Shown: positions 1-64,000 of the stretch, piece after piece | Layout of the letters: every line of letters starts with the position of its first letter | How positions within the stretch are numbered: position 1 is the first letter of the stretch | Assembly: GCF_947496195.1 (NCBI RefSeq) | Contig: NZ_CANMBY010000001.1 | Coordinates: 434,001 to 498,000, forward strand | DNA length: 64,000 nt | Source of the DNA: an uncultured Polaribacter sp. | GTDB lineage: Bacteria > Bacteroidota > Bacteroidia > Flavobacteriales > Flavobacteriaceae | Direction: 5' to 3' | Made by a program: the position numbers and the translations under genes | Notes under the pieces: model-generated | What the model was told of the DNA's origin: nothing | The model's database searches: none | What the model saw: the letters and a program-made list of their open reading frames with translations, nothing else

Positions 1-204
1 GTGATCTTCTTTTGATAGATGAAAATCAAAATCTTGTAAAATATCCAATAACTCTTTTGTGAATTTTATTACTCCTTTTTTGTTAGCTTTAATAAATGTA
101 TTGTTATAGTCTTCAAGATAATATACTCCAAAATATGCTTCTTGATTATCATCTTTCTCATTTTCTAATATTTTTTTTACATTAATTAAATCCTCTCTTT
201 TCAT
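1..204 (-). CDS. Hypothetical protein, N-terminal part (cut by window edge)
   Basis: The ATG at 202-204 overlaps the moeA stop codon in an ATGA junction, and the frame stays open to base 1. The visible 68 residues begin MKREDLINVKKILENEK and are hydrophilic, rich in Lys, Asp and Glu, with no signal peptide or membrane segment. I do not recognise the family. The 4-base overlap indicates translational coupling as the last visible gene of the waaA-moeA operon. It is not one of the remaining molybdenum-cofactor genes (moaB, C, D or E) as far as the visible part shows. Confidence 0.7.
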   Translation of the reverse strand, partial: MKREDLINVKKILENEKDDNQEAYFGVYYLEDYNNTFIKANKKGVIKFTKELLDILQDFDFHLSKEDH

Positions 205-1394
205 AATCTATACTTAATAATTCCAAATACCTCTCCTTGCTTATAAACAGTTTCTTCAGTTTTTGGCAATTGAACAAATGCATCTGCATTTACTAAACTT
301 GCTAAATCTCCAGAACCATTTCCTTTAATTGGTGTGGCTAATGTATGACCAAATTTATCACTTAATTTTACTTGTAAAAAGTATGTTAAATTTGGTTTAA
401 AAGTTACATCTTCAGTTAAAATGGCAGTTTCTTCTTTTGTTTTAACTCCTACTGATTTATAATACCAAGGATAAAAATACGCCAAACAATTTACAAAAGT
501 TGATATTGGATTTCCAGGAAATGCAAACACTTTACAAGCATTGGTTTCACCCATCCAAAAAGGTTTTCCAGGTCTTTGAGCTACTCTATGAAATCTTTTT
601 TCTACACCCAATTCATCAAAAACTTCTGGTAAAAAATCGAATTTACCTTTACTCACTGCTCCACTACAAAGCAAGACATCATAATCGTTTAAAAACTGAG
701 CAATTTTTTGCTTTAAAATGGGCTTATCATCTGTAATATGCGAAGTTTCAGATTCAATTTTTAAATGCTCTAAAGCTGCAACTAAGGTAAATACATTACT
801 TCTTCTAATTTGATGTTCTTCAGGTTTATCGTTTACAGCAACCAATTCATCACCTGTTGAAAGTATCATTATTTTAGGTTGTTTAGCCACTTTAATGGTA
901 GATTTACCAACTGTAGCAAAAACGCCAATTTCTGCTGCTGAAATGATGGTGTTTTTCTCAATTAAAATTTCTCCAACTTTTCTATCTTTTCCTTTTACAT
1001 GAATATTTTGGAAGTCTAAAACTTCATTTATCATGATTCTTGCAACACCATTTTTTATTTCTACATCTTCATATCTTATAACAGCATTTGTGTTCTTTGG
1101 TAAAACAGCACCTGTCATTACCTCAATACAATTTTCTGAATTTTGTAATGAAATTTGTGGACTTCCTGCAGGTTGAATTCCTTCAACCTTAAATTCTCTT
1201 TGACCCTTTTGAAAAGCATTAAAATCAATGGCAATACCATCCATTGAAACTCGGTTAAATGGTGGAAAATCTCTATCTGCAACAATGGTCTCTTTTAAAA
1301 TTCTACCAACAGATTTGATAAATGGAATTTCTTCAACTCCAAAATCTTGGGTTGAGTTTAAAATGATATGCTTTGCCTCTTCTACTGAAATCAT
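201..1394 (-). CDS. moeA: Molybdopterin molybdenumtransferase MoeA
   Basis: 397 residues, the normal MoeA length. It inserts molybdenum into adenylated molybdopterin in the last step of molybdenum-cofactor synthesis, in the cytoplasm. Family motifs are present: SMDGIA near 50-55, MTGA near 93-96, STGDEL at 179-184 and PGNP at 293-296. The usual SGGVSVGDxD loop reads SGAVSKGKFD at 244-253, so it keeps the active-site Asp (D253) but is basic where the family is usually acidic or neutral. The start overlaps the stop of the upstream 98-residue membrane protein in an ATGA junction, so translation is probably coupled. moaA lies two genes upstream in the same operon. Confidence 0.93.
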   Translation of the reverse strand: MISVEEAKHIILNSTQDFGVEEIPFIKSVGRILKETIVADRDFPPFNRVSMDGIAIDFNAFQKGQREFKVEGIQPAGSPQISLQNSENCIEVMTGAVLPKNTNAVIRYEDVEIKNGVARIMINEVLDFQNIHVKGKDRKVGEILIEKNTIISAAEIGVFATVGKSTIKVAKQPKIMILSTGDELVAVNDKPEEHQIRRSNVFTLVAALEHLKIESETSHITDDKPILKQKIAQFLNDYDVLLCSGAVSKGKFDFLPEVFDELGVEKRFHRVAQRPGKPFWMGETNACKVFAFPGNPISTFVNCLAYFYPWYYKSVGVKTKEETAILTEDVTFKPNLTYFLQVKLSDKFGHTLATPIKGNGSGDLASLVNADAFVQLPKTEETVYKQGEVFGIIKYRL

Positions 1395-1687
1395 TTATAG
1401 TTTTTATAATAAAAATACCAATCAAAGGCTTCATAAAGATTATACAATGCTCCAATAAGTGTAACAATCCAAACACCTTTTTTAAAAAATATTTTTAAAA
1501 TGAAATAAAATAAAATTGTAATTAAGGAATAAATAGGAGGCATTATTATTGGAATAAAACCTCCAAACCCAATACTATCAGGTAATTTTGGGAGTTGTCC
1601 AATTATAAGACTAATTATCATTACAATTAAAGTAAAGACAATATTGAATTTCGTTTTATCTATATTTTCAAATATTTTTTTTATCAT
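1391..1687 (-). CDS. Small integral membrane protein, unknown function
   Basis: 98 residues with about three hydrophobic segments (roughly 15-35, 42-66 and 70-90), including a Gly/Pro-rich stretch GFGGFIPIIMPP in the middle. I do not recognise a family. It starts 4 bases after the moaA stop and its stop overlaps the moeA start, so it sits inside the molybdenum-cofactor operon. A role linked to that pathway is possible but rests only on position. Confidence 0.75.
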   Translation of the reverse strand: MIKKIFENIDKTKFNIVFTLIVMIISLIIGQLPKLPDSIGFGGFIPIIMPPIYSLITILFYFILKIFFKKGVWIVTLIGALYNLYEAFDWYFYYKNYK

Positions 1688-1691
1688 CTAA

Positions 1692-2681
1692 TTAACCACC
1701 AATAGTACTCATACTTTCAGAAACATTACCTTTTCTATTGGCTTCTGCTATAAAACCATTTTCTGGTTTTTCTTTGACTAAACTTAAAAACAGTGCTTTT
1801 AAATCTTCATTACTTGCTCCATTTCTAATGAAATCTCTAAGATTGAAAACGCCATCATCAAACAAACAGTTTTTAAAAGTTCCTGTACTTGTAATTCTTA
1901 TTCTGTTACAATCATTACAAATGGTTCTTGTAAAAGCAGGAATAATACCAACAGTTCCTAAATGACCATCAACTTTATAATTTCTAGAAGTTGATGATTT
2001 TTCAGACTGTATTTCTTCAACATCAAACTCCGTTTTTATCTCTTCTAAAATTTTTTTAAATGTCCAATTTTCTTTAATATCTCTTTGTCCTTTGCCATTA
2101 AATGGCATTTCTTCTATAAAACGAACTGCAACATTTTTATCTTTAGTTAGTCTTACAAAATCATTAATTTCATCTGTATTAAAACCAGATTGTACTACTA
2201 CATTAAGTTTTAAGTTTAATCTGCTTTTTTCTAACGCTTCAAAAGTTTTATAAATATCTAGAAAAACATCACGTCTTGTAATTTTTGCAAACTTTTCTCT
2301 TTGTAAACTATCTATACTTAAATTGATGTGCTTTACTTTTTCTAATTGCTCAATTCTATCTATATAATGTGAAATTAAAGCACCATTTGTTGTGATATTA
2401 ATTGCGTCTAACAAATCGTTTTGAGACAACATTTCTAAGAAACCAACAAAATCTTTTCTTACAAAGGGTTCTCCACCAGTTAAACGCACTTTTTTAACCC
2501 CTAATTCTGTTAATACACGAATTAGACGATACATTTCTTTAAATGTTAATAGTTCTTGTTTGGGTACAATATCAATTCCATGAGCAGGCATACAATATTG
2601 ACAACGCAAATTGCATCTGTCTGTAACTGCCAAACGCACATACTCTATTTGACGACCAAAACTATCTATTAACTGATTCAT
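1692..2681 (-). CDS. moaA: GTP 3',8-cyclase MoaA (radical SAM)
   Basis: 329 residues. It catalyses the first step of molybdopterin synthesis, rearranging GTP to 3',8-cyclo-GTP. The radical-SAM cluster motif is C23, C27, C30 (RCNLRCQYC), followed by TGGEP at 68-72. The second, GTP-binding Fe-S cluster is shown by CNDCNRIR and the later Cys near 255-272. The protein ends in GG, the conserved MoaA tail needed for activity. Its start overlaps the stop of the upstream YeeE/YedE-family gene by one base (TAATG). Confidence 0.96.
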   Translation of the reverse strand: MNQLIDSFGRQIEYVRLAVTDRCNLRCQYCMPAHGIDIVPKQELLTFKEMYRLIRVLTELGVKKVRLTGGEPFVRKDFVGFLEMLSQNDLLDAINITTNGALISHYIDRIEQLEKVKHINLSIDSLQREKFAKITRRDVFLDIYKTFEALEKSRLNLKLNVVVQSGFNTDEINDFVRLTKDKNVAVRFIEEMPFNGKGQRDIKENWTFKKILEEIKTEFDVEEIQSEKSSTSRNYKVDGHLGTVGIIPAFTRTICNDCNRIRITSTGTFKNCLFDDGVFNLRDFIRNGASNEDLKALFLSLVKEKPENGFIAEANRKGNVSESMSTIGG

Positions 2682-3094
2682 TAATTTGGTAATTTTTTAC
2701 TTACTAAACCATAAATTAATGTACCAATTAATGCACCCAATAAAATAATTAAAGCAGGTAACCATTTAAAACCTAGAATTACAAAAACTGGAGCAGCACA
2801 AGCACCTGAAACTCCCCAACCTAAACCAAAAAAAGTTCCTCCAACAAGTGTTCTTATATATCCTTTTTGTTTTTGTTTTGGTGTTATTTTGTTTCCATTA
2901 ATATCTTTTATTTTTTCGCTTTTAAACAATTGCATAATAATTGCAGATACTACAACTGCACCTCCAATAATGCCAAACATATGAAATGATTCAAAACGAA
3001 ACATTTCATAAAAACGATACCAAGAAATGGCTTGCACTTTACTCAATACAATTGCGAAAAATATACCTAGTAGTAAAAATTTAATGTTCTTCAT
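2681..3094 (-). CDS. YeeE/YedE family protein, half-size (second of pair)
   Basis: 137 residues from the ATG at 3092-3094. A more upstream ATG at 3122-3124 would overlap the preceding gene by 28 bases, so I prefer the internal one, 2 bases after the upstream stop. There are about four membrane segments. The motif GVSGACAAP carries the conserved Cys of the family. YeeE/YedE members take up thiosulfate or other sulfur species, and half-size pairs are known as PmpA/PmpB-like. The next gene, moaA, overlaps by one base. Sulfur supply is relevant to molybdopterin, but that link is inference. Confidence 0.85.
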   Translation of the reverse strand: MKNIKFLLLGIFFAIVLSKVQAISWYRFYEMFRFESFHMFGIIGGAVVVSAIIMQLFKSEKIKDINGNKITPKQKQKGYIRTLVGGTFFGLGWGVSGACAAPVFVILGFKWLPALIILLGALIGTLIYGLVSKKLPN

Positions 3095-3096
3095 AA

Positions 3097-3654
3097 TTAA
3101 AATAGAATAGGGATGATAAACCAAACAGCAATAATACCTCCTATAAAAAACCCAATAACAGCTAATAATGATGGCAATTGAAAACTACTTAAACCTGTGA
3201 TTGCATGACCAGAGGTACAGCCACCTGCATAACGTGTTCCAAAACCTATACAAACTCCAGATAAGATTAATATTAAAAATCCTTTTAAAGAAAAAATAGC
3301 TTCGTTGCTAAATATTTCGTCTGGAAAATATTGATTTGAAACATTTGTAAAACCTAAATCTGTTAATTCTTGAATGGTTTTTGGGTTTAAATCTATGGTT
3401 TGATTCGGAATTAAAAAATTAGAAGATATAAAACCTCCAATAATTAAACCAATAACAAAAAGCATTGCAAAATCGCGCTCTTTCCAATCTTTTTTAAAGT
3501 AATCTGATACTTTACCTGCACCAACCATTGTACATAAAGTCTCAAAATTGGTTGATGCCCCAAAATTTTGGCCAAAATAAAAATACAAAAAGAGGGTTAA
3601 CGCAATTAGTGGACCTCCTACATACCAAGCCCAAGGTTCTAAAATAAAATCCAT
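3097..3654 (-). CDS. YeeE/YedE family protein, half-size (first of pair)
   Basis: 185 residues with about four or five membrane segments and a soluble loop near 85-115. The family signature GGCTSGH is at 144-150, with C146 and H150. In characterised YeeE (thiosulfate uptake) conserved Cys residues line the path for the sulfur substrate, and this Cys plus the one in the partner protein would provide two of them. The gene overlaps the waaA stop by one base and is followed 2 bases later by the partner, so the two are probably made in equal amounts and act together. Confidence 0.87.
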   Translation of the reverse strand: MDFILEPWAWYVGGPLIALTLFLYFYFGQNFGASTNFETLCTMVGAGKVSDYFKKDWKERDFAMLFVIGLIIGGFISSNFLIPNQTIDLNPKTIQELTDLGFTNVSNQYFPDEIFSNEAIFSLKGFLILILSGVCIGFGTRYAGGCTSGHAITGLSSFQLPSLLAVIGFFIGGIIAVWFIIPILF

Positions 3655-4886
3655 TATAATTTTAGTTTTAAATAATTCATAATTTTTTTAGTTGCTCCAA
3701 GATTTTCTTGGATGTAATTTGAATTTATTGCTCCTGATTCTTTTCGAAAATCAGGATCTGTTTTTAATTTTAATAATACTTCAGTAAATTCTTTTTGGTT
3801 ACTGATTGAAATACAACCTTTTGCTGCTACTAAATCTACAGCCTCTTTAAATTTGTCGTATTTATTTCCAATAACTACAGGAATTCCAAAAGTTGCTGGC
3901 TCTAATATATTATGTAATCCTGTTTTTAAACCTCCACCAACATATGCTATATCTGCTGCTGCGTAAATTTTGGTTAAAATACCAATTGTATCTATGATAA
4001 ATACTTGATAATTTGTTAAATCTTTATTTTCTTTTTTAGAATACAAAATAGTTGCTTTTTCTATTGAATTTTGCAGTTCTAAAATAGCATCAGTTTTAAT
4101 ATTATGAGGAGCAATAATAAATTTTTCTTCTTTAGAAGCATGGTTATTAATATAATCTACAATCAATTCTTCATCTTGAATCCAAGTACTACCTGCAACT
4201 ATTGTGTACTTATTCTCTTTAAATTCATTAATAAAATCGATAGAGTTGTCTTGTGTTAAAATTCTTGAAACTCGATCAAAACGTGTATCTCCTGCAATAG
4301 TAACATTTTTAAAATTTATACTTTCTAGTAATTTTTTAGAATTTTTATCTTGTACAAAAAAGTGATCAAATGAATTTAATGCGTTTCTCATAAATTGACC
4401 ATACCATTTAAAGAAAACTTGTTTTTCTCTAAGAATTCCAGAAATTAAAATAGTAGTACTATTTTTATTTTTGAGTTCTTTTAAGAAGTTTGGCCAAAAC
4501 TCATATTTCACGAAAATTGCTATTTTTGGATTTACAATTTCTACAAACTTTTTTGCATTAGAATTAGAATCTAAAGGCAAATAACAAATTACATCTGCTA
4601 AATTATAGTTTTTACGAATTTCGTAACCAGAAGGAGAAAAAAAGGTAACTAATATTTTATAATTTTTGTAATTGTTTTTTACTTCTTCTATTATTGGCCT
4701 TGCTTGCTCAAATTCTCCTAAAGATGCTGCATGAAACCAAATTGTATTTTGTTTTCTTAATACTTCTATTTCTTTAAACACTTCTTTTCTTCCATCAACA
4801 AATAGTTTTATTTTATTATTAAATAAAGCCACAATCCTTAAAAGAATTGATACTTTAAAAACTATAAGATTATAGAGAAATTTCAT
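3654..4886 (-). CDS. waaA: 3-deoxy-D-manno-octulosonic acid (KDO) transferase
   Basis: 410 residues, the usual length. It transfers KDO to lipid A precursors at the inner face of the cytoplasmic membrane. The N-terminal hydrophobic segment (about 4-24) is the membrane anchor. The motif FHAASLGEFEQARP at 51-64 contains the catalytic Glu. The C-terminal donor-binding part carries GGGLKTGLHNILEPATFGIPVV, quoted in pieces: GGGLKTGLHN then ILEPATFG. It is the first gene of a minus-strand operon that continues with the YeeE/YedE pair, moaA and moeA, an unusual set of neighbours. Confidence 0.95.
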   Translation of the reverse strand: MKFLYNLIVFKVSILLRIVALFNNKIKLFVDGRKEVFKEIEVLRKQNTIWFHAASLGEFEQARPIIEEVKNNYKNYKILVTFFSPSGYEIRKNYNLADVICYLPLDSNSNAKKFVEIVNPKIAIFVKYEFWPNFLKELKNKNSTTILISGILREKQVFFKWYGQFMRNALNSFDHFFVQDKNSKKLLESINFKNVTIAGDTRFDRVSRILTQDNSIDFINEFKENKYTIVAGSTWIQDEELIVDYINNHASKEEKFIIAPHNIKTDAILELQNSIEKATILYSKKENKDLTNYQVFIIDTIGILTKIYAAADIAYVGGGLKTGLHNILEPATFGIPVVIGNKYDKFKEAVDLVAAKGCISISNQKEFTEVLLKLKTDPDFRKESGAINSNYIQENLGATKKIMNYLKLKL

Positions 4887-4924
4887 AAATGTAAAAGTAC
4901 AAATTAGCCCTAAATTAATGGCAC

Positions 4925-4953
4925 AAAAAAACGCTCAAACAATGTTTGAGCGT
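4925..4953 (-). terminator. Rho-independent terminator after rpmA
   Basis: A perfect 10-base stem (ACGCTCAAAC at 4931-4940 and its complement at 4944-4953) with a 3-base loop is followed, in the minus-strand transcript, by a run of six U. It lies 26 bases after the rpmA stop and before waaA. Confidence 0.9.
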
Positions 4954-4978
4954 TTATATTATTTAATCTTTGTATTTC

Positions 4979-5239
4979 TTAAGCCTCAAATGGAGTCACA
5001 GAAACATAAGATTTATTATCTCTTTTCTTTTGGAATTCTACAATACCATCAACTTTAGCGTGTAAAGTATGATCTTTACCCATGTAAACATTTTCACCTG
5101 GGTTGTGAGCAGTTCCTCTTTGACGAACAATAATATTTCCTGCAATTGCAGCTTGTCCTCCAAATATTTTAACACCTAAACGTTTCGATTCTGATTCTCT
5201 ACCGTTTTTTGAGCTACCAACTCCTTTTTTATGTGCCAT
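4979..5239 (-). CDS. rpmA: 50S ribosomal protein L27
   Basis: 86 residues. The start [20 protein letters not shown] is typical of L27, whose N-terminal tail reaches the peptidyl-transferase centre. There is no extra N-terminal cleavage peptide such as that of Firmicutes L27. It lies 25 bases downstream of rplU, the standard rplU-rpmA operon, and is closed by the hairpin at 4925-4953. Confidence 0.98.
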
Positions 5240-5264
5240 GATATAATGGTTTTAAAGTTTTTAA

Positions 5265-5765
5265 TTATTTAGATAAAGCTTCTATTAATTCTGCTTTCTT
5301 TAAAGAAGTGTATCCAGTGATACCTTTTTCTTTAGCTACAGCTTTTAATTCTGCAACAGTCATAGAACTGTAATCTGCAGAAGCTTCTTTTACCTCAGCT
5401 TTTGGTGCTTCTTCTTTTTTTGATGCTGCTTTTTTAGCAGTTTTCTTAGCACCTGAAGCAGCAATAGATTCTATTTGAATCTCGCTTAAATACTGTCTGT
5501 GTCCGTTTTTCTTTCTGTATCCTTTTCTTCTTTTCTTTTTGAAAACGATAACTTTATCACCTTTTAAGTGACTTAAAATCTGAGCTGTTACTGAAGCTCC
5601 TTCTATAGCTGGGGCGCCAATAGTTACATTTCCATTATCATCAGTTAAAAGAACGTTATCAAAAGTTACTTTTGATCCTTCTTCACCTTGTAAACGGTTA
5701 ACGTAAACCTTTTGGTCTTTTGCTACTTTAAACTGCTGCCCTGCTATCTCTACGATTGCGTACAT
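5265..5765 (-). CDS. rplU: 50S ribosomal protein L21 with C-terminal extension
   Basis: 166 residues, against about 103 for standard L21. Residues 1-103 are the L21 beta-barrel (start [19 protein letters not shown], with the basic [16 protein letters not shown] loop near 75-92). Residues about 105-130 are an Ala/Lys/Glu-rich linker. Residues 131-166 ([19 protein letters not shown] and onward) look like a small SAP/Rho-N-like helical domain that often binds nucleic acid. Expression should start from the promoter at 5825-5854. The extension seems common in flavobacteria from memory; its role is unknown to me. Confidence 0.96.
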
Positions 5766-5824
5766 ACTATTTGTTTTGCGTATTTATACTATTTACTTGC
5801 ATTTTGTTCTTTAAAATGCGGATG

Positions 5825-5854
5825 CAAATATACATCTTTTTTAATAGTTAACAA
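5825..5854 (-). promoter_or_regulatory. Promoter of rplU-rpmA
   Basis: On the minus strand, TTG (5854-5852), 19 bases, then TATATTTG (5832-5825), an exact match to the Bacteroidota sigma-A consensus TAnnTTTG with the right -33 spacing. The start of transcription would fall near 5818, giving a leader of about 50 bases. Confidence 0.8.
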
Positions 5855-6030
5855 CATCATCTCTAATAAATTAATTTTAACTTTTTTATACGTAAAATGA
5901 TAGTGTTTTTCTGTGTAATAACTAGAAGCTTTCTTATTTTTGAGAAACGTAAATTCATGCAATTATTTTGTAACAAATATTTGCTGTTTGCGTCAGATAG
6001 TATCGAAATTTATAAATTAAATAAAAACTA

Positions 6031-7353
6031 ATGAAGAAAAGTATTTTATCTCTAGCTTCTGTTATGCTTTTTGCTTTTGCAGCAAATGCACAGAAAGTTG
6101 AGTTTGAAGAGTATGACTTAAAGAATGGATTGCATGTAATTTTACATCAAGATAATTCTGCACCTGTTGTTACTGTTAATGTAATGTATCATGTAGGAGC
6201 AAAAGATGAAGAAAATGGAAAAACTGGTATGGCCCATTTTTATGAACACCTATTATTTACTGGAACAAAAAATATAGAAAGAGGTAAGTGGAGTGAAATA
6301 CAATCTGCAAGAGGTGGTACTGGAAATGCTAGTACAGACTGGGATAGAACTAACTACTACCAAACTTACCCTTCTAATGAATTAAAATTAGCTTTATGGA
6401 TGGAATCTGAGCGTATGCTACATCCTATTATTGATCAAAAAGCTGTAGATACTCAAAATGAAGTTGTAAAAGAAGAAAAGCGTCAACGAATGGATAATGC
6501 TCCTTATGGAAAAGTTATTTATGGAGATGTTTACAACGAAATTTTTGATAAGCATAATTATGGTAGACCGATGATTGGTTACATTAAAGATTTGGATGCT
6601 GCAAAATTAGAAGAGTTTCAAGCTTTTTATAATAAATGGTACATGCCAAACAATGCTGTTTTAGTGGTTGCTGGTGATTTTGATAAAGCTGAAGCTAAGA
6701 CTTGGGTAAAAGATTATTTTTCTTCTATACCTAAAAGAGAAACTCCAAAAAGAGAAAAAATTGTTGAACCAGTTAGAACAAAAGAAAAAAGAGTAAAAGT
6801 TTATGACGCTAATATTCAATTACCTTTAGTGGGTATGGGCTTTATAACTCCTTCTTTTAAAGAAAGAGATGCTAAAGTTTTAGATGTTATATCAACTATT
6901 TTAAGTAATGGTAAAAGTTCTAGATTATACAAAAAATTAGTTGACGATAAAAAAATGGCTTTACAAGCATTTTCATTTTCTAGACCTTTAGAAGATTACA
7001 GTGTTTATTTAATTGGTTCTATATTGGCTCAAGGTGCTGATAAAGACGAATTAATAAAAGAAATTGATGACGAAATTGTAAAATTACAAACAGAATTAAT
7101 TTCTGATGAAGACCTACAAAAAGTAAGAAATAAATTCGAAAATCAGTTTGTTGCTTCTAACTCTAATGTACAAGGAATTGCTGCTACTTTAGCAAGAGAA
7201 TACTTATTAGGTGGAGATACAAATAGAATTAATAACGAATTAGATATTATTAACTCTATCACTAAAGAAGAAATTAGAGAGGCTGCTAAAAAATATTTAG
7301 CAAAAAACAAACGTGTTGTTATGGATTACTTACCAGAATCTCAAAAAAAATAA
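6031..7353 (+). CDS. Secreted M16 zinc peptidase, active subunit
   Basis: 440 residues with a signal peptide (MKKSILSLASVMLFAFAANA, cleavage before Gln21). The inverted zinc motif HxxEH is H69-F-Y-E72-H73, and the third ligand is a Glu in NEVVKEEK near 143-150. Two M16 halves fit the length. M16 enzymes of this kind work in the periplasm on peptides, often with a partner that lacks the zinc site. The gene downstream is such a partner and begins 19 bases after this stop. A possible -7 element (TATTTTTG, 5935-5942) lies upstream, without a clear -33. Confidence 0.93.
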   Translation: MKKSILSLASVMLFAFAANAQKVEFEEYDLKNGLHVILHQDNSAPVVTVNVMYHVGAKDEENGKTGMAHFYEHLLFTGTKNIERGKWSEIQSARGGTGNASTDWDRTNYYQTYPSNELKLALWMESERMLHPIIDQKAVDTQNEVVKEEKRQRMDNAPYGKVIYGDVYNEIFDKHNYGRPMIGYIKDLDAAKLEEFQAFYNKWYMPNNAVLVVAGDFDKAEAKTWVKDYFSSIPKRETPKREKIVEPVRTKEKRVKVYDANIQLPLVGMGFITPSFKERDAKVLDVISTILSNGKSSRLYKKLVDDKKMALQAFSFSRPLEDYSVYLIGSILAQGADKDELIKEIDDEIVKLQTELISDEDLQKVRNKFENQFVASNSNVQGIAATLAREYLLGGDTNRINNELDIINSITKEEIREAAKKYLAKNKRVVMDYLPESQKK

Positions 7354-7372
7354 TCAATCTAAAAGAAGAATA

Positions 7373-9418
7373 ATGAAAACGAAGATATATTCAATGATAA
7401 CCTTACTGTTCTTAGCAGTAAGTATTTCTGCTCAAGTTGATAGAACTAAAATGCCAGAATCTGGTACTGCTCCAAAAATAAATATTGGAACACCTAAGAA
7501 ATTTACATTAAAAAACGGACTACAAGTATTAGTAGTAGAAAACCATAAATTACCTAGAGTATCTGTTACTTTAAATATTGACAACCCTCCAATGGCTGAA
7601 GGTGACAAGAAAGGAGTTTCAGGTTTTGTAGGAGGCTTGTTAGGTACAGGTTCTACAACAATCTCTAAAGAAGAATTTGATAAAGAAGTAGACTATTTAG
7701 GAGCAAATATTGGTTTTGGCTCTGAAAGTGCTTTTGCAAGTTCTCTTTCTAAATATTTTCCAAGAGTTTTAGAATTAATGGCAGATGCTGCTTTTAATCC
7801 TGTGTTTTCTAAAGAAGAATTTGATAAGCAAATGAAACAATCTTTAGATGGAATTAAAAACTCAGAAAATAGTGTGTCTGCAATTGCTGGTAGAGTTGAT
7901 AGATTATTAACCTATGGTAAAGATCATCCTTTTGGAGAATTCACGTCAGAAGAAACATTAAAAAATATTTCTTTAGATGACGTTAAAAATTACTACAATA
8001 AAGTGTTTAAACCTAATAATGCTTATTTAGTGGTTATAGGTGATGTAAACTACAAAAAAGTAAAAAAGCAAATAACCAAGTTATTTAGTGGCTGGGAAAA
8101 AGGTGAAATGCAAACTCAAGCTTTACCTGAAGTTACAAATCCAGAAACTACAGAAATTAACTTTATAAATATGCCTAATGCTGTACAATCTGAAGTTGCT
8201 ATAATCAATACTGTTGATTTAGATATGAAAGATAAAGACTACTATGCAGTATTACTTGCAAACCAAATTTTAGGTGGTGGAGGTACAGGTAGATTGTATA
8301 AAAATTTACGTGAAGACAAAGGATATACTTATGGCGCTTACTCAAGTGTTGGTGCAAGTAGATATGCATCACGTTTTAAAGCTTCTGCATCTGTAAGAAA
8401 TATGGTTACAGATAGTGCTGTAGTAGAATTTATGAAAGAAATAAATACTATTCGTTATAAGAAAGCTACACAAGAAGAATTAGATATTGCAAAAGCAAAA
8501 TACGTAGGTAATTTTGTAAGAAACGTACAGAATCCTGGTACAGTAGCTAGTTACGCAATAAGTATTTTACAAAATGATTTACCTAAAGATTATTACGAAA
8601 ACTATCTTAAAAACATAAACGCAGTTACACTAGATGATGTACAAAATGCTGCAATTAAATATTTTAAAGGTAATAAAACAAGAATTGTTATTACAGGTAA
8701 AGCTATTGACGTACTTAAGAATCTTGAAAAAACAGATTACGTAATTAAGTATTTTGATAAAGAAGGTAACCCAACTGAAAAACCAGAAATGACATTACCA
8801 ATACCTGAAGGTGTTACTGCTGCAACTGTTGTAGATAAATACTTTGAAGCAATTGGAGGTAAAGATAAAGTATTAGCTGTTACATCTACAATGATGACAG
8901 CAAATGCAACTATACAAGGTACACCTATTGTACTTACTTCTAAAGCTGCTGCACCAAACAAAACATCTCAAATAATATCTGTAATGGGTAGTGTGATGTC
9001 TAAAACTGTTTTTGATGGTGAGCAAGGTTACCAAGAAGCAAGAGGTCAAAAAATGAACTTACCTGTAGCTCAAATAGAAAAGGCTAAAAAGAACATGGCT
9101 CCTTTTAGTGATTTAGCTTATAAAAATGGGTTATTAGATAGAATTGAACCTATTGATGGTAAAAACTTTTACGTAATTAAATTTGATGATGTAGAAGTAT
9201 TCTATGATTATGAAACTGGTTTAAAAGCAAAAGAAGTTAGAACTGCAAAAGGTCCTCAAGGTGAAGTTAAAATACCAACAACTTACTCAAACTATAAAGT
9301 AGTAGATGGTATATTATTTCCTTATGAAATTGGTCAAAAAATGGGACCTATGGATTTAAAATTCGAAGTAAAAGAAATTAAAATTAATTCTGATGTAACA
9401 GATGAAGATTTTAAATAA
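7373..9418 (+). CDS. Secreted M16-family protein, zinc motif lost, with C-terminal extension
   Basis: 681 residues from the ATG at 7373, which is followed by a clear signal peptide (MKTKIYSMITLLFLAVSISAQ). The in-frame start 60 bases earlier would put 20 polar residues in front of it. Residues about 40-460 form the M16 fold, but the place of HxxEH reads GVSGFVGG, so this is the non-catalytic subunit type. Residues about 490-681 are an extra domain, beta-rich by eye (KYFEAIGGKDKV at its start), resembling the LolA/outer-membrane lipoprotein-sorting fold. It is in an operon with the active subunit upstream. Confidence 0.9.
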   Translation: MKTKIYSMITLLFLAVSISAQVDRTKMPESGTAPKINIGTPKKFTLKNGLQVLVVENHKLPRVSVTLNIDNPPMAEGDKKGVSGFVGGLLGTGSTTISKEEFDKEVDYLGANIGFGSESAFASSLSKYFPRVLELMADAAFNPVFSKEEFDKQMKQSLDGIKNSENSVSAIAGRVDRLLTYGKDHPFGEFTSEETLKNISLDDVKNYYNKVFKPNNAYLVVIGDVNYKKVKKQITKLFSGWEKGEMQTQALPEVTNPETTEINFINMPNAVQSEVAIINTVDLDMKDKDYYAVLLANQILGGGGTGRLYKNLREDKGYTYGAYSSVGASRYASRFKASASVRNMVTDSAVVEFMKEINTIRYKKATQEELDIAKAKYVGNFVRNVQNPGTVASYAISILQNDLPKDYYENYLKNINAVTLDDVQNAAIKYFKGNKTRIVITGKAIDVLKNLEKTDYVIKYFDKEGNPTEKPEMTLPIPEGVTAATVVDKYFEAIGGKDKVLAVTSTMMTANATIQGTPIVLTSKAAAPNKTSQIISVMGSVMSKTVFDGEQGYQEARGQKMNLPVAQIEKAKKNMAPFSDLAYKNGLLDRIEPIDGKNFYVIKFDDVEVFYDYETGLKAKEVRTAKGPQGEVKIPTTYSNYKVVDGILFPYEIGQKMGPMDLKFEVKEIKINSDVTDEDFK

Positions 9419-9440
9419 TTTCTAATTTTAGTATAAAATA

Positions 9441-9471
9441 AAAAAGTCAAAACTTATTGTTTTGGCTTTTT
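9441..9471. terminator. Bidirectional terminator between M16 and EamA genes
   Basis: A 13-base stem (AAAAAGTCAAAAC with its near-complement, one G-U pair) closes a 5-base loop. T-runs on the plus side and A-runs on the left allow use by both convergent genes. Confidence 0.75.
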
Positions 9472-9484
9472 TTAATTTTATAAA

Positions 9485-10360
9485 TTATTTAGACTTGTTA
9501 AGTAAATAAACCCCTAATAAAATTATAAGACCTGCAAATAATTGAGTAACACTTAATTCTTCACCATCTAAAATACCCCAAAAAACCGCTACAATTGGTA
9601 TTAAATAAGTAACAGAAGATGCAAATATAGGTGTAGCCAAATGCACCATTTTATTGTAAAAAACTTTAGCAATGCCAGTCCCAAAAATAGCTAATACAGT
9701 TATATAACCTAATGATGATAAATTATTTGAATCCGTAAAAGAAAAATCAGTAAAGAAACCAGTACTTATTAAAACAATTAAAGCAGGTATTATTAATAAT
9801 AAAAAATTACCTGTTACAATACTTAACGCACTTAAATCATTCAAATATCTTTTTACAATATTTACATTAAGTGCATAACCAATAGATGCTAAAACTATTA
9901 ATAAAGAAAACCAATAATTTTGATTAGGGTTTAAATCTGCACCTTTTAAAATTAAAATAACAGTTCCTATTAGACCTATAGTTATACCAATAAATTGTCG
10001 TTTTTTAAAACATGCTCCAAAAATTAAAATTCCAAAAATAAAAGTATTAAAAGGTGTGAGCGAGTTTAAAATAGAAGCAATAGAACTATCTATACCATTT
10101 ACTGCATAAGCAAATAAAAAGACAGGAAAAAATGTACCTAATAAAGAAGTAGTAACAATATGTTTGTAATGTTTCTTTTTAATTTTTTTAAGGCTTTTAA
10201 AACTAATAGATAACAAAAAGAAACCTGCAATTAACATTCTTAAAGCTCCAACTTGAATAGGAGTTAAACCTAAAAGTGCTTTTTTTATTAAAATAAAAGA
10301 ACTACCCCAAACTAATGAAAGTAATATTAAATAAAACCACTTTTTTTGATGGTTGGTCAT
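9485..10360 (-). CDS. EamA/DMT-family transporter
   Basis: 291 residues from the ATG at 10358-10360 (MTNHQKKWFYL). An in-frame extension to 10432 adds 24 residues that do not fit the family. There are ten predicted membrane segments in two repeated halves, the usual EamA architecture, with the motif WGSSFILIKKAL in the first segment and EELSVTQLFAGLIILLG near the end. The substrate is unknown; members export amino acids or metabolites. It is transcribed away from the HMA lipoprotein gene across 92 bases. Confidence 0.9.
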   Translation of the reverse strand: MTNHQKKWFYLILLSLVWGSSFILIKKALLGLTPIQVGALRMLIAGFFLLSISFKSLKKIKKKHYKHIVTTSLLGTFFPVFLFAYAVNGIDSSIASILNSLTPFNTFIFGILIFGACFKKRQFIGITIGLIGTVILILKGADLNPNQNYWFSLLIVLASIGYALNVNIVKRYLNDLSALSIVTGNFLLLIIPALIVLISTGFFTDFSFTDSNNLSSLGYITVLAIFGTGIAKVFYNKMVHLATPIFASSVTYLIPIVAVFWGILDGEELSVTQLFAGLIILLGVYLLNKSK

Positions 10361-10452
10361 AATTTGCTGTATATAATGCAAAAATCCGATAAATATTCCG
10401 TTTCTATTTTGATTATTAATAAATTTGTACAATAATTAAATTATAAAATCTA

Positions 10453-10881
10453 ATGAGCTTAAAAAACACCATAGTTGCATCTCTATTATTTTGTTTTGTT
10501 TTAGTAGGATGTAAAACAGAAGAGAAAAAAGAATTAAAAAAAGAAAATGTCTCTTTAGCCATTTCTGGTATGACATGTGAAATAGGTTGTGCAAAAACCA
10601 TACAATCTAAATTATCTAAAAAAGAAGGCGTAATAGATGCTAAAGTTATTTTTACAGATAGTATTGCCAATATTGAGTTTGATGCAAATACTGTAACTAA
10701 AAAAGAATTAATTGCTTTTGTAGATGGAATTGCAGGAGGAGATTTATACAAAGCATCAGAAACTACTAAAAAAACTCATGAATGCACTAAAGAATGTAAA
10801 GAAAAGTGTGAGTTAAAAGAAGGTAAAAAAGAATGCAAAGAGAATTGTACAATGGCTTGTTGTAAAGACAAAAAAGCTTAA
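10453..10881 (+). CDS. Lipoprotein with heavy-metal-associated domain and Cys-rich tail
   Basis: 142 residues. A lipobox LVGC at 17-20 predicts a lipid anchor on C20. Residues 33-98 are an HMA-like fold, but the metal loop reads MTCEIGC, so the Cys pair is C42 and C46 (CxxxC) and not the standard CxxC. The tail (about 108-142) has nine Cys and one His in a Lys/Glu-rich sequence ending CTMACCKDKKA, resembling a metallothionein-like metal sink. A role in copper or other soft-metal binding in the periplasm is likely. A TAAATTTG -7 element lies at 10420-10427. Confidence 0.85.
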   Translation: MSLKNTIVASLLFCFVLVGCKTEEKKELKKENVSLAISGMTCEIGCAKTIQSKLSKKEGVIDAKVIFTDSIANIEFDANTVTKKELIAFVDGIAGGDLYKASETTKKTHECTKECKEKCELKEGKKECKENCTMACCKDKKA

Positions 10882-10900
10882 TCAAAGTTTATCAAATAAA

Positions 10901-10930
10901 AAAAGCAGGCTATACAGCCTGCTTTTTTTT
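10901..10930. terminator. Bidirectional terminator
   Basis: The stem AGCAGGCT (10904-10911), loop ATAC, and AGCCTGCT (10916-10923) is flanked by A-runs on the left and T-runs on the right. It serves the HMA gene (plus) and the beta-helix lipoprotein gene (minus). Confidence 0.88.
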
Positions 10931-10946
10931 ATTTAGTAATAATATC

Positions 10947-12122
10947 TTACTTTCTAGTCCAATTTGCTCCCCAAGTAGCATAATCAGTTCCAGTTAACGT
11001 ATTATCTTCTGTGTAGAAATCTGCATCAGTAAAAGTAGATCCAGTATCGTTTTTCAACTTAACATTAACATCAGCAAAAATTACTGAGTTTACATTTAAA
11101 TCACCACTTAATACTCCAGCACCAGTTGGATTATCTCCTTGGTCTCCATCTAAATCAAAACCTTCGTTAAAACCTTCTATCCAAACATTAGTAAATATAC
11201 CTTGAGTACCAGCTCTTAAACGAATTGCTTCATTACCTGTACCAGAACCTAAGCCAATAATTGTTAAATTAGTTACAGTTGGTTTAGAGAAATATTTAGG
11301 ATTAGAATTGTTACCTATGTCTGTATTGTAACCATCAGCTTCAATACCTTTATCATGATCTGGACCATGCTTTACATATGCATCAGTAATTGTACCTGTG
11401 TAACCTTCTGTCCAGTCTATAGAATCATCTTGAGCATTAACAACAGAAACATTGCTTACATTTACTGTACCTCCAAAAAACTCAACACCATCGTCATTAC
11501 CTTCAAACATTTGTATGTGCTCTATAACCGTTTTATTTCCAACTCCGTAAAAAGAGAAACCATTATTTTCTGATTGACCATCTGCTTTACCTCCTGAATA
11601 TTCAACTCTTACGTAACGTAAAATACCAGAATTATCATCAGCTGCAGTACCACCATAAGGTAGGTTAGCAATTTCTGAAGTAGAAGTTGATGTCCCTGAA
11701 ACAGAGTTTATAGGAGCTTTACCTAATAAAATTAAACCTCCCCAATCACCAGCATTTGGTGTTGTTGCAGAAGAAGTAAAAATAATTGGCTGAGAAGAAG
11801 TACCTTCTGCCATAATTTTTGCACCTTGAGCAATAGCTAAATACACATCTGCACCAGTTGCAGAGGCCTTAATAACAGTACCTGCAGGGATAGTTAATGT
11901 TGTACCAGTCTCAAAAATTGTAGGACCAGTTAAAATATATTCTTTTGTTGCATCTAAAGTTAAATCTGTTGTGTAATTACCATTAATTTCGATAGCATTA
12001 CCTGTTGTTGGAGCTCCTCCATTTCCATCTATATTAATTACAATATCAGAAGTTCCATCTTCTCCACAAGAAGTGAATAATAATACTGATAAAAATACTA
12101 TTGATAAAATTTTAGTTTTCAT
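10947..12122 (-). CDS. Beta-helix-like outer-membrane lipoprotein paired with TonB receptor
   Basis: 391 residues. The signal peptide ends in LLFTSC, predicting a lipid anchor at C19. The body is rich in Gly, Asn, Thr and Asp with short repeated strands (TIPAGTVIKA, GDWGGLILLG, YVRVEYSGGK, GNDDGVEFFGG, AQDDSIDWTEG), which suggests a right-handed beta-helix. No catalytic motif is recognised. It lies 40 bases downstream of a TonB receptor in the same direction, so it is probably the surface partner of that receptor, in the place SusD-like proteins take elsewhere. The link to phosphate comes from the neighbouring PiT gene and is inference. Confidence 0.85.
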   Translation of the reverse strand: MKTKILSIVFLSVLLFTSCGEDGTSDIVINIDGNGGAPTTGNAIEINGNYTTDLTLDATKEYILTGPTIFETGTTLTIPAGTVIKASATGADVYLAIAQGAKIMAEGTSSQPIIFTSSATTPNAGDWGGLILLGKAPINSVSGTSTSTSEIANLPYGGTAADDNSGILRYVRVEYSGGKADGQSENNGFSFYGVGNKTVIEHIQMFEGNDDGVEFFGGTVNVSNVSVVNAQDDSIDWTEGYTGTITDAYVKHGPDHDKGIEADGYNTDIGNNSNPKYFSKPTVTNLTIIGLGSGTGNEAIRLRAGTQGIFTNVWIEGFNEGFDLDGDQGDNPTGAGVLSGDLNVNSVIFADVNVKLKNDTGSTFTDADFYTEDNTLTGTDYATWGANWTRK

Positions 12123-12162
12123 TTTTTTTAATTTTATAATGTTTCGTTTAATTTAGTTTTTA

Positions 12163-14967
12163 TTAAAAATTATATTTGAAGCTTAAGCTTATATTCATTC
12201 CTATTTGAAATTCTGATAAAGTAACATCACCAATTGGTGTCCCTTCTCTTACTCTAGTAATTTTTGGATCTAATAAGTTTTGTGCTTTTAAATTTAGTTC
12301 TGTGTTTTCTCCAAATTTATTTTTCCAAATAAAATCTAAAGTTGGTACACCTTTTTCTATGATATTACCAATTTGACCAGAACCTAAAGCGTCTATTCTG
12401 TCTGAGAAATAAGAAAATACTAATGAAGCTACTGGCTTGTAGTTTTCCCACTTTGTAGGGCTATAATTTATATTTGCATTCATTAAAAATGGAGATGCAC
12501 CTTGTAATTGATCTGTAGGCCTGTTAAAAGAAGTATCAAATAATTGACCATCAATATTACTATACAAATCTTGCTCAGTGTGCATATAGGTTACATTAAA
12601 CCCTGCAGATAATTGGGTATCATCATCTTCGTTTTTAATTAAGTTTTTTCTTGCCTCTAATTCAATACCAATAACCTCTGCTTTATCACCTGTTCTAAAA
12701 TAACGTTGTGTACCTGTTGCATCGTTTGCAATTACTAAGTTTACTGGGTTGTTTATTTGTTTTGCAAACATACTTACAGAGAATAATTCATCTCTTGTCA
12801 TAAACCATTCGTATTTAAAATCAATGTTAAATACTTTAGAAAAAGATGGATCGTTTAATAAGTCTGGGTTACCACCTATTCTTTGTCCAACTGCTTCATA
12901 AACAAATGGTGCAACTTCTTTAAATTCTGGTACAGAAACAGATTTACTAAATGTAAAACGTAAGTTTTGGTTTTCTTTTAAAGCGTATTTTATATTTAAA
13001 CTTGGTAAGAAAAAAGTTTCTGTTGCTTCTCTAAATCTTGGATCATTTGGATTAATATTAATTACATCATAATTAATTTCTTGATTAAATGCCTCTAATC
13101 GAATACCAGGCACAAAACTCCATTTTTCATTTAAGTTGTATACAGCAGAAACATAACCAGCATTAACTTTTAATTCTCCAGTATAGGTGTTTTCATTTGC
13201 TCCAGGAAAATTAGTTGTTGGTAATTCACCAGGTGATAATGAGTTAAAAACTTCTGTATTATATAATCTTCCAAAATTTTGTAAATTAAAAACTGCATCT
13301 AAGTTAGTGATATCATCTACCTCTAATCTTGGAGTTAAAAAGTCATACCCATATCTAATATTTTCAAATTCACGAGTTTTAACTCTTCCATTATAACCAT
13401 AGTTTAATGTTAATTTATCTGATACAATGTGAGCTAAATTAATTCTGCTATTTGTTTCTCTATCAATAATTTTTTGAAAATATCTTTGATTATCAAAAAC
13501 TGTATTGCTAAAAAACGAAGGCTTTGTGTTTGGATCATTATCTAATGCAAACTGATAGTTCTCAAAACTAAATCTTCTTCTATCTGGTTCATGTGCAAAA
13601 ACATTATTATGACCAATTCCCCATGTAAGTGTATATTTAGCATCTTCTTCATCTGCTGCATAAAACTTGTGTTCTCCCATTAATTGGTTAACAAAAATTA
13701 AATCTTGATTAAATTGGATGTTTTGTTGAAAAAATCCTCTATCTGTATCTATAAAAGCATCTCTATTTCTACCTTTTCCTTCAGTTCCATAAAATCCAGC
13801 CATATCAGATGAACTATTTAAGAACATTGAGAAATACTTTAATTTATGATCATCATTAACCTTATAAATAGCATTACCCATTACTGTTGTTGCTGTAGTA
13901 TATTCAAACTCTTGAGAGTTAGGATATTCAATTTTAAAAACATTAGGATAATCTACTAAAGGACCTTCTCTGTATTGGTAAGAATTTTGAAAAGATGCTG
14001 TACCATACAAACTCAACCTTGAATCATCTTTAAAATCCCAAGATTTACCACCAGTTAAACCTATATTTAAGTTTATTGGTGCTGCACCATTTTCTGGATC
14101 TACTCCATGAGAAAGTATAACTGCAAAAGGATTATGTTCATATCTTCTGTAAAAACCAACATGTCCTGTACCTTCACTTTTCTTAAAATTCTTTCCAGCA
14201 GCTCTTGTGTTTACTCCTGTTCCAACAGAAACATCAAAAAAGCCATCTCCTTTATAATCTTTAGAAGTAATATTTACATTACCTGCAGCAAAATCACCAT
14301 AAAATTCTGATGAATAGGCTTTACTTATAGATACACTTTGAATTACTTCTGAAGGAAATAATGATAAGTCTATATTCTTTTTATTTACATCATTAGAAGG
14401 TAATGATAAACCATTTAAAGTAGTGTTTAAATATCTATCCCCTAATCCTCTAACATAAACATTACTTGATCCTTCTTGTTTAGATACACCAGAAATTTTA
14501 GAAACTGCACCTGCAGCATCACTTACCCCTTTTTCTGCTAATTCTTGTGCACCTATACTTTCTTTAATTACAGTTGCTTTCTTCTGTTCTAATAATAAAG
14601 CACTTTTTTTCTCTTTACTAGTTGTTGTTTTTATAACAATATCATCTAAAGCAACTCCTTCTTCTGCTGCTAAAACTTGATTAATAGTAATCGTTTGACC
14701 ATCTGTTATTGTAAAAGTTTTTTCTACAGTTTTATATCCTAAAAAACTAAAAACAATTGTATGAGTACCAGCTGGAACTTTAATTGTGTAATTACCATCA
14801 AAATCTGTAGTACCTCCATTAGTGGTTCCTTTAATAAGAATATTAGCAAATGGTAGAGGCTCGTTATTTGACTCTTTGTCTGTTAATGTACCTGTTACAG
14901 TTGCTGTATTTTGAGCAATTGTTAATTGACTAACAATAAAAAAAGCTATAAATAGAATTCGTTTCAT
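12163..14967 (-). CDS. TonB-dependent outer-membrane receptor 1
   Basis: 934 residues. The signal peptide is MKRILFIAFFIVSQLTIAQ. Residues about 22-108 are a carboxypeptidase-regulatory-like domain (TGTLTDKESN, GGTTDFDGNYTIKVPAGTHT). The plug follows (about 120-235) with the typical VYVRGLGDRYLNTTLNGLSLPS, quoted in part as YVRGLGDRY. The C-terminal barrel ends SLSFKYNF, an aromatic last residue as in outer-membrane proteins. No SusD gene is adjacent; a beta-helix lipoprotein follows. Upstream lie two TAATTTTG -7 elements, each preceded by a CTTAACA-type repeat pair. The divergent neighbour is a phosphate transporter. Confidence 0.94.
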   Translation of the reverse strand: MKRILFIAFFIVSQLTIAQNTATVTGTLTDKESNNEPLPFANILIKGTTNGGTTDFDGNYTIKVPAGTHTIVFSFLGYKTVEKTFTITDGQTITINQVLAAEEGVALDDIVIKTTTSKEKKSALLLEQKKATVIKESIGAQELAEKGVSDAAGAVSKISGVSKQEGSSNVYVRGLGDRYLNTTLNGLSLPSNDVNKKNIDLSLFPSEVIQSVSISKAYSSEFYGDFAAGNVNITSKDYKGDGFFDVSVGTGVNTRAAGKNFKKSEGTGHVGFYRRYEHNPFAVILSHGVDPENGAAPINLNIGLTGGKSWDFKDDSRLSLYGTASFQNSYQYREGPLVDYPNVFKIEYPNSQEFEYTTATTVMGNAIYKVNDDHKLKYFSMFLNSSSDMAGFYGTEGKGRNRDAFIDTDRGFFQQNIQFNQDLIFVNQLMGEHKFYAADEEDAKYTLTWGIGHNNVFAHEPDRRRFSFENYQFALDNDPNTKPSFFSNTVFDNQRYFQKIIDRETNSRINLAHIVSDKLTLNYGYNGRVKTREFENIRYGYDFLTPRLEVDDITNLDAVFNLQNFGRLYNTEVFNSLSPGELPTTNFPGANENTYTGELKVNAGYVSAVYNLNEKWSFVPGIRLEAFNQEINYDVININPNDPRFREATETFFLPSLNIKYALKENQNLRFTFSKSVSVPEFKEVAPFVYEAVGQRIGGNPDLLNDPSFSKVFNIDFKYEWFMTRDELFSVSMFAKQINNPVNLVIANDATGTQRYFRTGDKAEVIGIELEARKNLIKNEDDDTQLSAGFNVTYMHTEQDLYSNIDGQLFDTSFNRPTDQLQGASPFLMNANINYSPTKWENYKPVASLVFSYFSDRIDALGSGQIGNIIEKGVPTLDFIWKNKFGENTELNLKAQNLLDPKITRVREGTPIGDVTLSEFQIGMNISLSFKYNF

Positions 14968-14989
14968 TTCTAAGTTTAAATTTCTGTTG

Positions 14990-14997
14990 CAAAATTA
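14990..14997 (-). promoter_or_regulatory. Candidate -7 element of TonB receptor 1 (proximal)
   Basis: The minus strand reads TAATTTTG, an exact TAnnTTTG match 22 bases before the ATG, with no -33 TTG. The repeat pair at 15008-15025 lies 10 bases upstream and could replace the -33 element, as activator boxes do. Confidence 0.5.
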
Positions 14998-15007
14998 CAG
15001 TCATGTC

Positions 15008-15025
15008 TGTAAAGTCTATGTTAGC
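15008..15025 (-). promoter_or_regulatory. Candidate Pho-box-like repeat pair, degenerate (TonB receptor 1, proximal)
   Basis: In the gene's orientation: GCTAACA, TAGA, CTTTACA, two related 7-base units with an 11-base period, 41 bases before the ATG. It is weaker than the distal pair. A dyad TTACAG-N6-CTGTAA (14995-15012) overlaps its edge and the -7 element. Confidence 0.4.
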
Positions 15026-15026
15026 T

Positions 15027-15034
15027 CAAAATTA
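15027..15034 (-). promoter_or_regulatory. Candidate -7 element of TonB receptor 1 (distal)
   Basis: A second TAATTTTG on the minus strand, 17 bases downstream of the repeat pair at 15052-15069. Together with the proximal one it suggests tandem promoters. Confidence 0.45.
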
Positions 15035-15051
15035 TGCTTGGGTTATTAGCT

Positions 15052-15069
15052 TGTTAAGAAATTGTTACC
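15052..15069 (-). promoter_or_regulatory. Candidate Pho-box-like repeat pair (TonB receptor 1, distal)
   Basis: In the gene's orientation: GGTAACA, ATTT, CTTAACA. Two 7-base units with a 4-base spacer (11-base period), 85 bases before the ATG. It shares TAACA in both units with the sites at 15162, 32139 and 46559. Confidence 0.55.
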
Positions 15070-15161
15070 TGAAAATTCTATTTTTTTTTGATGTAAATGT
15101 CTTATTTTGCAATCCGTTAATAAGTGATTTTAAAATATTTGATATTAGATTCAATTAATTT

Positions 15162-15179
15162 CATAACATTAAGGTAACA
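15162..15179 (+). promoter_or_regulatory. Candidate Pho-box-like repeat pair upstream of the PiT gene
   Basis: CATAACA, TTAA, GGTAACA on the plus strand, an 11-base period. It ends 20 bases before the -7 element TAAATTTG at 15200-15207, the same gap as between the site at 46559-46576 and its nearest -7-like element. Confidence 0.55.
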
Positions 15180-15199
15180 TTATCAATTTAGGTAGTCTT

Positions 15200-15207
15200 T
15201 AAATTTG
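15200..15207 (+). promoter_or_regulatory. -7 element of the PiT-PhoU gene
   Basis: TAAATTTG matches TAnnTTTG exactly. Transcription would begin near 15214, 12 bases before the ATG at 15226. There is no good -33 TTG; the repeat pair at 15162-15179 occupies the upstream space. Confidence 0.6.
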
Positions 15208-15225
15208 CCTAATAAATATTTATCA

Positions 15226-17469
15226 ATGGGAGATCCATATATTTTAATGCTAGTTGCACTAGCTATTTTAGCAATTGTAGATTTAGTAGTAGGTGTTAGT
15301 AATGATGCTGTTAACTTTTTAAATTCTGCAATTGGTTCTAAAGCAATATCAATTAGAAATATAATGATTATTGCTAGTGTTGGTGTGTTTTTTGGAGCTG
15401 TGTCTTCTAGTGGAATGATGGAGGTAGCAAGAAAAGGAATTTTTAATCCTAGCATGTTTATGTTTCAGGATGTGATGTACATTTTTATGGCTGTTATGAT
15501 TACAGACATTTTACTATTAGATGTATTTAATTCTTTTGGAATGCCTACTTCTACAACAGTATCTATTGTTTTTGAATTATTAGGGTCTGCTGTAGTAATT
15601 GCGCTTATAAAAATTACTCAAAATGATTCTGAAAGTTTTTCTGCAATTTGGGATTATATTAATTACAATACAGCAACAGATATAATACTTGGTATTTTAC
15701 TCTCTGTTATTGTTGCATTTACTGTAGGTGCTATAGTACAGTATTTTTCAAGACTTATTTATTCTTTTAATTTTGAAAAAAGACCATCTTATATAAATGC
15801 AATTTTTGGTGGATTTGCCCTAACTTCAATTACGTATTTTATTATAATAAAAGGTTTAAAAGGAACAGATTTTTATGATAATTTAAAAGGATTTTTAGAA
15901 GGAAACACACTACAAATTATTGCAATAAGTTTTTTAATCTGGTCTTTAGCCTCTTATTTACTTACAAAAATATTTAAGCTTAATATCTTAACTCTAATCA
16001 TTGGAGTTGGTACTTTTTCTTTAGCAATGGCCTTTGCTGGAAATGATTTAGTTAATTTTATAGGTGTGCCTATAGCAGCACTTAACTCATATGAAGCTTG
16101 GAATGTTTCTGGAGTAGACCCAGCTGCGTTTTCTATGGGTAGTTTAGCTAAAAAAGTACCTTCTAATATTTGGTTATTATTAATGGCTGGTGCAATAATG
16201 GTGATTACTTTATGGACATCTTCTAAAGCAAAATCTGTTATAGAAACAGGCATTAATTTATCTAGACAGGGTGAAGGTCATGAAAAATTTCAGCCTAATA
16301 ATGTTTCTAGAATTGTAGTTAGATCTGCAATGGTTTTAAATACTGGTATTAATTATATTATTCCATTAAAGGTACAAGATTTCATTAATGCTAAATTTGA
16401 AAAACCTACAATAAAACTCCCAAAAGATAAGACCTACGAAATGCCTGCTTTTGATTTAGTAAGAGCTTCTGTTAATTTAATTATGGCAAGTGTACTAATT
16501 TCTATAGCAACCTCTATGAAATTACCTTTATCTACTACTTATGTAACTTTTATGGTAGCTATGGGTACTTCTTTAGCTGATAGAGCTTGGGGTCGTGAAA
16601 GTGCAGTATATAGAGTTGCAGGAGTATTAAATGTTATTGGAGGTTGGTTTTTAACTGCAATTGTTGCATTTGTTGCTGCTGGTATTGTTGCTTATTTAAT
16701 TAATTTAAACATAGCTTTTATACCTATTCTATTAATAGTCGTGGCTTTTTTAATTACAAAAAACTCTATAGATCACAGAAAAAAAACTAATGAAGTAAAA
16801 AAGAAAAAGTTTGTTGAAAGATCTGAGCTAATTAATATTAATGGCGTTATCGAAGAAAGTTCTGATCATATTTCTGAAGTAGCTAACAGAATTAATAAAC
16901 TATATACACATGTAGTTAACGACTTAGCAAATCATGATTTAAATAAATTGCGAAAAACAGATAAACATGTAGAAAAGTTAAATGATGAAGTTGACAATCT
17001 TAAAGACAACGTTTTTTATTTTATTAAATCTTTAGAAGAAAGTTCTGTACAAGCAAGTAAATTTTATATTTCTGTTTTAGGTTATTTGCAAGATGCATCA
17101 CAATCTATTAGTTATATATCTAGAGCTAGTTTTAAGCATGTAAACAACAACCATAAAAACCTAAAAAAGGGACAGCTTAAAGATTTAAAGGAAATCAATA
17201 ATAAATTATCAGATATTTTAACAGATGTAAGTGCTGTTTTTAGTGAAAGAAATTTTGATAGTTTAGACAATATTTTACAGCAAAAATCTGAACTTTTAAT
17301 AAATGTTTCTGATTCTATAGAAAAACAAGTATCTAGAATTAGAGGTGATGAAACTAGTCCAAAAAATACTACCTTATATTTCAGTATTTTATTAGAAACT
17401 AAAGATTTAATTAAATCTTTAACTAGTATTTTAGAAACTTATGAAGAGTTTTATTTAAGTACTAAATAA
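15226..17469 (+). CDS. PiT-family inorganic phosphate transporter with PhoU-like C-terminal domain
   Basis: 747 residues from the ATG at 15226 (MGDPYILML). A TTG seven codons earlier lies inside the -7 element and is not credible. The two PiT signatures are GVSNDAVNFLNSAIGS near 25-40 and FAGNDLVNFIGVPIAALNS near 273-291, each in a set of membrane segments. From about residue 515 the protein is soluble, helical and charged (ISEVANRINKLYTHVVNDL and similar), resembling PhoU/DUF47 regulators of phosphate transport. Such fusions combine the carrier and its regulatory subunit. It faces TonB receptor 1 across a control region with Pho-box-like repeats. Confidence 0.93.
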   Translation: MGDPYILMLVALAILAIVDLVVGVSNDAVNFLNSAIGSKAISIRNIMIIASVGVFFGAVSSSGMMEVARKGIFNPSMFMFQDVMYIFMAVMITDILLLDVFNSFGMPTSTTVSIVFELLGSAVVIALIKITQNDSESFSAIWDYINYNTATDIILGILLSVIVAFTVGAIVQYFSRLIYSFNFEKRPSYINAIFGGFALTSITYFIIIKGLKGTDFYDNLKGFLEGNTLQIIAISFLIWSLASYLLTKIFKLNILTLIIGVGTFSLAMAFAGNDLVNFIGVPIAALNSYEAWNVSGVDPAAFSMGSLAKKVPSNIWLLLMAGAIMVITLWTSSKAKSVIETGINLSRQGEGHEKFQPNNVSRIVVRSAMVLNTGINYIIPLKVQDFINAKFEKPTIKLPKDKTYEMPAFDLVRASVNLIMASVLISIATSMKLPLSTTYVTFMVAMGTSLADRAWGRESAVYRVAGVLNVIGGWFLTAIVAFVAAGIVAYLINLNIAFIPILLIVVAFLITKNSIDHRKKTNEVKKKKFVERSELININGVIEESSDHISEVANRINKLYTHVVNDLANHDLNKLRKTDKHVEKLNDEVDNLKDNVFYFIKSLEESSVQASKFYISVLGYLQDASQSISYISRASFKHVNNNHKNLKKGQLKDLKEINNKLSDILTDVSAVFSERNFDSLDNILQQKSELLINVSDSIEKQVSRIRGDETSPKNTTLYFSILLETKDLIKSLTSILETYEEFYLSTK

Positions 17470-17492
17470 TAGCTTTATTTATTTTATAATTT

Positions 17493-17519
17493 AAACCACA
17501 GAGAAATCTGTGGTTTTTT
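17493..17519 (+). terminator. Terminator after the PiT-PhoU gene
   Basis: Stem AAACCACAGA (17493-17502), GAAA tetraloop, and the perfect complement (17507-17516), followed by a T-run on the plus strand. The left flank is only weakly A-rich, so use by the convergent patatin gene is less sure. Confidence 0.85.
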
Positions 17520-19723
17520 TAAAACCAAAATCCAAGATTAAAAAGCCAATAATTTTCTTTTGTGTCTGGAGACCAAGAATACTTTAATTCTATTGGCCCT
17601 AATAAAGAATTAAAACTGTAACCTAAAGCATAACCAGAAAGTACGTTGCTAAATAATTCTGTGTTTTTAAAAACATTATCTTCTACTCTAGCATAGTTAG
17701 CTATGAATAATGCATAATGATTGTCTGAAAATTGATATCTAAAATTAAATTCAGATTTGATAAATGATTTATCTGAAAGTTCTGCAAAATCATAACCATA
17801 TAATGAAACAAAAGTATTTATGTAGTTTTGATTATAACTTCCTAAATAAAAATTAAATATTTCTGAGCTTGGATTATCTAAAGTAAAACCAGCTTCATTA
17901 GTAAGCTGAAAAGTGAACTTATCCCAAAAAGTTGTAGCAAAACCAAGGGTACCTTTAGTTTGTGCAAACTTTTTAAAATTGTTATTAAAATCAGTTGAAT
18001 TTAAAAACCACTTAATTCCTAAGTCTGCATAAAAGCCTTTTTCTACAAAATATTTTTTATCATATGTATCTAACTTTAAATATCCATATGTACTATAATA
18101 GGTACTTTTATCTAGAATAGTTTCTTCGTTATTATTAAGAATAGTTGGTGTTGTTATTTTTAAATATTTATGCTCTATACCCAAACCAATAGCAAATTTT
18201 CTACTAAAAGTAGTCTGTACAAATAACTGATTGGTAAAGTCTGTATAGCTTAAATTTATATTACTAATATTTGGCTGATTTATAGCAGATAAATTAAACT
18301 TTGCATTGTCTCTAAAATGATTATATCTTGAGTTTAAGCCATAACTAAAATAGAAACCATTATCTACAAAGTAATTTAAATTATACCTTATATTATCACC
18401 TAAAATTAAATCTAGAGACAATAAATCGTTATTTATAAGTAAATGCTTTTGTCTGTAATTTGCAAGAATACTAGACTTATATAGCAAATCGTAATGAGCC
18501 CCTAAACTTATAGAAGCATTTTCATTTGATTCTTTTAATAAAAATTCTAATGTATATGATTGCTTAGAAGCATCCTTACTTATTAATTTGTAGTTTATCT
18601 TATCATAATTTTTGGTTGATAATAATAATTGAATTCTTTTAGAAATTTGTTGTCTAGATAAACTATCGCCTTCTTTTATATTCAATTTTCCTAAAACGTA
18701 TGCTCTTGTATAATTGTTAGAGCCATTTATATTAATTTTTGAGATATACTTTTTAGATATATCTATTGTTTGCTCTTTTCTTTTCTTTTTAATAATTTGT
18801 TTTGATGCAATTTCTTTAAAAACTTCTTCGAATTCTTTTGCTTTGGTGTAGCCTTTTTCTATGATTTCATTTTTCTTATCAAAATCTACCACATTAAATT
18901 CGAATATATCTGGATGAATATACACATCTAACTTTTCTTTTTCTTCATCACTATTATTATACATTTGATAACTAACAATCTGATTTAAAATAGCAATTAC
19001 AGATGTTAATTTTTCTTTTTCAAACAATCTACCTTCTACATCTACACCAATTAAAATATCTACCCCTTTTGCTTTCATTATAGAAACAGGAAAATTATTA
19101 GCTATTCCTCCATCTACAAGTAATTTTCCATTAATTTCTACAGGATTAAGTAATGTTGGAAATGATCCACTTGCTCTTAATGCTAATGGTAAAGAGCCTT
19201 TTTCTAATAATATTTGACCTCCATTTTCTACATCTGTTGCAATACAGAAAAAAGGAATTGGAAGTTTAGAAAAGTCATTTAAGCCTTCTGTAGAATGTAA
19301 TAATTCATATAAAAGATTTAGAATATTTTGACCTCTTGAAACTCCTTTAGGCAAACCTATTTTTCCATCAGTAACTGGTAATGTTAAGTTTGTTTTTTCG
19401 CCATATTCTTTTTCAAAAAAGGTAGAAGTACTTCTAGGTAATTCATCTCTTAAAAGCGGAATAAAATCTGTTCTTTTTACAATTTCTTCTATTTGGTTTG
19501 CAGAATAACCAGCAGCATATAAACCACCAATTATTGCACCCATGCTTGTTCCACCAATATAATCTAACTGAATTCCTGCTTTGTCAATTTCTTTTAATAT
19601 ACCAATATGAGCAAAGCCTTTTGCACCTCCACCACTTAAAATTAAACCTACTTTGGGTTGCTTTTTTTGAGAAAATAGAGTGCTAGAAACTATTAAAAAG
19701 TATAAAAACCATTTCTTTTTCAT
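17519..19723 (-). CDS. Patatin-like phospholipase with outer-membrane barrel (PlpD/type Vd-like)
   Basis: 734 residues with a signal peptide ending near SQ19. Residues 23-290 are the patatin domain: oxyanion motif GGGAKG at 31-36, nucleophile S60 in GTSMG at 58-62, and D204 in VDGG completing the Ser-Asp dyad. A POTRA-like segment (about 315-395) and a beta-rich C-terminal barrel ending NLGFWF follow. This order is that of type Vd autotransporters such as PlpD, which display or release a lipase. The start overlaps the uvrC stop by one base, so the two share a transcript. Confidence 0.92.
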   Translation of the reverse strand: MKKKWFLYFLIVSSTLFSQKKQPKVGLILSGGGAKGFAHIGILKEIDKAGIQLDYIGGTSMGAIIGGLYAAGYSANQIEEIVKRTDFIPLLRDELPRSTSTFFEKEYGEKTNLTLPVTDGKIGLPKGVSRGQNILNLLYELLHSTEGLNDFSKLPIPFFCIATDVENGGQILLEKGSLPLALRASGSFPTLLNPVEINGKLLVDGGIANNFPVSIMKAKGVDILIGVDVEGRLFEKEKLTSVIAILNQIVSYQMYNNSDEEKEKLDVYIHPDIFEFNVVDFDKKNEIIEKGYTKAKEFEEVFKEIASKQIIKKKRKEQTIDISKKYISKININGSNNYTRAYVLGKLNIKEGDSLSRQQISKRIQLLLSTKNYDKINYKLISKDASKQSYTLEFLLKESNENASISLGAHYDLLYKSSILANYRQKHLLINNDLLSLDLILGDNIRYNLNYFVDNGFYFSYGLNSRYNHFRDNAKFNLSAINQPNISNINLSYTDFTNQLFVQTTFSRKFAIGLGIEHKYLKITTPTILNNNEETILDKSTYYSTYGYLKLDTYDKKYFVEKGFYADLGIKWFLNSTDFNNNFKKFAQTKGTLGFATTFWDKFTFQLTNEAGFTLDNPSSEIFNFYLGSYNQNYINTFVSLYGYDFAELSDKSFIKSEFNFRYQFSDNHYALFIANYARVEDNVFKNTELFSNVLSGYALGYSFNSLLGPIELKYSWSPDTKENYWLFNLGFWF

Positions 19724-21516
19724 TATTGGGGTGTGTGATAAAATTCAAATATTTGAATGGCTCTTGAGTTACCCACAACTTCTTTTAATTCTTCTAAAGA
19801 TGCATTTTTAACTCTCTTAGCCGATTTAAATTTACGTAATAAAGTTGTAATAGTCTGTTTACCAATATTTGGAATTTGCTCCAGCTCAGATTGTATAGCA
19901 CTTTTACTTCTTTTATTTCTGTGAAATGTAATACCAAATCTATGTGCCTCATTTCTAAGATGCTGAATTATCTTTAAAGTTTCCGATTTTTTATCAATAT
20001 ATAAAGGTACTTTGTCTCCTGGATAATAAATTTCTTCTAACCTTTTTGCTATCCCTATAATAGCTATTTTTCCTCTTAAACCTAATAGATCTAAACTTTT
20101 TAGAGCAGATGATAATTGTCCTTTACCTCCATCAATAACAATTAATTGTGGTAGTGGTTCATCTTCAGTCAATAATCGTTTATATCTTCTATAAACTACC
20201 TCTTCCATAGACGCAAAATCATCTGGCCCTTCAACCGTTTTTATATTGTAATGTCTATATTCTTTTTTACTTGGTTTACCATCTTTAAAAACCACACATG
20301 CAGCAACTGGATTAGTACCTTGAATATTAGAATTGTCAAAACACTCAATGTGTCTTGGCTCTTTAGAAAGTCTTAAATCAGCTTTCATTTGAGCCATAAT
20401 ACGTTTTACATGTCTATCTGGATCTACAATTTTAATTTGTTTAAATTGTTCTTGCCTAAAATATTTGGCATTACGTTCTGAGAGTTCTACTATACGTTTT
20501 TTATCTCCTAATTTAGGAATCGTAACTTTTATATTTTCTCCAACATCAACTTTAAAAGGAACATATATTTCTGGAGATGTTGAGTTAAAGCGTTGTCTTA
20601 TTTCTACAATAAAAAGTTCTAATAATTCTTGATCTGTTTCGTCTAATTTTTTCTTTATTTCTGTAGTATGAGATTGTATGATAGATCCGTTTGAGAGTTT
20701 TAAAAAGTTGGCATATCCATGAGTTTCATCACTTATAATAGAAAAAACATCTACGTTGTTTATAGTAGGATTTACGACTGTACTTTTAGCTTGATAATTA
20801 CTCAGTCTATCTAATTTTTCTTTTATTTTTTGGGCTTTTTCAAACTCCATTTTTTCAGCAAAACTCATCATTAAAGAGGTTAAGCTCTCTAAACTTTCTT
20901 TAAAGTTACCCTTAATTATATTTCGAATTTCTTTTATTGAGTTATTATAATGGGCCTCTGTTTCTAAACCTTCACAAGGTCCTAGGCAATTACCTAAATG
21001 ATATTCTAAGCATACTTTATATTTACCTGTATTTACTTTTTCTCTACTTAAATCGTACTTACAAGTTCTTAATGTATATAATTCTTTAATTAAATCTAAA
21101 AGTGCTTTTATTGTTTTTACTGAAGTATAAGGTCCAAAATATTCTGATCCATCTTTTATGACTCTTCTTGTCATAAAAACCCTTGGAAAACGTTCTTTTT
21201 TAATACAAATCCAAGGATAACTTTTATCGTCTTTTAATAATACATTGTACTTTGGTTTGTATTTTTTTATAAGGTTATTTTCTAGAAGTAACGCATCTGT
21301 TTCTGTCTTTACAACAATGTGTTTTATCGTTTTAATGTTTTTAACTAGTACTCTAGTTTTTCCACTATCATGATTTTTTGTAAAGTAAGAATTAACTCTT
21401 TTCTTAATGTTTTTTGCTTTACCTACATAAATTATAGTGTTTTCTTTATCTAAGTATTGATAAACTCCAGGAGAATCAGGTAATGTTTTTAATTGAAGTT
21501 CTAAAGCATCTGTCAT
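19723..21516 (-). CDS. uvrC: UvrABC excinuclease subunit C
   Basis: 597 residues, normal for UvrC, which makes both incisions in nucleotide excision repair. The GIY-YIG domain is N-terminal (PGVYQYLDKENTIIYVGKAK, about 14-33, with YF and R following). A Cys cluster (CKYDLS, CLEYHLGNCLGPC, about 153-180), a UVR motif near 200-235 and the RNase H-like nuclease (ECFDNSNIQGTNPV near 390) follow, with helix-hairpin-helix repeats at the end. The patatin-barrel gene is coupled to its stop. Confidence 0.97.
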   Translation of the reverse strand: MTDALELQLKTLPDSPGVYQYLDKENTIIYVGKAKNIKKRVNSYFTKNHDSGKTRVLVKNIKTIKHIVVKTETDALLLENNLIKKYKPKYNVLLKDDKSYPWICIKKERFPRVFMTRRVIKDGSEYFGPYTSVKTIKALLDLIKELYTLRTCKYDLSREKVNTGKYKVCLEYHLGNCLGPCEGLETEAHYNNSIKEIRNIIKGNFKESLESLTSLMMSFAEKMEFEKAQKIKEKLDRLSNYQAKSTVVNPTINNVDVFSIISDETHGYANFLKLSNGSIIQSHTTEIKKKLDETDQELLELFIVEIRQRFNSTSPEIYVPFKVDVGENIKVTIPKLGDKKRIVELSERNAKYFRQEQFKQIKIVDPDRHVKRIMAQMKADLRLSKEPRHIECFDNSNIQGTNPVAACVVFKDGKPSKKEYRHYNIKTVEGPDDFASMEEVVYRRYKRLLTEDEPLPQLIVIDGGKGQLSSALKSLDLLGLRGKIAIIGIAKRLEEIYYPGDKVPLYIDKKSETLKIIQHLRNEAHRFGITFHRNKRSKSAIQSELEQIPNIGKQTITTLLRKFKSAKRVKNASLEELKEVVGNSRAIQIFEFYHTPQ

Positions 21517-21548
21517 ACTTCAAAAATACAGTTTTTTTATAGTAAATA

Positions 21549-22154
21549 TTAATCTATGGGTTGTTGATAATTGTCGAAAAAATTAGTGTTAGTTTTATCT
21601 ATTACTTGCCAACCAAAAACTGCTGAAAGCTGGTAAATTTTAGAAATCTCTTCAAAAAACCGAGTTTTTGCCTCTTTTTTTAAAGCTGATAACTCTATTG
21701 TATTTTTAATCTTTTCAATACTTTTTTCGTTGATTTTATTTAATTCTTCTTTAGAAAAAGAATTAAATTGACTTTGCTGTAAATCGAAATACTTAACATT
21801 TGGTGAAATATTTATTTCTTCTTTTGGTATATTGTTGATATATATTTTTTTGGCTATTGAATCTATTTGAATATCTAGTTTAGATAAATCGTAACCAACC
21901 TCAACGTTTGCATTAACAGAAACTATGGCTTTTTTATCGAAAGAAACCACATCATAAAAATATTTTTTAGAATCGGAATAATTATAAACTTCAGAAAAAC
22001 TTGTTGAAGAAATTACGAGCTTACTCATATTTTTAATGCTGTTTACAATAACATTAATTTCTTCTTTTTCGAAATTAGTTTGGTCTTTTTGATACCAAAA
22101 TTTGGCAATCAAAAAACCTAAAAGAAAAACAAGAATATATCTAGAAACTTTCAA
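21549..22154 (-). CDS. DUF4230 family membrane-anchored protein
   Basis: 201 residues with one N-terminal membrane segment (about 4-20) and a periplasmic or extracellular body. The body (SFSEVYNYSDSKKYFYDV, VNANVEVGYDLSKLD, KKEAKTRFFEEISK) is as I remember DUF4230 proteins. The function is unknown. The frame begins at TTG (22152-22154); the next in-frame ATG, near residue 43, would remove the membrane anchor, so TTG is likely the true start. It lies between lspA and uvrC, all in the same direction. Confidence 0.8.
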   Translation of the reverse strand: MKVSRYILVFLLGFLIAKFWYQKDQTNFEKEEINVIVNSIKNMSKLVISSTSFSEVYNYSDSKKYFYDVVSFDKKAIVSVNANVEVGYDLSKLDIQIDSIAKKIYINNIPKEEINISPNVKYFDLQQSQFNSFSKEELNKINEKSIEKIKNTIELSALKKEAKTRFFEEISKIYQLSAVFGWQVIDKTNTNFFDNYQQPID

Positions 22155-22194
22155 AAAAACTGAACTAAAATTAGTAGTTACAAGTTACTAAAAT

Positions 22195-22851
22195 TTAACG
22201 AGTTCCTAATTTTTCGTTTTCTAAAAAATCTGTAGGTTGATTTTTTTTCTTTGCTTCTTTTGGAAAAGCTTGTTTACTAAAAAAGAATAATAATACTACA
22301 CCAATAGTAATATACGAATCTGCTGGATTAAAAATATACTGAAAAAAAGTATATGGTTCACCACCAACAAATGGAAACCAACTTGGCAATGTACCTTGCC
22401 AAATAGGAAAGTAAAACATATCTACAACTCTACCATAAAATAACTCTCCATAAGGTTTATCTGCAAATAATGTTGCAACTTTATGGTTAGAATCGTCAAA
22501 AATTACTCCGTAAAAAACAGAGTCTATAATATTACCAACTGCTCCTGAAAAGATTAAAGCTATACCAATAATAACAGCATTGTGCACTTTTTGCTTTATG
22601 GTGGTAATTAACCAATAAATAATCCCAACTACTGCTACTAATCTAAATAAAGTTAAAAATAACTTTCCATTTTTACCTCCAAATTCAAAACCCATAGCCA
22701 TTCCATTATTTTCTGTAAAATGGATTCTGAACCAATCAAAAACTACTACTTCTTCACCTAAAATAAAATTTGTTTTTACATAAATTTTAATAATTTGGTC
22801 TAAAATTATAGCAATTAAAATAGTTAGTATTGCAAGGGTCTTTTTTGACAT
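22195..22851 (-). CDS. lspA: Lipoprotein signal peptidase (SPase II)
   Basis: 218 residues, longer than the usual 160-170. It cleaves the signal peptide of lipidated prolipoproteins in the inner membrane. Four membrane segments are seen. The motifs are TENNGMAMG (the NxGxAFG-like motif), GAVGNIIDS, the catalytic Asp in RVVDM and the second Asp in FNPADS. About 30 extra residues (FDDSNHKVATLFADKPYGE) sit between the GN-ID motif and RVVD, and a charged tail follows the last segment. The many lipoproteins in this window are its substrates. Confidence 0.96.
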   Translation of the reverse strand: MSKKTLAILTILIAIILDQIIKIYVKTNFILGEEVVVFDWFRIHFTENNGMAMGFEFGGKNGKLFLTLFRLVAVVGIIYWLITTIKQKVHNAVIIGIALIFSGAVGNIIDSVFYGVIFDDSNHKVATLFADKPYGELFYGRVVDMFYFPIWQGTLPSWFPFVGGEPYTFFQYIFNPADSYITIGVVLLFFFSKQAFPKEAKKKNQPTDFLENEKLGTR

Positions 22852-22892
22852 TTTAAAAATTTTGAAGTCACAAAAATAAGAATATTATTGTG

Positions 22893-23537
22893 TTATTGAG
22901 TAGTAATAAAAATATTAGCTTTAATAGACTGTATTTTTAAATTTTTCTTAGCATTATTCTTAATCAGTTTATATTCTTTCTTGTAGGTTGTATCATTAAC
23001 CTTAATTGTTCCAATATTAGAAATTACATCAATTTTAGAATCTTTTACTTTAGCATAGACATTTCCTGCATATAACCTTAACTCTGTGTATTGTTGAATG
23101 TTATTTAGTTTTACAATACCATTGTCTATAAAAATAGCTAAATTGTTTTTACAGTTTTTTGTTTCAATGTCTACGTTTTCTCCAAAAACGGTAATTTTTT
23201 TTCCTTTTGGTATTTTTATTACAGCTTCTGCTCTTTGTAATCTTTTTGTTATGAATTTTCTAAAAATTACTTCTCTAGTTTCTGTTCCTTCGAAATGAAA
23301 ATTAATATTAACTTCATTAGAGTTTTCTGTAATTTTTACAAGCTGATCATCATAACTTTCTGCATATAAAATAACCTCTACAATATCTTTATTTGAATTT
23401 TCTATTTTTAAATCGTCTAAACCTGTAGTATAAATATTTACTTGGTTTGTATGTATCTGAATTTGTTTTGCTACTTTTTTTTGAGAAAAAACAGCAATAG
23501 AAAATAAAATGAAAGTTATGTTGAAAATTTTTTTCAT
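22893..23537 (-). CDS. Exported beta-rich protein, unknown function
   Basis: 214 residues with a signal peptide (MKKIFNITFILFSIAVFSQ). The rest consists of short alternating strands (VEVILYAESYDDQLVKI, AVIKIPKGKKITVFGENVDI) like the beta-solenoid DUF4097/adhesin-like proteins, but I cannot assign it firmly. The DksA-like gene upstream is separated by a terminator whose T-run reaches this start codon, so expression here may depend on read-through or its own weak promoter. Confidence 0.7.
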   Translation of the reverse strand: MKKIFNITFILFSIAVFSQKKVAKQIQIHTNQVNIYTTGLDDLKIENSNKDIVEVILYAESYDDQLVKITENSNEVNINFHFEGTETREVIFRKFITKRLQRAEAVIKIPKGKKITVFGENVDIETKNCKNNLAIFIDNGIVKLNNIQQYTELRLYAGNVYAKVKDSKIDVISNIGTIKVNDTTYKKEYKLIKNNAKKNLKIQSIKANIFITTQ

Positions 23538-23564
23538 AAAAAAAGCTTCTAAAATAGAAGCTTT
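23536..23564 (-). terminator. Terminator after the DksA-like gene
   Basis: A 10-base perfect stem (AAAGCTTCTA at 23542-23551 and its complement at 23555-23564) with a 3-base loop. The minus transcript then has a run of seven U that runs into the ATG of the next gene. Confidence 0.82.
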
Positions 23565-23584
23565 ATAAGTTTTATATAAATTGA

Positions 23585-23962
23585 TTATTGACGTCTTTTT
23601 GCTTCAATACTTAAAGTTGCATGAGGCACTAACTTTAAACGTTCTTTCTGAATTAATTTACCTGTAACTCTACAAATACCATAAGTACCATTTTCGATTC
23701 TTAATAATGCATTTTTTAAATCACGAATAAATTTTTCTTGTCTTATAGCTAACTGAACATTAGCTTCTTTACTCATTACATCTGAACCTTCATCAAAAGA
23801 TTTAAATGATGGTGAAGTATCGTCTGTACCATTGTTAGCATCATTTTTATAAGAACTTCTTAAAAGCTCTAAATCTTCTTGTGCTCTTGCTATTTTTTTA
23901 TCTATTATAGCTTTAAATTCTTGTAAGTCTTGTTCTGAATATTTTAATTTTACGTCTGACAT
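23585..23962 (-). CDS. DksA/TraR-family protein, zinc finger degenerate
   Basis: 125 residues from the ATG at 23960-23962 (MSDVKLKYSEQDL), 4 bases after the ileS stop. The coiled-coil region with an acidic tip (NDANNGTDDTSP, about 40-51) and the ending GTYGICRVTGKLIQKERL are those of the DksA family, which act on RNA polymerase through the secondary channel. Only one of the four zinc Cys remains (in GIC); the others are Thr, Ser and Ala. Coupling to ileS suggests growth-linked expression. Confidence 0.9.
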   Translation of the reverse strand: MSDVKLKYSEQDLQEFKAIIDKKIARAQEDLELLRSSYKNDANNGTDDTSPSFKSFDEGSDVMSKEANVQLAIRQEKFIRDLKNALLRIENGTYGICRVTGKLIQKERLKLVPHATLSIEAKRRQ

Positions 23963-23966
23963 AATC

Positions 23967-26900
23967 CTACATTTTATCAATTAATATTTTACTTTTAATG
24001 TCGTCAAATTCTATTTCAACTCCATTATTTAATTCATCAACAAAAACCAATTCTTTGGTTAATGTTTCGCTCATAATGTAGTCTTTATTATCATTAATAG
24101 AATCTTGTAAGTTGGCATAATTAAGCACAGTTAACTTAATTTTATCTGTTACTTCTAAACCAGTGTCTTTACGAGCATTCTGTATTCTATTTACTAACTC
24201 TCTAGCAATACCTTCTTTTCGTAAATCATCTGTTATGGTTACATCTAAAGCCACAGTTAAAGCACCTTCATTAGCTACTAACCAACCTTCTATATCTTTT
24301 GATGATATTTCTACATCTTCGAGAGACAAAGTAATATTTTTTTCATTAACGTTAATAGAAATGTTTTTATCTTTTTCTATTTTGTTAATATCTTCTTGTG
24401 TAAACTTACCAACTTCTGCTGCAATAAAACGCATGTCTTTCCCAAATTTTGGTCCTAAAACTTTAAAATTTGGTTTTATTTGTTTGATTAAGATGTCTGA
24501 AGCATCTTCCATCAATTGAATTTGCTTGATGTTTACTTCGTGCTTAATCAAATTTGAAACTGCTAAGATTTCTTCTTTTTGTTGCTGACCATCAACAGGA
24601 ATCATGATTTTTTGTAATGGCTGACGCACTTTAATCTTTTCTTTAGCTCTTAATGATAATACTAAAGATGAGATGGTTTGTGCACTTTCCATTTTACGCT
24701 CTAAACTCTTATCTACAAAGGCTTCATTAAATTTTGGAAATTCTGCCAAATGTACACTTTCTGAGCTTTCTTTTTGAGTGACCGCATTTAAATCTTGGTA
24801 TAATCGATCCATAAAAAATGGTGCAATTGGTGCTCCAAGCTTAGCAATAATAGTCATACAAGTATAAAGTGTTTGGTAAGCAGATATTTTATCTTTTTGA
24901 TAATCTCCTTTCCAAAAACGTCTTCTACTTAAACGAACATACCAGTTACTTAAATATTCTTGCGTAAAATCTGATATAGCTCTAGCTGCTCTTGTTGGCT
25001 CATATTCTGCATAGAATTTATCAACTTTATTGATTAATGTGTGAAGTTCAGATAAAATCCATCTGTCTAATTCTGGTCTTTCATTTAAAGGAATATCATC
25101 TTCTACGTAAGAAAAACCATCAATATTAGTATATAAACTAAAGAATGAATATGTATTGTATAATGTGCCAAAAAACTTACGTTTTACTTCTTCAATCCCT
25201 TCTAAATCAAACTTTAAATTATCCCAAGGATTTGCATTAGAAATCATATACCATCTTGTAGCATCTGCTCCATAAGTAGATAATGTTGTAAATGGATCTA
25301 CTGCATTCCCTAGACGTTTAGACATTTTTTGTCCGTTTTTGTCTAAAACTAAACCGTTTGAAACAACATTTTTATAGGCAACAGAATCAAAAACCATTGT
25401 TCCTATAGCATGTAAAGTATAAAACCAACCACGTGTTTGATCTACTCCTTCTGCAATAAAATCTGCTGGAAATGATTTATTCTCATCAATTTTTGCTTTA
25501 TTTTCAAAAGGATAATGCCACTGAGCATAAGGCATAGAACCAGAATCGAACCAAACATCTATTAAATCTGACTCACGTTTCATAGGTTGCCCAGTTGAAG
25601 AAACTAATATAATTTCATCAACGATATTTTTATGTAAATCTATTTTTGCGTAGTTTTCATCTGAGTTATTACCAATTTCAAAATCAGCAAAAATATCAGC
25701 TTTTAAAACTCCAGCTTCTACAGCTTTAGCCATTTCATTTTTAAGCTCTTCTACAGAACCAATGCAAATTTCTTCTTTACCATCTTCTGTTCTCCAAATT
25801 GGTAATGGAATTCCCCAATAACGTGAACGTGATAAATTCCAATCGTTTGCATTTGCTAACCAATTTCCAAAACGACCAGTTCCTGTAGATTCTGGTTTCC
25901 AATTAATGGTTTTGTTTAGCTCATACATTTTATCTTTAACATCAGTTACTTTAATAAACCAAGAATCTAATGGATAGTATAATATTGGTTTATCTGTTCT
26001 CCAACAATTTGGGTAACTGTGCTTGTATTTTTCTACTTTAAATGCTTTGTTTTCGTTTTTTAATTTTAACCCTAAACGTTCGTCAACAGATAAATACTGT
26101 TTTTGATTTTTTAAAACATCTTTTAGTTTTTCTTGCTGAACTTTTAGTTCTTCTTCAAGTTCATCATCCTTTAAATATTCAGCTTTTACATACTCACCTG
26201 CAAAACCATAAATAGCATCACTAACTTCTGGTCTAAAACGACCTTGCAAATCTACTAATGGCACTAAATTATCATTTGCATCTTTAACCAACATTGGGGG
26301 AATTTCAGGCGAAGCTTGTTTAGCTACTAAAGCATCATCTGCTCCAAAAGTTGGTGCTGTATGCACAATACCTGTTCCATCTTCTGTGGTTACAAAATCT
26401 CCAGCTATTACTCTAAAAGCATCTTGTGGATTTTCATTTGGCAATGCATAATCCATTAATTGTTCGTATTTGATACCTACTAAATCTGAACCTTTACATT
26501 CGTCACAAATGAAAAACGGAATATTTTTATCACCTTGTTTATATCCTTTTAAAACTTCTAAATCTTCAGTTTTCTTGTATTTTCCAGAGAATTGTTTACC
26601 TACTAAGTTCTTAGCTAAAATAACGTGAACTGGCTCAAATGTATATTGGTTGTAGCTTGCTACAACAACATAATCAATTTTTGGACCAACTGTTAATGCA
26701 GTATTACTTGGTAATGTCCAAGGAGTAGTTGTCCAAGCAATAAAATTTAAATGATCAAACTTTTTTAAGAATTCTGGTAATGAACTTTCTATTGCTTTAA
26801 ACTGTGCAACAACTGTAGTATCTGTTACATCTTGGTAAGTGCCTGGTTGATTTAATTCGTGAGAACTTAAACCTGTACCTGCTTTTGGTGAATAAGGCTG

Positions 26901-27440
26901 AATTGTATAGCCTTTATAAATTAACTCTTTGTTGTAAATCTGTTTTAATAACCACCAAACAGACTCCATATATTTTGGTTCATAGGTAATGTATGGATCA
27001 TCCATATCTACCCAATAACCCATTTTTTGAGTTAAATCGTTCCAAATATCTGTGTAACGCATTACAGCTTTTCTACAAGCTGCATTGTATTCTTCAACAG
27101 AAATTTTAACTCCAATATCTTCTTTTGTAATGCCTAATTCTTTCTCAACACCCAATTCTATTGGCAAACCATGAGTATCCCATCCAGCTTTTCGCTTTAC
27201 TTGGTATCCTTTCATAGTTTTGTAACGTGGAAAAATATCTTTAATAGCTCTGGCTAAAACATGGTGTACACCTGGTAAACCATTTGCAGATGGTGGGCCT
27301 TCGAAAAACACAAATGGTTTTGCACCTTCTCTTGAAGTAACACTCTTTTCAAATATGTCATTTTCTTGCCAATAATTAAGAATTTCTTCTGCTACTTTTG
27401 GTAAGTCAAGTCCTTTATATTCAGGAAATTTCGCTTTCAT
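23967..27440 (-). CDS. ileS: Isoleucyl-tRNA synthetase
   Basis: 1157 residues, the long IleS type. It charges tRNA-Ile and edits mischarged valine. The HIGH motif appears as GVHH at 57-60 after PPSANGLP, and KMSKR appears as GQKMSKRLGNAV near 695. The CP1 editing domain (about 200-420) contains TPWTLPSNTAL. The anticodon-binding region follows, with an extended C-terminal part (DUF5915-like). I see no zinc-binding Cys cluster at the end, in keeping with the long eukaryal-like class. The DksA-like gene follows after 4 bases. Confidence 0.97.
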   Translation of the reverse strand: MKAKFPEYKGLDLPKVAEEILNYWQENDIFEKSVTSREGAKPFVFFEGPPSANGLPGVHHVLARAIKDIFPRYKTMKGYQVKRKAGWDTHGLPIELGVEKELGITKEDIGVKISVEEYNAACRKAVMRYTDIWNDLTQKMGYWVDMDDPYITYEPKYMESVWWLLKQIYNKELIYKGYTIQPYSPKAGTGLSSHELNQPGTYQDVTDTTVVAQFKAIESSLPEFLKKFDHLNFIAWTTTPWTLPSNTALTVGPKIDYVVVASYNQYTFEPVHVILAKNLVGKQFSGKYKKTEDLEVLKGYKQGDKNIPFFICDECKGSDLVGIKYEQLMDYALPNENPQDAFRVIAGDFVTTEDGTGIVHTAPTFGADDALVAKQASPEIPPMLVKDANDNLVPLVDLQGRFRPEVSDAIYGFAGEYVKAEYLKDDELEEELKVQQEKLKDVLKNQKQYLSVDERLGLKLKNENKAFKVEKYKHSYPNCWRTDKPILYYPLDSWFIKVTDVKDKMYELNKTINWKPESTGTGRFGNWLANANDWNLSRSRYWGIPLPIWRTEDGKEEICIGSVEELKNEMAKAVEAGVLKADIFADFEIGNNSDENYAKIDLHKNIVDEIILVSSTGQPMKRESDLIDVWFDSGSMPYAQWHYPFENKAKIDENKSFPADFIAEGVDQTRGWFYTLHAIGTMVFDSVAYKNVVSNGLVLDKNGQKMSKRLGNAVDPFTTLSTYGADATRWYMISNANPWDNLKFDLEGIEEVKRKFFGTLYNTYSFFSLYTNIDGFSYVEDDIPLNERPELDRWILSELHTLINKVDKFYAEYEPTRAARAISDFTQEYLSNWYVRLSRRRFWKGDYQKDKISAYQTLYTCMTIIAKLGAPIAPFFMDRLYQDLNAVTQKESSESVHLAEFPKFNEAFVDKSLERKMESAQTISSLVLSLRAKEKIKVRQPLQKIMIPVDGQQQKEEILAVSNLIKHEVNIKQIQLMEDASDILIKQIKPNFKVLGPKFGKDMRFIAAEVGKFTQEDINKIEKDKNISINVNEKNITLSLEDVEISSKDIEGWLVANEGALTVALDVTITDDLRKEGIARELVNRIQNARKDTGLEVTDKIKLTVLNYANLQDSINDNKDYIMSETLTKELVFVDELNNGVEIEFDDIKSKILIDKM

Positions 27441-27494
27441 TCTCTCACTTTTCTGATAAGATTGCGAAATTAAGAATTTTAAACGAAAAGAGTT

Positions 27495-28724
27495 TTAAAA
27501 TTTTTCGTTTTTCAAGAAATATATAAACTTTACATAACTGTATTGTAAAGCTCTTAAAAACACCTTATTATATTTAAAGTTGAATAGGCTATCAATCATA
27601 TCATCTATTGAGAAATTTTTACGGAAAAAACGAATTCTATTCTCAATTTGAGTATCTGAATATTTACTATACATTCTTGCAGCAGAATACTCACTTAATT
27701 TCCATTTTTTTGACTTTTGTCTTAGCCAAACTTTTCGATATTCTTTAAAGTTTTCTTTACCAGTTTCAAGATAATCTTGTATGTATTTTGCTGCTAAAGT
27801 TCCACTTTGCATAGCATATCTTATCCCTTCTCCTCCTCTAGGATTTATGGCAGAAATAACATCACCAACTCCAACTACTTTATCTTTATAAAATGTATCT
27901 TTTAATCCTTTGCTATATCTAATAATACCTCCGTGTTTATCAATAATTTTATACTCTTTAGCTTGCAAATAATCAGCAATTATTTTTTCCGTAATACTTC
28001 TTGTAGTTTTATCTGTTTTATCTTGATCTAAGGATTTTAAATGTGTTTTACCAGCACCAACTTTTAATATTCTATTTTCCATAGGAAAAATCCAAGAATA
28101 CCCTTTTATTGCCCATTTATGACCTAGAAAAAAAAGTAGCTTATCTTTATATTTATCATATATTTCTTGTGACACTTCAATCTCATATTCTGTTCCACTA
28201 CCTAAAATCATTTCTGGTTGTTGTTCATTAGCATCAAACATTACCTTTCTTAAGGGACCAGTTGCATCAACTACAATTTTTGATTTTACTTTTCTTATTT
28301 CTTTGGTTGATGAATTTTGTAAAGTTATTTCTACATGATTATCAATACCTTTTTTGCTAAGGTATTTATAACCCATTAAAACTACACCTCCGTTTTTTAG
28401 GGTTTCTTCAGCTAAAAACTCTCGCAATTTTTGGAAATTTAAAACAACGCCTTTTTTAACTTCTCCTGCCCAAATATGAACATCTTTGGTGCATTGTATC
28501 ACAAGATCTTTCCAATAAGCACCAACTACAGATTCTGGCAACTTAAATTCCTCTAAAGGTGCTAAAGTCATACCTGCACTAGAAAAATTATTCAATTTAA
28601 AAGAAGCGTACTTTTCTACTAGTAGTACTTTAATCCCTTTTTTAGATAATTCTCTTGCAGTTTGTCCACCTGCAGGACCACCTCCAATTACTATTACATC
28701 ATACTCTTCCACAAAAATTGGCAT
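27495..28724 (-). CDS. FAD-dependent geranylgeranyl-reductase-family oxidoreductase
   Basis: 409 residues. The N-terminal Rossmann motif VIVIGGGPAGGQTARELS (about 10-27) binds FAD. The second FAD motif is GVGDVISAINPRGGEGI near 283-299. The family reduces isoprenoid double bonds or acts as flavin monooxygenase; the precise substrate cannot be told. The start overlaps the stop of the J-domain gene by one base (TAATG). Confidence 0.85.
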   Translation of the reverse strand: MPIFVEEYDVIVIGGGPAGGQTARELSKKGIKVLLVEKYASFKLNNFSSAGMTLAPLEEFKLPESVVGAYWKDLVIQCTKDVHIWAGEVKKGVVLNFQKLREFLAEETLKNGGVVLMGYKYLSKKGIDNHVEITLQNSSTKEIRKVKSKIVVDATGPLRKVMFDANEQQPEMILGSGTEYEIEVSQEIYDKYKDKLLFFLGHKWAIKGYSWIFPMENRILKVGAGKTHLKSLDQDKTDKTTRSITEKIIADYLQAKEYKIIDKHGGIIRYSKGLKDTFYKDKVVGVGDVISAINPRGGEGIRYAMQSGTLAAKYIQDYLETGKENFKEYRKVWLRQKSKKWKLSEYSAARMYSKYSDTQIENRIRFFRKNFSIDDMIDSLFNFKYNKVFLRALQYSYVKFIYFLKNEKF

Positions 28725-29482
28725 TACATTCCTCTTTCATTCTTAATTTTTTCATAAGCATTCTGTATGCTCTGAAACTTTTCATTTGCTCCTTTTAAAT
28801 GCTCTTCACCTAAGTCTCTTAATTTATCTGGATGGTATTTTTTAACCATTTTTCTGTAAGCTGTTTTAACCTCATCATTAGAAGCAGATTTGGTAATTTC
28901 TAAGATTTTATAAGCGTTATCAGAAGCATCGTAGAACATCGCTTTTATAGATTCATAATCATATTGATTAATATATAAATAACCAGCAATCTTTTTAATT
29001 TCATCTACTTCTTTTTGAGTTACAAAGTCATCTGCTTTTGCAATACCAAATAAAAAATGAATTAATTGAAGACGAGAAGCATGTGACATATGTTCTCTAA
29101 TTTGAATACAAACTTGACGTGCAGAAATATCTTTTTTTACAATTCCTTTAAATAGCTTAAATGCATTGTTAGCTCTTTGTTTGCCATACATACTTAAGAA
29201 TTGAGATCTTACATAATCTAATTCTCTTTGGTCAATTTTTCCATCGGATTTAATGACAATAGATGCCAAAACCAAAAGACTCATTTCAAAATCACCAGAT
29301 TGTGTGTTAATAGAACCTCTTTTAGATTCTACTCTTCTTTGATAACTCCTCTTTTCTTTAGTAAGGTCTTCTACATTAAATTCGTCAACAAAACTACCAA
29401 TTGCAAAACCAATTGCAGCTCCTATTGGTCCACCTAAAGTAAATCCTAATCCAGCTCCTAACCATTTTGAAAAACTACTCAT
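28724..29482 (-). CDS. DjlA-like TerB/J-domain co-chaperone
   Basis: 252 residues. The N-terminus is a Gly-rich hydrophobic segment (about 10-30, LGAGLGFTLGGPIGAAIG) suited to membrane insertion. Residues about 62-175 are a TerB-like helical domain. The C-terminal J domain (about 187-249) has the HPD motif in KKYHPDKLRDLG, which stimulates DnaK. The order membrane segment, TerB, J domain is that of DjlA. A candidate -7 element (TATCTTTG) lies at 29499-29506, so the leader is short. Confidence 0.9.
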   Translation of the reverse strand: MSSFSKWLGAGLGFTLGGPIGAAIGFAIGSFVDEFNVEDLTKEKRSYQRRVESKRGSINTQSGDFEMSLLVLASIVIKSDGKIDQRELDYVRSQFLSMYGKQRANNAFKLFKGIVKKDISARQVCIQIREHMSHASRLQLIHFLFGIAKADDFVTQKEVDEIKKIAGYLYINQYDYESIKAMFYDASDNAYKILEITKSASNDEVKTAYRKMVKKYHPDKLRDLGEEHLKGANEKFQSIQNAYEKIKNERGM

Positions 29483-29498
29483 ATAAAAATTTAAAGCT

Positions 29499-29506
29499 CA
29501 AAGATA
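29499..29506 (-). promoter_or_regulatory. -7 element of the djlA-like operon
   Basis: The minus strand reads TATCTTTG, an exact TAnnTTTG match 17 bases before the ATG. No -33 TTG is seen at the right distance. Confidence 0.45.
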
Positions 29507-29586
29507 AAGAATACTTGGTTTTTTTATTACTTTTTTTAGATATCAATTTTATTGATATATCTATTAGAATAAGTGTTCCTGGGTTT

Positions 29587-29617
29587 TTGAAGTATACTCT
29601 TTTTATAAGTATATTTG
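29587..29617 (+). promoter_or_regulatory. Promoter of the bacilliredoxin gene
   Basis: TTG (29587-29589), 20 bases, TATATTTG (29610-29617), both elements matching the Bacteroidota consensus. The leader would be about 15 bases. Confidence 0.75.
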
Positions 29618-29638
29618 TGGTCTAAAATTTAGATTATT

Positions 29639-30049
29639 ATGTATCCAGAAGAATTAGTAAAACCAATGCGTAATCAATTGATTGATGCAGGTTTTGAAGC
29701 ATTATATACAGCTGATGATGTAGAAAAAGCAATGGCAAAAGAAGGTACTACTTTAGTGATGGTAAATTCTGTTTGTGGCTGTGCAGCAGGTACTGCAAGA
29801 CCAGGAGCAATAGCTTCTTTAGGTGCAGATAAAACACCAGATCATTTAACAACAGTTTTTGCTGGTGTTGAAAAAGAATCTACTCAAAAAGCTAGAGAAT
29901 ATATGATTCCTTTTCCTCCATCATCTCCAGCTATTGCCTTATTTAAAGATGGTAATTTAGTACATATGTTAGAGCGTCATCATATAGAAGGTAGATCTGC
30001 TCAAATGATTGCACAAAATTTAGCAGCTGCTTACGAAGAGCACTGTTAA
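29639..30049 (+). CDS. BrxA/BrxB-family bacilliredoxin (YphP/DUF1094)
   Basis: 136 residues. The thioredoxin-like fold carries the hallmark CGC motif (C46-G-C48) in VNSVCGCAAGTARPGA. In Firmicutes these proteins remove bacillithiol from mixed disulfides on proteins. Whether this organism makes bacillithiol cannot be judged from the window, though many Bacteroidota have the family. It has its own promoter and terminator, so it is expressed as a single gene. Confidence 0.93.
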   Translation: MYPEELVKPMRNQLIDAGFEALYTADDVEKAMAKEGTTLVMVNSVCGCAAGTARPGAIASLGADKTPDHLTTVFAGVEKESTQKAREYMIPFPPSSPAIALFKDGNLVHMLERHHIEGRSAQMIAQNLAAAYEEHC

Positions 30050-30068
30050 TTAGTTAAAAAACACTATT

Positions 30069-30094
30069 AAAATCCACGTTAATTCGTGGGTTTT
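30069..30094 (+). terminator. Terminator after the bacilliredoxin gene
   Basis: Stem AAAATCCACG with CGTGGGTTTT (one G-U pair) and loop TTAATT, followed by a T-rich stretch. The next gene starts 13 bases later, so it is expressed by read-through or from an unseen promoter. Confidence 0.7.
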
Positions 30095-30106
30095 ATATTT
30101 TATATT

Positions 30107-30346
30107 ATGCCTATTATGATTTCTGACTATACTAAAGAGGAATTATTAAAGAAATTAAAAACTCAAAAAACATTATTTATTGCACAAACTGCTGTGATTT
30201 TATTAATGATTGTTTTAGCGGTTTTTTCTACAGCTTCAAATGGAGTTTCCTATCAAACATTTTTACCTTTATTTTTTATTCCAATGGCTGTTGTAATGTG
30301 GTTTGAAATGAAAAAAATAAAAAAAGAACTTGCTAAAAGAACTTAA
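30107..30346 (+). CDS. Small membrane protein, two segments, unknown function
   Basis: 79 residues from the ATG at 30107 (MPIMISDYTKEELLKKLK); the ATG at 30116 is equally possible. A GTG at 30086 lies inside the terminator stem and is rejected. A charged N-terminal helix is followed by two membrane segments (about 24-43 and 50-66) and a basic Lys-rich end. It is 2 bases from the HD hydrolase gene, so the two are co-translated. Confidence 0.75.
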   Translation: MPIMISDYTKEELLKKLKTQKTLFIAQTAVILLMIVLAVFSTASNGVSYQTFLPLFFIPMAVVMWFEMKKIKKELAKRT

Positions 30347-30348
30347 AA

Positions 30349-31008
30349 ATGAATCAGGAAAAAGTAATTAATAATACAATAGCGTTTGTAAAAGAAGAGT
30401 TAAAAGATGCTGAAGGAGGACATGATTGGTTTCATATAGAACGTGTGTTTAGAAATACTTTACTTATTTCTAGAGAAGAAAAAGTAGACGTATTTGTGGT
30501 TTCGTTAGCTGCTTTATTACATGATATAGCAGATGCTAAATTTCATAAAGGTGATGAATCTATTGGACCTAAAAAAGCTTCAGAATTTTTACATACTCAA
30601 AAAGTTGATAATGGTGTTATTGCACATGTAGTAAATATCATTACACATATGTCATTTAAAAATGAATTATCGTCAGAAAAATCTCCTATAAATTCAAAAG
30701 AATTTCAAGTTGTACAAGATGCAGATAGATTAGATGCTATTGGTGCTATTGGTATTGCTCGTTGTTTTAATTATGGAGGTTTTAAAAATAGACCTTTATA
30801 CGACCCTGAGATAAGACCAAATTTAACAATGACTAAAGAGGAGTATAAAAAATCTGAAGCTCCAACAATTAATCATTTTTATGAAAAACTGTTGTTATTA
30901 AAAGATACTATGAATACTGAGGCTGCTAAAAAAATTGCAGAAGAAAGACATCAGTTTATGGAAACTTACTTAAATCAGTTTTATAAAGAATGGAATGGAA
31001 CTTTATAG
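30349..31008 (+). CDS. HD-domain phosphohydrolase
   Basis: 219 residues. The metal-binding motifs are H at HDWFHIERV (about 25-33), the HD pair in ALLHDIADAKF (about 57-67) and the last Asp in QDADRLDAIGAIGIAR (about 122-137). This layout, with the insert GGFKNRPLYDP, resembles the YedJ/YpgQ group of HD hydrolases that act on nucleotides. The gene ends one base from the convergent 57-residue gene. Confidence 0.88.
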   Translation: MNQEKVINNTIAFVKEELKDAEGGHDWFHIERVFRNTLLISREEKVDVFVVSLAALLHDIADAKFHKGDESIGPKKASEFLHTQKVDNGVIAHVVNIITHMSFKNELSSEKSPINSKEFQVVQDADRLDAIGAIGIARCFNYGGFKNRPLYDPEIRPNLTMTKEEYKKSEAPTINHFYEKLLLLKDTMNTEAAKKIAEERHQFMETYLNQFYKEWNGTL

Positions 31009-31009
31009 G

Positions 31010-31183
31010 CTAATTTTCTTTAGCTACTTCTAATGCTGTAATCTTATATTCTAAGATAGATAACTCTTCTCCACTTTCTATTATTTGTTCAACTGTTAAA
31101 TTTGAGCTTGTATTTATAAAATCTTTAATTTCTTTGCTTTTAAAAGTATAGTACTCTAAAGCTTTATCTATTTTCTTATCCAT
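31010..31183 (-). CDS. Small hypothetical protein (57 residues) coupled to the AraC gene
   Basis: The ATG at 31181-31183 is read to a TAG at 31010-31012. The product begins MDKKIDKALEYYTFKSKEIK and is acidic, mostly helical by eye and cytoplasmic. It starts 3 bases after the AraC gene's stop, which is strong support for a real co-translated gene. No family is recognised. It could be a small partner of the regulator, but only the position suggests this. Confidence 0.7.
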   Translation of the reverse strand: MDKKIDKALEYYTFKSKEIKDFINTSSNLTVEQIIESGEELSILEYKITALEVAKEN

Positions 31184-31186
31184 AGT

Positions 31187-32059
31187 TTATTGTATTAAAT
31201 CTTTCATTTCACTTCTGTAAATAGATGCATTTTTTCCTGTAAATTCTTTAAATAGTTTATTAAAGTGAGAAAAATTATTAAAACCACATTCAAAACTAAT
31301 ATCTGTAATACTCATTGTACTTTCAGCTAACAGCTTAGTAGCGTGAACAACTCTATATTCATTTACAATTTTTGTAAATGTTTTACCTGTCGTTTTTTTA
31401 AAATATCTACAAAAAGCTGGTACAGTCATACTTACTAAATCTGAAACTTCATCTAAACTAATATGCTCTTTAAAGTTATCATTTATATGCTTGTATACAA
31501 CTTCAATTTTATTACTATCTTGATGTGTAGCTTCAAAAGCAAAACCATCTGCATTTAATAATGTATAATCGTCTGTTGTTGCTAAATCGTTTAATATCTC
31601 TATAAAAGAAGTAATTCTTGATGCCCCTTCTAAATCTACTAGTGCTTCTATTTTGGCACCAATTCTTCTTTTAATATCTATATTAAAACGAATTCCTTTT
31701 TTAGCTCTTTCAAATAAAGCGTCTATAGCAGCCATTTCAGGAATTTTAAAAAATTCTTTGCCTAAGAATTCTGGTAAAAACTGAATTAATGTTTCTGATC
31801 CGTTTGTCGTTAAACGATCTAAATATCCCATGTGTGGTAAATTAGAACCTATTAACACTAATTGACTATTATTAAAATAGCTAATATGATTACCTATATG
31901 TCTTTTTCCTTTTCCCTTATTTACATATACCAACTCTATCTCTGGATGAAAATGCCAAAAAGGAGTTATTGTTTTTAGAAATTTTTCATGTTTTTTTACC
32001 AACAATGAACTTCCAAAGTTTGGAGTAATTTTTTCTAGAGTAGGTTTTTTCTGTATCAT
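31187..32059 (-). CDS. AraC-family transcriptional regulator with N-terminal cupin
   Basis: 290 residues from the ATG at 32057-32059 (MIQKKPTLEK); the GTG six codons upstream lies in the -7 region. The N-terminal part (about 25-105, HFHPEIELVYVNKGKGKRHIG, quoted as HFHPEIELVYV) is an AraC-type cupin sensor. The C-terminal double helix-turn-helix is at about 188-288, with the signature ISFECGFNNFSHFNKLFKEF. Sugars or other small molecules are typical signals. A CTTAACA-N4-CTTAACA repeat pair lies 80 bases upstream of its start. Confidence 0.9.
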   Translation of the reverse strand: MIQKKPTLEKITPNFGSSLLVKKHEKFLKTITPFWHFHPEIELVYVNKGKGKRHIGNHISYFNNSQLVLIGSNLPHMGYLDRLTTNGSETLIQFLPEFLGKEFFKIPEMAAIDALFERAKKGIRFNIDIKRRIGAKIEALVDLEGASRITSFIEILNDLATTDDYTLLNADGFAFEATHQDSNKIEVVYKHINDNFKEHISLDEVSDLVSMTVPAFCRYFKKTTGKTFTKIVNEYRVVHATKLLAESTMSITDISFECGFNNFSHFNKLFKEFTGKNASIYRSEMKDLIQ

Positions 32060-32138
32060 TTTACAAAAATACAACACTAAGAAGTGGAATTGTGTATATA
32101 ATTATCAATATTGTGTGCTATTTTAACTTTAATGAAGA

Positions 32139-32156
32139 TGTTAAGCAATTGTTAAG
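32139..32156 (-). promoter_or_regulatory. Candidate Pho-box-like repeat pair upstream of the AraC gene
   Basis: On the minus strand CTTAACA, ATTG, CTTAACA: two identical 7-base units with an 11-base period, 80 bases before the AraC ATG. It could also act on the divergent plus-strand gene, but the orientation matches the other sites only for the AraC gene. Confidence 0.55.
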
Positions 32157-32186
32157 TTAATTTAGCATACAAATTTACCAATTATG

Positions 32187-32220
32187 TTGTTTTCTACTAT
32201 GCATTTCACATATAACTTTG
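32187..32220 (+). promoter_or_regulatory. Promoter of the secreted-protein gene at 32386
   Basis: TTG (32187-32189), 23 bases, TAACTTTG (32213-32220). Transcription would start near 32226, giving a leader of about 160 bases. Confidence 0.6.
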
Positions 32221-32385
32221 CAGCATAAAATCAAAAATTTGATTAACAAAGAAAGTAATTTATTAAGATTTAAAAATTGAATTATTTGAAATCTCATAAG
32301 TAACTGAATTAATTGCAGTTCAATATGTTATAAAAGATTATTAAAAAGAAAAACAAAAATTTAAAATAACCCAAAAACAAAAAAA

Positions 32386-32979
32386 ATGAAAAATTTGATT
32401 AAAACTGTATTAATGATTGTCTTGGTGATGACAACATTTTTAAATTACGGAAACACAAAAAACAAATTTGAAAATTCATTTACTATCATAAGTAATACAA
32501 AATTAAAAGTAGTATTTAATGATGTAAAAAAAGGAGAAATTTTAACTGTTAAAGAAAAAAACGGTACTATATTATATTCAGAAAAAATTTCTACTGATGG
32601 TAAATTGATAAAAATTCTAGATTTATCTTCTTTGAAAAATGGTAATTACATTATTGAGTTAGAAAAAGATTTTCAAATTATTGTAAATCATGTTACCATA
32701 AAAAATAATAATGTTGTTTTTAATAAAAATAAGAAAGAAGTAATTTTTAAACCAGTTGTTAGAAACGAAAAAAACTTATTAATGGTTTCTAAAATTGCAT
32801 TTGATAAAGAACCTTTATTGCTTTCTATTTACTATAAAGGAGAAATTATATTCTCTGAAACAATTGAAAATAAAGAGATTATTAACAGAGCTTATAGATT
32901 AGAACAAGAATTAGATGGACCTTATAAGGTTGTACTTTACAATAACAATAGAAGTTACACTCATAATTTCAATTATTAA
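32386..32979 (+). CDS. Secreted beta-rich protein, unknown function
   Basis: 197 residues with a signal peptide (about 1-23, MKNLIKTVLMIVLVMTTFLN). The mature part appears to have two similar beta-sandwich halves: KLKVVFNDVKKGEILTVKEK followed by SLKNGNYIIELEKD, and LLLSIYYKGEIIFSET followed by ELDGPYKVVLYN. The pattern G-x-Y-x-(I/V)-x-L at the end of each half recalls the DUF3244-type and T9SS-sorting beta-sandwich folds, but it has no sorting signal. The long leader suggests post-transcriptional control. Confidence 0.75.
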   Translation: MKNLIKTVLMIVLVMTTFLNYGNTKNKFENSFTIISNTKLKVVFNDVKKGEILTVKEKNGTILYSEKISTDGKLIKILDLSSLKNGNYIIELEKDFQIIVNHVTIKNNNVVFNKNKKEVIFKPVVRNEKNLLMVSKIAFDKEPLLLSIYYKGEIIFSETIENKEIINRAYRLEQELDGPYKVVLYNNNRSYTHNFNY

Positions 32980-33026
32980 GAAAGCTATAGTGTAAATATT
33001 TTAAATGTTAATTTGTTAATTTGATT

Positions 33027-33056
33027 AAAAACGAGCCTTTTAAGGCTCGTTTTTTT
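33027..33056. terminator. Bidirectional terminator
   Basis: The stem ACGAGCCT (33031-33038) pairs with AGGCTCGT (33043-33050), with a T-run on the right and A-run on the left. The T-run overlaps the stop codon of the crotonase gene. Confidence 0.85.
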
Positions 33057-33837
33057 ATTTATTAGGAAAATTAGGCTTTCTTTTTTCTAAGAAAGCTGTA
33101 GTTCCTTCTTTAAAATCTTGAGTACCAAAACACGAACCAAACTCATCTATCTCTACATCAAATCCATTTAAATTCTTATCGTAATTAGCATTTATTGCTC
33201 TTATTGCTGCTGAAATAGCAACAGAGGAATTTCTTAATATTTTTCCTGCAATTTTATAAGCTAAACCTAATAGTTCTTCTTGACTTGTTACATGGTTTAC
33301 TAATCCACAATCTTTAGCTTCTTCTGCAGAAATCATGGCTGCACTCATAATCATTTCCATAGCTTTACCTTTACCAACTAATTGTGGTAAACGTTGTGTG
33401 CCTCCATAACCAGGTATGACTCCTAAAGAAACTTCTGGCAATCCCATTTTTGCATTATCTGAAGCTATTCTAAAATGACAAGACATGGCTAATTCTAAAC
33501 CACCACCTAAAGCAAAACCGTTAATTGCTGCGATTACAGGTTTAGATAAATTCTCTATTAAATCAAATAACATCTCTTGTCCTTTTCTAGCTAATTTACC
33601 TCCATTTTCTACTGAGAAATGGGCAAACTCTGAAATATCTGCTCCTGCTACAAAAGATTTATCTCCACTACCTGTAAGAATAATTACTTTTACTATACTA
33701 TTTTCCTCTAGAGCTTTAAAAGCATTAGATAATTCTAAAATAGTTTCTTTATTTAATGCGTTTAATTTCTTTGGCCTATTTATGGTTACAATTGCTGTTT
33801 CATTAGCTTCTTCAACTAAAATGTTATTAAACTTCAT
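33055..33837 (-). CDS. Enoyl-CoA hydratase/isomerase (crotonase) family protein
   Basis: 260 residues, standard for the family. The CoA oxyanion motifs are AGADISEF (about 64-71) and GFALGGGLELAMSC (107-120). The two catalytic Glu of hydratases are E115 and E135 (in GLPEVSLGVIPGYGG). This supports short-chain enoyl-CoA hydratase activity, in fatty-acid or amino-acid breakdown. It follows the histidine kinase gene by 23 bases, though no functional link is obvious. Confidence 0.92.
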   Translation of the reverse strand: MKFNNILVEEANETAIVTINRPKKLNALNKETILELSNAFKALEENSIVKVIILTGSGDKSFVAGADISEFAHFSVENGGKLARKGQEMLFDLIENLSKPVIAAINGFALGGGLELAMSCHFRIASDNAKMGLPEVSLGVIPGYGGTQRLPQLVGKGKAMEMIMSAAMISAEEAKDCGLVNHVTSQEELLGLAYKIAGKILRNSSVAISAAIRAINANYDKNLNGFDVEIDEFGSCFGTQDFKEGTTAFLEKRKPNFPNK

Positions 33838-33860
33838 ACTTTTAAATATACGTTATCGAT

Positions 33861-35312
33861 TTATTTTTTTGGCAAAATTACAGTAAATACAGTTCCAAAT
33901 CCAATTTTTGAAGTAAAAGAAATAGTACCCTCATAAGCTTCAATAATATTTTTTATCATAGGTAAACCTAAGCCCATGCCACTGCTTTTAGTAGTAAATT
34001 TAGGTTCAAAAATTAATGCTTTTACATCTTCTTCTATACCTTTTCCATTATCTGAAACAATAATTTTTACACTGTCTTTTTCAGAAAAAACTTTAACCTC
34101 AATTAGTGGTTTTTCTTCTTTATCAATTGCCTGTATTGCATTCTTAACTAGATTGGTTACAATTCTAATAAGTTGTGTTTTGTCTAGATTTGCAAAAATT
34201 TCTTTTTCTTTTGGTAGGTAGTTAATATATTTTTCACCAAAAATTTCTAAGGCTAATTTTACCACTTTTACAACATCGATCTTTTCCTTTTTTTGAGATG
34301 GCATTTTAGCAAAATCAGAAAATGCAGAAGCAATAGAACTCATTACATCTATTTGCTGAATTAAAGTTTTACTATATTCTGCTAATTTTTCTCTTATATT
34401 TTCATCCTCAGGATTAAACTTGCGCTCAAAACTTTGTACAGTTAAACGCATTGGAGTTAATGGGTTTTTAATTTCATGAGCAACTTGTTTAGCCATTTCT
34501 CTCCAAGCCTGTTCTCTTTCGCTTTTAGCAAGTTTAGCTGCACTTTCTTCAAGCTGATCTATCATATTATTATATGCTTCAACCAATACTTCTATTTCAG
34601 AGCTTGCCTCATCTAAAATAATTTTTTCGTTTCTTTCGTTTAAACGCGTTTGTTGCATTCTTTCAGAAATCGTTTTTATAGAACGAGTAATATAACTTGA
34701 TAAGAAATAAGCTAATGCTATAGCTATCATAAACATTAAAACATAGACCAAACTAAGTCTCTTTATAAACTCTTCCAACTCTTCTTCTATTTCAGAATTA
34801 TCTTGAGAAAATTGTAATTCTAAAATACCTATTCTTTTAAATTTTGGGTCGTTAATATATGTATATGAAACTTGATAACCTGTCTCTTCAATTTCATCAC
34901 TTTTAAAAATTCTGTGGTTTGAATTTTGGGCTAACTCATTTAGCTTATCATAACTTAAAGGCTGAATTTTATTTTCTTCGAATGCATTTGTTTTTGAGGA
35001 AACTAATAGGTTACCATGTAAATCAAAAATAGAAATATTGAGTTTATTTATTGATGATATTTCGTAAATACGTTCTTGAAATATTTTTGATAAATTTTCT
35101 GTCTTTACAGGATAACTTGTTTTATTTGAAAGTTCTAGTTGTATCGTTTCTATTGTGGTAGCTTCTTTACGTTCGAAACGATGAATATTATAATCTTTTG
35201 TTTGTTCATCATACTGATAAACTGTTACCACCAATATTAGTATTGAGGCTAACAAGACCAATAAGGTCATTGATAAAAAAATACGTATTCGTAAAGAAAT
35301 ATTTTTAAACAC
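33861..35312 (-). CDS. Membrane sensor histidine kinase (NtrY-like), orphan
   Basis: 483 residues. The first membrane segment is about 9-31, the extracytoplasmic sensor about 32-185 and the second membrane segment about 187-207. HAMP (about 205-260) and HisKA with the phospho-acceptor H279 in AHEIKNPLTP follow, then the ATPase domain (N-box near NAIQAIDKE; DNGKGI; GMGLGLPMIKN). The frame opens with GTG at 35310-35312, 6 bases after the preceding lipoprotein gene. No response regulator is adjacent. NtrY-like kinases respond to nitrogen or redox in other groups; the signal here is unknown. Confidence 0.92.
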   Translation of the reverse strand: MFKNISLRIRIFLSMTLLVLLASILILVVTVYQYDEQTKDYNIHRFERKEATTIETIQLELSNKTSYPVKTENLSKIFQERIYEISSINKLNISIFDLHGNLLVSSKTNAFEENKIQPLSYDKLNELAQNSNHRIFKSDEIEETGYQVSYTYINDPKFKRIGILELQFSQDNSEIEEELEEFIKRLSLVYVLMFMIAIALAYFLSSYITRSIKTISERMQQTRLNERNEKIILDEASSEIEVLVEAYNNMIDQLEESAAKLAKSEREQAWREMAKQVAHEIKNPLTPMRLTVQSFERKFNPEDENIREKLAEYSKTLIQQIDVMSSIASAFSDFAKMPSQKKEKIDVVKVVKLALEIFGEKYINYLPKEKEIFANLDKTQLIRIVTNLVKNAIQAIDKEEKPLIEVKVFSEKDSVKIIVSDNGKGIEEDVKALIFEPKFTTKSSGMGLGLPMIKNIIEAYEGTISFTSKIGFGTVFTVILPKK

Positions 35313-35318
35313 TAATTT

Positions 35319-35786
35319 CTAATTATCTAGTTTTATTTTTTTTGTTTTCATGGTCAAAATATCATCAAAATCACCATCTTCATCCCAATCATATTTACTT
35401 TTTGCAATAAAACCTTCATCAGTTTCTTTTATATGATAACTCACTTTCATATCTCTACCATTATAAAAAAATTGAACAAAAAGTGAGTCTTCTTTTACTT
35501 GCCATTTACCATTTGATTCAGAAATTTTTTCTCCTTTTTTATTTAAAAACCAAGAAGTGAAAGTACCATCAGATTTATAGTTAGATTGTGCAACCAACTC
35601 TGGATTATTTTCAAATTTATCTTCATAAACATTTAAAGAATCAGATTTTTGATGCGTTGGCATTTCAATTTTTAAATATGTTGTTTGCCATGAATTTACC
35701 ATAAATTCTTTAGAATTTTTATCTGCACTACAGCTAACAAAAAGCATTCCAAAAAAAAGAAATACATAAATAAATCGTTGTTTCAT
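35319..35786 (-). CDS. Lipoprotein, lipocalin-like, unknown function
   Basis: 155 residues. The lipobox LFVSC predicts lipidation at C19. The body has a strand pattern (NSWQTTYLKIEM, SDGTFTSWFLNKKGEK, GKWQVKEDSLFVQF) resembling small lipocalin-like Bacteroidota lipoproteins. It is coupled to the sensor kinase gene (6-base gap), so it may modulate or report to it, but no direct evidence exists. Confidence 0.75.
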   Translation of the reverse strand: MKQRFIYVFLFFGMLFVSCSADKNSKEFMVNSWQTTYLKIEMPTHQKSDSLNVYEDKFENNPELVAQSNYKSDGTFTSWFLNKKGEKISESNGKWQVKEDSLFVQFFYNGRDMKVSYHIKETDEGFIAKSKYDWDEDGDFDDILTMKTKKIKLDN

Positions 35787-35836
35787 ATCCTAAACCTTTT
35801 AAAAAATACAATATAAGAATTAAAACTCTAGCGTTT

Positions 35837-37168
35837 TTATGATTTAACTAATGGATAAAATAGTTTTCTAAACTTTATCATTAAAGGGATGCCTCTTGCT
35901 AAAATCCAAATAGTAAAAGCAATCCAGATAGCAACTAATTTATAATCTAACCAATCAAAAAATAGTAGAGTAGGTATAAAGCCAAAAGCTGTAGATAAAA
36001 TTAAAACATTTCTAAGAAATTTCATTTTACCCATTCCTTTAAACATACCATCAAAAATAAAAGTTAAAGCACTTATTGGTATGGTTAGTAAAACAATCCA
36101 AAAAACATGATTAAATTCTGTTAAAACCAAATCTTCTTTTGTAAATATTTTACCAATTAGGTTGTAAAATAAAAACCCAAAACTCATTATGATGAGTCCT
36201 GTTATAATTCCGTATTTAGTAAGTTTTTTACTAAGTTCTATAAGAGATTTATAGTCTTTTGCACCAAATAATTTACCAGCTAAAATATTACCTGCACTTG
36301 AGTAGCCATCAATCATAAATGCACCTAATAACCATATATTTATCCCAATAGTATACGCTGCTATATAAGCTGCTCCATAATCTGTTGCATAAGCAGTTGC
36401 AAAATATAATGCAGTATTTAATGCTATTGTTCTAATGAAAAGATTACCAATCATACCTAACAATCTTGGAATTTCTTCATGAAAAGGGAAACTTATCTTC
36501 AATGAAAAATTTGTTTTCTTTACTAACAAAATAAAAGAAATAATAGCCATAGAAATTTGAGCAATAAGACTTGCATATGCTGCACCTTCTATATTCATAG
36601 CAGGTATAAAACCTTCTACTCCGTACACCAAAATAATGTCTAAAAAAACATTCAATAGTGCTCCAAATATGGCAATAATCATAGGATAAAATGTATTCTG
36701 TAATCCTCTAAAAATTCCAAAAATGGCAAAAACAAATAATGAAAAAGGAAACCCAAAAATCCTAATTTTAAAATAGATAATACAATATTCTAAAACAACA
36801 CCAGAAGCATTATAAAACTGAAAAATTTGCTTTGCAAAAGGATAAGAAATTGATAATATTAATATACTACCTAAAACAACAATACCAATAGCTTGAGCAG
36901 GTAAATTTTTTATGATATCTAATCTATTAGCCCCTAAATATTGAGAAATAATAGATGATATAGCACTTCTAATTTGACCAAAAACCCAAACTAACATAGA
37001 AATAAAAGCACCTACAATACCAACTGCTGCTAAACTTTCTGTTGCATTTGTATCTATATTACCAATAATAGCAGTATCTGTAATAGATAAAAGTGGCTCT
37101 GCTATACCTGCAATAAGAGCTGGAATAGCTAATTTATTTATACGTTTTAAACTTATATCTGTATTCAA
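35837..37168 (-). CDS. MATE-family multidrug/Na+ efflux transporter
   Basis: 443 residues with twelve predicted membrane segments in two halves, as in NorM/DinF-type exporters (AIPALIAGIAEPLLSITDTA at the start is typical). The frame opens with TTG at 37166-37168; no ATG occurs in frame before about residue 58. A TAACTTTG -7 element at 37183-37190 would give a leader of about 10 bases, which fits the TTG. Confidence 0.9.
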   Translation of the reverse strand: MNTDISLKRINKLAIPALIAGIAEPLLSITDTAIIGNIDTNATESLAAVGIVGAFISMLVWVFGQIRSAISSIISQYLGANRLDIIKNLPAQAIGIVVLGSILILSISYPFAKQIFQFYNASGVVLEYCIIYFKIRIFGFPFSLFVFAIFGIFRGLQNTFYPMIIAIFGALLNVFLDIILVYGVEGFIPAMNIEGAAYASLIAQISMAIISFILLVKKTNFSLKISFPFHEEIPRLLGMIGNLFIRTIALNTALYFATAYATDYGAAYIAAYTIGINIWLLGAFMIDGYSSAGNILAGKLFGAKDYKSLIELSKKLTKYGIITGLIIMSFGFLFYNLIGKIFTKEDLVLTEFNHVFWIVLLTIPISALTFIFDGMFKGMGKMKFLRNVLILSTAFGFIPTLLFFDWLDYKLVAIWIAFTIWILARGIPLMIKFRKLFYPLVKS

Positions 37169-37182
37169 AAAAGTATTTTTAG

Positions 37183-37190
37183 CAAAGTTA
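37183..37190 (-). promoter_or_regulatory. -7 element of the MATE gene
   Basis: The minus strand reads TAACTTTG, an exact TAnnTTTG match, 14 bases before the TTG start codon. Confidence 0.45.
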
Positions 37191-37233
37191 CATATCTAAA
37201 ATATAGAATGTATAGCCTTTTTTTAAAAAAGAC

Positions 37234-37241
37234 TACCTTTG
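37234..37241 (+). promoter_or_regulatory. -7 element of the universal stress protein gene
   Basis: TACCTTTG matches TAnnTTTG, 21 bases before the ATG. No clear -33 TTG. Confidence 0.45.
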
Positions 37242-37262
37242 CATAAATAAATTGTCACAGAA

Positions 37263-38051
37263 ATGCAACACATTTTAGTACCTATTGGATCTACAGAAAG
37301 TGCAAAAAATACGCTACAATATGCTATTGATTTTGCTAAAAATATAGACGCAAAAGTATTTGTTTTTAGAGCCTACAGTGCTCTTAGTAAAGCAGGTACA
37401 ATAATTAATATAGATGCTATTATAGAACGTGAAACTAACCTATATTTAAAAACTATGGTTAGTGCAGTAGATACCAAAAATGTAGATGTAAAACTTATTT
37501 CTGCTAAAGGTTCTGTTGTAGATAGTGTACTTGCAATTGATGATGAATTAGGGATAGATTTAATTATTGCAGGTGCAAGAGCTAACTCTATAAAAGAAGA
37601 AGTTTTTTTAGGAAAAACTGCTGGAAGTATAGTTAAACAAACAGACATCCCTGTTTTAGCAATTCCTGATGTTTACAAATTCAATCCTATAAATAATATA
37701 TTATTTGCCTTTAATTCTGGAATTGTAAAAAGTAAAACAGCCCTAAATCCATTAAGCTTTATAGTTAAGCAATTTAAAAGTCAAGTAAATTTACTTTTAG
37801 TAAAAACACCTGATTATAAAGAAGAAGATTTAATTTTAAACGATAAATTAAAAGATTTACAGTCTACATTAACAGTGACAGAAAACGCTACTACTTTTCA
37901 AGGTGTTTTAGAGCATTTTCAAACACATAAGCCAGATATGTTATGTGTATTTAGACGCAAAAGAGGATTCTTTCAAAAACTTTGGGAAAAAAATACAGTA
38001 CTAAAACAAGAATTTCATACTAGTATTCCTTTATTAATTTTAAAGGGTTAA
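37263..38051 (+). CDS. Universal stress protein, tandem UspA domains
   Basis: 262 residues. The first UspA domain (1-140) begins MQHILVPIGSTESAKNTLQYA and contains the nucleotide-loop region IIAGARANSIKEEVFLGKTAG (quoted here as GARANSIKEEVFLGKTAG). The second (about 145-262) is degenerate. Such proteins respond to stress or nucleotide levels in the cytoplasm. Its last 4 bases overlap the convergent AddB-like gene's stop. Confidence 0.9.
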   Translation: MQHILVPIGSTESAKNTLQYAIDFAKNIDAKVFVFRAYSALSKAGTIINIDAIIERETNLYLKTMVSAVDTKNVDVKLISAKGSVVDSVLAIDDELGIDLIIAGARANSIKEEVFLGKTAGSIVKQTDIPVLAIPDVYKFNPINNILFAFNSGIVKSKTALNPLSFIVKQFKSQVNLLLVKTPDYKEEDLILNDKLKDLQSTLTVTENATTFQGVLEHFQTHKPDMLCVFRRKRGFFQKLWEKNTVLKQEFHTSIPLLILKG

Positions 38052-40786
38052 TATTTAGCATCAATAGGTTCTAAAAAACTGATTTCTTTATTATATATTT
38101 CTACTATATAAGTTTTTAGTTCGTTTAAAAATTCTTCTAACTTATCTTGAGTTATATTTGTTTCTGATGGTTTTCTAACATCTGCAAAATCTACACTTAA
38201 AAATTGACTGTTCAGGTTTTTAAATGAAAAAACACCTGCAGTTAGTTTTTTATTTTTATCGTAATTTTTACTTTTAGTAAATAGAAAAGCATATAACAAA
38301 ACTTGAATGGCTTTATGATGTTTATCATCTCTTAAATTACTAAAATCTGAAATTTTTAACTCAGTGTTTTTTACCAAACCTGTTTTATAATCTATAATTC
38401 TAGTTACACCATTTAATTCGTCAACTCTATCTACTGTACCATGTATTTTAATAGGAAAATCTAAACCATCTACATGAATTACACTTGCTAAATCTTCTTC
38501 TGTTGCTATAATTTTTAGTTGATTCTTTTTGTTAGAAACCAGCTTTAATTCTTGATTTAAAAAATTATATACAAACCTATTAGCAACTTCAAATATCAAT
38601 CTATTTTTACCTGTTGAAATATCTCCGTTTTTAAAAAAAACTTTAAATTGATGCTGAACAATATCTGTTGATTTTTGCATCATATCTTTAATAATTTCTA
38701 CAGATAATAATTTACCTACAAGAGGTGTATATAGTTTATCTAAAGTTTCGTGAACAATTGTACCAAGTGTATTTGCAGCAACAGTTTCTTCAACATCATT
38801 AAACTCTTTAATCTTAAGAATTTTCTGTTTGTAAAAAGTTATCGGATTTCTTAAATAATTTGTTAATGAAGAAGGTGAAAATCCTTGTTTAGCAATTTCT
38901 CTTAATCTTACTAAAATCTGTTCATTTTTGTAAATTTCTTTTTGTTCATTTTTTTGAGCAACAACTAATGGAGAAATCATTTTTTTAGTAATGTTAGGTT
39001 GTAACATTTCTAATTGAGTTACAAACCTACTTTTTTCTCCATTACCAAAACCATCATTTTCGGTATTGTATAAAATATAAATATTTTTAGCTCTTTGTGT
39101 CAGCCTAAAAAAGTGATAAGAAAAAATAGCATCTTTTTCTCTGTAAGTAGGTAAACCATATTGGATTTTTACATCAAAAGGAATAAATGAGTTTTTCTGA
39201 AAATTAGCTGGCAAAACTCCTTCATTTGCAGAAGCTATAATTATTGTTTCAAAATCTAAAACTCTAGTTTCTAACATTCCCATTAACTGCAAACCTTTTA
39301 ATGGTTCTCCTTGAAATGATAAATTTTCTTGAGCTGTAATCTGTTTAAAAAATTGAAAAAATGTCTTTAAATCAGAGAAATGGTGATATTCTTTTTGTAG
39401 TGTATTTAATTGATTTAAAATGGTATAAAATCTAAATAAATATTCTTTTTCTAAAGAAACTGTTTCTTCTTTAATAATATCAATCAAATCTAACATTACA
39501 GCAATAAATTGTTGTATAGATGTAAATGGATTAAATATATTTAGAATGCTATTTTTATAATTAAACTCAGATTTTTCTAAAAGATTACTAATTTCTTCTT
39601 TTGTAATAAAAGTGATGTTATTTTGTGCAATTGCATTGCAAAACTCATCTATGTTAGGCACTTTTTGATATATAAAAGGCTGTCTAAAAAACTGGATTAC
39701 GTCTTTAAAATAAAATTGTTGCGTTATAGATTTATTTAGTTTTTCTTGTGTCAAAAAAAGCTTAAAAATCGATGAGAATAAGTTAACAACTGGAATATCT
39801 TTTAAAGGATAACCCATAGTAATATTTATAGCGTTTATATTTTTAGGTAAAGAACTTAAAGCAACAGGCAACAAAGTTTCATCTGCTAAAACCAAAGCTG
39901 TATTATTAAATTTTTCTTTTTTTTCTAAAATTTCACCTATATATTTTACTTGCGTAATATTTTTTGAAGCTCCAATAATTTCAATATTTTTTGAAGAATT
40001 AAAATTGGATGTTAATGTCTTTAACTCTTTATTTTCATAATACTTCCATTTAGATTTATATTGTCTAATAAATTTACCTGCTAAATGATTTGTATTAAAA
40101 AAAGTTTCATCAACATCCCAATAAATTTCAGAAGACCCATTTTCTAACACTTTTTGAAAAATAAATTCTTCTGCTTTATTTAGCGCATTAAAACCAATAA
40201 AAGAAAAAGTTTTATGACTATTCTTAGTTAAATAAGAGTCTATTTTATTACATGCTTCCCTGTAAATTAAACCTTGATATCCTATATTTTTACGCTTTAA
40301 AAACTTGTATAATTCTTTATAGTAACTATTTAGTTTTTCTAAAAAAGAATGATGATCTTTTATTAAGTCTGTTTCTTTAAAAGTACCTTTTACAGACCAT
40401 TTTCTTAGTCTTTCTATATCCCTTATATAAGCAAAAATATCGTCTGTATTAATTAAATGCTGATCAATTTCATTAAAATCTTGAAGCACTGTACTTGCCC
40501 AAGAAGTAAAAGCATCAAAAGAAATTTGGTCTTTTTCAAGCTTTTTATAGATCGCATAAAATTCAAATAATAATTGAATATTATCTATTTGATAAATTTC
40601 TGAAACTTGTTGTATAAACTCTTCAATGCTTAAAATTTCTGGTAAGAACCCAATAGTTATTTTATCTTTTAGATCTTGTTTAACAAATACTTTAGCTCTT
40701 TGTGATGGTAAAATTATAACTGCATTTTCTAATGAAGAAGTATTTTTAAGAACATCATTTAAAGTTTCTGAAATAAAGGTCTGCAT
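38048..40786 (-). CDS. PD-(D/E)XK nuclease, AddB-like subunit
   Basis: 912 residues. The N-terminal two-thirds resemble the inactivated helicase-like part of AddB/RexB. The C-terminal nuclease domain (about 660-912) shows FSPSSLTNYLRNP, GTIVHETLDKLY, GTVDRVD and IDYKTG, the motifs of RecB-like nucleases. No zinc/iron Cys set of classical AddB is evident. It would act with an AddA helicase-nuclease in double-strand break repair; the addA gene is not in the window. Confidence 0.88.
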   Translation of the reverse strand: MQTFISETLNDVLKNTSSLENAVIILPSQRAKVFVKQDLKDKITIGFLPEILSIEEFIQQVSEIYQIDNIQLLFEFYAIYKKLEKDQISFDAFTSWASTVLQDFNEIDQHLINTDDIFAYIRDIERLRKWSVKGTFKETDLIKDHHSFLEKLNSYYKELYKFLKRKNIGYQGLIYREACNKIDSYLTKNSHKTFSFIGFNALNKAEEFIFQKVLENGSSEIYWDVDETFFNTNHLAGKFIRQYKSKWKYYENKELKTLTSNFNSSKNIEIIGASKNITQVKYIGEILEKKEKFNNTALVLADETLLPVALSSLPKNINAINITMGYPLKDIPVVNLFSSIFKLFLTQEKLNKSITQQFYFKDVIQFFRQPFIYQKVPNIDEFCNAIAQNNITFITKEEISNLLEKSEFNYKNSILNIFNPFTSIQQFIAVMLDLIDIIKEETVSLEKEYLFRFYTILNQLNTLQKEYHHFSDLKTFFQFFKQITAQENLSFQGEPLKGLQLMGMLETRVLDFETIIIASANEGVLPANFQKNSFIPFDVKIQYGLPTYREKDAIFSYHFFRLTQRAKNIYILYNTENDGFGNGEKSRFVTQLEMLQPNITKKMISPLVVAQKNEQKEIYKNEQILVRLREIAKQGFSPSSLTNYLRNPITFYKQKILKIKEFNDVEETVAANTLGTIVHETLDKLYTPLVGKLLSVEIIKDMMQKSTDIVQHQFKVFFKNGDISTGKNRLIFEVANRFVYNFLNQELKLVSNKKNQLKIIATEEDLASVIHVDGLDFPIKIHGTVDRVDELNGVTRIIDYKTGLVKNTELKISDFSNLRDDKHHKAIQVLLYAFLFTKSKNYDKNKKLTAGVFSFKNLNSQFLSVDFADVRKPSETNITQDKLEEFLNELKTYIVEIYNKEISFLEPIDAKY

Positions 40787-40866
40787 AGAATAATAAAAAA
40801 TCTGTATTTGATTTCTAAATTACAAAAACTTACCTTTATAAAAGTTTAATTATAATATAAATTTTA

Positions 40867-41649
40867 ATGTCTGAAACATTATCAATTGTGGGTATTCAAG
40901 CAGATTTAGCTTGGGAAAATCCAATAGAAAACATTCAAAATTTTGAAACAAAAATTAATGAAATTGATAAAGCTGTAGACATTATTGTTTTACCAGAAAT
41001 GTTTACCTCTGGCTTTACTATGCAGCCTAATCATGTAGCAGAATCTATGAATGGTACTACAGTTTTATGGATGCAAAAAATAGCCAAAGAAAAACAATTA
41101 GCAATAACAGGTAGTTTAGTAATTAAAGAAAATGGCAACTATTATAATCGATTACTTTTTGTTCATCCTTCAGGTAAAATTGATTATTATGATAAAAGAC
41201 ATTCTTTTACTTTAGCTGGTGAACATAAAGCATATACTTCTGGAAATAAAAAAACGATTATTGATTATAAAGGTTGGAAAATTTGCCCATTAATTTGTTA
41301 TGATTTGCGTTTTCCTGTTTGGGCAAGAAATTCAGAAAATTATGATCTTTTAATTTACATGGCAAATTGGCCAATAACTAGAATTAAAGCTTGGGAAACA
41401 CTTCTAAAAGCAAGAGCAATAGAAAATATGTGTTATACTATTGGAGTTAATAGAATAGGCATAGATGCCAATGATTACAAATATTCTGGAAACTCAATTA
41501 TTGTTGACTTTTTAGGAGAAGAAGTTTCTAATTTACAGCCAAATAAATATGGGTTTATTTACTTTACATTAAACAAAAAAGAACAAACTAACGTTCGTAA
41601 TAAACTTGGTTTTTTAAATGATAGAGATACTTTTAAAATAGATTATTAA
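40867..41649 (+). CDS. Nitrilase-family omega-amidase (YafV-like)
   Basis: 260 residues. The catalytic triad is E44 (LPEMFTSGF), K110 (YYDKRHSF) and C144 (LICYDLRFP). The YafV/Nit2-like group repairs or degrades alpha-ketoglutaramate and similar omega-amides in the cytoplasm. No clear -7/-33 promoter match was found in the 80-base divergent gap. It converges with the desaturase gene. Confidence 0.92.
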   Translation: MSETLSIVGIQADLAWENPIENIQNFETKINEIDKAVDIIVLPEMFTSGFTMQPNHVAESMNGTTVLWMQKIAKEKQLAITGSLVIKENGNYYNRLLFVHPSGKIDYYDKRHSFTLAGEHKAYTSGNKKTIIDYKGWKICPLICYDLRFPVWARNSENYDLLIYMANWPITRIKAWETLLKARAIENMCYTIGVNRIGIDANDYKYSGNSIIVDFLGEEVSNLQPNKYGFIYFTLNKKEQTNVRNKLGFLNDRDTFKIDY

Positions 41650-41655
41650 TAAACT

Positions 41656-42639
41656 CTAGCTTGGTTGAATCATCCATTTAAAATTAAAATTAGTATCTGG
41701 CACTTTTATTCTTTCTGTAATTCTATACATTCTGTCTGGCAAATTCATTAAGAAATCTCTTGCTTTTTCTGCTTCAGGTGTAAGATTTGTTATTTTATCT
41801 ATTTCCCACATTGTATTTAATTTCTTAAGAATATTTACATAATCGAAACCAGTGTAAACCCCTATTCTTTGAGCTACTGTAGAAAAATCATCAAATAAAC
41901 TTCCTTTAGCACCAAAAGATTCTCTTAAATGCATTGCTGGCATCACAATTTTATGTTTCATCATATGCTGAAAAGCCAACATCATTTGACTAGGATCTAT
42001 TTTAAAAATTTCTTTTACAAAATGAGCATAAGCTTGGTGATGTCTCATTTCATCTCCTGCAATAATTTTAGACATTTTAGCTAATGCTTTATGACCTTTT
42101 TTTCGAGCAATTTTGGCTACATTATTATGAGAAATGTAAGTAGCTAATTCTTGAAAAGTAGTGTAAACAAAGTTTTTATAAGGGTCTGTAGAAGTACCAA
42201 TATCAAAACCATCTGCGATTAAGTGTTGCGTAGATATTTCTACTTCACGCATATTAACCCTTCCAGATAAATATAGGTATTTGTTTAAGACATCTCCATG
42301 TCTATTTTCTTCGGCTGTCCAAGTTCTTACCCACTTTGCCCAACTATTGTCTGGGTCTTGAGACACACCATCTAAATCTAACAACCAAGATTCATAGGTT
42401 GGCAATGCTTCTTCAGTAATAGTATCTCCAACTAAAACTACCCAGAAATCATCATCTAATTCTTTTGAAATTTCTCTTATTTCTTCTACTTCTGTAATAA
42501 ATGAATCCTTTTGAGAGTTTGGCAAAAAATCTGTTGGTTGCCAAATTTTTTCAGCTGGAATTAAATATTTTTCCATAAAACTATCCATACTTTTTTCTAA
42601 AGTCAGCATTACTTCTTTTCTTATATTGTGTATAGACAT
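41656..42639 (-). CDS. Soluble acyl-ACP desaturase (FAB2 family)
   Basis: 327 residues. The two diiron motifs are EENRHG at 110-115 and DEMRHH at 196-201, the hallmark of plant-type acyl-acyl-carrier-protein desaturases. It would introduce a double bond in ACP-bound acyl chains. The PlsC acyltransferase gene lies 2 bases upstream, so the two are co-translated and likely act on the same lipid pool. Confidence 0.94.
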   Translation of the reverse strand: MSIHNIRKEVMLTLEKSMDSFMEKYLIPAEKIWQPTDFLPNSQKDSFITEVEEIREISKELDDDFWVVLVGDTITEEALPTYESWLLDLDGVSQDPDNSWAKWVRTWTAEENRHGDVLNKYLYLSGRVNMREVEISTQHLIADGFDIGTSTDPYKNFVYTTFQELATYISHNNVAKIARKKGHKALAKMSKIIAGDEMRHHQAYAHFVKEIFKIDPSQMMLAFQHMMKHKIVMPAMHLRESFGAKGSLFDDFSTVAQRIGVYTGFDYVNILKKLNTMWEIDKITNLTPEAEKARDFLMNLPDRMYRITERIKVPDTNFNFKWMIQPS

Positions 42640-42641
42640 TT

Positions 42642-43373
42642 TTATTCTTTAATATGTTTTATAATTACTTGTTCTGTGTTATTTATAACATCTTCAACCT
42701 TTTTTCCTTCTAGTGAAATAGGTTCATGAGTTTCTATAGTGATAGGAAAAAATACCCCTAAAGGATATTTACCATACCTGAATAATTTCCAAGAGTTGTT
42801 AATTGTTAAAGGCACAACTATAGCTTCTGGATTGTAATGAAAAATAGTTTTTAACCCTCCATGTGAAAAGGGTTTAGGTTTTCCATTTCTACTCCTTGTT
42901 CCTTCAGGAAAAATAACTGCAGACCAGCTTTTTTCATTAATATTTTTAGAAAATTTTACTAATTCTCTTATTGATTGGCCTCTATCTTTTCTATCAATTA
43001 AAGCTGCCCCTCCATGTCGTAAATTAAAAGATATACTTGGTATGCCTTTTCCTAATTCTTTTTTGGAAACAAACTTTGGAGTGTATTTTCTAAAAAACCA
43101 AATTATTGGAGGAATATCAAACATTCCTTGATGATTAGATACAAAAATGATGGTTTTGTTTTTTGGAATATTATGTTTATTAATCAATTTAACTGTGACT
43201 CCTAAAAAAAGTAATCCTTTCACCAAAAACCAACACATAACATCTACCACTTTTTGGTGTCCATTTTGACCAAATAATTTTAACCCTAACCATTGTAAGG
43301 GATGGAAAATTAAAAGTAATAAAAAGAAAACCAATCCGAAAATTGGCGATAATATGTAACTAAAAAACTTCAT
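42642..43373 (-). CDS. plsC: 1-acyl-sn-glycerol-3-phosphate acyltransferase
   Basis: 243 residues. The acyltransferase motif is NHQGMFD at 80-86 (H81 and D86 catalytic), and FPEGTRSRNGKPKPF near 154-168 binds glycerol-phosphate. Two N-terminal membrane segments are present. It forms phosphatidic acid at the inner membrane. The start overlaps the upstream membrane-protein gene's stop by one base, and the desaturase follows after 2 bases. Confidence 0.92.
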   Translation of the reverse strand: MKFFSYILSPIFGLVFFLLLLIFHPLQWLGLKLFGQNGHQKVVDVMCWFLVKGLLFLGVTVKLINKHNIPKNKTIIFVSNHQGMFDIPPIIWFFRKYTPKFVSKKELGKGIPSISFNLRHGGAALIDRKDRGQSIRELVKFSKNINEKSWSAVIFPEGTRSRNGKPKPFSHGGLKTIFHYNPEAIVVPLTINNSWKLFRYGKYPLGVFFPITIETHEPISLEGKKVEDVINNTEQVIIKHIKE

Positions 43374-43798
43374 TAATTAAACCAGTTTGTCCAAGGAATT
43401 CTAGACAAAATAAGTAGTAATGCTAAACCGTAAAAAATAGCAAATGTTTTAAATTTTGCTGTACTTGGTGTTTTTTTCTTATGTTTAGACCATCCAATAG
43501 TAATTAATGTAATTGCTATAATCATCATTACTGGGTGTTCTAAAGCTAATAATCTTATCTCCTTGGTTTTCATAACTTCACTTGTATTAGAAATTAGTTG
43601 ATTAAAATATGGTGACATAAAATACCAAGCTAAACCAATTAGTAACTGAATATGAGAAACAATTAAGGTAAATAATCCTAAACGTAAATCTGTACTTTTA
43701 AATTCTTTCTTTTTAAAAATACCAACAAAAGCATTTACAACAGCTATTACAAGAATAATTAAAACTATATATGCCCAATAAGAATGTATTTCTTTCAT
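43373..43798 (-). CDS. Four-segment membrane protein, possible haem-binding
   Basis: 141 residues with four membrane segments (about 7-27, 40-60, 89-105 and 117-135). Database relatives in flavobacteria often carry the label cytochrome b, from memory. H5, H49 and H88 sit in or near membrane segments and could ligate haem, though this is not proven. It heads the plsC-desaturase operon, and a diiron desaturase needs reducing power, so an electron-transfer role is a plausible idea. Confidence 0.65.
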   Translation of the reverse strand: MKEIHSYWAYIVLIILVIAVVNAFVGIFKKKEFKSTDLRLGLFTLIVSHIQLLIGLAWYFMSPYFNQLISNTSEVMKTKEIRLLALEHPVMMIIAITLITIGWSKHKKKTPSTAKFKTFAIFYGLALLLILSRIPWTNWFN

Positions 43799-43838
43799 TT
43801 TTAAAATATTTTTAGAATGTAAAGTTACAATATAGATA

Positions 43839-43869
43839 TAAAAAAACCACCTTAAAAAAGGTGGTTTTT
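43839..43869 (-). terminator. Terminator after TonB receptor 2
   Basis: A 12-base stem (AAAAACCACCTT at 43842-43853 and its complement at 43858-43869) with loop AAAA. The minus transcript has a U-run after the stem. Confidence 0.85.
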
Positions 43870-43891
43870 AATATTTAAATTAATTTCTTTC

Positions 43892-46501
43892 TTAGAAATT
43901 ATATCTTACACTAGCATTCCAAGTTCTTCCTAAACCAAAGAAACCTCTGTTAGAAACATCAATTCCTCTATAAGTAGTAGAACCAGCATTTGCAAAGTTT
44001 GCAGTAGATAATTCAGAAATATATCTTCTATCTAAAACGTTGTTTACATTTACTCTGAAATCTAAAGATTTAGATTTATCTGAAGTTAAGTTTAATCTAT
44101 AAGATACACCTGAATCTAAGATACCATATTCTGGTAACTGAAGATTGTTCTTTCTTGCAGATACTCTAGCATATAATTGATCGTAAAATCTAAAGTCAGC
44201 ATCAAAGCTTAAACCTTCCATAATTCTATAATCTACACCTAAACCAGCAGTGAACTGTGCAGCATCTCCTACTTTACCTCCATCTACATCTACAACTGTA
44301 GGAGCTTGAATAACATTTCTGTCTTCATCTAATACATCTTGTATTAATTCTCCTGCATATGTCCAGTCACCTATAGAAGTAAATCCTTTTAATCTTAAGT
44401 CGTTAGTAATATCGTAGATGAAATCAAATTCTACACCCATATGATATTGAGCTTGACCAAATGTTCTAGTAATTGTAACAACACCAGTATTTGGATCTAC
44501 ATCTGTTGCTCCATCAACTCTATCTTTCCAAGTTGTGCTATATAAGTTAACATTAGCACTAAACTTATCTGATCTATAGTTATATCCTAACTCAATTCCT
44601 GTAATTTTTTCATTTTGAGAAATTGGGTTAATCGCATTTGTAAAGTTGTTAAAGATATTGTCATGATAAGGTTGACGAGAATAGAAACCTGTGTTAAAGT
44701 AAATGTTACTAGATTCAGATACTTTTAAACCTAAACCAGCTTTTACGTTATAACCAAAGTTACTTACTTTTTCTGAATCTTCGAATTGAGCTTGATAGTC
44801 ATATCTATCAAATCTTTGGTGCCATTGGTTAGAAACAGAACCTTGGAAAAATGCAGAAACTACATCATCTGAATACTCTAATTGAGTAAATAAACCTCCG
44901 TAAGAAATTCTCTCACTGTTGTCATAATCTATTCTTTGTGCTTCATCCATAGTGTTGAATGTTGCAGCCCATGGGTTAGCATTTCCACTTTCTGTAGCAG
45001 TAACAGAAACTACTGGACCAACTCTATTATGAGTATTGTCTCTTAAGCTTCTATCTTCTGTCCAAGAAGTTAAACCATGGAAGTTCTCTACTTGTCTAAA
45101 GTGAGTTCCATAGTAAGTTCTTAAATCAGCACCAATATTCCAAGTAATATTATCTGTTAATTTAGTTTCTAAGTTAGATACAGCACCATACCAGCTATGT
45201 AAGTTCATAGAAGCTCTTGTAATGTAAGCACTGTTACCAAAGTTTCCATCTCCACCAGTTGCAGCATTGTTTGCGTAAATTGCATCATAGTCAATTAAAC
45301 CATCAGCAGTTCTAACTCTTCTACCTCTGTTACCAGTTCCACCACCTCTACCAAAAGAAGCATATAATACTGTAGATAAGCTAGTAGCATCAGATATAGT
45401 ATAATCCCAGTTTAAGTTTAATACTGGTTTATGATAGAAGTTTCTTCTTTCTGTCATATATTCTCCTTGGTAAAAACCAAAGTTATTGTTGTATTTGAAA
45501 CCATTTTGTAAATAGCTAGAAATACTTTTTGTAAAGTTTTGATCATGCCATTGTGGAGCACCTGTAATCAAAAAGTTGAAATTATGAGTTTCGTTAGGCT
45601 TGTATCCAAAAGAAACGAAGTAAGTTTGACCTTGACCTCTAGTTCCATTGTTATAACCATTTCCTTGCCAGTGAGATAACATTACACTTGTACCCCATCC
45701 GTTTTCATTAACTCCAGTATTGTAAGATAACGTAGTTTTTAAATAACTATCGTTAGCTGTACCAGCATAAAAATAACCTCCTTCAGTTTTATCTGTAGTT
45801 TTAGTTACAAAGTTCATAGTACCACCAACAGAAGATATTGCTAATTTAGAAGCACCTAAACCTCTCTGAATTTGTACTGCACTTGCAATATCATTTACTC
45901 CAGACCAGTTAGACCAGTACATTCTTCCATCTTCCATACCATTAATTGGCTGACCATTTAATAAGAAAGCTGTGTTAGTTTGATCGAAACCACGAACAGA
46001 AATTCTAGAATCTCCAAAACCACCTGCTTGTCCAGCAACATAAATAGAAGGAGTGTTAACTAATGTCATAGTAACATCTTGTGTACCTACTTTCTTCTGA
46101 ATCTCAGCAGCTTTAATTGTAGATACTGCAACAGGAGTCTTTCTACCACCAGATAAATCGATTACCCCTTTACCAATAATAACTACCTCTTCTAAAGAGT
46201 TTTCATCTTCTAATAATTTAATAGTTCCTAAGTTAGTTTTAGAACTATTGTAAGAAATTTCTTTAGTTCTAAATCCTAAATAAGAAATTACAAGAACACC
46301 AGAATTCTTTGAAGTTGTAATAGAAAAATTACCGTCAAAATCAGTTTCTGTACCGTTTTTAGTACCTTTTTCTAAAATACTAGCTCCAGGTAATGGTTGA
46401 TTTGCGTTATCAACAATAATACCTGTAATTTTAGTTTGACCTAATACAGTAGCAGCTACAAAAAATAAAGCTACAAAAAGGAAATTTTTAAAATTTTTCA
46501 T
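43892..46501 (-). CDS. TonB-dependent outer-membrane receptor 2
   Basis: 869 residues. The signal peptide ends near Gln22 (ATVLGQ). A carboxypeptidase-regulatory-like domain spans about 23-110 (NANQPLPGASILEKGTKNGT). The plug is about 120-240 with RISVRGFDQTNTAFLLNGQP, and the barrel ends NASVRYNF. Neither a SusD-like nor a beta-helix lipoprotein gene adjoins it. A perfect CTTAACA-N4-CTTAACA pair lies 58 bases upstream of its ATG and matches the sites at TonB receptor 1, so common control is likely. The substrate is unknown. Confidence 0.94.
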   Translation of the reverse strand: MKNFKNFLFVALFFVAATVLGQTKITGIIVDNANQPLPGASILEKGTKNGTETDFDGNFSITTSKNSGVLVISYLGFRTKEISYNSSKTNLGTIKLLEDENSLEEVVIIGKGVIDLSGGRKTPVAVSTIKAAEIQKKVGTQDVTMTLVNTPSIYVAGQAGGFGDSRISVRGFDQTNTAFLLNGQPINGMEDGRMYWSNWSGVNDIASAVQIQRGLGASKLAISSVGGTMNFVTKTTDKTEGGYFYAGTANDSYLKTTLSYNTGVNENGWGTSVMLSHWQGNGYNNGTRGQGQTYFVSFGYKPNETHNFNFLITGAPQWHDQNFTKSISSYLQNGFKYNNNFGFYQGEYMTERRNFYHKPVLNLNWDYTISDATSLSTVLYASFGRGGGTGNRGRRVRTADGLIDYDAIYANNAATGGDGNFGNSAYITRASMNLHSWYGAVSNLETKLTDNITWNIGADLRTYYGTHFRQVENFHGLTSWTEDRSLRDNTHNRVGPVVSVTATESGNANPWAATFNTMDEAQRIDYDNSERISYGGLFTQLEYSDDVVSAFFQGSVSNQWHQRFDRYDYQAQFEDSEKVSNFGYNVKAGLGLKVSESSNIYFNTGFYSRQPYHDNIFNNFTNAINPISQNEKITGIELGYNYRSDKFSANVNLYSTTWKDRVDGATDVDPNTGVVTITRTFGQAQYHMGVEFDFIYDITNDLRLKGFTSIGDWTYAGELIQDVLDEDRNVIQAPTVVDVDGGKVGDAAQFTAGLGVDYRIMEGLSFDADFRFYDQLYARVSARKNNLQLPEYGILDSGVSYRLNLTSDKSKSLDFRVNVNNVLDRRYISELSTANFANAGSTTYRGIDVSNRGFFGLGRTWNASVRYNF

Positions 46502-46558
46502 TGTTTAATTTTAAGTTAATTAATGTTTTGCAAAATTCTTGCTTTTACATCGTTGGTT

Positions 46559-46576
46559 TGTTAAGTTAATGTTAAG
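46559..46576 (-). promoter_or_regulatory. Candidate Pho-box-like repeat pair upstream of TonB receptor 2
   Basis: In the gene's orientation CTTAACA, TTAA, CTTAACA, two identical 7-base units with an 11-base period. It ends 20 bases before GAATTTTG (46538-46531), a one-off match to the -7 consensus. This is the best example of the repeat in the window. Confidence 0.6.
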
Positions 46577-46660
46577 TTTTAACAAGAATTTAAGACCCTT
46601 AAAATTACAAAAAAGAGATTTACTTATTAATTATCAAATACTTACATATAAACATAGTTG

Positions 46661-46686
46661 TTAACAAAAAAAAGATTTTTTGTTAA
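46661..46686 (-). terminator. AT-rich dyad after pgi, possible terminator
   Basis: An 11-base perfect stem TTAACAAAAAA with TTTTTTGTTAA and a 4-base loop, 33 bases downstream of the pgi stop. It is nearly free of G and C, so it is a weak terminator at best. Confidence 0.35.
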
Positions 46687-46718
46687 AGTATTTAGAATAA
46701 CATAATAAAAGAGAAAAA

Positions 46719-48287
46719 CTACTGTTGTTTAAGCAATTTTTTAGCTAATTCTTTCCCAAGTTCTACACCAAATTGATCGTAGCTATAAATATTCCATAAA
46801 ATTCCTTGAGTAAAGATTTTATGTTCGTAAAGTGCTATTAATTTCCCTAAAGATTGTGGTGTTAATTTATCAAAAAGAATAGCGTTACTTGGTCTATTAC
46901 CTTCAAAAACTTTAAATGGTAATAATTGATTGATTTTATCTTCGTCTCCAGAAAACTTTAACTCTAAATGAACTTCTTCTTTTGTTTTACCAAAAGCTAA
47001 AGCATCCATTTGTGCATTATAGTTTGCCATTAACTTTTTATGATGATCTGTTAAACCATATAAAGATTCTTTATATCCAATAAAATCTGATGGGATTAAC
47101 TTTGTTCCTTGATGCACTAATTGCATAAAAGCGTGTTGCATATTAGTACCTGTGCTTCCCCAAACAATAGTACCAGTTTCATAATCTATTTTATTTCCAT
47201 TTCTATCTACTCCTTTACCATTACTTTCCATAATAGCTTGTTGTAAATAAGAAGGTAGTTTAGATAAATACTGTGAGTATGGTAAAACAGCTTCTGTTTC
47301 TGCCTTATAAAAATTATTATACCAAACACTTATTAAAGCTAAAATAACTGGAATATTTTTATCGAAATCTTCATTTCTAAAATGAATATCCATTTCTTCT
47401 GCACCATCTAGTAAAGCTCTATAATTATCAAAACCAACAGATAAGCTAATAGATAAACCTACAGCAGACCAAAGAGAAAAACGACCTCCTACCCAATTCC
47501 ACATTGGAAAAACATTACTTTTATCTATACCAAAACTATCTACTGCTTCTAAATTTGTAGACACAGCAACAAAGTGTTTTGGAATATCGAAAATAGTTGC
47601 AGACTTTAAAAACCAATTTTTAATAGTTTCTGCATTTGTAATGGTTTCTTGTGTCGTAAATGTTTTAGACACAATAACAAACAATGTTGTTTCTGGATTT
47701 AAATTTTTGATGATTTCTGAAACATGATCACCATCAATATTTGAAACAAAATGAGTATTTAAATGATTTTTGTAAAATTTAAGAGATTCTACAACCATGT
47801 CTGGCCCTAGATCAGAACCTCCAATACCAATATTTACAACATCTGTAATTGATTTTCCTGTATAACCTTTCCATTTGCCAGATATCACTTTGTTACTAAA
47901 GCTTCTTATCTTTCTTAATGTCGTTTGAATTTTAGGCTTAATATCTTTTCCATCAATAAACACAGGTTCTTCAGAAGTACTTCTTAAAGCTGTATGTAAA
48001 ACTGCTCTACCTTCTGTAGCATTAATAATTTCTCCAGAAAACTGTGCTTCTATTGCTTGTTTTAAACCAACTTCTTTTGCTAAATCTACTAATAAACTTA
48101 ATGTTTCTTTAGTAATTCTATTTTTAGAAAAATCTACATTTAAATCATTAAGTTGAACAGAAAAAGCTTCTTTTCTATTAGCTTCTTTAAATAAGTTTTT
48201 TATGTTAATGTCTTTATTATCTTTAAAATGGTCAGATAATTTTTGCCAAGCTTCTGTTTTTGTTGGATTGATATTGGGTAAAGCCAT
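46719..48287 (-). CDS. pgi: Glucose-6-phosphate isomerase
   Basis: 522 residues. It interconverts glucose-6-phosphate and fructose-6-phosphate. The motifs are [35 protein letters not shown] and [19 protein letters not shown]. It lies one base after the M23 lipoprotein stop, so the two are in one transcript. Neighbouring genes do not share the pathway. Confidence 0.97.
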
Positions 48288-48288
48288 G

Positions 48289-49575
48289 TTATTTTTTTGC
48301 TATAGTTTCAGTGATTACTTCTGGTTCTTCAACTGGTATTCTATTATAATCTAATTGATATTTTAAAGGTCTGATATATTTTAAAAATTCTGGTTTTACA
48401 GACTTTTTCATAGGTTTTGCTTCTGGTAACTTAAGTTTTGGATTTAATGGGTCTACTTGTCTACCATTTTTCCAAAAACGATAACATACATGTGGTCCAC
48501 CTGTATTACCAGTCATGCCTACATACCCAATTACATCACCTTGTTTTACATATTCGCCTCTTTTTACAGCTTGTTTACTCATATGAAGATACTGTGTAGA
48601 ATAGGTATTGTTATGTTTAATTTTAACGTATTTTCCATTACCTCCTCTTCTAGTAGATTCTACAACTGTACCACTTGCTGTTGCTATAATTGGAGTTCCT
48701 ATTTTAGCAGCAAAATCTGTACCTTTATGAGGCCTAACTCTATTACCATAATAAGCAATTCTTCTTCGTAAATTATATCTTGATGAAATTCTATATTGAA
48801 ATTTAATAGGCGCCTTTAAAAAGAAGCTTCTTAACATATTTCCATTTTCATCATAATATTCAGGTATATTAAGTGTTGAGTCTGCTACAAAACGAAATGC
48901 ATATAAATCTTTTCCTTTATGTTTAAATACAGCCGACTTTACTTTTCCATAACCAGCAAAAGTAGAATCATCTATAAATTTTTCTTCATAAAGAATTTTA
49001 AAAGAATCTCCTTTTTGTAATCTATAAAAATCTAAAGTCCATGCATAAATGTCTGCAATTGTATAGGTTAAATTTGGTCTTATACCAAGACTATCCATAG
49101 TTTGAGAAAAACTTGAATAGACAACACCCTCAACTTCTTTTTGAACAACTTCTATAGGTTTTTTATAATTTTTAGCAACTACAACAGAATCTTTAAAATC
49201 TAAAATTGTTGCATTAATTTTATCGTGCTTATAAATAAAAACTTGTGCTTTTTCTGTAGAATCTTTGCTTGCTAAAATAGTGTAAGGCTTACCAGCTCTT
49301 ACTCTTCTAACATCAAATATTTCTTTAGCTGATGAAGCAATTTCATTAATTTTTGGATAAAAAACATGATGCCTATCTAGTATAGTTCCAAAACTTTCAC
49401 CACTTTTAATAGTGTCTTGGATTACTTTATAATCATCTATTTTATAACCAAATCTAATTTCTGGTTCTGGTTCTTTAACAATGATTTGTTCTGGTTCTTT
49501 GCCATCTTTTTTACAAGAGACAACCAAAATAGTAACAAAAAATAATAGGATTAATTTCTTCAAAAAACTCAACAC
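48289..49575 (-). CDS. M23-family lipoprotein, third zinc ligand replaced by Cys
   Basis: 428 residues, GTG start at 49573-49575. The lipobox LVVSC predicts lipidation at C21. Residues about 40-250 are LysM/M23-associated domains. The M23 domain (about 262-395) keeps H283 and D287 (HKGTD) and the catalytic H331 (YLHM), but the HxH motif reads H362-V-C364, with TGT at 48484-48486. The Cys could still ligate zinc, or the domain could act as a non-cutting activator like EnvC/NlpD. The periplasmic side is the likely location. Confidence 0.9.
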
Positions 49576-49645
49576 TTTTAAGACAGTTTCAAAAGTACAA
49601 ATAAAGAATTAATTTTTATAAAACCTAAGACAGATAAGTTAAATT

Positions 49646-50413
49646 TTATTTGTTCATAAAGGAATTTACTAAACCTTTATAAGCTTCTAAATCTGCTCTT
49701 AAAGAACCTACTGCTAATGAAGCTTTCATACGAATTGGAATTTTATTAGCATCATCTGTAATCCAAATAGTAACGCTTTCTTCTTCTTTAAAAACTCTAC
49801 CAGATTGAACAAGAGGTCTAAACATTAACGTATTTACTTTACCAAACCTAGTTCTTAACTCTTCTCTTCCTAAAAAACGCAATCTAAAAGGATAGGTTTG
49901 TGCGTCTATAAACATTTCTAATTTTATTTCATCTCCTACTTTAAATTTTGAAACATCTTTATTTCTCAAATAATAAAAAGAAGACAACATATCTTGAATA
50001 TTTTTAATTGAGACAATTGTATCTTTTTGTTCAACAAAATCTTGGATATATGCAGTGTTAGAAGTATAATTGAAGGCCGTTATTCTATGTTTTTTATAAC
50101 CACCTTCGTTAATTTTTCTCTTAAATAAGTAAGGTTTTAAGGTTTCTTTGTCAAAATAAGATTCGTAAACATCATCAACTTCAAAAAACCATTTAATCAT
50201 TCCAGAAGTCCATCCAGTACCTTTTGTATGATACACTTTTCTTCCTCTAAATTCTTCTTCTTTAACTTCTAAAATTGCAGAACCTGCTCTTAAAAAACCA
50301 CTGTAACTCATTTTATATCTCAAAAACTCACCATCTTTAAATGCAGAGCTTTTTTGAGCAAATAAAGGGATACAAAATAAAGTTGATATAATAACTAGAG
50401 CAAACTTTTTCAT
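49646..50413 (-). CDS. DUF3108 domain exported protein
   Basis: 255 residues with a signal peptide (about 1-19, ending FAQ). The pattern GEFLRYKMSYSGFLRAGSA followed by EVDDVYESYFD and RKINEGGYKK is typical of DUF3108. The family is periplasmic in many bacteria and its function is unknown. It is followed by the M23 lipoprotein in the same direction, which fits an envelope role. Confidence 0.88.
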   Translation of the reverse strand: MKKFALVIISTLFCIPLFAQKSSAFKDGEFLRYKMSYSGFLRAGSAILEVKEEEFRGRKVYHTKGTGWTSGMIKWFFEVDDVYESYFDKETLKPYLFKRKINEGGYKKHRITAFNYTSNTAYIQDFVEQKDTIVSIKNIQDMLSSFYYLRNKDVSKFKVGDEIKLEMFIDAQTYPFRLRFLGREELRTRFGKVNTLMFRPLVQSGRVFKEEESVTIWITDDANKIPIRMKASLAVGSLRADLEAYKGLVNSFMNK

Positions 50414-50515
50414 AATTAATCAAACATATAAAAAAGGAATGACAATTACTGTTCCAAAAGATAGAAAATTGTTTCTCTTAGACTTAGAGTTGGTCTTTTT
50501 AACGTTTTATTAAAT

Positions 50516-51433
50516 TTAAAAGGTTCCCCAATTTTCTAATTCTTCTTTACTCCATAAATATGGATAGAAAATTCTTCTTTGATACTTTGGATGCATATAC
50601 TTTCGCCAATTACTACCACCAGTAGCTTTAAGTTCAGAATCATCTCCTCCAATATATTTAGCTGCAGCATTATAATGAGCCATAACCCATTTTACATTTA
50701 CTGTATAATCGTAATGACGCATTGCTTTTATTAGATCTTGATTTTCTTGAACTTCTTTAGGCAATTGTTTGAACTTTTTAGACAGGTTTATATCATTATA
50801 GTCTTCCATAAAATCAATAAAATCTCCCATATATTTCTTTTCAAAAAGATTTAATAATGTAGATTTTTGACCTGTGGTATAATTTTTTCCTGCTGCTTGC
50901 CAATACAAATGATTGTATGCGTTTTTAAAAGATGAATTACGATCTATAGTATCTCTGTATCTAGCATCAATTAAATTAATTAACTCTGTAGAAGCAAATT
51001 CTATTTTTCTATATTGTGCTGATTGAAAGCCACTTGCAGGAGTCAACGTATTTCTAAACTTTAGATATTGATCCTTTTCCATACCATCAGCCATTACATT
51101 AAAAGAACTACAAAGCATATCAAAATACCTGCTTACTCTATTTAAATGCATAGAAAATTTATCTGCAGTTATTTTTGTTGTCTTTGCTACTTGGTCTATT
51201 TCCCACAAAATCATTTTAAACAACAATTCATTAACTTGATGATACATAATAAATACCATTTCATCTGGCTGTGTTGTTCTTGGGTTCTGCAAACCAAGTA
51301 AGGCATCTGTTTGAATATAATCCCAATAGGTAATTGGTGTACTCCATAATAAACCCTCTAACATAGAATCTACAGGAACACCAAGCTTATCGTATTTTTC
51401 TTCTATGGCTTTTAAAATTTCTTCTCTATTCAT
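50516..51433 (-). CDS. kynA: Tryptophan 2,3-dioxygenase
   Basis: 305 residues from the ATG at 51431-51433 (MNREEILKAIEEKY). An upstream in-frame ATG at 51457 lies within the hppD terminator stem and is rejected. The motifs are YWDYIQTDALLGLQNPR, MYHQVNELLFKMIL, RNTLTPASGFQSAQYR and ATGGSNWRKYMHPKYQ, all typical. This haem enzyme opens the tryptophan ring to N-formylkynurenine. It follows the tyrosine-catabolism genes, separated by a terminator. Confidence 0.96.
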   Translation of the reverse strand: MNREEILKAIEEKYDKLGVPVDSMLEGLLWSTPITYWDYIQTDALLGLQNPRTTQPDEMVFIMYHQVNELLFKMILWEIDQVAKTTKITADKFSMHLNRVSRYFDMLCSSFNVMADGMEKDQYLKFRNTLTPASGFQSAQYRKIEFASTELINLIDARYRDTIDRNSSFKNAYNHLYWQAAGKNYTTGQKSTLLNLFEKKYMGDFIDFMEDYNDINLSKKFKQLPKEVQENQDLIKAMRHYDYTVNVKWVMAHYNAAAKYIGGDDSELKATGGSNWRKYMHPKYQRRIFYPYLWSKEELENWGTF

Positions 51434-51448
51434 TTTTGGTTGAAAATA

Positions 51449-51478
51449 AAAAAGCAAGATACTTAAATCTTGCTTTTT
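51449..51478 (-). terminator. Terminator after hppD
   Basis: A 12-base stem (AAAAAGCAAGAT at 51449-51460, complement at 51467-51478) with a 6-base loop, giving a U-run in the minus transcript. It lies between hppD and kynA, whose start is 16 bases beyond, so read-through could still couple them. Confidence 0.85.
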
Positions 51479-51482
51479 GCTT

Positions 51483-52646
51483 TTATAATGTTCCTCTTTT
51501 TTGTTGTTCTCTTTCTATGGATTCGAACAAAGCTTTAAAATTACCTGCTCCAAAACCTTTAGCTCCCATTCTTTGAATGATTTCAAAAAATAAGGTAGGT
51601 CTATCTTCTACTGGTTTTGTAAAAATTTGTAATAGATACCCTTCTTCATCTGCATCTATCATAATACCTAAAGCTTTTAGTTTTTCGATATCTTCACGTA
51701 ATTCGTGACTAAATTCTTCTAAACGTCCAGGAACTGCTCTATAATATTCTTCTGGTGGTGTTGACAAAAACTCAACGCCATTTGAACGTAATTGCGAAAC
51801 TGTTTTTATAATATCGTCAGTAGCCACAGCAATATGTTGTACTCCTGCACCTTCATAAAAATCTAAATATTCCTCTATTTGAGATCGTTTTTTACCTTCT
51901 GCTGGTTCATTGATAGGAAATTTGATTCGACCATTTCCATTAGACATCACTTTACTCATTAATGCAGAGTATTCTGTATGAATTTGCTTATCATCAAAAG
52001 ATAAAAAGTTTTCAAATCCCATAACATCTTCATACCATTTTACCCAAACATCCATTTGGTTCCAGCCTACATTACCAACCATATGATCTATATATTTTAA
52101 ACCTGCTGTTGGTGGATTATAATCTGAATCCCATTTTACAAAACCTGGTAAAAATGCACCATTATAATTTTTACGTTCCACAAACATATGTACAGTTTCT
52201 CCATACGTGTAAATTCCTGCTCTTACAACTTCACCAAACTCATCTTTTTCAACAGTAGGTTCTAAATAAGATTTTGCGCCTCTAGAAGTTGTTTCTTTAT
52301 AAGCTTGTCTAGCATCTTCTACCCAAAGTGCTATAATTTTAACACCATCTCCATGTTTTACAATATGATCGTTTATTGGAGATTTACTACTCAAAGGCGT
52401 AGTTAGCATTAACTTGATTTTGTCTTGAGTTAGCACGTAACTTACAGAATCTTTAGAACCAGTTTCTAATCCACGATAAGCATGAGATTGAAAACCAAAA
52501 GCTGTTTTATAAAAGTGTGCAGCTTGTTTTGCATTTCCTACATAAAATTCTACATAATCTGTACCTAATAATGGAAGGAAATCTTGTGCTCCTTCAAATA
52601 TTTTTTCTAAACCGTAGTTTACTGATTTTATTTCTTTTTTACTCAT
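51483..52646 (-). CDS. hppD: 4-hydroxyphenylpyruvate dioxygenase
   Basis: 387 residues. It converts 4-hydroxyphenylpyruvate to homogentisate. The iron ligands are the His in YIDHMVGN, the His in GVQHIAVATDD and the Glu in TLFFEIIQR. The typical substrate-binding C-terminus GAKGFGAGNFKALFESIE is present. hmgA lies 18 bases upstream, so the two make consecutive steps of tyrosine breakdown. Confidence 0.97.
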   Translation of the reverse strand: MSKKEIKSVNYGLEKIFEGAQDFLPLLGTDYVEFYVGNAKQAAHFYKTAFGFQSHAYRGLETGSKDSVSYVLTQDKIKLMLTTPLSSKSPINDHIVKHGDGVKIIALWVEDARQAYKETTSRGAKSYLEPTVEKDEFGEVVRAGIYTYGETVHMFVERKNYNGAFLPGFVKWDSDYNPPTAGLKYIDHMVGNVGWNQMDVWVKWYEDVMGFENFLSFDDKQIHTEYSALMSKVMSNGNGRIKFPINEPAEGKKRSQIEEYLDFYEGAGVQHIAVATDDIIKTVSQLRSNGVEFLSTPPEEYYRAVPGRLEEFSHELREDIEKLKALGIMIDADEEGYLLQIFTKPVEDRPTLFFEIIQRMGAKGFGAGNFKALFESIEREQQKRGTL

Positions 52647-52664
52647 TTCTTTGTTTTTGATTGA

Positions 52665-53822
52665 TTATTCTAACCAAGATTTATAATAATCTTCGTCAGC
52701 AATTTTCATAGCTTCTTCTGTAACCTGTAAAGGCTTAAACGTATCTACCATAACAGCTAATTCTTCTGTTACAGTTTCTCCAATACTTCTTTCTGTAGCT
52801 CCTGGATGTGGACCATGAGGTATACCTGCAGGATGCAGAGAAATATGACCAGCTTCAATATCGTTTCTGCTCATAAAATCTCCATCAACATAATATAATA
52901 CCTCATCTGAATCTATGTTACTATGATTGTATGGAGCAGGAATTGAGTTTGGATGGTAATCGTACAAACGAGGTACAAAACTACAAATAACAAAAGCTGA
53001 TGTTTCAAAAGTTTGATGCACTGGAGGTGGCTGATGAATTCTACCTGTTATAGGTTCAAAATCATGAATTGAAAATGCATATGGAAAATTATATCCATCA
53101 TAACCTACCACATCAAAAGGATGTGAGGCATATACCATTTCTATAATTTCTCCTTGCTTTTTGACTTTAATTAAGAAATCACCTAATTCATCATAAGTTT
53201 CTAATTCTTCTGGTCTTCTTAAATCACGCTCACAAAAAGGTGAATGTTCTAATAACTGTCCAAACCAATTTCTATAACGTTTTGGGGTATAGACTGGATG
53301 ATAAGATTCTACAATAAACAATCTATTGTTGTCATCATCAAAATCTAATTTATAGATGATTCCACGTGGAATTACTAAATAATCTCCATATTTAAAATCG
53401 ATATTACCCAACATTGTACGTAATTTTCCTGTTCCTTTATGAATGAAAATTACCTCATCTGCATCTGTGTTTTTATAAAAATAATCTTTTGTAGATTCTT
53501 TAGGAGCAGCAAGAATAATATTACAATCTGAGTTTGTAAGTACTACTTTTCTACTTTCTAAATAATCATTTTCTGGCTTTACTTGAAAACCTCTTAAACG
53601 ATAAGATTGAATATTATTAGCTTTTGCAATTTTTGGTTTTACTGAATATTGTTTTCTAATTTCTTTAACCATAGTTGGTCTATGCTCATGATAGCTGTTG
53701 GTTGACATTCCATCAAAACCAATAGTACCAAAGAGTTGTTCGTAATAAAGACTCCCATCTTTTTTACGAAACTGTGTATGTCTTTTAGGTGGAATTTTTC
53801 CTAATTTATGATAAAAAGGCAT
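52665..53822 (-). CDS. hmgA: Homogentisate 1,2-dioxygenase
   Basis: 385 residues. It opens homogentisate to maleylacetoacetate, the step after HppD. The motifs are PKRHTQFRK, STNSYHEHRPT, IHKGTGKLRTMLG, PAPYNHSNIDSDEVLYYVDG and HPAGIPHGPHPG, the last carrying metal-binding His. A -7-like element (TATCTTTG, 54008-54001) lies 179 bases upstream, so the leader would be about 170 bases. Confidence 0.96.
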   Translation of the reverse strand: MPFYHKLGKIPPKRHTQFRKKDGSLYYEQLFGTIGFDGMSTNSYHEHRPTMVKEIRKQYSVKPKIAKANNIQSYRLRGFQVKPENDYLESRKVVLTNSDCNIILAAPKESTKDYFYKNTDADEVIFIHKGTGKLRTMLGNIDFKYGDYLVIPRGIIYKLDFDDDNNRLFIVESYHPVYTPKRYRNWFGQLLEHSPFCERDLRRPEELETYDELGDFLIKVKKQGEIIEMVYASHPFDVVGYDGYNFPYAFSIHDFEPITGRIHQPPPVHQTFETSAFVICSFVPRLYDYHPNSIPAPYNHSNIDSDEVLYYVDGDFMSRNDIEAGHISLHPAGIPHGPHPGATERSIGETVTEELAVMVDTFKPLQVTEEAMKIADEDYYKSWLE

Positions 53823-54000
53823 CTTGTTAATGTATTAATGAGTTAATAAAATAATGTAGGTATTTTTTATTTAATATTAATAGCTACATTTTTACATTTG
53901 AAAATTGATACATTAATCCATTATTCTGGATTACGTTTGATTAAGTATTTTAAATAAGTAAGTAATTCTAAATACATTTCAATCGTTTTCGTTGTTATTA

Positions 54001-54008
54001 CAAAGATA
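54001..54008 (-). promoter_or_regulatory. Candidate -7 element of the hmgA operon
   Basis: The minus strand reads TATCTTTG, an exact TAnnTTTG match, without a clear -33 TTG. The 275-base gap 53823-54097 also holds the ferritin terminator and otherwise nothing I can name. Confidence 0.4.
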
Positions 54009-54050
54009 CAAAAAGTCCCTCAGAAAGCATTACTAAGATATTGACATAAA

Positions 54051-54080
54051 AAAAGCCGAAACAATTTTGTTTCGGCTTTT
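54051..54080 (-). terminator. Terminator after the ferritin gene
   Basis: A 12-base stem (AAAAGCCGAAAC at 54051-54062, complement at 54069-54080) with loop AATTTT and a U-run in the minus transcript. Confidence 0.88.
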
Positions 54081-54097
54081 AAATTTTTTAATTAATA

Positions 54098-54604
54098 TTA
54101 CTCTGTAGGTAATCTTTCATCAATCATTTTTAATGGCATGTCTCCCATTAAATCAAACACATCTAAAATACTTCTAACAGTATCTTCTTCTTCTACTTGC
54201 TCATTTACAAACCATTGTAAAAATACTTCAGAAGCATAATCATTTTTGCTTCTTGCTTTACTAAAACATTTGTAGATAGATTGCGTAACTCCAATTTCTT
54301 GGTCTAAAGACTTTTCGTAAATTTCTCTTAAACTTTCGAAATCATTATTTACTTCTGGTACTGCAGGTGATATTGCTGCTCCTCCAGCATCATTTATAAA
54401 ATTAAATATTTTCATTCCATGAGCTCTTTCCTCTTCAGCTTGCTTGTAGAAAAAAGCTTTACTATTTAACAATTCTCTTTGATCACACCAAGAAGCCATT
54501 GCTAAATAAGAGGCAGATGCATGCATTTCTAACGCAACTTGTTCGTTTAAAGCATCCATTACTTCTGGATGAATTGTCATTTGTCTTCTTATTGCTGTCT
54601 TCAT
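54098..54604 (-). CDS. ftnA: Ferritin (bacterial non-haem)
   Basis: 168 residues. The ferroxidase residues lie in NEQVALEMHASASY (Glu near 20-26), AEEERAHGMKIFNFI (Glu and His near 56-63) and further Glu/Gln in the third and fourth helices (NEQVEEEDT). The length and helices fit bacterial FtnA, storing iron as mineral. A -7-like element TATTTTTG lies at 54632-54625. It is a single-gene unit with its own terminator. Confidence 0.93.
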   Translation of the reverse strand: MKTAIRRQMTIHPEVMDALNEQVALEMHASASYLAMASWCDQRELLNSKAFFYKQAEEERAHGMKIFNFINDAGGAAISPAVPEVNNDFESLREIYEKSLDQEIGVTQSIYKCFSKARSKNDYASEVFLQWFVNEQVEEEDTVRSILDVFDLMGDMPLKMIDERLPTE

Positions 54605-54624
54605 AATTATAGGTTTTAATTATA

Positions 54625-54632
54625 CAAAAATA
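54625..54632 (-). promoter_or_regulatory. Candidate -7 element of the ferritin gene
   Basis: The minus strand reads TATTTTTG, 21 bases before the ATG. No -33 TTG is evident. Confidence 0.4.
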
Positions 54633-54712
54633 CACTAAATACAGTTTATATCTATACTGATTTAGAAATTTAAAGCTAATCTAAATAAAAGGAGATAGTT
54701 ATAGTTAGATAA

Positions 54713-55000
54713 CTAATAATGATAGAAACAAAGAGAAATCTCTTCTTTTAAATCTAATAATTTAGGAATTTCTAAAAACACCAAATGTTTTCTGTCTGCA
54801 ATAAACAAAAGAACAAAATTTTCATTTTGAATGATGTTCTCTAAATTTTCTGGTAAAGTAATCTCATTAATTTTATTGCGTAAGTGCAATAATTGAGGAA
54901 ATGTAAGCTTCATTTTCTTATCACCTATCGTTAGTTGATAGTGACAAAAAGTTACATGCTGTAATTGTATATTAAATTGTATGTCTGTAAATACATTCAC
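54713..55000 (-). CDS. Small hypothetical protein
   Basis: 95 residues, opened by GTG at 54998-55000. The -7-like element TATTTTTG at 55012-55005 would start transcription almost on this GTG, giving a leaderless or near-leaderless mRNA. No signal peptide or membrane segment. The sequence (HVTFCHYQLTIGDKKMKLTF, LLDLKEEISLCFYHY) matches nothing I recognise. It lies between fnr and ferritin genes and could be involved in iron or redox metabolism by position only. Confidence 0.6.
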   Translation of the reverse strand: MNVFTDIQFNIQLQHVTFCHYQLTIGDKKMKLTFPQLLHLRNKINEITLPENLENIIQNENFVLLFIADRKHLVFLEIPKLLDLKEEISLCFYHY

Positions 55001-55004
55001 AGTA

Positions 55005-55012
55005 CAAAAATA
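55005..55012 (-). promoter_or_regulatory. -7 element of the 95-residue gene
   Basis: TATTTTTG on the minus strand, only 4 bases before the GTG start codon, so the transcript would be leaderless or nearly so. Confidence 0.4.
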
Positions 55013-55061
55013 ACTATTTATTTAGAATAAATAAAAATAAAATTATGAGAAAATTGAAAAT

Positions 55062-56117
55062 CTACTCAATCTTTTTAATGACTGCTTTTGGTGCTTCTTT
55101 TTTAGTGCCATCAAAACCTTCTACACCACCAACAGTTGTGTATTTCATTACGTACTTTTTATCTGGAAAAATACGTTTATACGCGCTTTGACACATTAAA
55201 GTAGCTTCATGAAAACCACATAGAATCAATTTTAATTTTCCTGGATAAGTGTTTACATCACCTATTGCATAAATGCCTGGAACATTGGTTTGATAATCTA
55301 AAGAATTATTCACTTTAATAGCATTCTTCTCAATTTCTAATCCCCAATTTGCAATTGGACCAAGTTTTGGAGATAAGCCAAAAAGTGGTATAAAATGATC
55401 TGTTTCTATAGTAAAAGGATCAGTACCATTTTGTACAACAGAAACTCCTTCAACTTTATTGGTACCAACAATTCCTTTAACTTCTGCAGGAGTTATTAAT
55501 TTAATTTTACCTGCGTCTTTTAATTCTTGCACTTTATCTACAGAATCTAAAGCACCTCTGAATTCGTTTCTTCTATGAATTAAAGTAACTTCTGACGCAA
55601 CATCAGTTAAGAAAATAGACCAGTCTAAAGCAGAGTCTCCTCCACCAGCAATAACTACCCTTTTGTTCCTATAAATTTCTGGATCTTTAATGATATACTC
55701 AACTCCTTTGTCTTCAAATTCTGATATATTAGAAATAGGTGGTTTTCTAGGTTCGAAACTTCCTAAACCACCAGCAATTGCAACAACTTTTGCATGATGC
55801 TTGGTACCTTTATTTGTTGTTACTATAAATGTACCATCTTCTTGTTTATCAATAGTATCTGCTCTTTCTCCAAGCGTAAACCCTGGTTCAAATTGCTTAA
55901 TTTGTTCCATCAATTTATCAGTTAAATCACCTGCCAAAATCTCTGGATAAGCAGGAATATCATAAATGGGTTTCTTTGGATAAATCTCTGAACATTGACC
56001 TCCTGCTTGAGGCAAAGCATCAATTAAATGGCATCTTAGTTTTAATAAACCTGCTTCAAAAACAGTAAATAATCCTGTTGGTCCTGCACCAATAATAAGT
56101 ATATCTGTTGTAATCAT
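55062..56117 (-). CDS. Ferredoxin-NADP reductase, thioredoxin-reductase-like
   Basis: 351 residues. FAD motif GAGPTGLFTVFEAG (about 10-23), NADPH motif AGGGDSALDW (about 157-166) and the C-terminal FAD motif YAIGDVNTYPGKLK. The disulfide CxxC of thioredoxin reductases is absent, which marks the FNR (YumC) type. It would pass electrons between NADPH and ferredoxin. The upstream neighbours are the NifU-like and Mrp Fe-S genes, in the same direction. Confidence 0.9.
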   Translation of the reverse strand: MITTDILIIGAGPTGLFTVFEAGLLKLRCHLIDALPQAGGQCSEIYPKKPIYDIPAYPEILAGDLTDKLMEQIKQFEPGFTLGERADTIDKQEDGTFIVTTNKGTKHHAKVVAIAGGLGSFEPRKPPISNISEFEDKGVEYIIKDPEIYRNKRVVIAGGGDSALDWSIFLTDVASEVTLIHRRNEFRGALDSVDKVQELKDAGKIKLITPAEVKGIVGTNKVEGVSVVQNGTDPFTIETDHFIPLFGLSPKLGPIANWGLEIEKNAIKVNNSLDYQTNVPGIYAIGDVNTYPGKLKLILCGFHEATLMCQSAYKRIFPDKKYVMKYTTVGGVEGFDGTKKEAPKAVIKKIE

Positions 56118-56181
56118 TCTAACAAAAAATGTAACGCAAAATTAATTTGTTGAAGTTTTTTAAAAACTGATTTTTATCAGT

Positions 56182-56418
56182 TTAAGCTACGTTAATAACC
56201 TCCTCTATTTGTGGAGCATATTTTTTAATTGTAGCTTCTACACCGTTTTTTAAAGTCATTTGATTTACTGAACAACCTGTACAAGCACCTTCTAATTGTA
56301 CTTTTACAATGGTGTCTTCTATAGATAAAAGTTTAATATTTCCTCCATCACTCATTAAAAAAGGACGAATTTCATCTAATGCTTTTTCTACATTACTGTG
56401 TATTTCTTGTGATGTCAT
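56182..56418 (-). CDS. NifU-like C-terminal-domain Fe-S protein
   Basis: 78 residues, a stand-alone NifU C-terminal domain. C46 and C49 in the CTGC motif bind or transfer an Fe-S cluster. It starts 3 bases after the Mrp gene's stop, so the pair is co-translated. It likely acts as scaffold or carrier alongside Mrp. Confidence 0.92.
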   Translation of the reverse strand: MTSQEIHSNVEKALDEIRPFLMSDGGNIKLLSIEDTIVKVQLEGACTGCSVNQMTLKNGVEATIKKYAPQIEEVINVA

Positions 56419-56421
56419 AAT

Positions 56422-57561
56422 TTATTTTTTTACTGCACTACAACCACTCATTGTTGTTATTCTTACAACCTCTGTTGGTGGTAAATTTGCATTTCTTTTT
56501 AATAATTCTGATACCATCTCTTTAGTAATCTCATTAAAAGATTTTTCTAAAACAGTACCTTCTTGTAAAGCAACTGGGTGACCTACATCACCAGCTTCAC
56601 GAATACTTTGTACTAATGGTATTTCTCCTAAAAATTTAGTATTAATATCTTCTGCCAAATTTTTAGCTCCATCTTTTCCAAAGATATAATATTTATTGTT
56701 TGGTAATTCTTCTGGTGTAAAATATGCCATATTTTCTACAATACCTAAAACTGGTACTTTAATAGAATCTTGCTGAAACATAGCTACACCTTTTTTTGCA
56801 TCTGCTAAAGCAATATTTTGCGGAGTAGAAACCACTACTGCTCCATTTATTGGTAAAGCTTGTACTATAGACAAATGCACATCACCTGTTCCTGGAGGTA
56901 AATCAATTAAAAGAAAATCTAACTCTCCCCAAGCACTATCAAATATTAATTGCTTTAATGCTTTAGAAGCCATAGGTCCTCTCCAAATTACTGCCTGATC
57001 TGGATTTGTAAAAAATCCTAAAGACAATAATTTTACCCCATAATTCTCTATTGGCTTCATTTTTGAGCGTCCATCAACATTTACAGAAAGTGGTCTTGCT
57101 TTTTCAACATCGAACATAATATGTTGAGAAGGTCCATATACATCTGCATCTAAAACACCTACACTAAAACCCATTTTAGCTAAAGAAATAGCAACATTAG
57201 AAGTTATTGTAGATTTACCTACACCTCCTTTGCCAGAAGCTACTGCTATAATGTTTTTTATATTTGGAATTTCTTTTCCGCGAATTAAATTAGGGTCTTC
57301 TTTAGGTGCAGCTTTTTCAACTTTTACATTCACTTTTACATCAATCTTTTGATGCACTTTATCGTGAATAGCTTTCATTATTTCTACTTCAACTTTCTTT
57401 TTTGCTTGTAAAGACGGATTAGAAATTACTACATCTACAATTACTTCGTCTCCAAAAACAACAATGTTCTTAACATTATTATTTTCAACTAAACTTTTGC
57501 CTTCTCCAGGAGCTGTAATTGTTTCTAAAGCCTTATTTATATCTTGTTTTGTAAAACTCAT
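56422..57561 (-). CDS. Mrp/ApbC-family Fe-S cluster carrier ATPase
   Basis: 379 residues. Residues 1-90 form a MIP18 (DUF59)-like domain. The deviant Walker A ASGKGGVGKST is near 108-118 and begins a P-loop ATPase domain with LLIDLPPGTGDVHLS (Walker B region). The usual C-terminal CxxC is not obvious. It would deliver Fe-S clusters to apoproteins. A -7-like element TATCTTTG is at 57603-57596, and a TAGA tandem repeat lies further upstream. Confidence 0.9.
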   Translation of the reverse strand: MSFTKQDINKALETITAPGEGKSLVENNNVKNIVVFGDEVIVDVVISNPSLQAKKKVEVEIMKAIHDKVHQKIDVKVNVKVEKAAPKEDPNLIRGKEIPNIKNIIAVASGKGGVGKSTITSNVAISLAKMGFSVGVLDADVYGPSQHIMFDVEKARPLSVNVDGRSKMKPIENYGVKLLSLGFFTNPDQAVIWRGPMASKALKQLIFDSAWGELDFLLIDLPPGTGDVHLSIVQALPINGAVVVSTPQNIALADAKKGVAMFQQDSIKVPVLGIVENMAYFTPEELPNNKYYIFGKDGAKNLAEDINTKFLGEIPLVQSIREAGDVGHPVALQEGTVLEKSFNEITKEMVSELLKRNANLPPTEVVRITTMSGCSAVKK

Positions 57562-57595
57562 TTTATAAAAGATTATTTTTATTTAATCTAGATTG

Positions 57596-57603
57596 CAAAG
57601 ATA
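57596..57603 (-). promoter_or_regulatory. Candidate -7 element of the mrp operon
   Basis: The minus strand reads TATCTTTG, 35 bases before the ATG. No -33 TTG; the TAGA tract at 57649-57670 begins 45 bases further upstream. Confidence 0.45.
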
Positions 57604-57648
57604 CAGCTTACATCTTATAAAATAAAGCTAATAAATTGTGAAAACTTA

Positions 57649-57670
57649 TAGATAGATAGATAGATAGATA
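57649..57670. repeat. TAGA tetranucleotide tandem repeat (5.5 copies)
   Basis: 22 bases of exact TAGA repeats between the alkyltransferase-like gene (8 bases beyond its stop) and the mrp promoter region. Such tracts can change length by slippage. It is not in a coding sequence. Confidence 0.9.
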
Positions 57671-57678
57671 AGTGTAGT

Positions 57679-58014
57679 TTATTTTAATTCTTCTGAAGGG
57701 TTCCAAAAGACTTTATCTAAATCTTGAATTTGATTATCGATCACAACAATCCCTTCATTTTCTAACAATTGTTGCATTAAATTAGTACCATCAAAATGAT
57801 GCTTACCTGTTAACAATCCTTTTCTATTAACAACTCTATGTGCAGGAACTTCAATTTCTTGATTGTGAGAATTATTCATAGCCCAACCTACCATTCTTGC
57901 AGATCTTACAGCTCCTAAATGCTTTGCTATAGCTCCATAACTGGTTACTCTACCAAAAGGAATTTGGCGAGCCACATCATAAACTTTTTCGAAAAAGTTT
58001 TCAGATTTTTTCAT
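57679..58014 (-). CDS. Alkyltransferase-like protein (ATL), catalytic Cys replaced by Ala
   Basis: 111 residues. The fold is that of O6-alkylguanine-DNA alkyltransferase (PFGRVTSYGAIAKHLG; RSARMVGWAMNN; arginine finger R near 40). The active motif PCHRV reads P57-A58-H59-R60-V61, with the GCA codon at 57841-57843. ATLs such as E. coli YbaZ (PWHRV) bind alkylated guanine and hand it to excision repair; uvrC is 36 kb away in this window. Confidence 0.93.
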   Translation of the reverse strand: MKKSENFFEKVYDVARQIPFGRVTSYGAIAKHLGAVRSARMVGWAMNNSHNQEIEVPAHRVVNRKGLLTGKHHFDGTNLMQQLLENEGIVVIDNQIQDLDKVFWNPSEELK

Positions 58015-58068
58015 GCAGTGAATATAGAAAGATTTTCAGAATCTTTATTTAAACCCTAATTTGAGTTT

Positions 58069-58740
58069 TTAATAGTTTAATCTGAATTTGATATAAGTAA
58101 TTGCTTTATCTACAGCTAAATACTGGTTCTCGTAAAAAGTTTGAATTTCTGTAACTTCTTTTGGTGCTCCAGAGTTATGATAGACATTATGATTAGCATA
58201 TAACACCTCATGTCCTTCACCATGCAATAAACCTAAAGTATAGCCATGCATAAATTCTGAATCTGTTTTTAAATTGATAATACCATCTTCTTTTAAGACA
58301 TTAAAATATCTTTTTAAAAACGTAGTATTCGTCATTCTATGTTTTGTGCGTTGGTATTTTATTTGAGGATCAGGAAAAGTTATCCAAATTTCAGAAATTT
58401 CATTTGCTGCAAAAATGTAATCTACCAACTCTATTTGTGTTCTTACAAAAGCAACGTTTGGTAGATTTTCTTCTATAGCTGTTTTAGCTCCCCTCCAAAA
58501 GCGAGCTCCTTTTATATCTATACCAATGTAATTTTTATCAGGATTTTGTCTTGCTAATGCAACTGTATATTCACCTTTTCCACAGCCTAGCTCAACAATA
58601 AGTGGATTATTGTTACCAAAAAAAGAATGCCATTTACCTTTATGAGAAAAGTTATTTAAAACTTCGTCTCTTGTAGGCTGAATGACATTTTTAAACGTTT
58701 CGTTTTCTTGAAAACGTTTTAATTTATTTTTACTTCCCAA
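58069..58740 (-). CDS. trmB: tRNA (guanine-N7)-methyltransferase
   Basis: 223 residues. The SAM motif VELGCGKGEYTVALARQNP (about 49-67), YIGIDIKGARFWRGAK and the class-typical ITFPDPQIKYQRTKHRMT identify TrmB, which makes m7G46 in tRNA. It is 12 bases downstream of the 73-residue membrane-protein gene. Confidence 0.96.
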   Translation of the reverse strand: MGSKNKLKRFQENETFKNVIQPTRDEVLNNFSHKGKWHSFFGNNNPLIVELGCGKGEYTVALARQNPDKNYIGIDIKGARFWRGAKTAIEENLPNVAFVRTQIELVDYIFAANEISEIWITFPDPQIKYQRTKHRMTNTTFLKRYFNVLKEDGIINLKTDSEFMHGYTLGLLHGEGHEVLYANHNVYHNSGAPKEVTEIQTFYENQYLAVDKAITYIKFRLNY

Positions 58741-58752
58741 AATGTATGGAAA

Positions 58753-58974
58753 TTAAGCTCTATCTTCTGTTCCTTCGTCTAAGAAACGCTTAGATTCTTT
58801 CATCCAATAAGCGAAAAGAACTATTAAAACAACTAAGAAAAGCCAGTTAATTATATTTGAAGTCCACCAACCAAACTCTGCAGTTGCTAATTGCAATCTT
58901 AACCATTGAAAAGGTAGAAATAAAATATCTGTGAATAAACTACCAATCCATCTAAAAATATTGCTTGCTATCAT
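58753..58974 (-). CDS. Small conserved membrane protein (DUF6341-like)
   Basis: 73 residues with an amphipathic, Trp-rich N-terminal half (about 7-40) and one clear membrane segment (about 42-60), ending in a charged tail. From memory a small flavobacterial family near upp is called DUF6341; I am only moderately sure. It starts back-to-back with the 309-residue membrane protein gene. A -7-like TATTTTTG lies at 59003-58996. Confidence 0.7.
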   Translation of the reverse strand: MIASNIFRWIGSLFTDILFLPFQWLRLQLATAEFGWWTSNIINWLFLVVLIVLFAYWMKESKRFLDEGTEDRA

Positions 58975-58995
58975 AACTTAATTATATTTACACTG

Positions 58996-59003
58996 CAAAA
59001 ATA
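58996..59003 (-). promoter_or_regulatory. Candidate -7 element of the 73-residue gene and trmB
   Basis: TATTTTTG on the minus strand, 22 bases before the ATG. Confidence 0.4.
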
Positions 59004-59015
59004 ACAAAAGAAATA

Positions 59016-59945
59016 ATGTTAGCCAATTTTTTAAACAAATCTAAACCTATCATTTTTATTGGAATCTTAATTCTTTTTTTTTGTGTACTTACTGTAACTT
59101 TAATATTTGGTTCATTTACTGCTAAAACCTTTAGTTCTATTATCTTAGAAAGTATTGTCTTTCTCTTTTTTTTCTTGTTTATCTTTTTTCTATTCAACTT
59201 TATTACCAAGAAAAACGGATTAACTTTCGATAATTCTTACGCTTTTTTCATTTTCATAATTTTATCAATAAGCATATTACCATATTTACAAGATATAAAC
59301 ATGTTGTTTTTAACAGCAATTTATTTATTAATTGTTAGAAAAATTTACAGTCTTAGGTCAAATAAATCAATTTTAGAGAAAATTTATGATGCTAGTTTTT
59401 GGCTAGGCATTTTTTTTATTTTTAACCCAATTTCATTGATTTTTATATTACTGATTTATGCTGCAATTTATTTACATAAAAAACTAACAATAAATACTCT
59501 TGTAATACCAATAATTGGTTTTGCAACACCTTTAATTATCTATTTTTCATATTTATTCTGGTTTGATCAAACTGAAGTTTTTTTTGACTTATTTCAGTTT
59601 AAAATAGATTTATCTCTTAATAACTTAATTGAACCAAACCTTATCTTTTTTGCTTTAATTATTGCTTTATTAACTTTTATTTTTATGATTTATAAATCTA
59701 GAACCACGCTATCAATTAATAACACTTTTAAAAGAAGTTGGATTTTAATAATATTAAACCTATTTGTAGCTTTTTTGTTTGTGTTGTTATTGAACCAAAA
59801 AACCACTGGTGATTTAATTTACTTATTTTTTCCTGTAGCTATAATTATTGCAAATGGAGTTGAGCTAATTGAGAAAAAGATAATAAAAGACAGTATCTTA
59901 TACATTCTTTTTATAGGATGTTTTTTAGTGAGATTTGTTTTATAA
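59016..59945 (+). CDS. Integral membrane protein (DUF6427-like)
   Basis: 309 residues with about eight to ten membrane segments and very high Ile/Leu/Phe content. It resembles, from memory, the DUF6427 proteins found beside upp in flavobacteria. The function is unknown. Its stop overlaps the convergent upp gene by 6 bases. Confidence 0.75.
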   Translation: MLANFLNKSKPIIFIGILILFFCVLTVTLIFGSFTAKTFSSIILESIVFLFFFLFIFFLFNFITKKNGLTFDNSYAFFIFIILSISILPYLQDINMLFLTAIYLLIVRKIYSLRSNKSILEKIYDASFWLGIFFIFNPISLIFILLIYAAIYLHKKLTINTLVIPIIGFATPLIIYFSYLFWFDQTEVFFDLFQFKIDLSLNNLIEPNLIFFALIIALLTFIFMIYKSRTTLSINNTFKRSWILIILNLFVAFLFVLLLNQKTTGDLIYLFFPVAIIIANGVELIEKKIIKDSILYILFIGCFLVRFVL

Positions 59946-60593
59946 TTTTTCTCCAAAAGCTAAATCTCCTGCATCTCCTAAACCAGGAACTATATACCCT
60001 TTATCATTTAAATTATCGTCTATAGTTGCAATCCATAAATGAGTGTTTTTAGGAAAATGCTTTTCAATAAATGCTATCCCTTCTTTAGAACCAATTACAG
60101 AAACAATATGTAATTCTTTAGGAATACCATTCTTTTTAATTGCCTCATAAACTGCCACCAAAGATTGACCTGTTGCCAACATTGGATCTGCTATAAATAA
60201 TGTTTTACCTTCAATTTTTGGTGAAGCAAAATACTCTACAACTATCTCAAAATCATTAGAGTTTTTTGTGTGTTTTCTAAAAGCAGAAATAAAAGCATTT
60301 TCTGCATCATCAAAATAATTTAACAACCCTTGATGTAAAGGTAAACCTGCTCTTAAAATTGAACAAAGCACAATATTATTATAAGATAATTGTTGTTTCT
60401 TTTTACCTAAAGGTGTCTCTACATAAAAACTAGTATACGATAATTTCTTACTTAATTCGTAACCTAAAATCTCACCTATTCTTTCTATATTTCTTCTAAA
60501 ACGAAGAGAGTCTTTTTGAATATTCTTATCTCTAATTTCAGATATAAATTTATTTAAAATAGAGTTTTCTTCAGATATATGATGAACAATCAT
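59940..60593 (-). CDS. upp: Uracil phosphoribosyltransferase
   Basis: 217 residues. It salvages uracil to UMP. The PRPP-binding motif is LFIADPMLATGQSL, with the upstream LCSILRAGLPLHQGL and the C-terminal uracil site IVPGLGDAGDLAFG. Length and motifs are typical for Upp. Confidence 0.96.
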   Translation of the reverse strand: MIVHHISEENSILNKFISEIRDKNIQKDSLRFRRNIERIGEILGYELSKKLSYTSFYVETPLGKKKQQLSYNNIVLCSILRAGLPLHQGLLNYFDDAENAFISAFRKHTKNSNDFEIVVEYFASPKIEGKTLFIADPMLATGQSLVAVYEAIKKNGIPKELHIVSVIGSKEGIAFIEKHFPKNTHLWIATIDDNLNDKGYIVPGLGDAGDLAFGEKL

Positions 60594-60686
60594 TTGTTTT
60601 TTTATTTTGTATTTCGATGTAAAATACTAAAATTATAAACTTCAAAAACATAGAAGCAGTTTAAATTCATCAACAAAATAAAAAGT

Positions 60687-60694
60687 TATCTTTG
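60687..60694 (+). promoter_or_regulatory. -7 element of the yicC-gmk-nadD operon
   Basis: TATCTTTG on the plus strand, an exact TAnnTTTG match 24 bases before the yicC ATG. No clear -33 TTG. Confidence 0.5.
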
Positions 60695-60718
60695 TTGCTC
60701 ATTTAAAATAGTGATTGT

Positions 60719-61585
60719 ATGATTCAATCTATGACTGGTTATGGAAAAGCTGTGTTGCAATTGTCAACCAAAAAAGTAACCATAGAAATTAAATCTTTAA
60801 ATAGTAAAAATTTAGATTTAAATGTTAGAATACCTTCTTACTACAAAGAAAAAGAATTAAATGTTCGTAAAAAACTGGCTAAAAAATTAGTTAGAGGTAA
60901 AGTCGACTTTTCGATTTTTGTAGAAATGACAGCTGATGAAACCTCTACAACCATAAATAATGGTGTAGTAAAACAATACATGCAACAACTTAGAAATGTC
61001 GTGCAAAGTGGCACTTCAGAAGATTTAGAGTTATTAAAGATGGCTATAAGTATGCCTGATGCTTTAAAAACAGAACGTGAAGAGTTAGATGAAGAAGAGT
61101 GGAATTTAATTGATGAGAAAATTGATGAAGCTTTGACAAAAATTGTACAATATAGAATTGATGAAGCAAATTCTTTAGAAATAGATTTTAAAGAAAGAAT
61201 TGCTAATATTAAAAAGTATTTAGAAGAAGTAAATGCTTTAGATAATGATAGGATAGAAAATGTAAAAGCAAGACTTAAAAAGGCTATTGACGATCTAAGA
61301 GTAGAAACTGATGAAAATAGATTTGAACAAGAATTGATTTATTATCTAGAAAAACTAGATATTAATGAAGAAAAAGTTCGTTTAGCAAATCATTTAGATT
61401 ACTTTTTACAAACTTTAGCCTCTGAAGAATCTAATGGTAAAAAATTAGGTTTTATTATCCAAGAAATGGGTAGAGAAATAAATACTACAGGTTCTAAAGC
61501 TAATTTTGCACCCATGCAAAAAGCAGTTATTCAAATGAAAAACGAGTTAGAACAAATTAAAGAACAAATTTTAAACGTACTTTAA
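60719..61585 (+). CDS. yicC: YicC-family endoribonuclease
   Basis: 288 residues. The N-terminus MIQSMTGYGKAVLQL and the end GREINTTGSKANFAPMQKAV are family signatures. YicC cleaves RNA in E. coli and is usually next to gmk. Here gmk begins one base after the stop. First gene of a plus-strand operon with gmk, nadD and the M23 gene. Confidence 0.95.
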   Translation: MIQSMTGYGKAVLQLSTKKVTIEIKSLNSKNLDLNVRIPSYYKEKELNVRKKLAKKLVRGKVDFSIFVEMTADETSTTINNGVVKQYMQQLRNVVQSGTSEDLELLKMAISMPDALKTEREELDEEEWNLIDEKIDEALTKIVQYRIDEANSLEIDFKERIANIKKYLEEVNALDNDRIENVKARLKKAIDDLRVETDENRFEQELIYYLEKLDINEEKVRLANHLDYFLQTLASEESNGKKLGFIIQEMGREINTTGSKANFAPMQKAVIQMKNELEQIKEQILNVL

Positions 61586-61586
61586 T

Positions 61587-62168
61587 ATGAGTGAATTTAA
61601 AGGAAAGTTATTTGTGTTTTCTGCGCCTTCTGGTTCTGGTAAAACTACAATAGTTCGTCATTTATTAAATCAAGAAAAACTAAACTTAGCATTTTCTATT
61701 TCAGCAACTTCTAGAAAACCTAGAGGTAATGAAAAAGATGGAGAAGATTATTATTTTATTTCTTTAGAAGAATTTAAAAATAATATTAAAGCAGATAAAT
61801 TCTTAGAGTGGGAAGAAGTATATAGAGATAATTTTTATGGTACTTTAAAAGCTGAAGTAGAAAGAATTTGGGCACAAAAGAAACACGTTATTTTTGATAT
61901 TGATGTTGTTGGAGGATTAAGAATTAAAAAGAAGTTTCCAGAAAAAACATTAGCTGTTTTTGTGAAACCACCAAGTGTAGACGAATTAAAAATAAGATTA
62001 AAAAAACGTTCTACAGAAAGTGAAGAGAAAATAAATATGCGTATTGCAAAAGCATCTGTAGAGTTAGCCACTGCACCACAATTTGATAAAATTATTAAAA
62101 ATTACGATTTAGAAGTTGCTTTAAAAGAGGCAGAAGAATTGGTAAGTAACTTTTTAGAATTAAACTAA
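61587..62168 (+). CDS. gmk: Guanylate kinase
   Basis: 193 residues. The P-loop is SAPSGSGKTT at 12-21. The GMP-binding motif ATSRKPRGNEKDGEDYYF and later LEWEEVYRDNFYGT fit the family. It phosphorylates GMP to GDP. One base separates it from yicC. Confidence 0.97.
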   Translation: MSEFKGKLFVFSAPSGSGKTTIVRHLLNQEKLNLAFSISATSRKPRGNEKDGEDYYFISLEEFKNNIKADKFLEWEEVYRDNFYGTLKAEVERIWAQKKHVIFDIDVVGGLRIKKKFPEKTLAVFVKPPSVDELKIRLKKRSTESEEKINMRIAKASVELATAPQFDKIIKNYDLEVALKEAEELVSNFLELN

Positions 62169-62194
62169 AATCTTAAAAGTGTAAAAACTTAATT

Positions 62195-62776
62195 ATGAAA
62201 ATCGGTTTATATTTTGGCACATTTAACCCAATACATGTTGGGCATTTAATTATTGCCAATCATATGATTGAATATTCTGATTTAGATGAAATCTGGATGG
62301 TTGTTACGCCTCATAATCCTTTTAAAAAGAAAAGCTCACTTTTAGAAAATCACCATCGATTTGAATTGGTTTATAGAGCTACAGAGAGTTATCCAAAAAT
62401 TAAACCCTCAGATATTGAGTTTAAACTACCACAACCCAACTATACTGTTCATACATTGGCTCATATTTCAGATAAATTTACTGACAAAGAGTTTTGTTTA
62501 ATTATGGGCGAAGACAATTTGAAAAGTTTTCATAAATGGAAAAATTATGAAACTATTTTAGAGCATCATCACATTTATGTGTATCCAAGAATTGCAGAAG
62601 GTACTGTAGAACATCAATTTAAAAACCATTCTAAAATTCATAAAGTTGATGCACCAATTGTACAAATTTCATCAACAATGATTCGTAAAGGAATTGAGAA
62701 CAAAAAAAATGTAAAACCTCTTTTAACAAAAGAAGTTTGGCAATACATAGATGAAATGAATTTTTATAAAAAATAG
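62195..62776 (+). CDS. nadD: Nicotinate-nucleotide adenylyltransferase
   Basis: 193 residues. The nucleotidyltransferase motif is GTFNPIHVGH (near 8-17), and ISSTMIRKG near the end is the second signature. It makes deamido-NAD from nicotinate mononucleotide and ATP. It lies 26 bases after gmk. Confidence 0.96.
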   Translation: MKIGLYFGTFNPIHVGHLIIANHMIEYSDLDEIWMVVTPHNPFKKKSSLLENHHRFELVYRATESYPKIKPSDIEFKLPQPNYTVHTLAHISDKFTDKEFCLIMGEDNLKSFHKWKNYETILEHHHIYVYPRIAEGTVEHQFKNHSKIHKVDAPIVQISSTMIRKGIENKKNVKPLLTKEVWQYIDEMNFYKK

Positions 62777-62820
62777 TTTCCTTATTTTTACGTTAAATAG
62801 TAGTTATAAATAATTTTCAA

Positions 62821-63687
62821 GTGGATAATCAACCTCCAAAAAAATCGTCTTTTAAACAAAAACTAACTGACAAGTATAGGTTAGTAGTTTTAAATGAAGA
62901 TACTTTTGAAGAACGATTTTCTTTAAAACTATCTCGCTTAAATGTTTTTGTTTTAGGGGGGGTTATTTCTTTTTTATTGATTTTAATCACTACTTTTTTC
63001 ATCACTTTTACACCAATTAAAGAATATATCCCTGGATATTCGTCTACAGATTTAAAAATAAAAGCTACAAAATTGGCTTTTGAAACAGACTCTTTAAAAA
63101 GAAAGCTAGACGTTTTAGAAGATTTTACAAAGAATTTAGGACCAATTTTAACTGGTGAAATTAAACCAGATATAATAGATACTATTTCTTTAGAAAGCAA
63201 TAGGGTTGTTTTAAATGATAGTTTACTTATTGCCTCTAAAGAAGATTCTTTATTTAGAGAAAAAATAGAAAGTCAAGATCGTTTTCCGATTCAAAATAAC
63301 TCACAAAACAAAGCTAATATTGTGTTTTTTGCGCCTCTAAAAGGTACAGTTTCTCAAGATTTCGACGCTAAAGCTAAGCACTTAGCCATTGATATTGTGG
63401 CTCCTAAAAACACGCCTGTTAAAGCAGCTGCAGATGGTACTGTAATTTTTTCTGGATGGACTACTGAAACAGGTTATGTAATTATTCTAAAACATAAAGA
63501 AGATTATATAACAGTTTACAAACACAATGGAAATTTACTTAAAGAACAAGGAGATTTTGTTAAGTCTGGAGAAGTAATTGCTAGTGTAGGTTCTACAGGA
63601 GAGTTAACAACAGGACCTCATTTACATTTTGAGCTTTGGAAAGCTGGTTATTCTGTAAATCCTAATAATTTTATCGACTTCAAATAA
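62821..63687 (+). CDS. M23-family peptidoglycan endopeptidase, membrane anchored
   Basis: 288 residues, opened by GTG at 62821. A cytoplasmic N-terminus is followed by one membrane segment (about 42-64), a coiled-coil stretch (about 78-100) and the M23 domain (about 170-285). The zinc site is complete: HLAID (His, Asp), the middle YKHNG His and HLHFE near the end. It would cut peptidoglycan cross-bridges. Contrast the M23 lipoprotein at 48289, where the last His is Cys. Confidence 0.92.
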   Translation: MDNQPPKKSSFKQKLTDKYRLVVLNEDTFEERFSLKLSRLNVFVLGGVISFLLILITTFFITFTPIKEYIPGYSSTDLKIKATKLAFETDSLKRKLDVLEDFTKNLGPILTGEIKPDIIDTISLESNRVVLNDSLLIASKEDSLFREKIESQDRFPIQNNSQNKANIVFFAPLKGTVSQDFDAKAKHLAIDIVAPKNTPVKAAADGTVIFSGWTTETGYVIILKHKEDYITVYKHNGNLLKEQGDFVKSGEVIASVGSTGELTTGPHLHFELWKAGYSVNPNNFIDFK

Positions 63688-64000
63688 ATGAGTTTAAAAT
63701 CTTTTTTTGCAATTCCTTTTGCTAAAATAGCTACTAGAAATGTTTATAAATGGGCAAATAAACCCTATAAAACACAAGAAAAAGTTTTTAAAAACCTAAT
63801 TAAGATTGGCAAAAAGACTGCTTTTGGTAAAGATCACGATTTTAAAAATATTTCTAATTACCAAGATTTTAAAAACAGAGTAAAAGTTCAAGATTACGAA
63901 GGTTTAAGAGCTTATGTAGATAGAATTGTAGCAGGAGAATCTGATGTACTTTGGGAAGGTAAACCTTTATATTTTGCAAAAACTTCTGGCACAACATCTG
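63688..64000 (+). CDS. GH3 auxin-responsive-promoter-family protein, N-terminal part
   Basis: 104 residues visible, continuing beyond the window. The start MSLKSFFAIPFAKIATRNVY and the stretch KTAFGKDHDF, YEGLRAYVDRI, then FAKTSGTTS (the adenylate-forming ATP motif) fit GH3 acyl-adenylating enzymes found in Bacteroidota. It begins directly after the M23 stop. The substrate cannot be told. Confidence 0.85.
   Translation, partial: MSLKSFFAIPFAKIATRNVYKWANKPYKTQEKVFKNLIKIGKKTAFGKDHDFKNISNYQDFKNRVKVQDYEGLRAYVDRIVAGESDVLWEGKPLYFAKTSGTTS

Follow-up and report, generated by a model that had tools for sequence, protein, structure and literature searches.

Why a TonB-dependent receptor and a surface lipoprotein should face an inner membrane phosphate carrier across a short shared gap, and what such an outer membrane pair might take up, is the question raised by this locus. 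In the window (the whole stretch of DNA analyzed, 64,000 nucleotides, from a Flavobacteriaceae genome of 2.96 Mb), the lipoprotein gene (10947 to 12122, minus strand) lies 40 bases downstream of the receptor gene (12163 to 14967, minus strand), and the gene for a PiT-family carrier (15226 to 17469, plus strand) is divergent from both. All three components named in the original prediction were thus found in place. The divergent gap between receptor and carrier, 14968 to 15225, measures exactly 258 bases, taking the ATG at 15226 as the carrier start; the TTG at 15205 given by the ORF caller merely opens a longer frame. On the other side, a small HMA-domain lipoprotein (10453 to 10881, plus strand; PF00403) with a cysteine-rich tail converges on the pair, and its position, kept in relatives, marks a conserved genus-level site. 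A hairpin with A/T tails (10897 to 10929), read directly in the sequence between the convergent genes, is probably their shared terminator. The nearest named loci sharing the window layout are from Polaribacter (L164).

The receptor (934 amino acids) carries CarboxypepD_reg (PF13715), Plug (PF07715), and TonB barrel (PF00593) domains. Its score against the SusC/RagA model TIGR04056 was 60.9 bits, far below the cut-off of 368, and no SusD gene was found beside it, the neighboring open reading frames being the beta-helix lipoprotein, the HMA protein, and PiT. A SusCD system was rejected on both counts, in agreement with the prediction that the receptor has no SusCD-type partner. The locus resembles SusCD, PusCD, and RagAB in that a TonB receptor and a surface lipoprotein are produced as a pair; it differs from them in the receptor score and in the lipoprotein, which has a beta-helix instead of the SusD fold.

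The signal peptide of the lipoprotein (391 amino acids) ends in LLFTSC, a lipobox whose Cys19 is invariant across the 49 rows of the family alignment. The AlphaFold model (pLDDT 89.7) is a right-handed beta-helix. Searches of Pfam, NCBIfam, and PDB with the single sequence, and of Pfam and PDB with the family alignment, gave no credible match. The fold reached Z values of 20 to 23 against alginate epimerases, polygalacturonases, and phage tailspikes, and the invariant residues are mostly acidic (D163, E185, D210, D211, E214, D232, D233, D236, and E261) and stand about one helical turn apart, which resembles glycosidase sites and suggests a metal-loaded or catalytic groove. The lipoprotein could accordingly be a surface enzyme or binder of polysaccharides, similar to polygalacturonase or pectate lyase, that frees phosphorus tied to glycans, with the receptor importing the product and the link to PiT reduced to shared regulation, as was put forward for the related proteins FI and FII (PMC8115612). 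We consider this unlikely. The structural matches were tied over many unrelated beta-helices in the VIA-align table, so that no single closest family emerged, and Foldseek returned no beta-helix match under E 1e-3; the likeness to GH28 polygalacturonases and pectate lyases concerns a fold common to many beta-helices. The 49-row alignment contains no invariant histidine or lysine, no SusD lies nearby, and no carbohydrate-enzyme gene recurs in the neighborhoods, where unlabeled neighbors were scanned in part. In many relatives (L083 to L094), two or three homologous copies follow one another within a single lipoprotein (about 740 or 1,000 amino acids).

The carrier (747 amino acids) scored 109.6 bits against the PHO4 domain PF01384 (cut-off 33.7). 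The model of its last 229 residues (519 to 747; 16780 to 17466, plus strand; pLDDT 87.1) matches the solved PhoU structure 4q25 (Foldseek E 6.9e-5, TM 0.72/0.78). No match to PhoU was obtained at the sequence level, including a sequence profile against three PhoU proteins; since sequence profiles miss the domain, its identity was settled by the fold, and the predicted fusion of PiT to a PhoU-like domain was borne out in this way. PitA-type carriers share the PF01384 domain and PhoU the C-terminal fold, but the window protein joins both in one polypeptide. Full-length matches were present in nearly all Flavobacteriaceae tested. One PiT locus was detected in the genome and no PstB scored above the curated family cut-off, which 13 of 14 control genomes exceed; most phosphate therefore probably enters the cell through PiT.

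The gap holds Pho-box-like repeats in both directions, as predicted. Toward the receptor, six consecutive 11-bp repeats (15003 to 15068, minus strand; GTAACA, TTAACA, ATAACC, ATAATT, CTAACA, and TTTACA) differ from 1,000 Markov shuffles with P < 0.001; a box is also conserved before the receptors of relatives. Toward PiT, two repeats, ATAACATTAAG GTAACATTATC (15163 to 15184, plus strand), form the best match in the 64-kb window (25.6 bits) to a matrix built from sites in other genomes without the window; the receptor box ranks fourth. The core of the box agrees with TTTAACA, which DAP-seq gave as the motif core for PhoP of the flavobacterium Riemerella (PMC9603813). When a box was defined as agreement with TAACA-N6-TAACA at 9 or all 10 of its fixed positions, with an exact 11-bp period, in a sample of 40 + 40 neighborhoods from genomes of relatives plus 80 loci with record titles, it was found upstream of 96% of PiT/OprP genes and, less uniformly, 72% of receptors, compared to 6% of other genes, and in the gap shared with receptors for 83% of phoB genes. 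Spacings of 9, 10, 12, and 13 gave few matches in the same sample. In genus genomes added later, all 13 PiT loci had the box between −69 and −75, and none of 137 other genes had one at ≥15 bits. The bare pattern was not enriched genome-wide (23 matches versus 24 for the reversed control), so the case for the box rests on conservation across genomes and not on rarity. Several other box matches in the genome fall within genes and were dropped. By this comparison the repeats are real Pho boxes, with predicted control by PhoB. A literature search that covered few subscription journals found no description of such boxes together with TonB receptors in Bacteroidetes.

Two other genes of the window showed strong matches. 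The second-best Pho box (46556 to 46577, minus strand; 19.4 bits) lies 55 bases upstream of a second TonB receptor of 869 amino acids (43892 to 46501, minus strand), which is likely another phosphate-regulated receptor. A strong match of 18.6 bits (32136 to 32157, minus strand) stands immediately upstream of a gene for an AraC-type regulator (31187 to 32077, minus strand).

Lipoprotein homologs were detected in 133 of 149 Flavobacteriaceae genomes and 54 of 58 genomes of the genus, and in 152 of 156 lipoprotein loci the immediate neighbor on that strand encodes a TonB receptor. The original prediction would have been undermined by a pair located mostly away from phosphate genes; instead, PiT or PhoB was found no more than 12 kb away in 92 of the 119 listed lipoprotein loci, compared to a chance expectation of about 1.5% (two 24-kb targets in a 3.3-Mb genome). 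Two layouts recur. In the first, the order is receptor, lipoprotein, OprP, in some cases PstSCAB-PhoU, and PiT. In the second, PhoR-PhoB is divergent from receptor and lipoprotein, as in Flavobacterium hibernum (L141), F. glycines (L140), F. potami (L154), and F. hercynium (L162). The anticipated conservation of the three-gene block therefore held in part: the context of pair and PiT recurs, but PiT is one of two contexts, the other being phoB-phoR. In Proteobacteria, the family was found in 30 of 299 genomes. Of 20 loci inspected, 19 have a receptor next to the lipoprotein, and candidate type II secretion genes, recognized by motif only, lie beside the pair in three of them (L278, L283, and L288).

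Further genes accompany these layouts. In most OprP-PiT layouts, an HD-domain (dGTPase-like) gene is kept divergent from the receptor (L045, L043, L048, and others), and a small MORN-repeat protein is encoded on the opposite strand between lipoprotein and porin. In the genome of the window, phoB (G000:C1:1104889-1105569; L103) faces a secreted protein of 724 amino acids that bears a Por secretion tail and stands where relatives commonly have the receptor-lipoprotein pair; the gap there holds a weaker box.

An accidental divergence of PiT and the receptor pair could draw on the bare box pattern being no commoner than its reversed control. It is extremely improbable and was rejected: the counts refute it, with neighborhood and box position conserved across genus, family, and phylum. 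The conserved context and the conserved Pho boxes together strongly support a link to phosphate and a joint regulation of the outer and inner membrane components.

The form in which phosphorus crosses the outer membrane is a separate matter. Import of free inorganic phosphate by the receptor pair, as the title of the original prediction had it, would suit the fixed neighborhood with PiT and a porin of the OprP type, joined in some genomes by PstSCAB, as well as a genome in which PstB stays below the cut-off. Against it, a porin of the phosphate-selective type is often encoded in the same cluster of relatives, and phosphate passes porins at most concentrations. In addition, with invariant residues that are acidic, direct binding of free phosphate is unlikely to suit the lipoprotein unless metal ions are bound. 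Free phosphate as the imported ligand thus appears doubtful, and an organic or polymer-bound phosphorus source is more likely.

The lipoprotein family, which the original prediction took to be undescribed, is in fact known. ElpS (CC0170) of Caulobacter crescentus is a phosphate-starvation surface lipoprotein whose gene adjoins that of the TonB receptor CC0171 (PMC2996285), and the PhoB regulon of Caulobacter includes the ElpS-releasing type II secretion system and several TonB receptors (PMC11208175). The proteins FI, FII, and FIII of F. johnsoniae, related to ElpS, are among the exoproteins most strongly induced by phosphate limitation, and FI and FII adjoin TonB receptors induced at low phosphate, with log2 fold changes of 8.0 for the receptor Fjoh_0545 and 9.9 for the lipoprotein Fjoh_0546 (PMC8115612). 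These homologs share low-phosphate induction and an outer membrane or extracellular location (PMC2996285, PMC8115612). The window lipoprotein belongs to this ElpS/FI-FII-FIII group of low-phosphate lipoproteins as judged from Flavobacterium and proteobacterial homologs, layout, and description; it has the lipobox, the adjacent TonB receptor, and homology to the types found beside phoBR and in Proteobacteria.

The window pair matches Fjoh_0546-Fjoh_0545 (FII) as a gene pair, but it adjoins PiT and not phoB; the published Fjoh_0543-0546 layout is PhoR-PhoB divergent from receptor-lipoprotein, an arrangement seen in all named Flavobacterium loci whose fetched flank extends there. The lipoproteins of these named loci are 36 to 43% identical to that of the window, and the F. 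hibernum genome has three family members, comparable to FI, FII, and FIII. As in ElpS-CC0171, the lipoprotein gene stands beside a TonB receptor gene, and the window homologs in Proteobacteria keep the ElpS order. In contrast to it, the window has no nearby type II secretion genes, the receptor gene comes first, and PiT lies across the gap.

Published work leans to organic phosphorus or to a phosphatase-helper role. In the latter, which has been proposed for ElpS, the lipoprotein would activate or display surface phosphatases with the receptor as its partner, and the receptor would not act as an importer. Overexpression of ElpS raises extracellular alkaline phosphatase, although no activity was seen for ElpS itself (PMC2996285), and the arrangement of the family in Proteobacteria with a receptor and type II secretion-like genes points the same way. 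Deletion of elpS left alkaline phosphatase activity unchanged (PMC2996285), so the role may be redundant. For the window pair, a helper role seems quite improbable, because the recurrent labeled neighbors are phosphate carriers and porins instead of phosphatases and the receptor has the complete plug and barrel of an importer. The family of the window lipoprotein is thus already known in kind; the adjacency to PiT, the box, and the exchange within the genus are additions, for which a literature search covering few subscription journals found no published report.

This exchange became apparent at a genus site recognizable in many genomes, where PiT, with or without OprP, is divergent from receptor and lipoprotein, flanked by patatin on the PiT side and by HMA, DMT, and M16 peptidase genes on the other. 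The lipoproteins of 21 genomes fell into four clusters of 9, 5, 4, and 3 with a median pairwise identity of 40%, and the receptors (median identity 41%) fell into exactly the same clusters; the genomes were picked by lipoprotein similarity rank, so the cluster number is no census, while the agreement of receptor with lipoprotein clusters was unselected. PiT from 14 of these loci had a median identity of 85%. Pairwise identities of lipoprotein and receptor were correlated with a Pearson coefficient of 0.96 and a Spearman coefficient of 0.41, most values lying in one low band, compared to 0.21 for lipoprotein and PiT. The four deep versions of receptor and lipoprotein travel together and mostly occupy one fixed site beside PiT (L319 to L338); in seven genus genomes (L322 to L326, L335, and L336), the pair is away from PiT, often beside another receptor.

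The matching clusters support a specific two-protein complex of receptor and lipoprotein. We infer that the versions arose by exchange and not by loss of old duplicates. Such a replacement of the pair at one site would resemble the allelic replacement at the rag locus. Tentatively, the pair may be an exchangeable cassette, swapped repeatedly and mostly at the site by PiT, for access to a new phosphorus compound or for escape from phages or toxins that use the receptor. The conserved acids would then line a groove loaded with metal and take hold of phosphorylated polymers.

From the computed gene content, folds, pairing, phosphate context, and boxes, the locus is probably a PhoB-controlled scavenging unit for phosphate starvation, an outer membrane pair for the capture and uptake of a phosphorus source that feeds PiT. 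Counting against this reading are the acidic invariant residues of the lipoprotein, the less uniform receptor boxes, the genus genomes with the pair away from PiT, and the unchanged phosphatase activity after elpS deletion. At low phosphate, PhoB would bind the 11-bp repeat boxes in the gap and switch on both directions, so that the receptor and its dedicated surface lipoprotein would be made as a pair. The lipoprotein would catch a phosphorus-bearing ligand, the receptor would move it into the periplasm with TonB energy, and PiT, with its own PhoU-fold domain, would carry the resulting phosphate over the inner membrane.

These results bear on how phosphorus is gathered in Flavobacteriaceae, many of which are without Pst. 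They provide a candidate PhoB box for the family and indicate that the ElpS/FII pair occurs almost throughout Flavobacteriaceae and is, in this genome, tied to the sole detected PiT. The swapping of the pair as a unit within the genus points to a specific complex, and a comparison of its versions could reveal the ligand.
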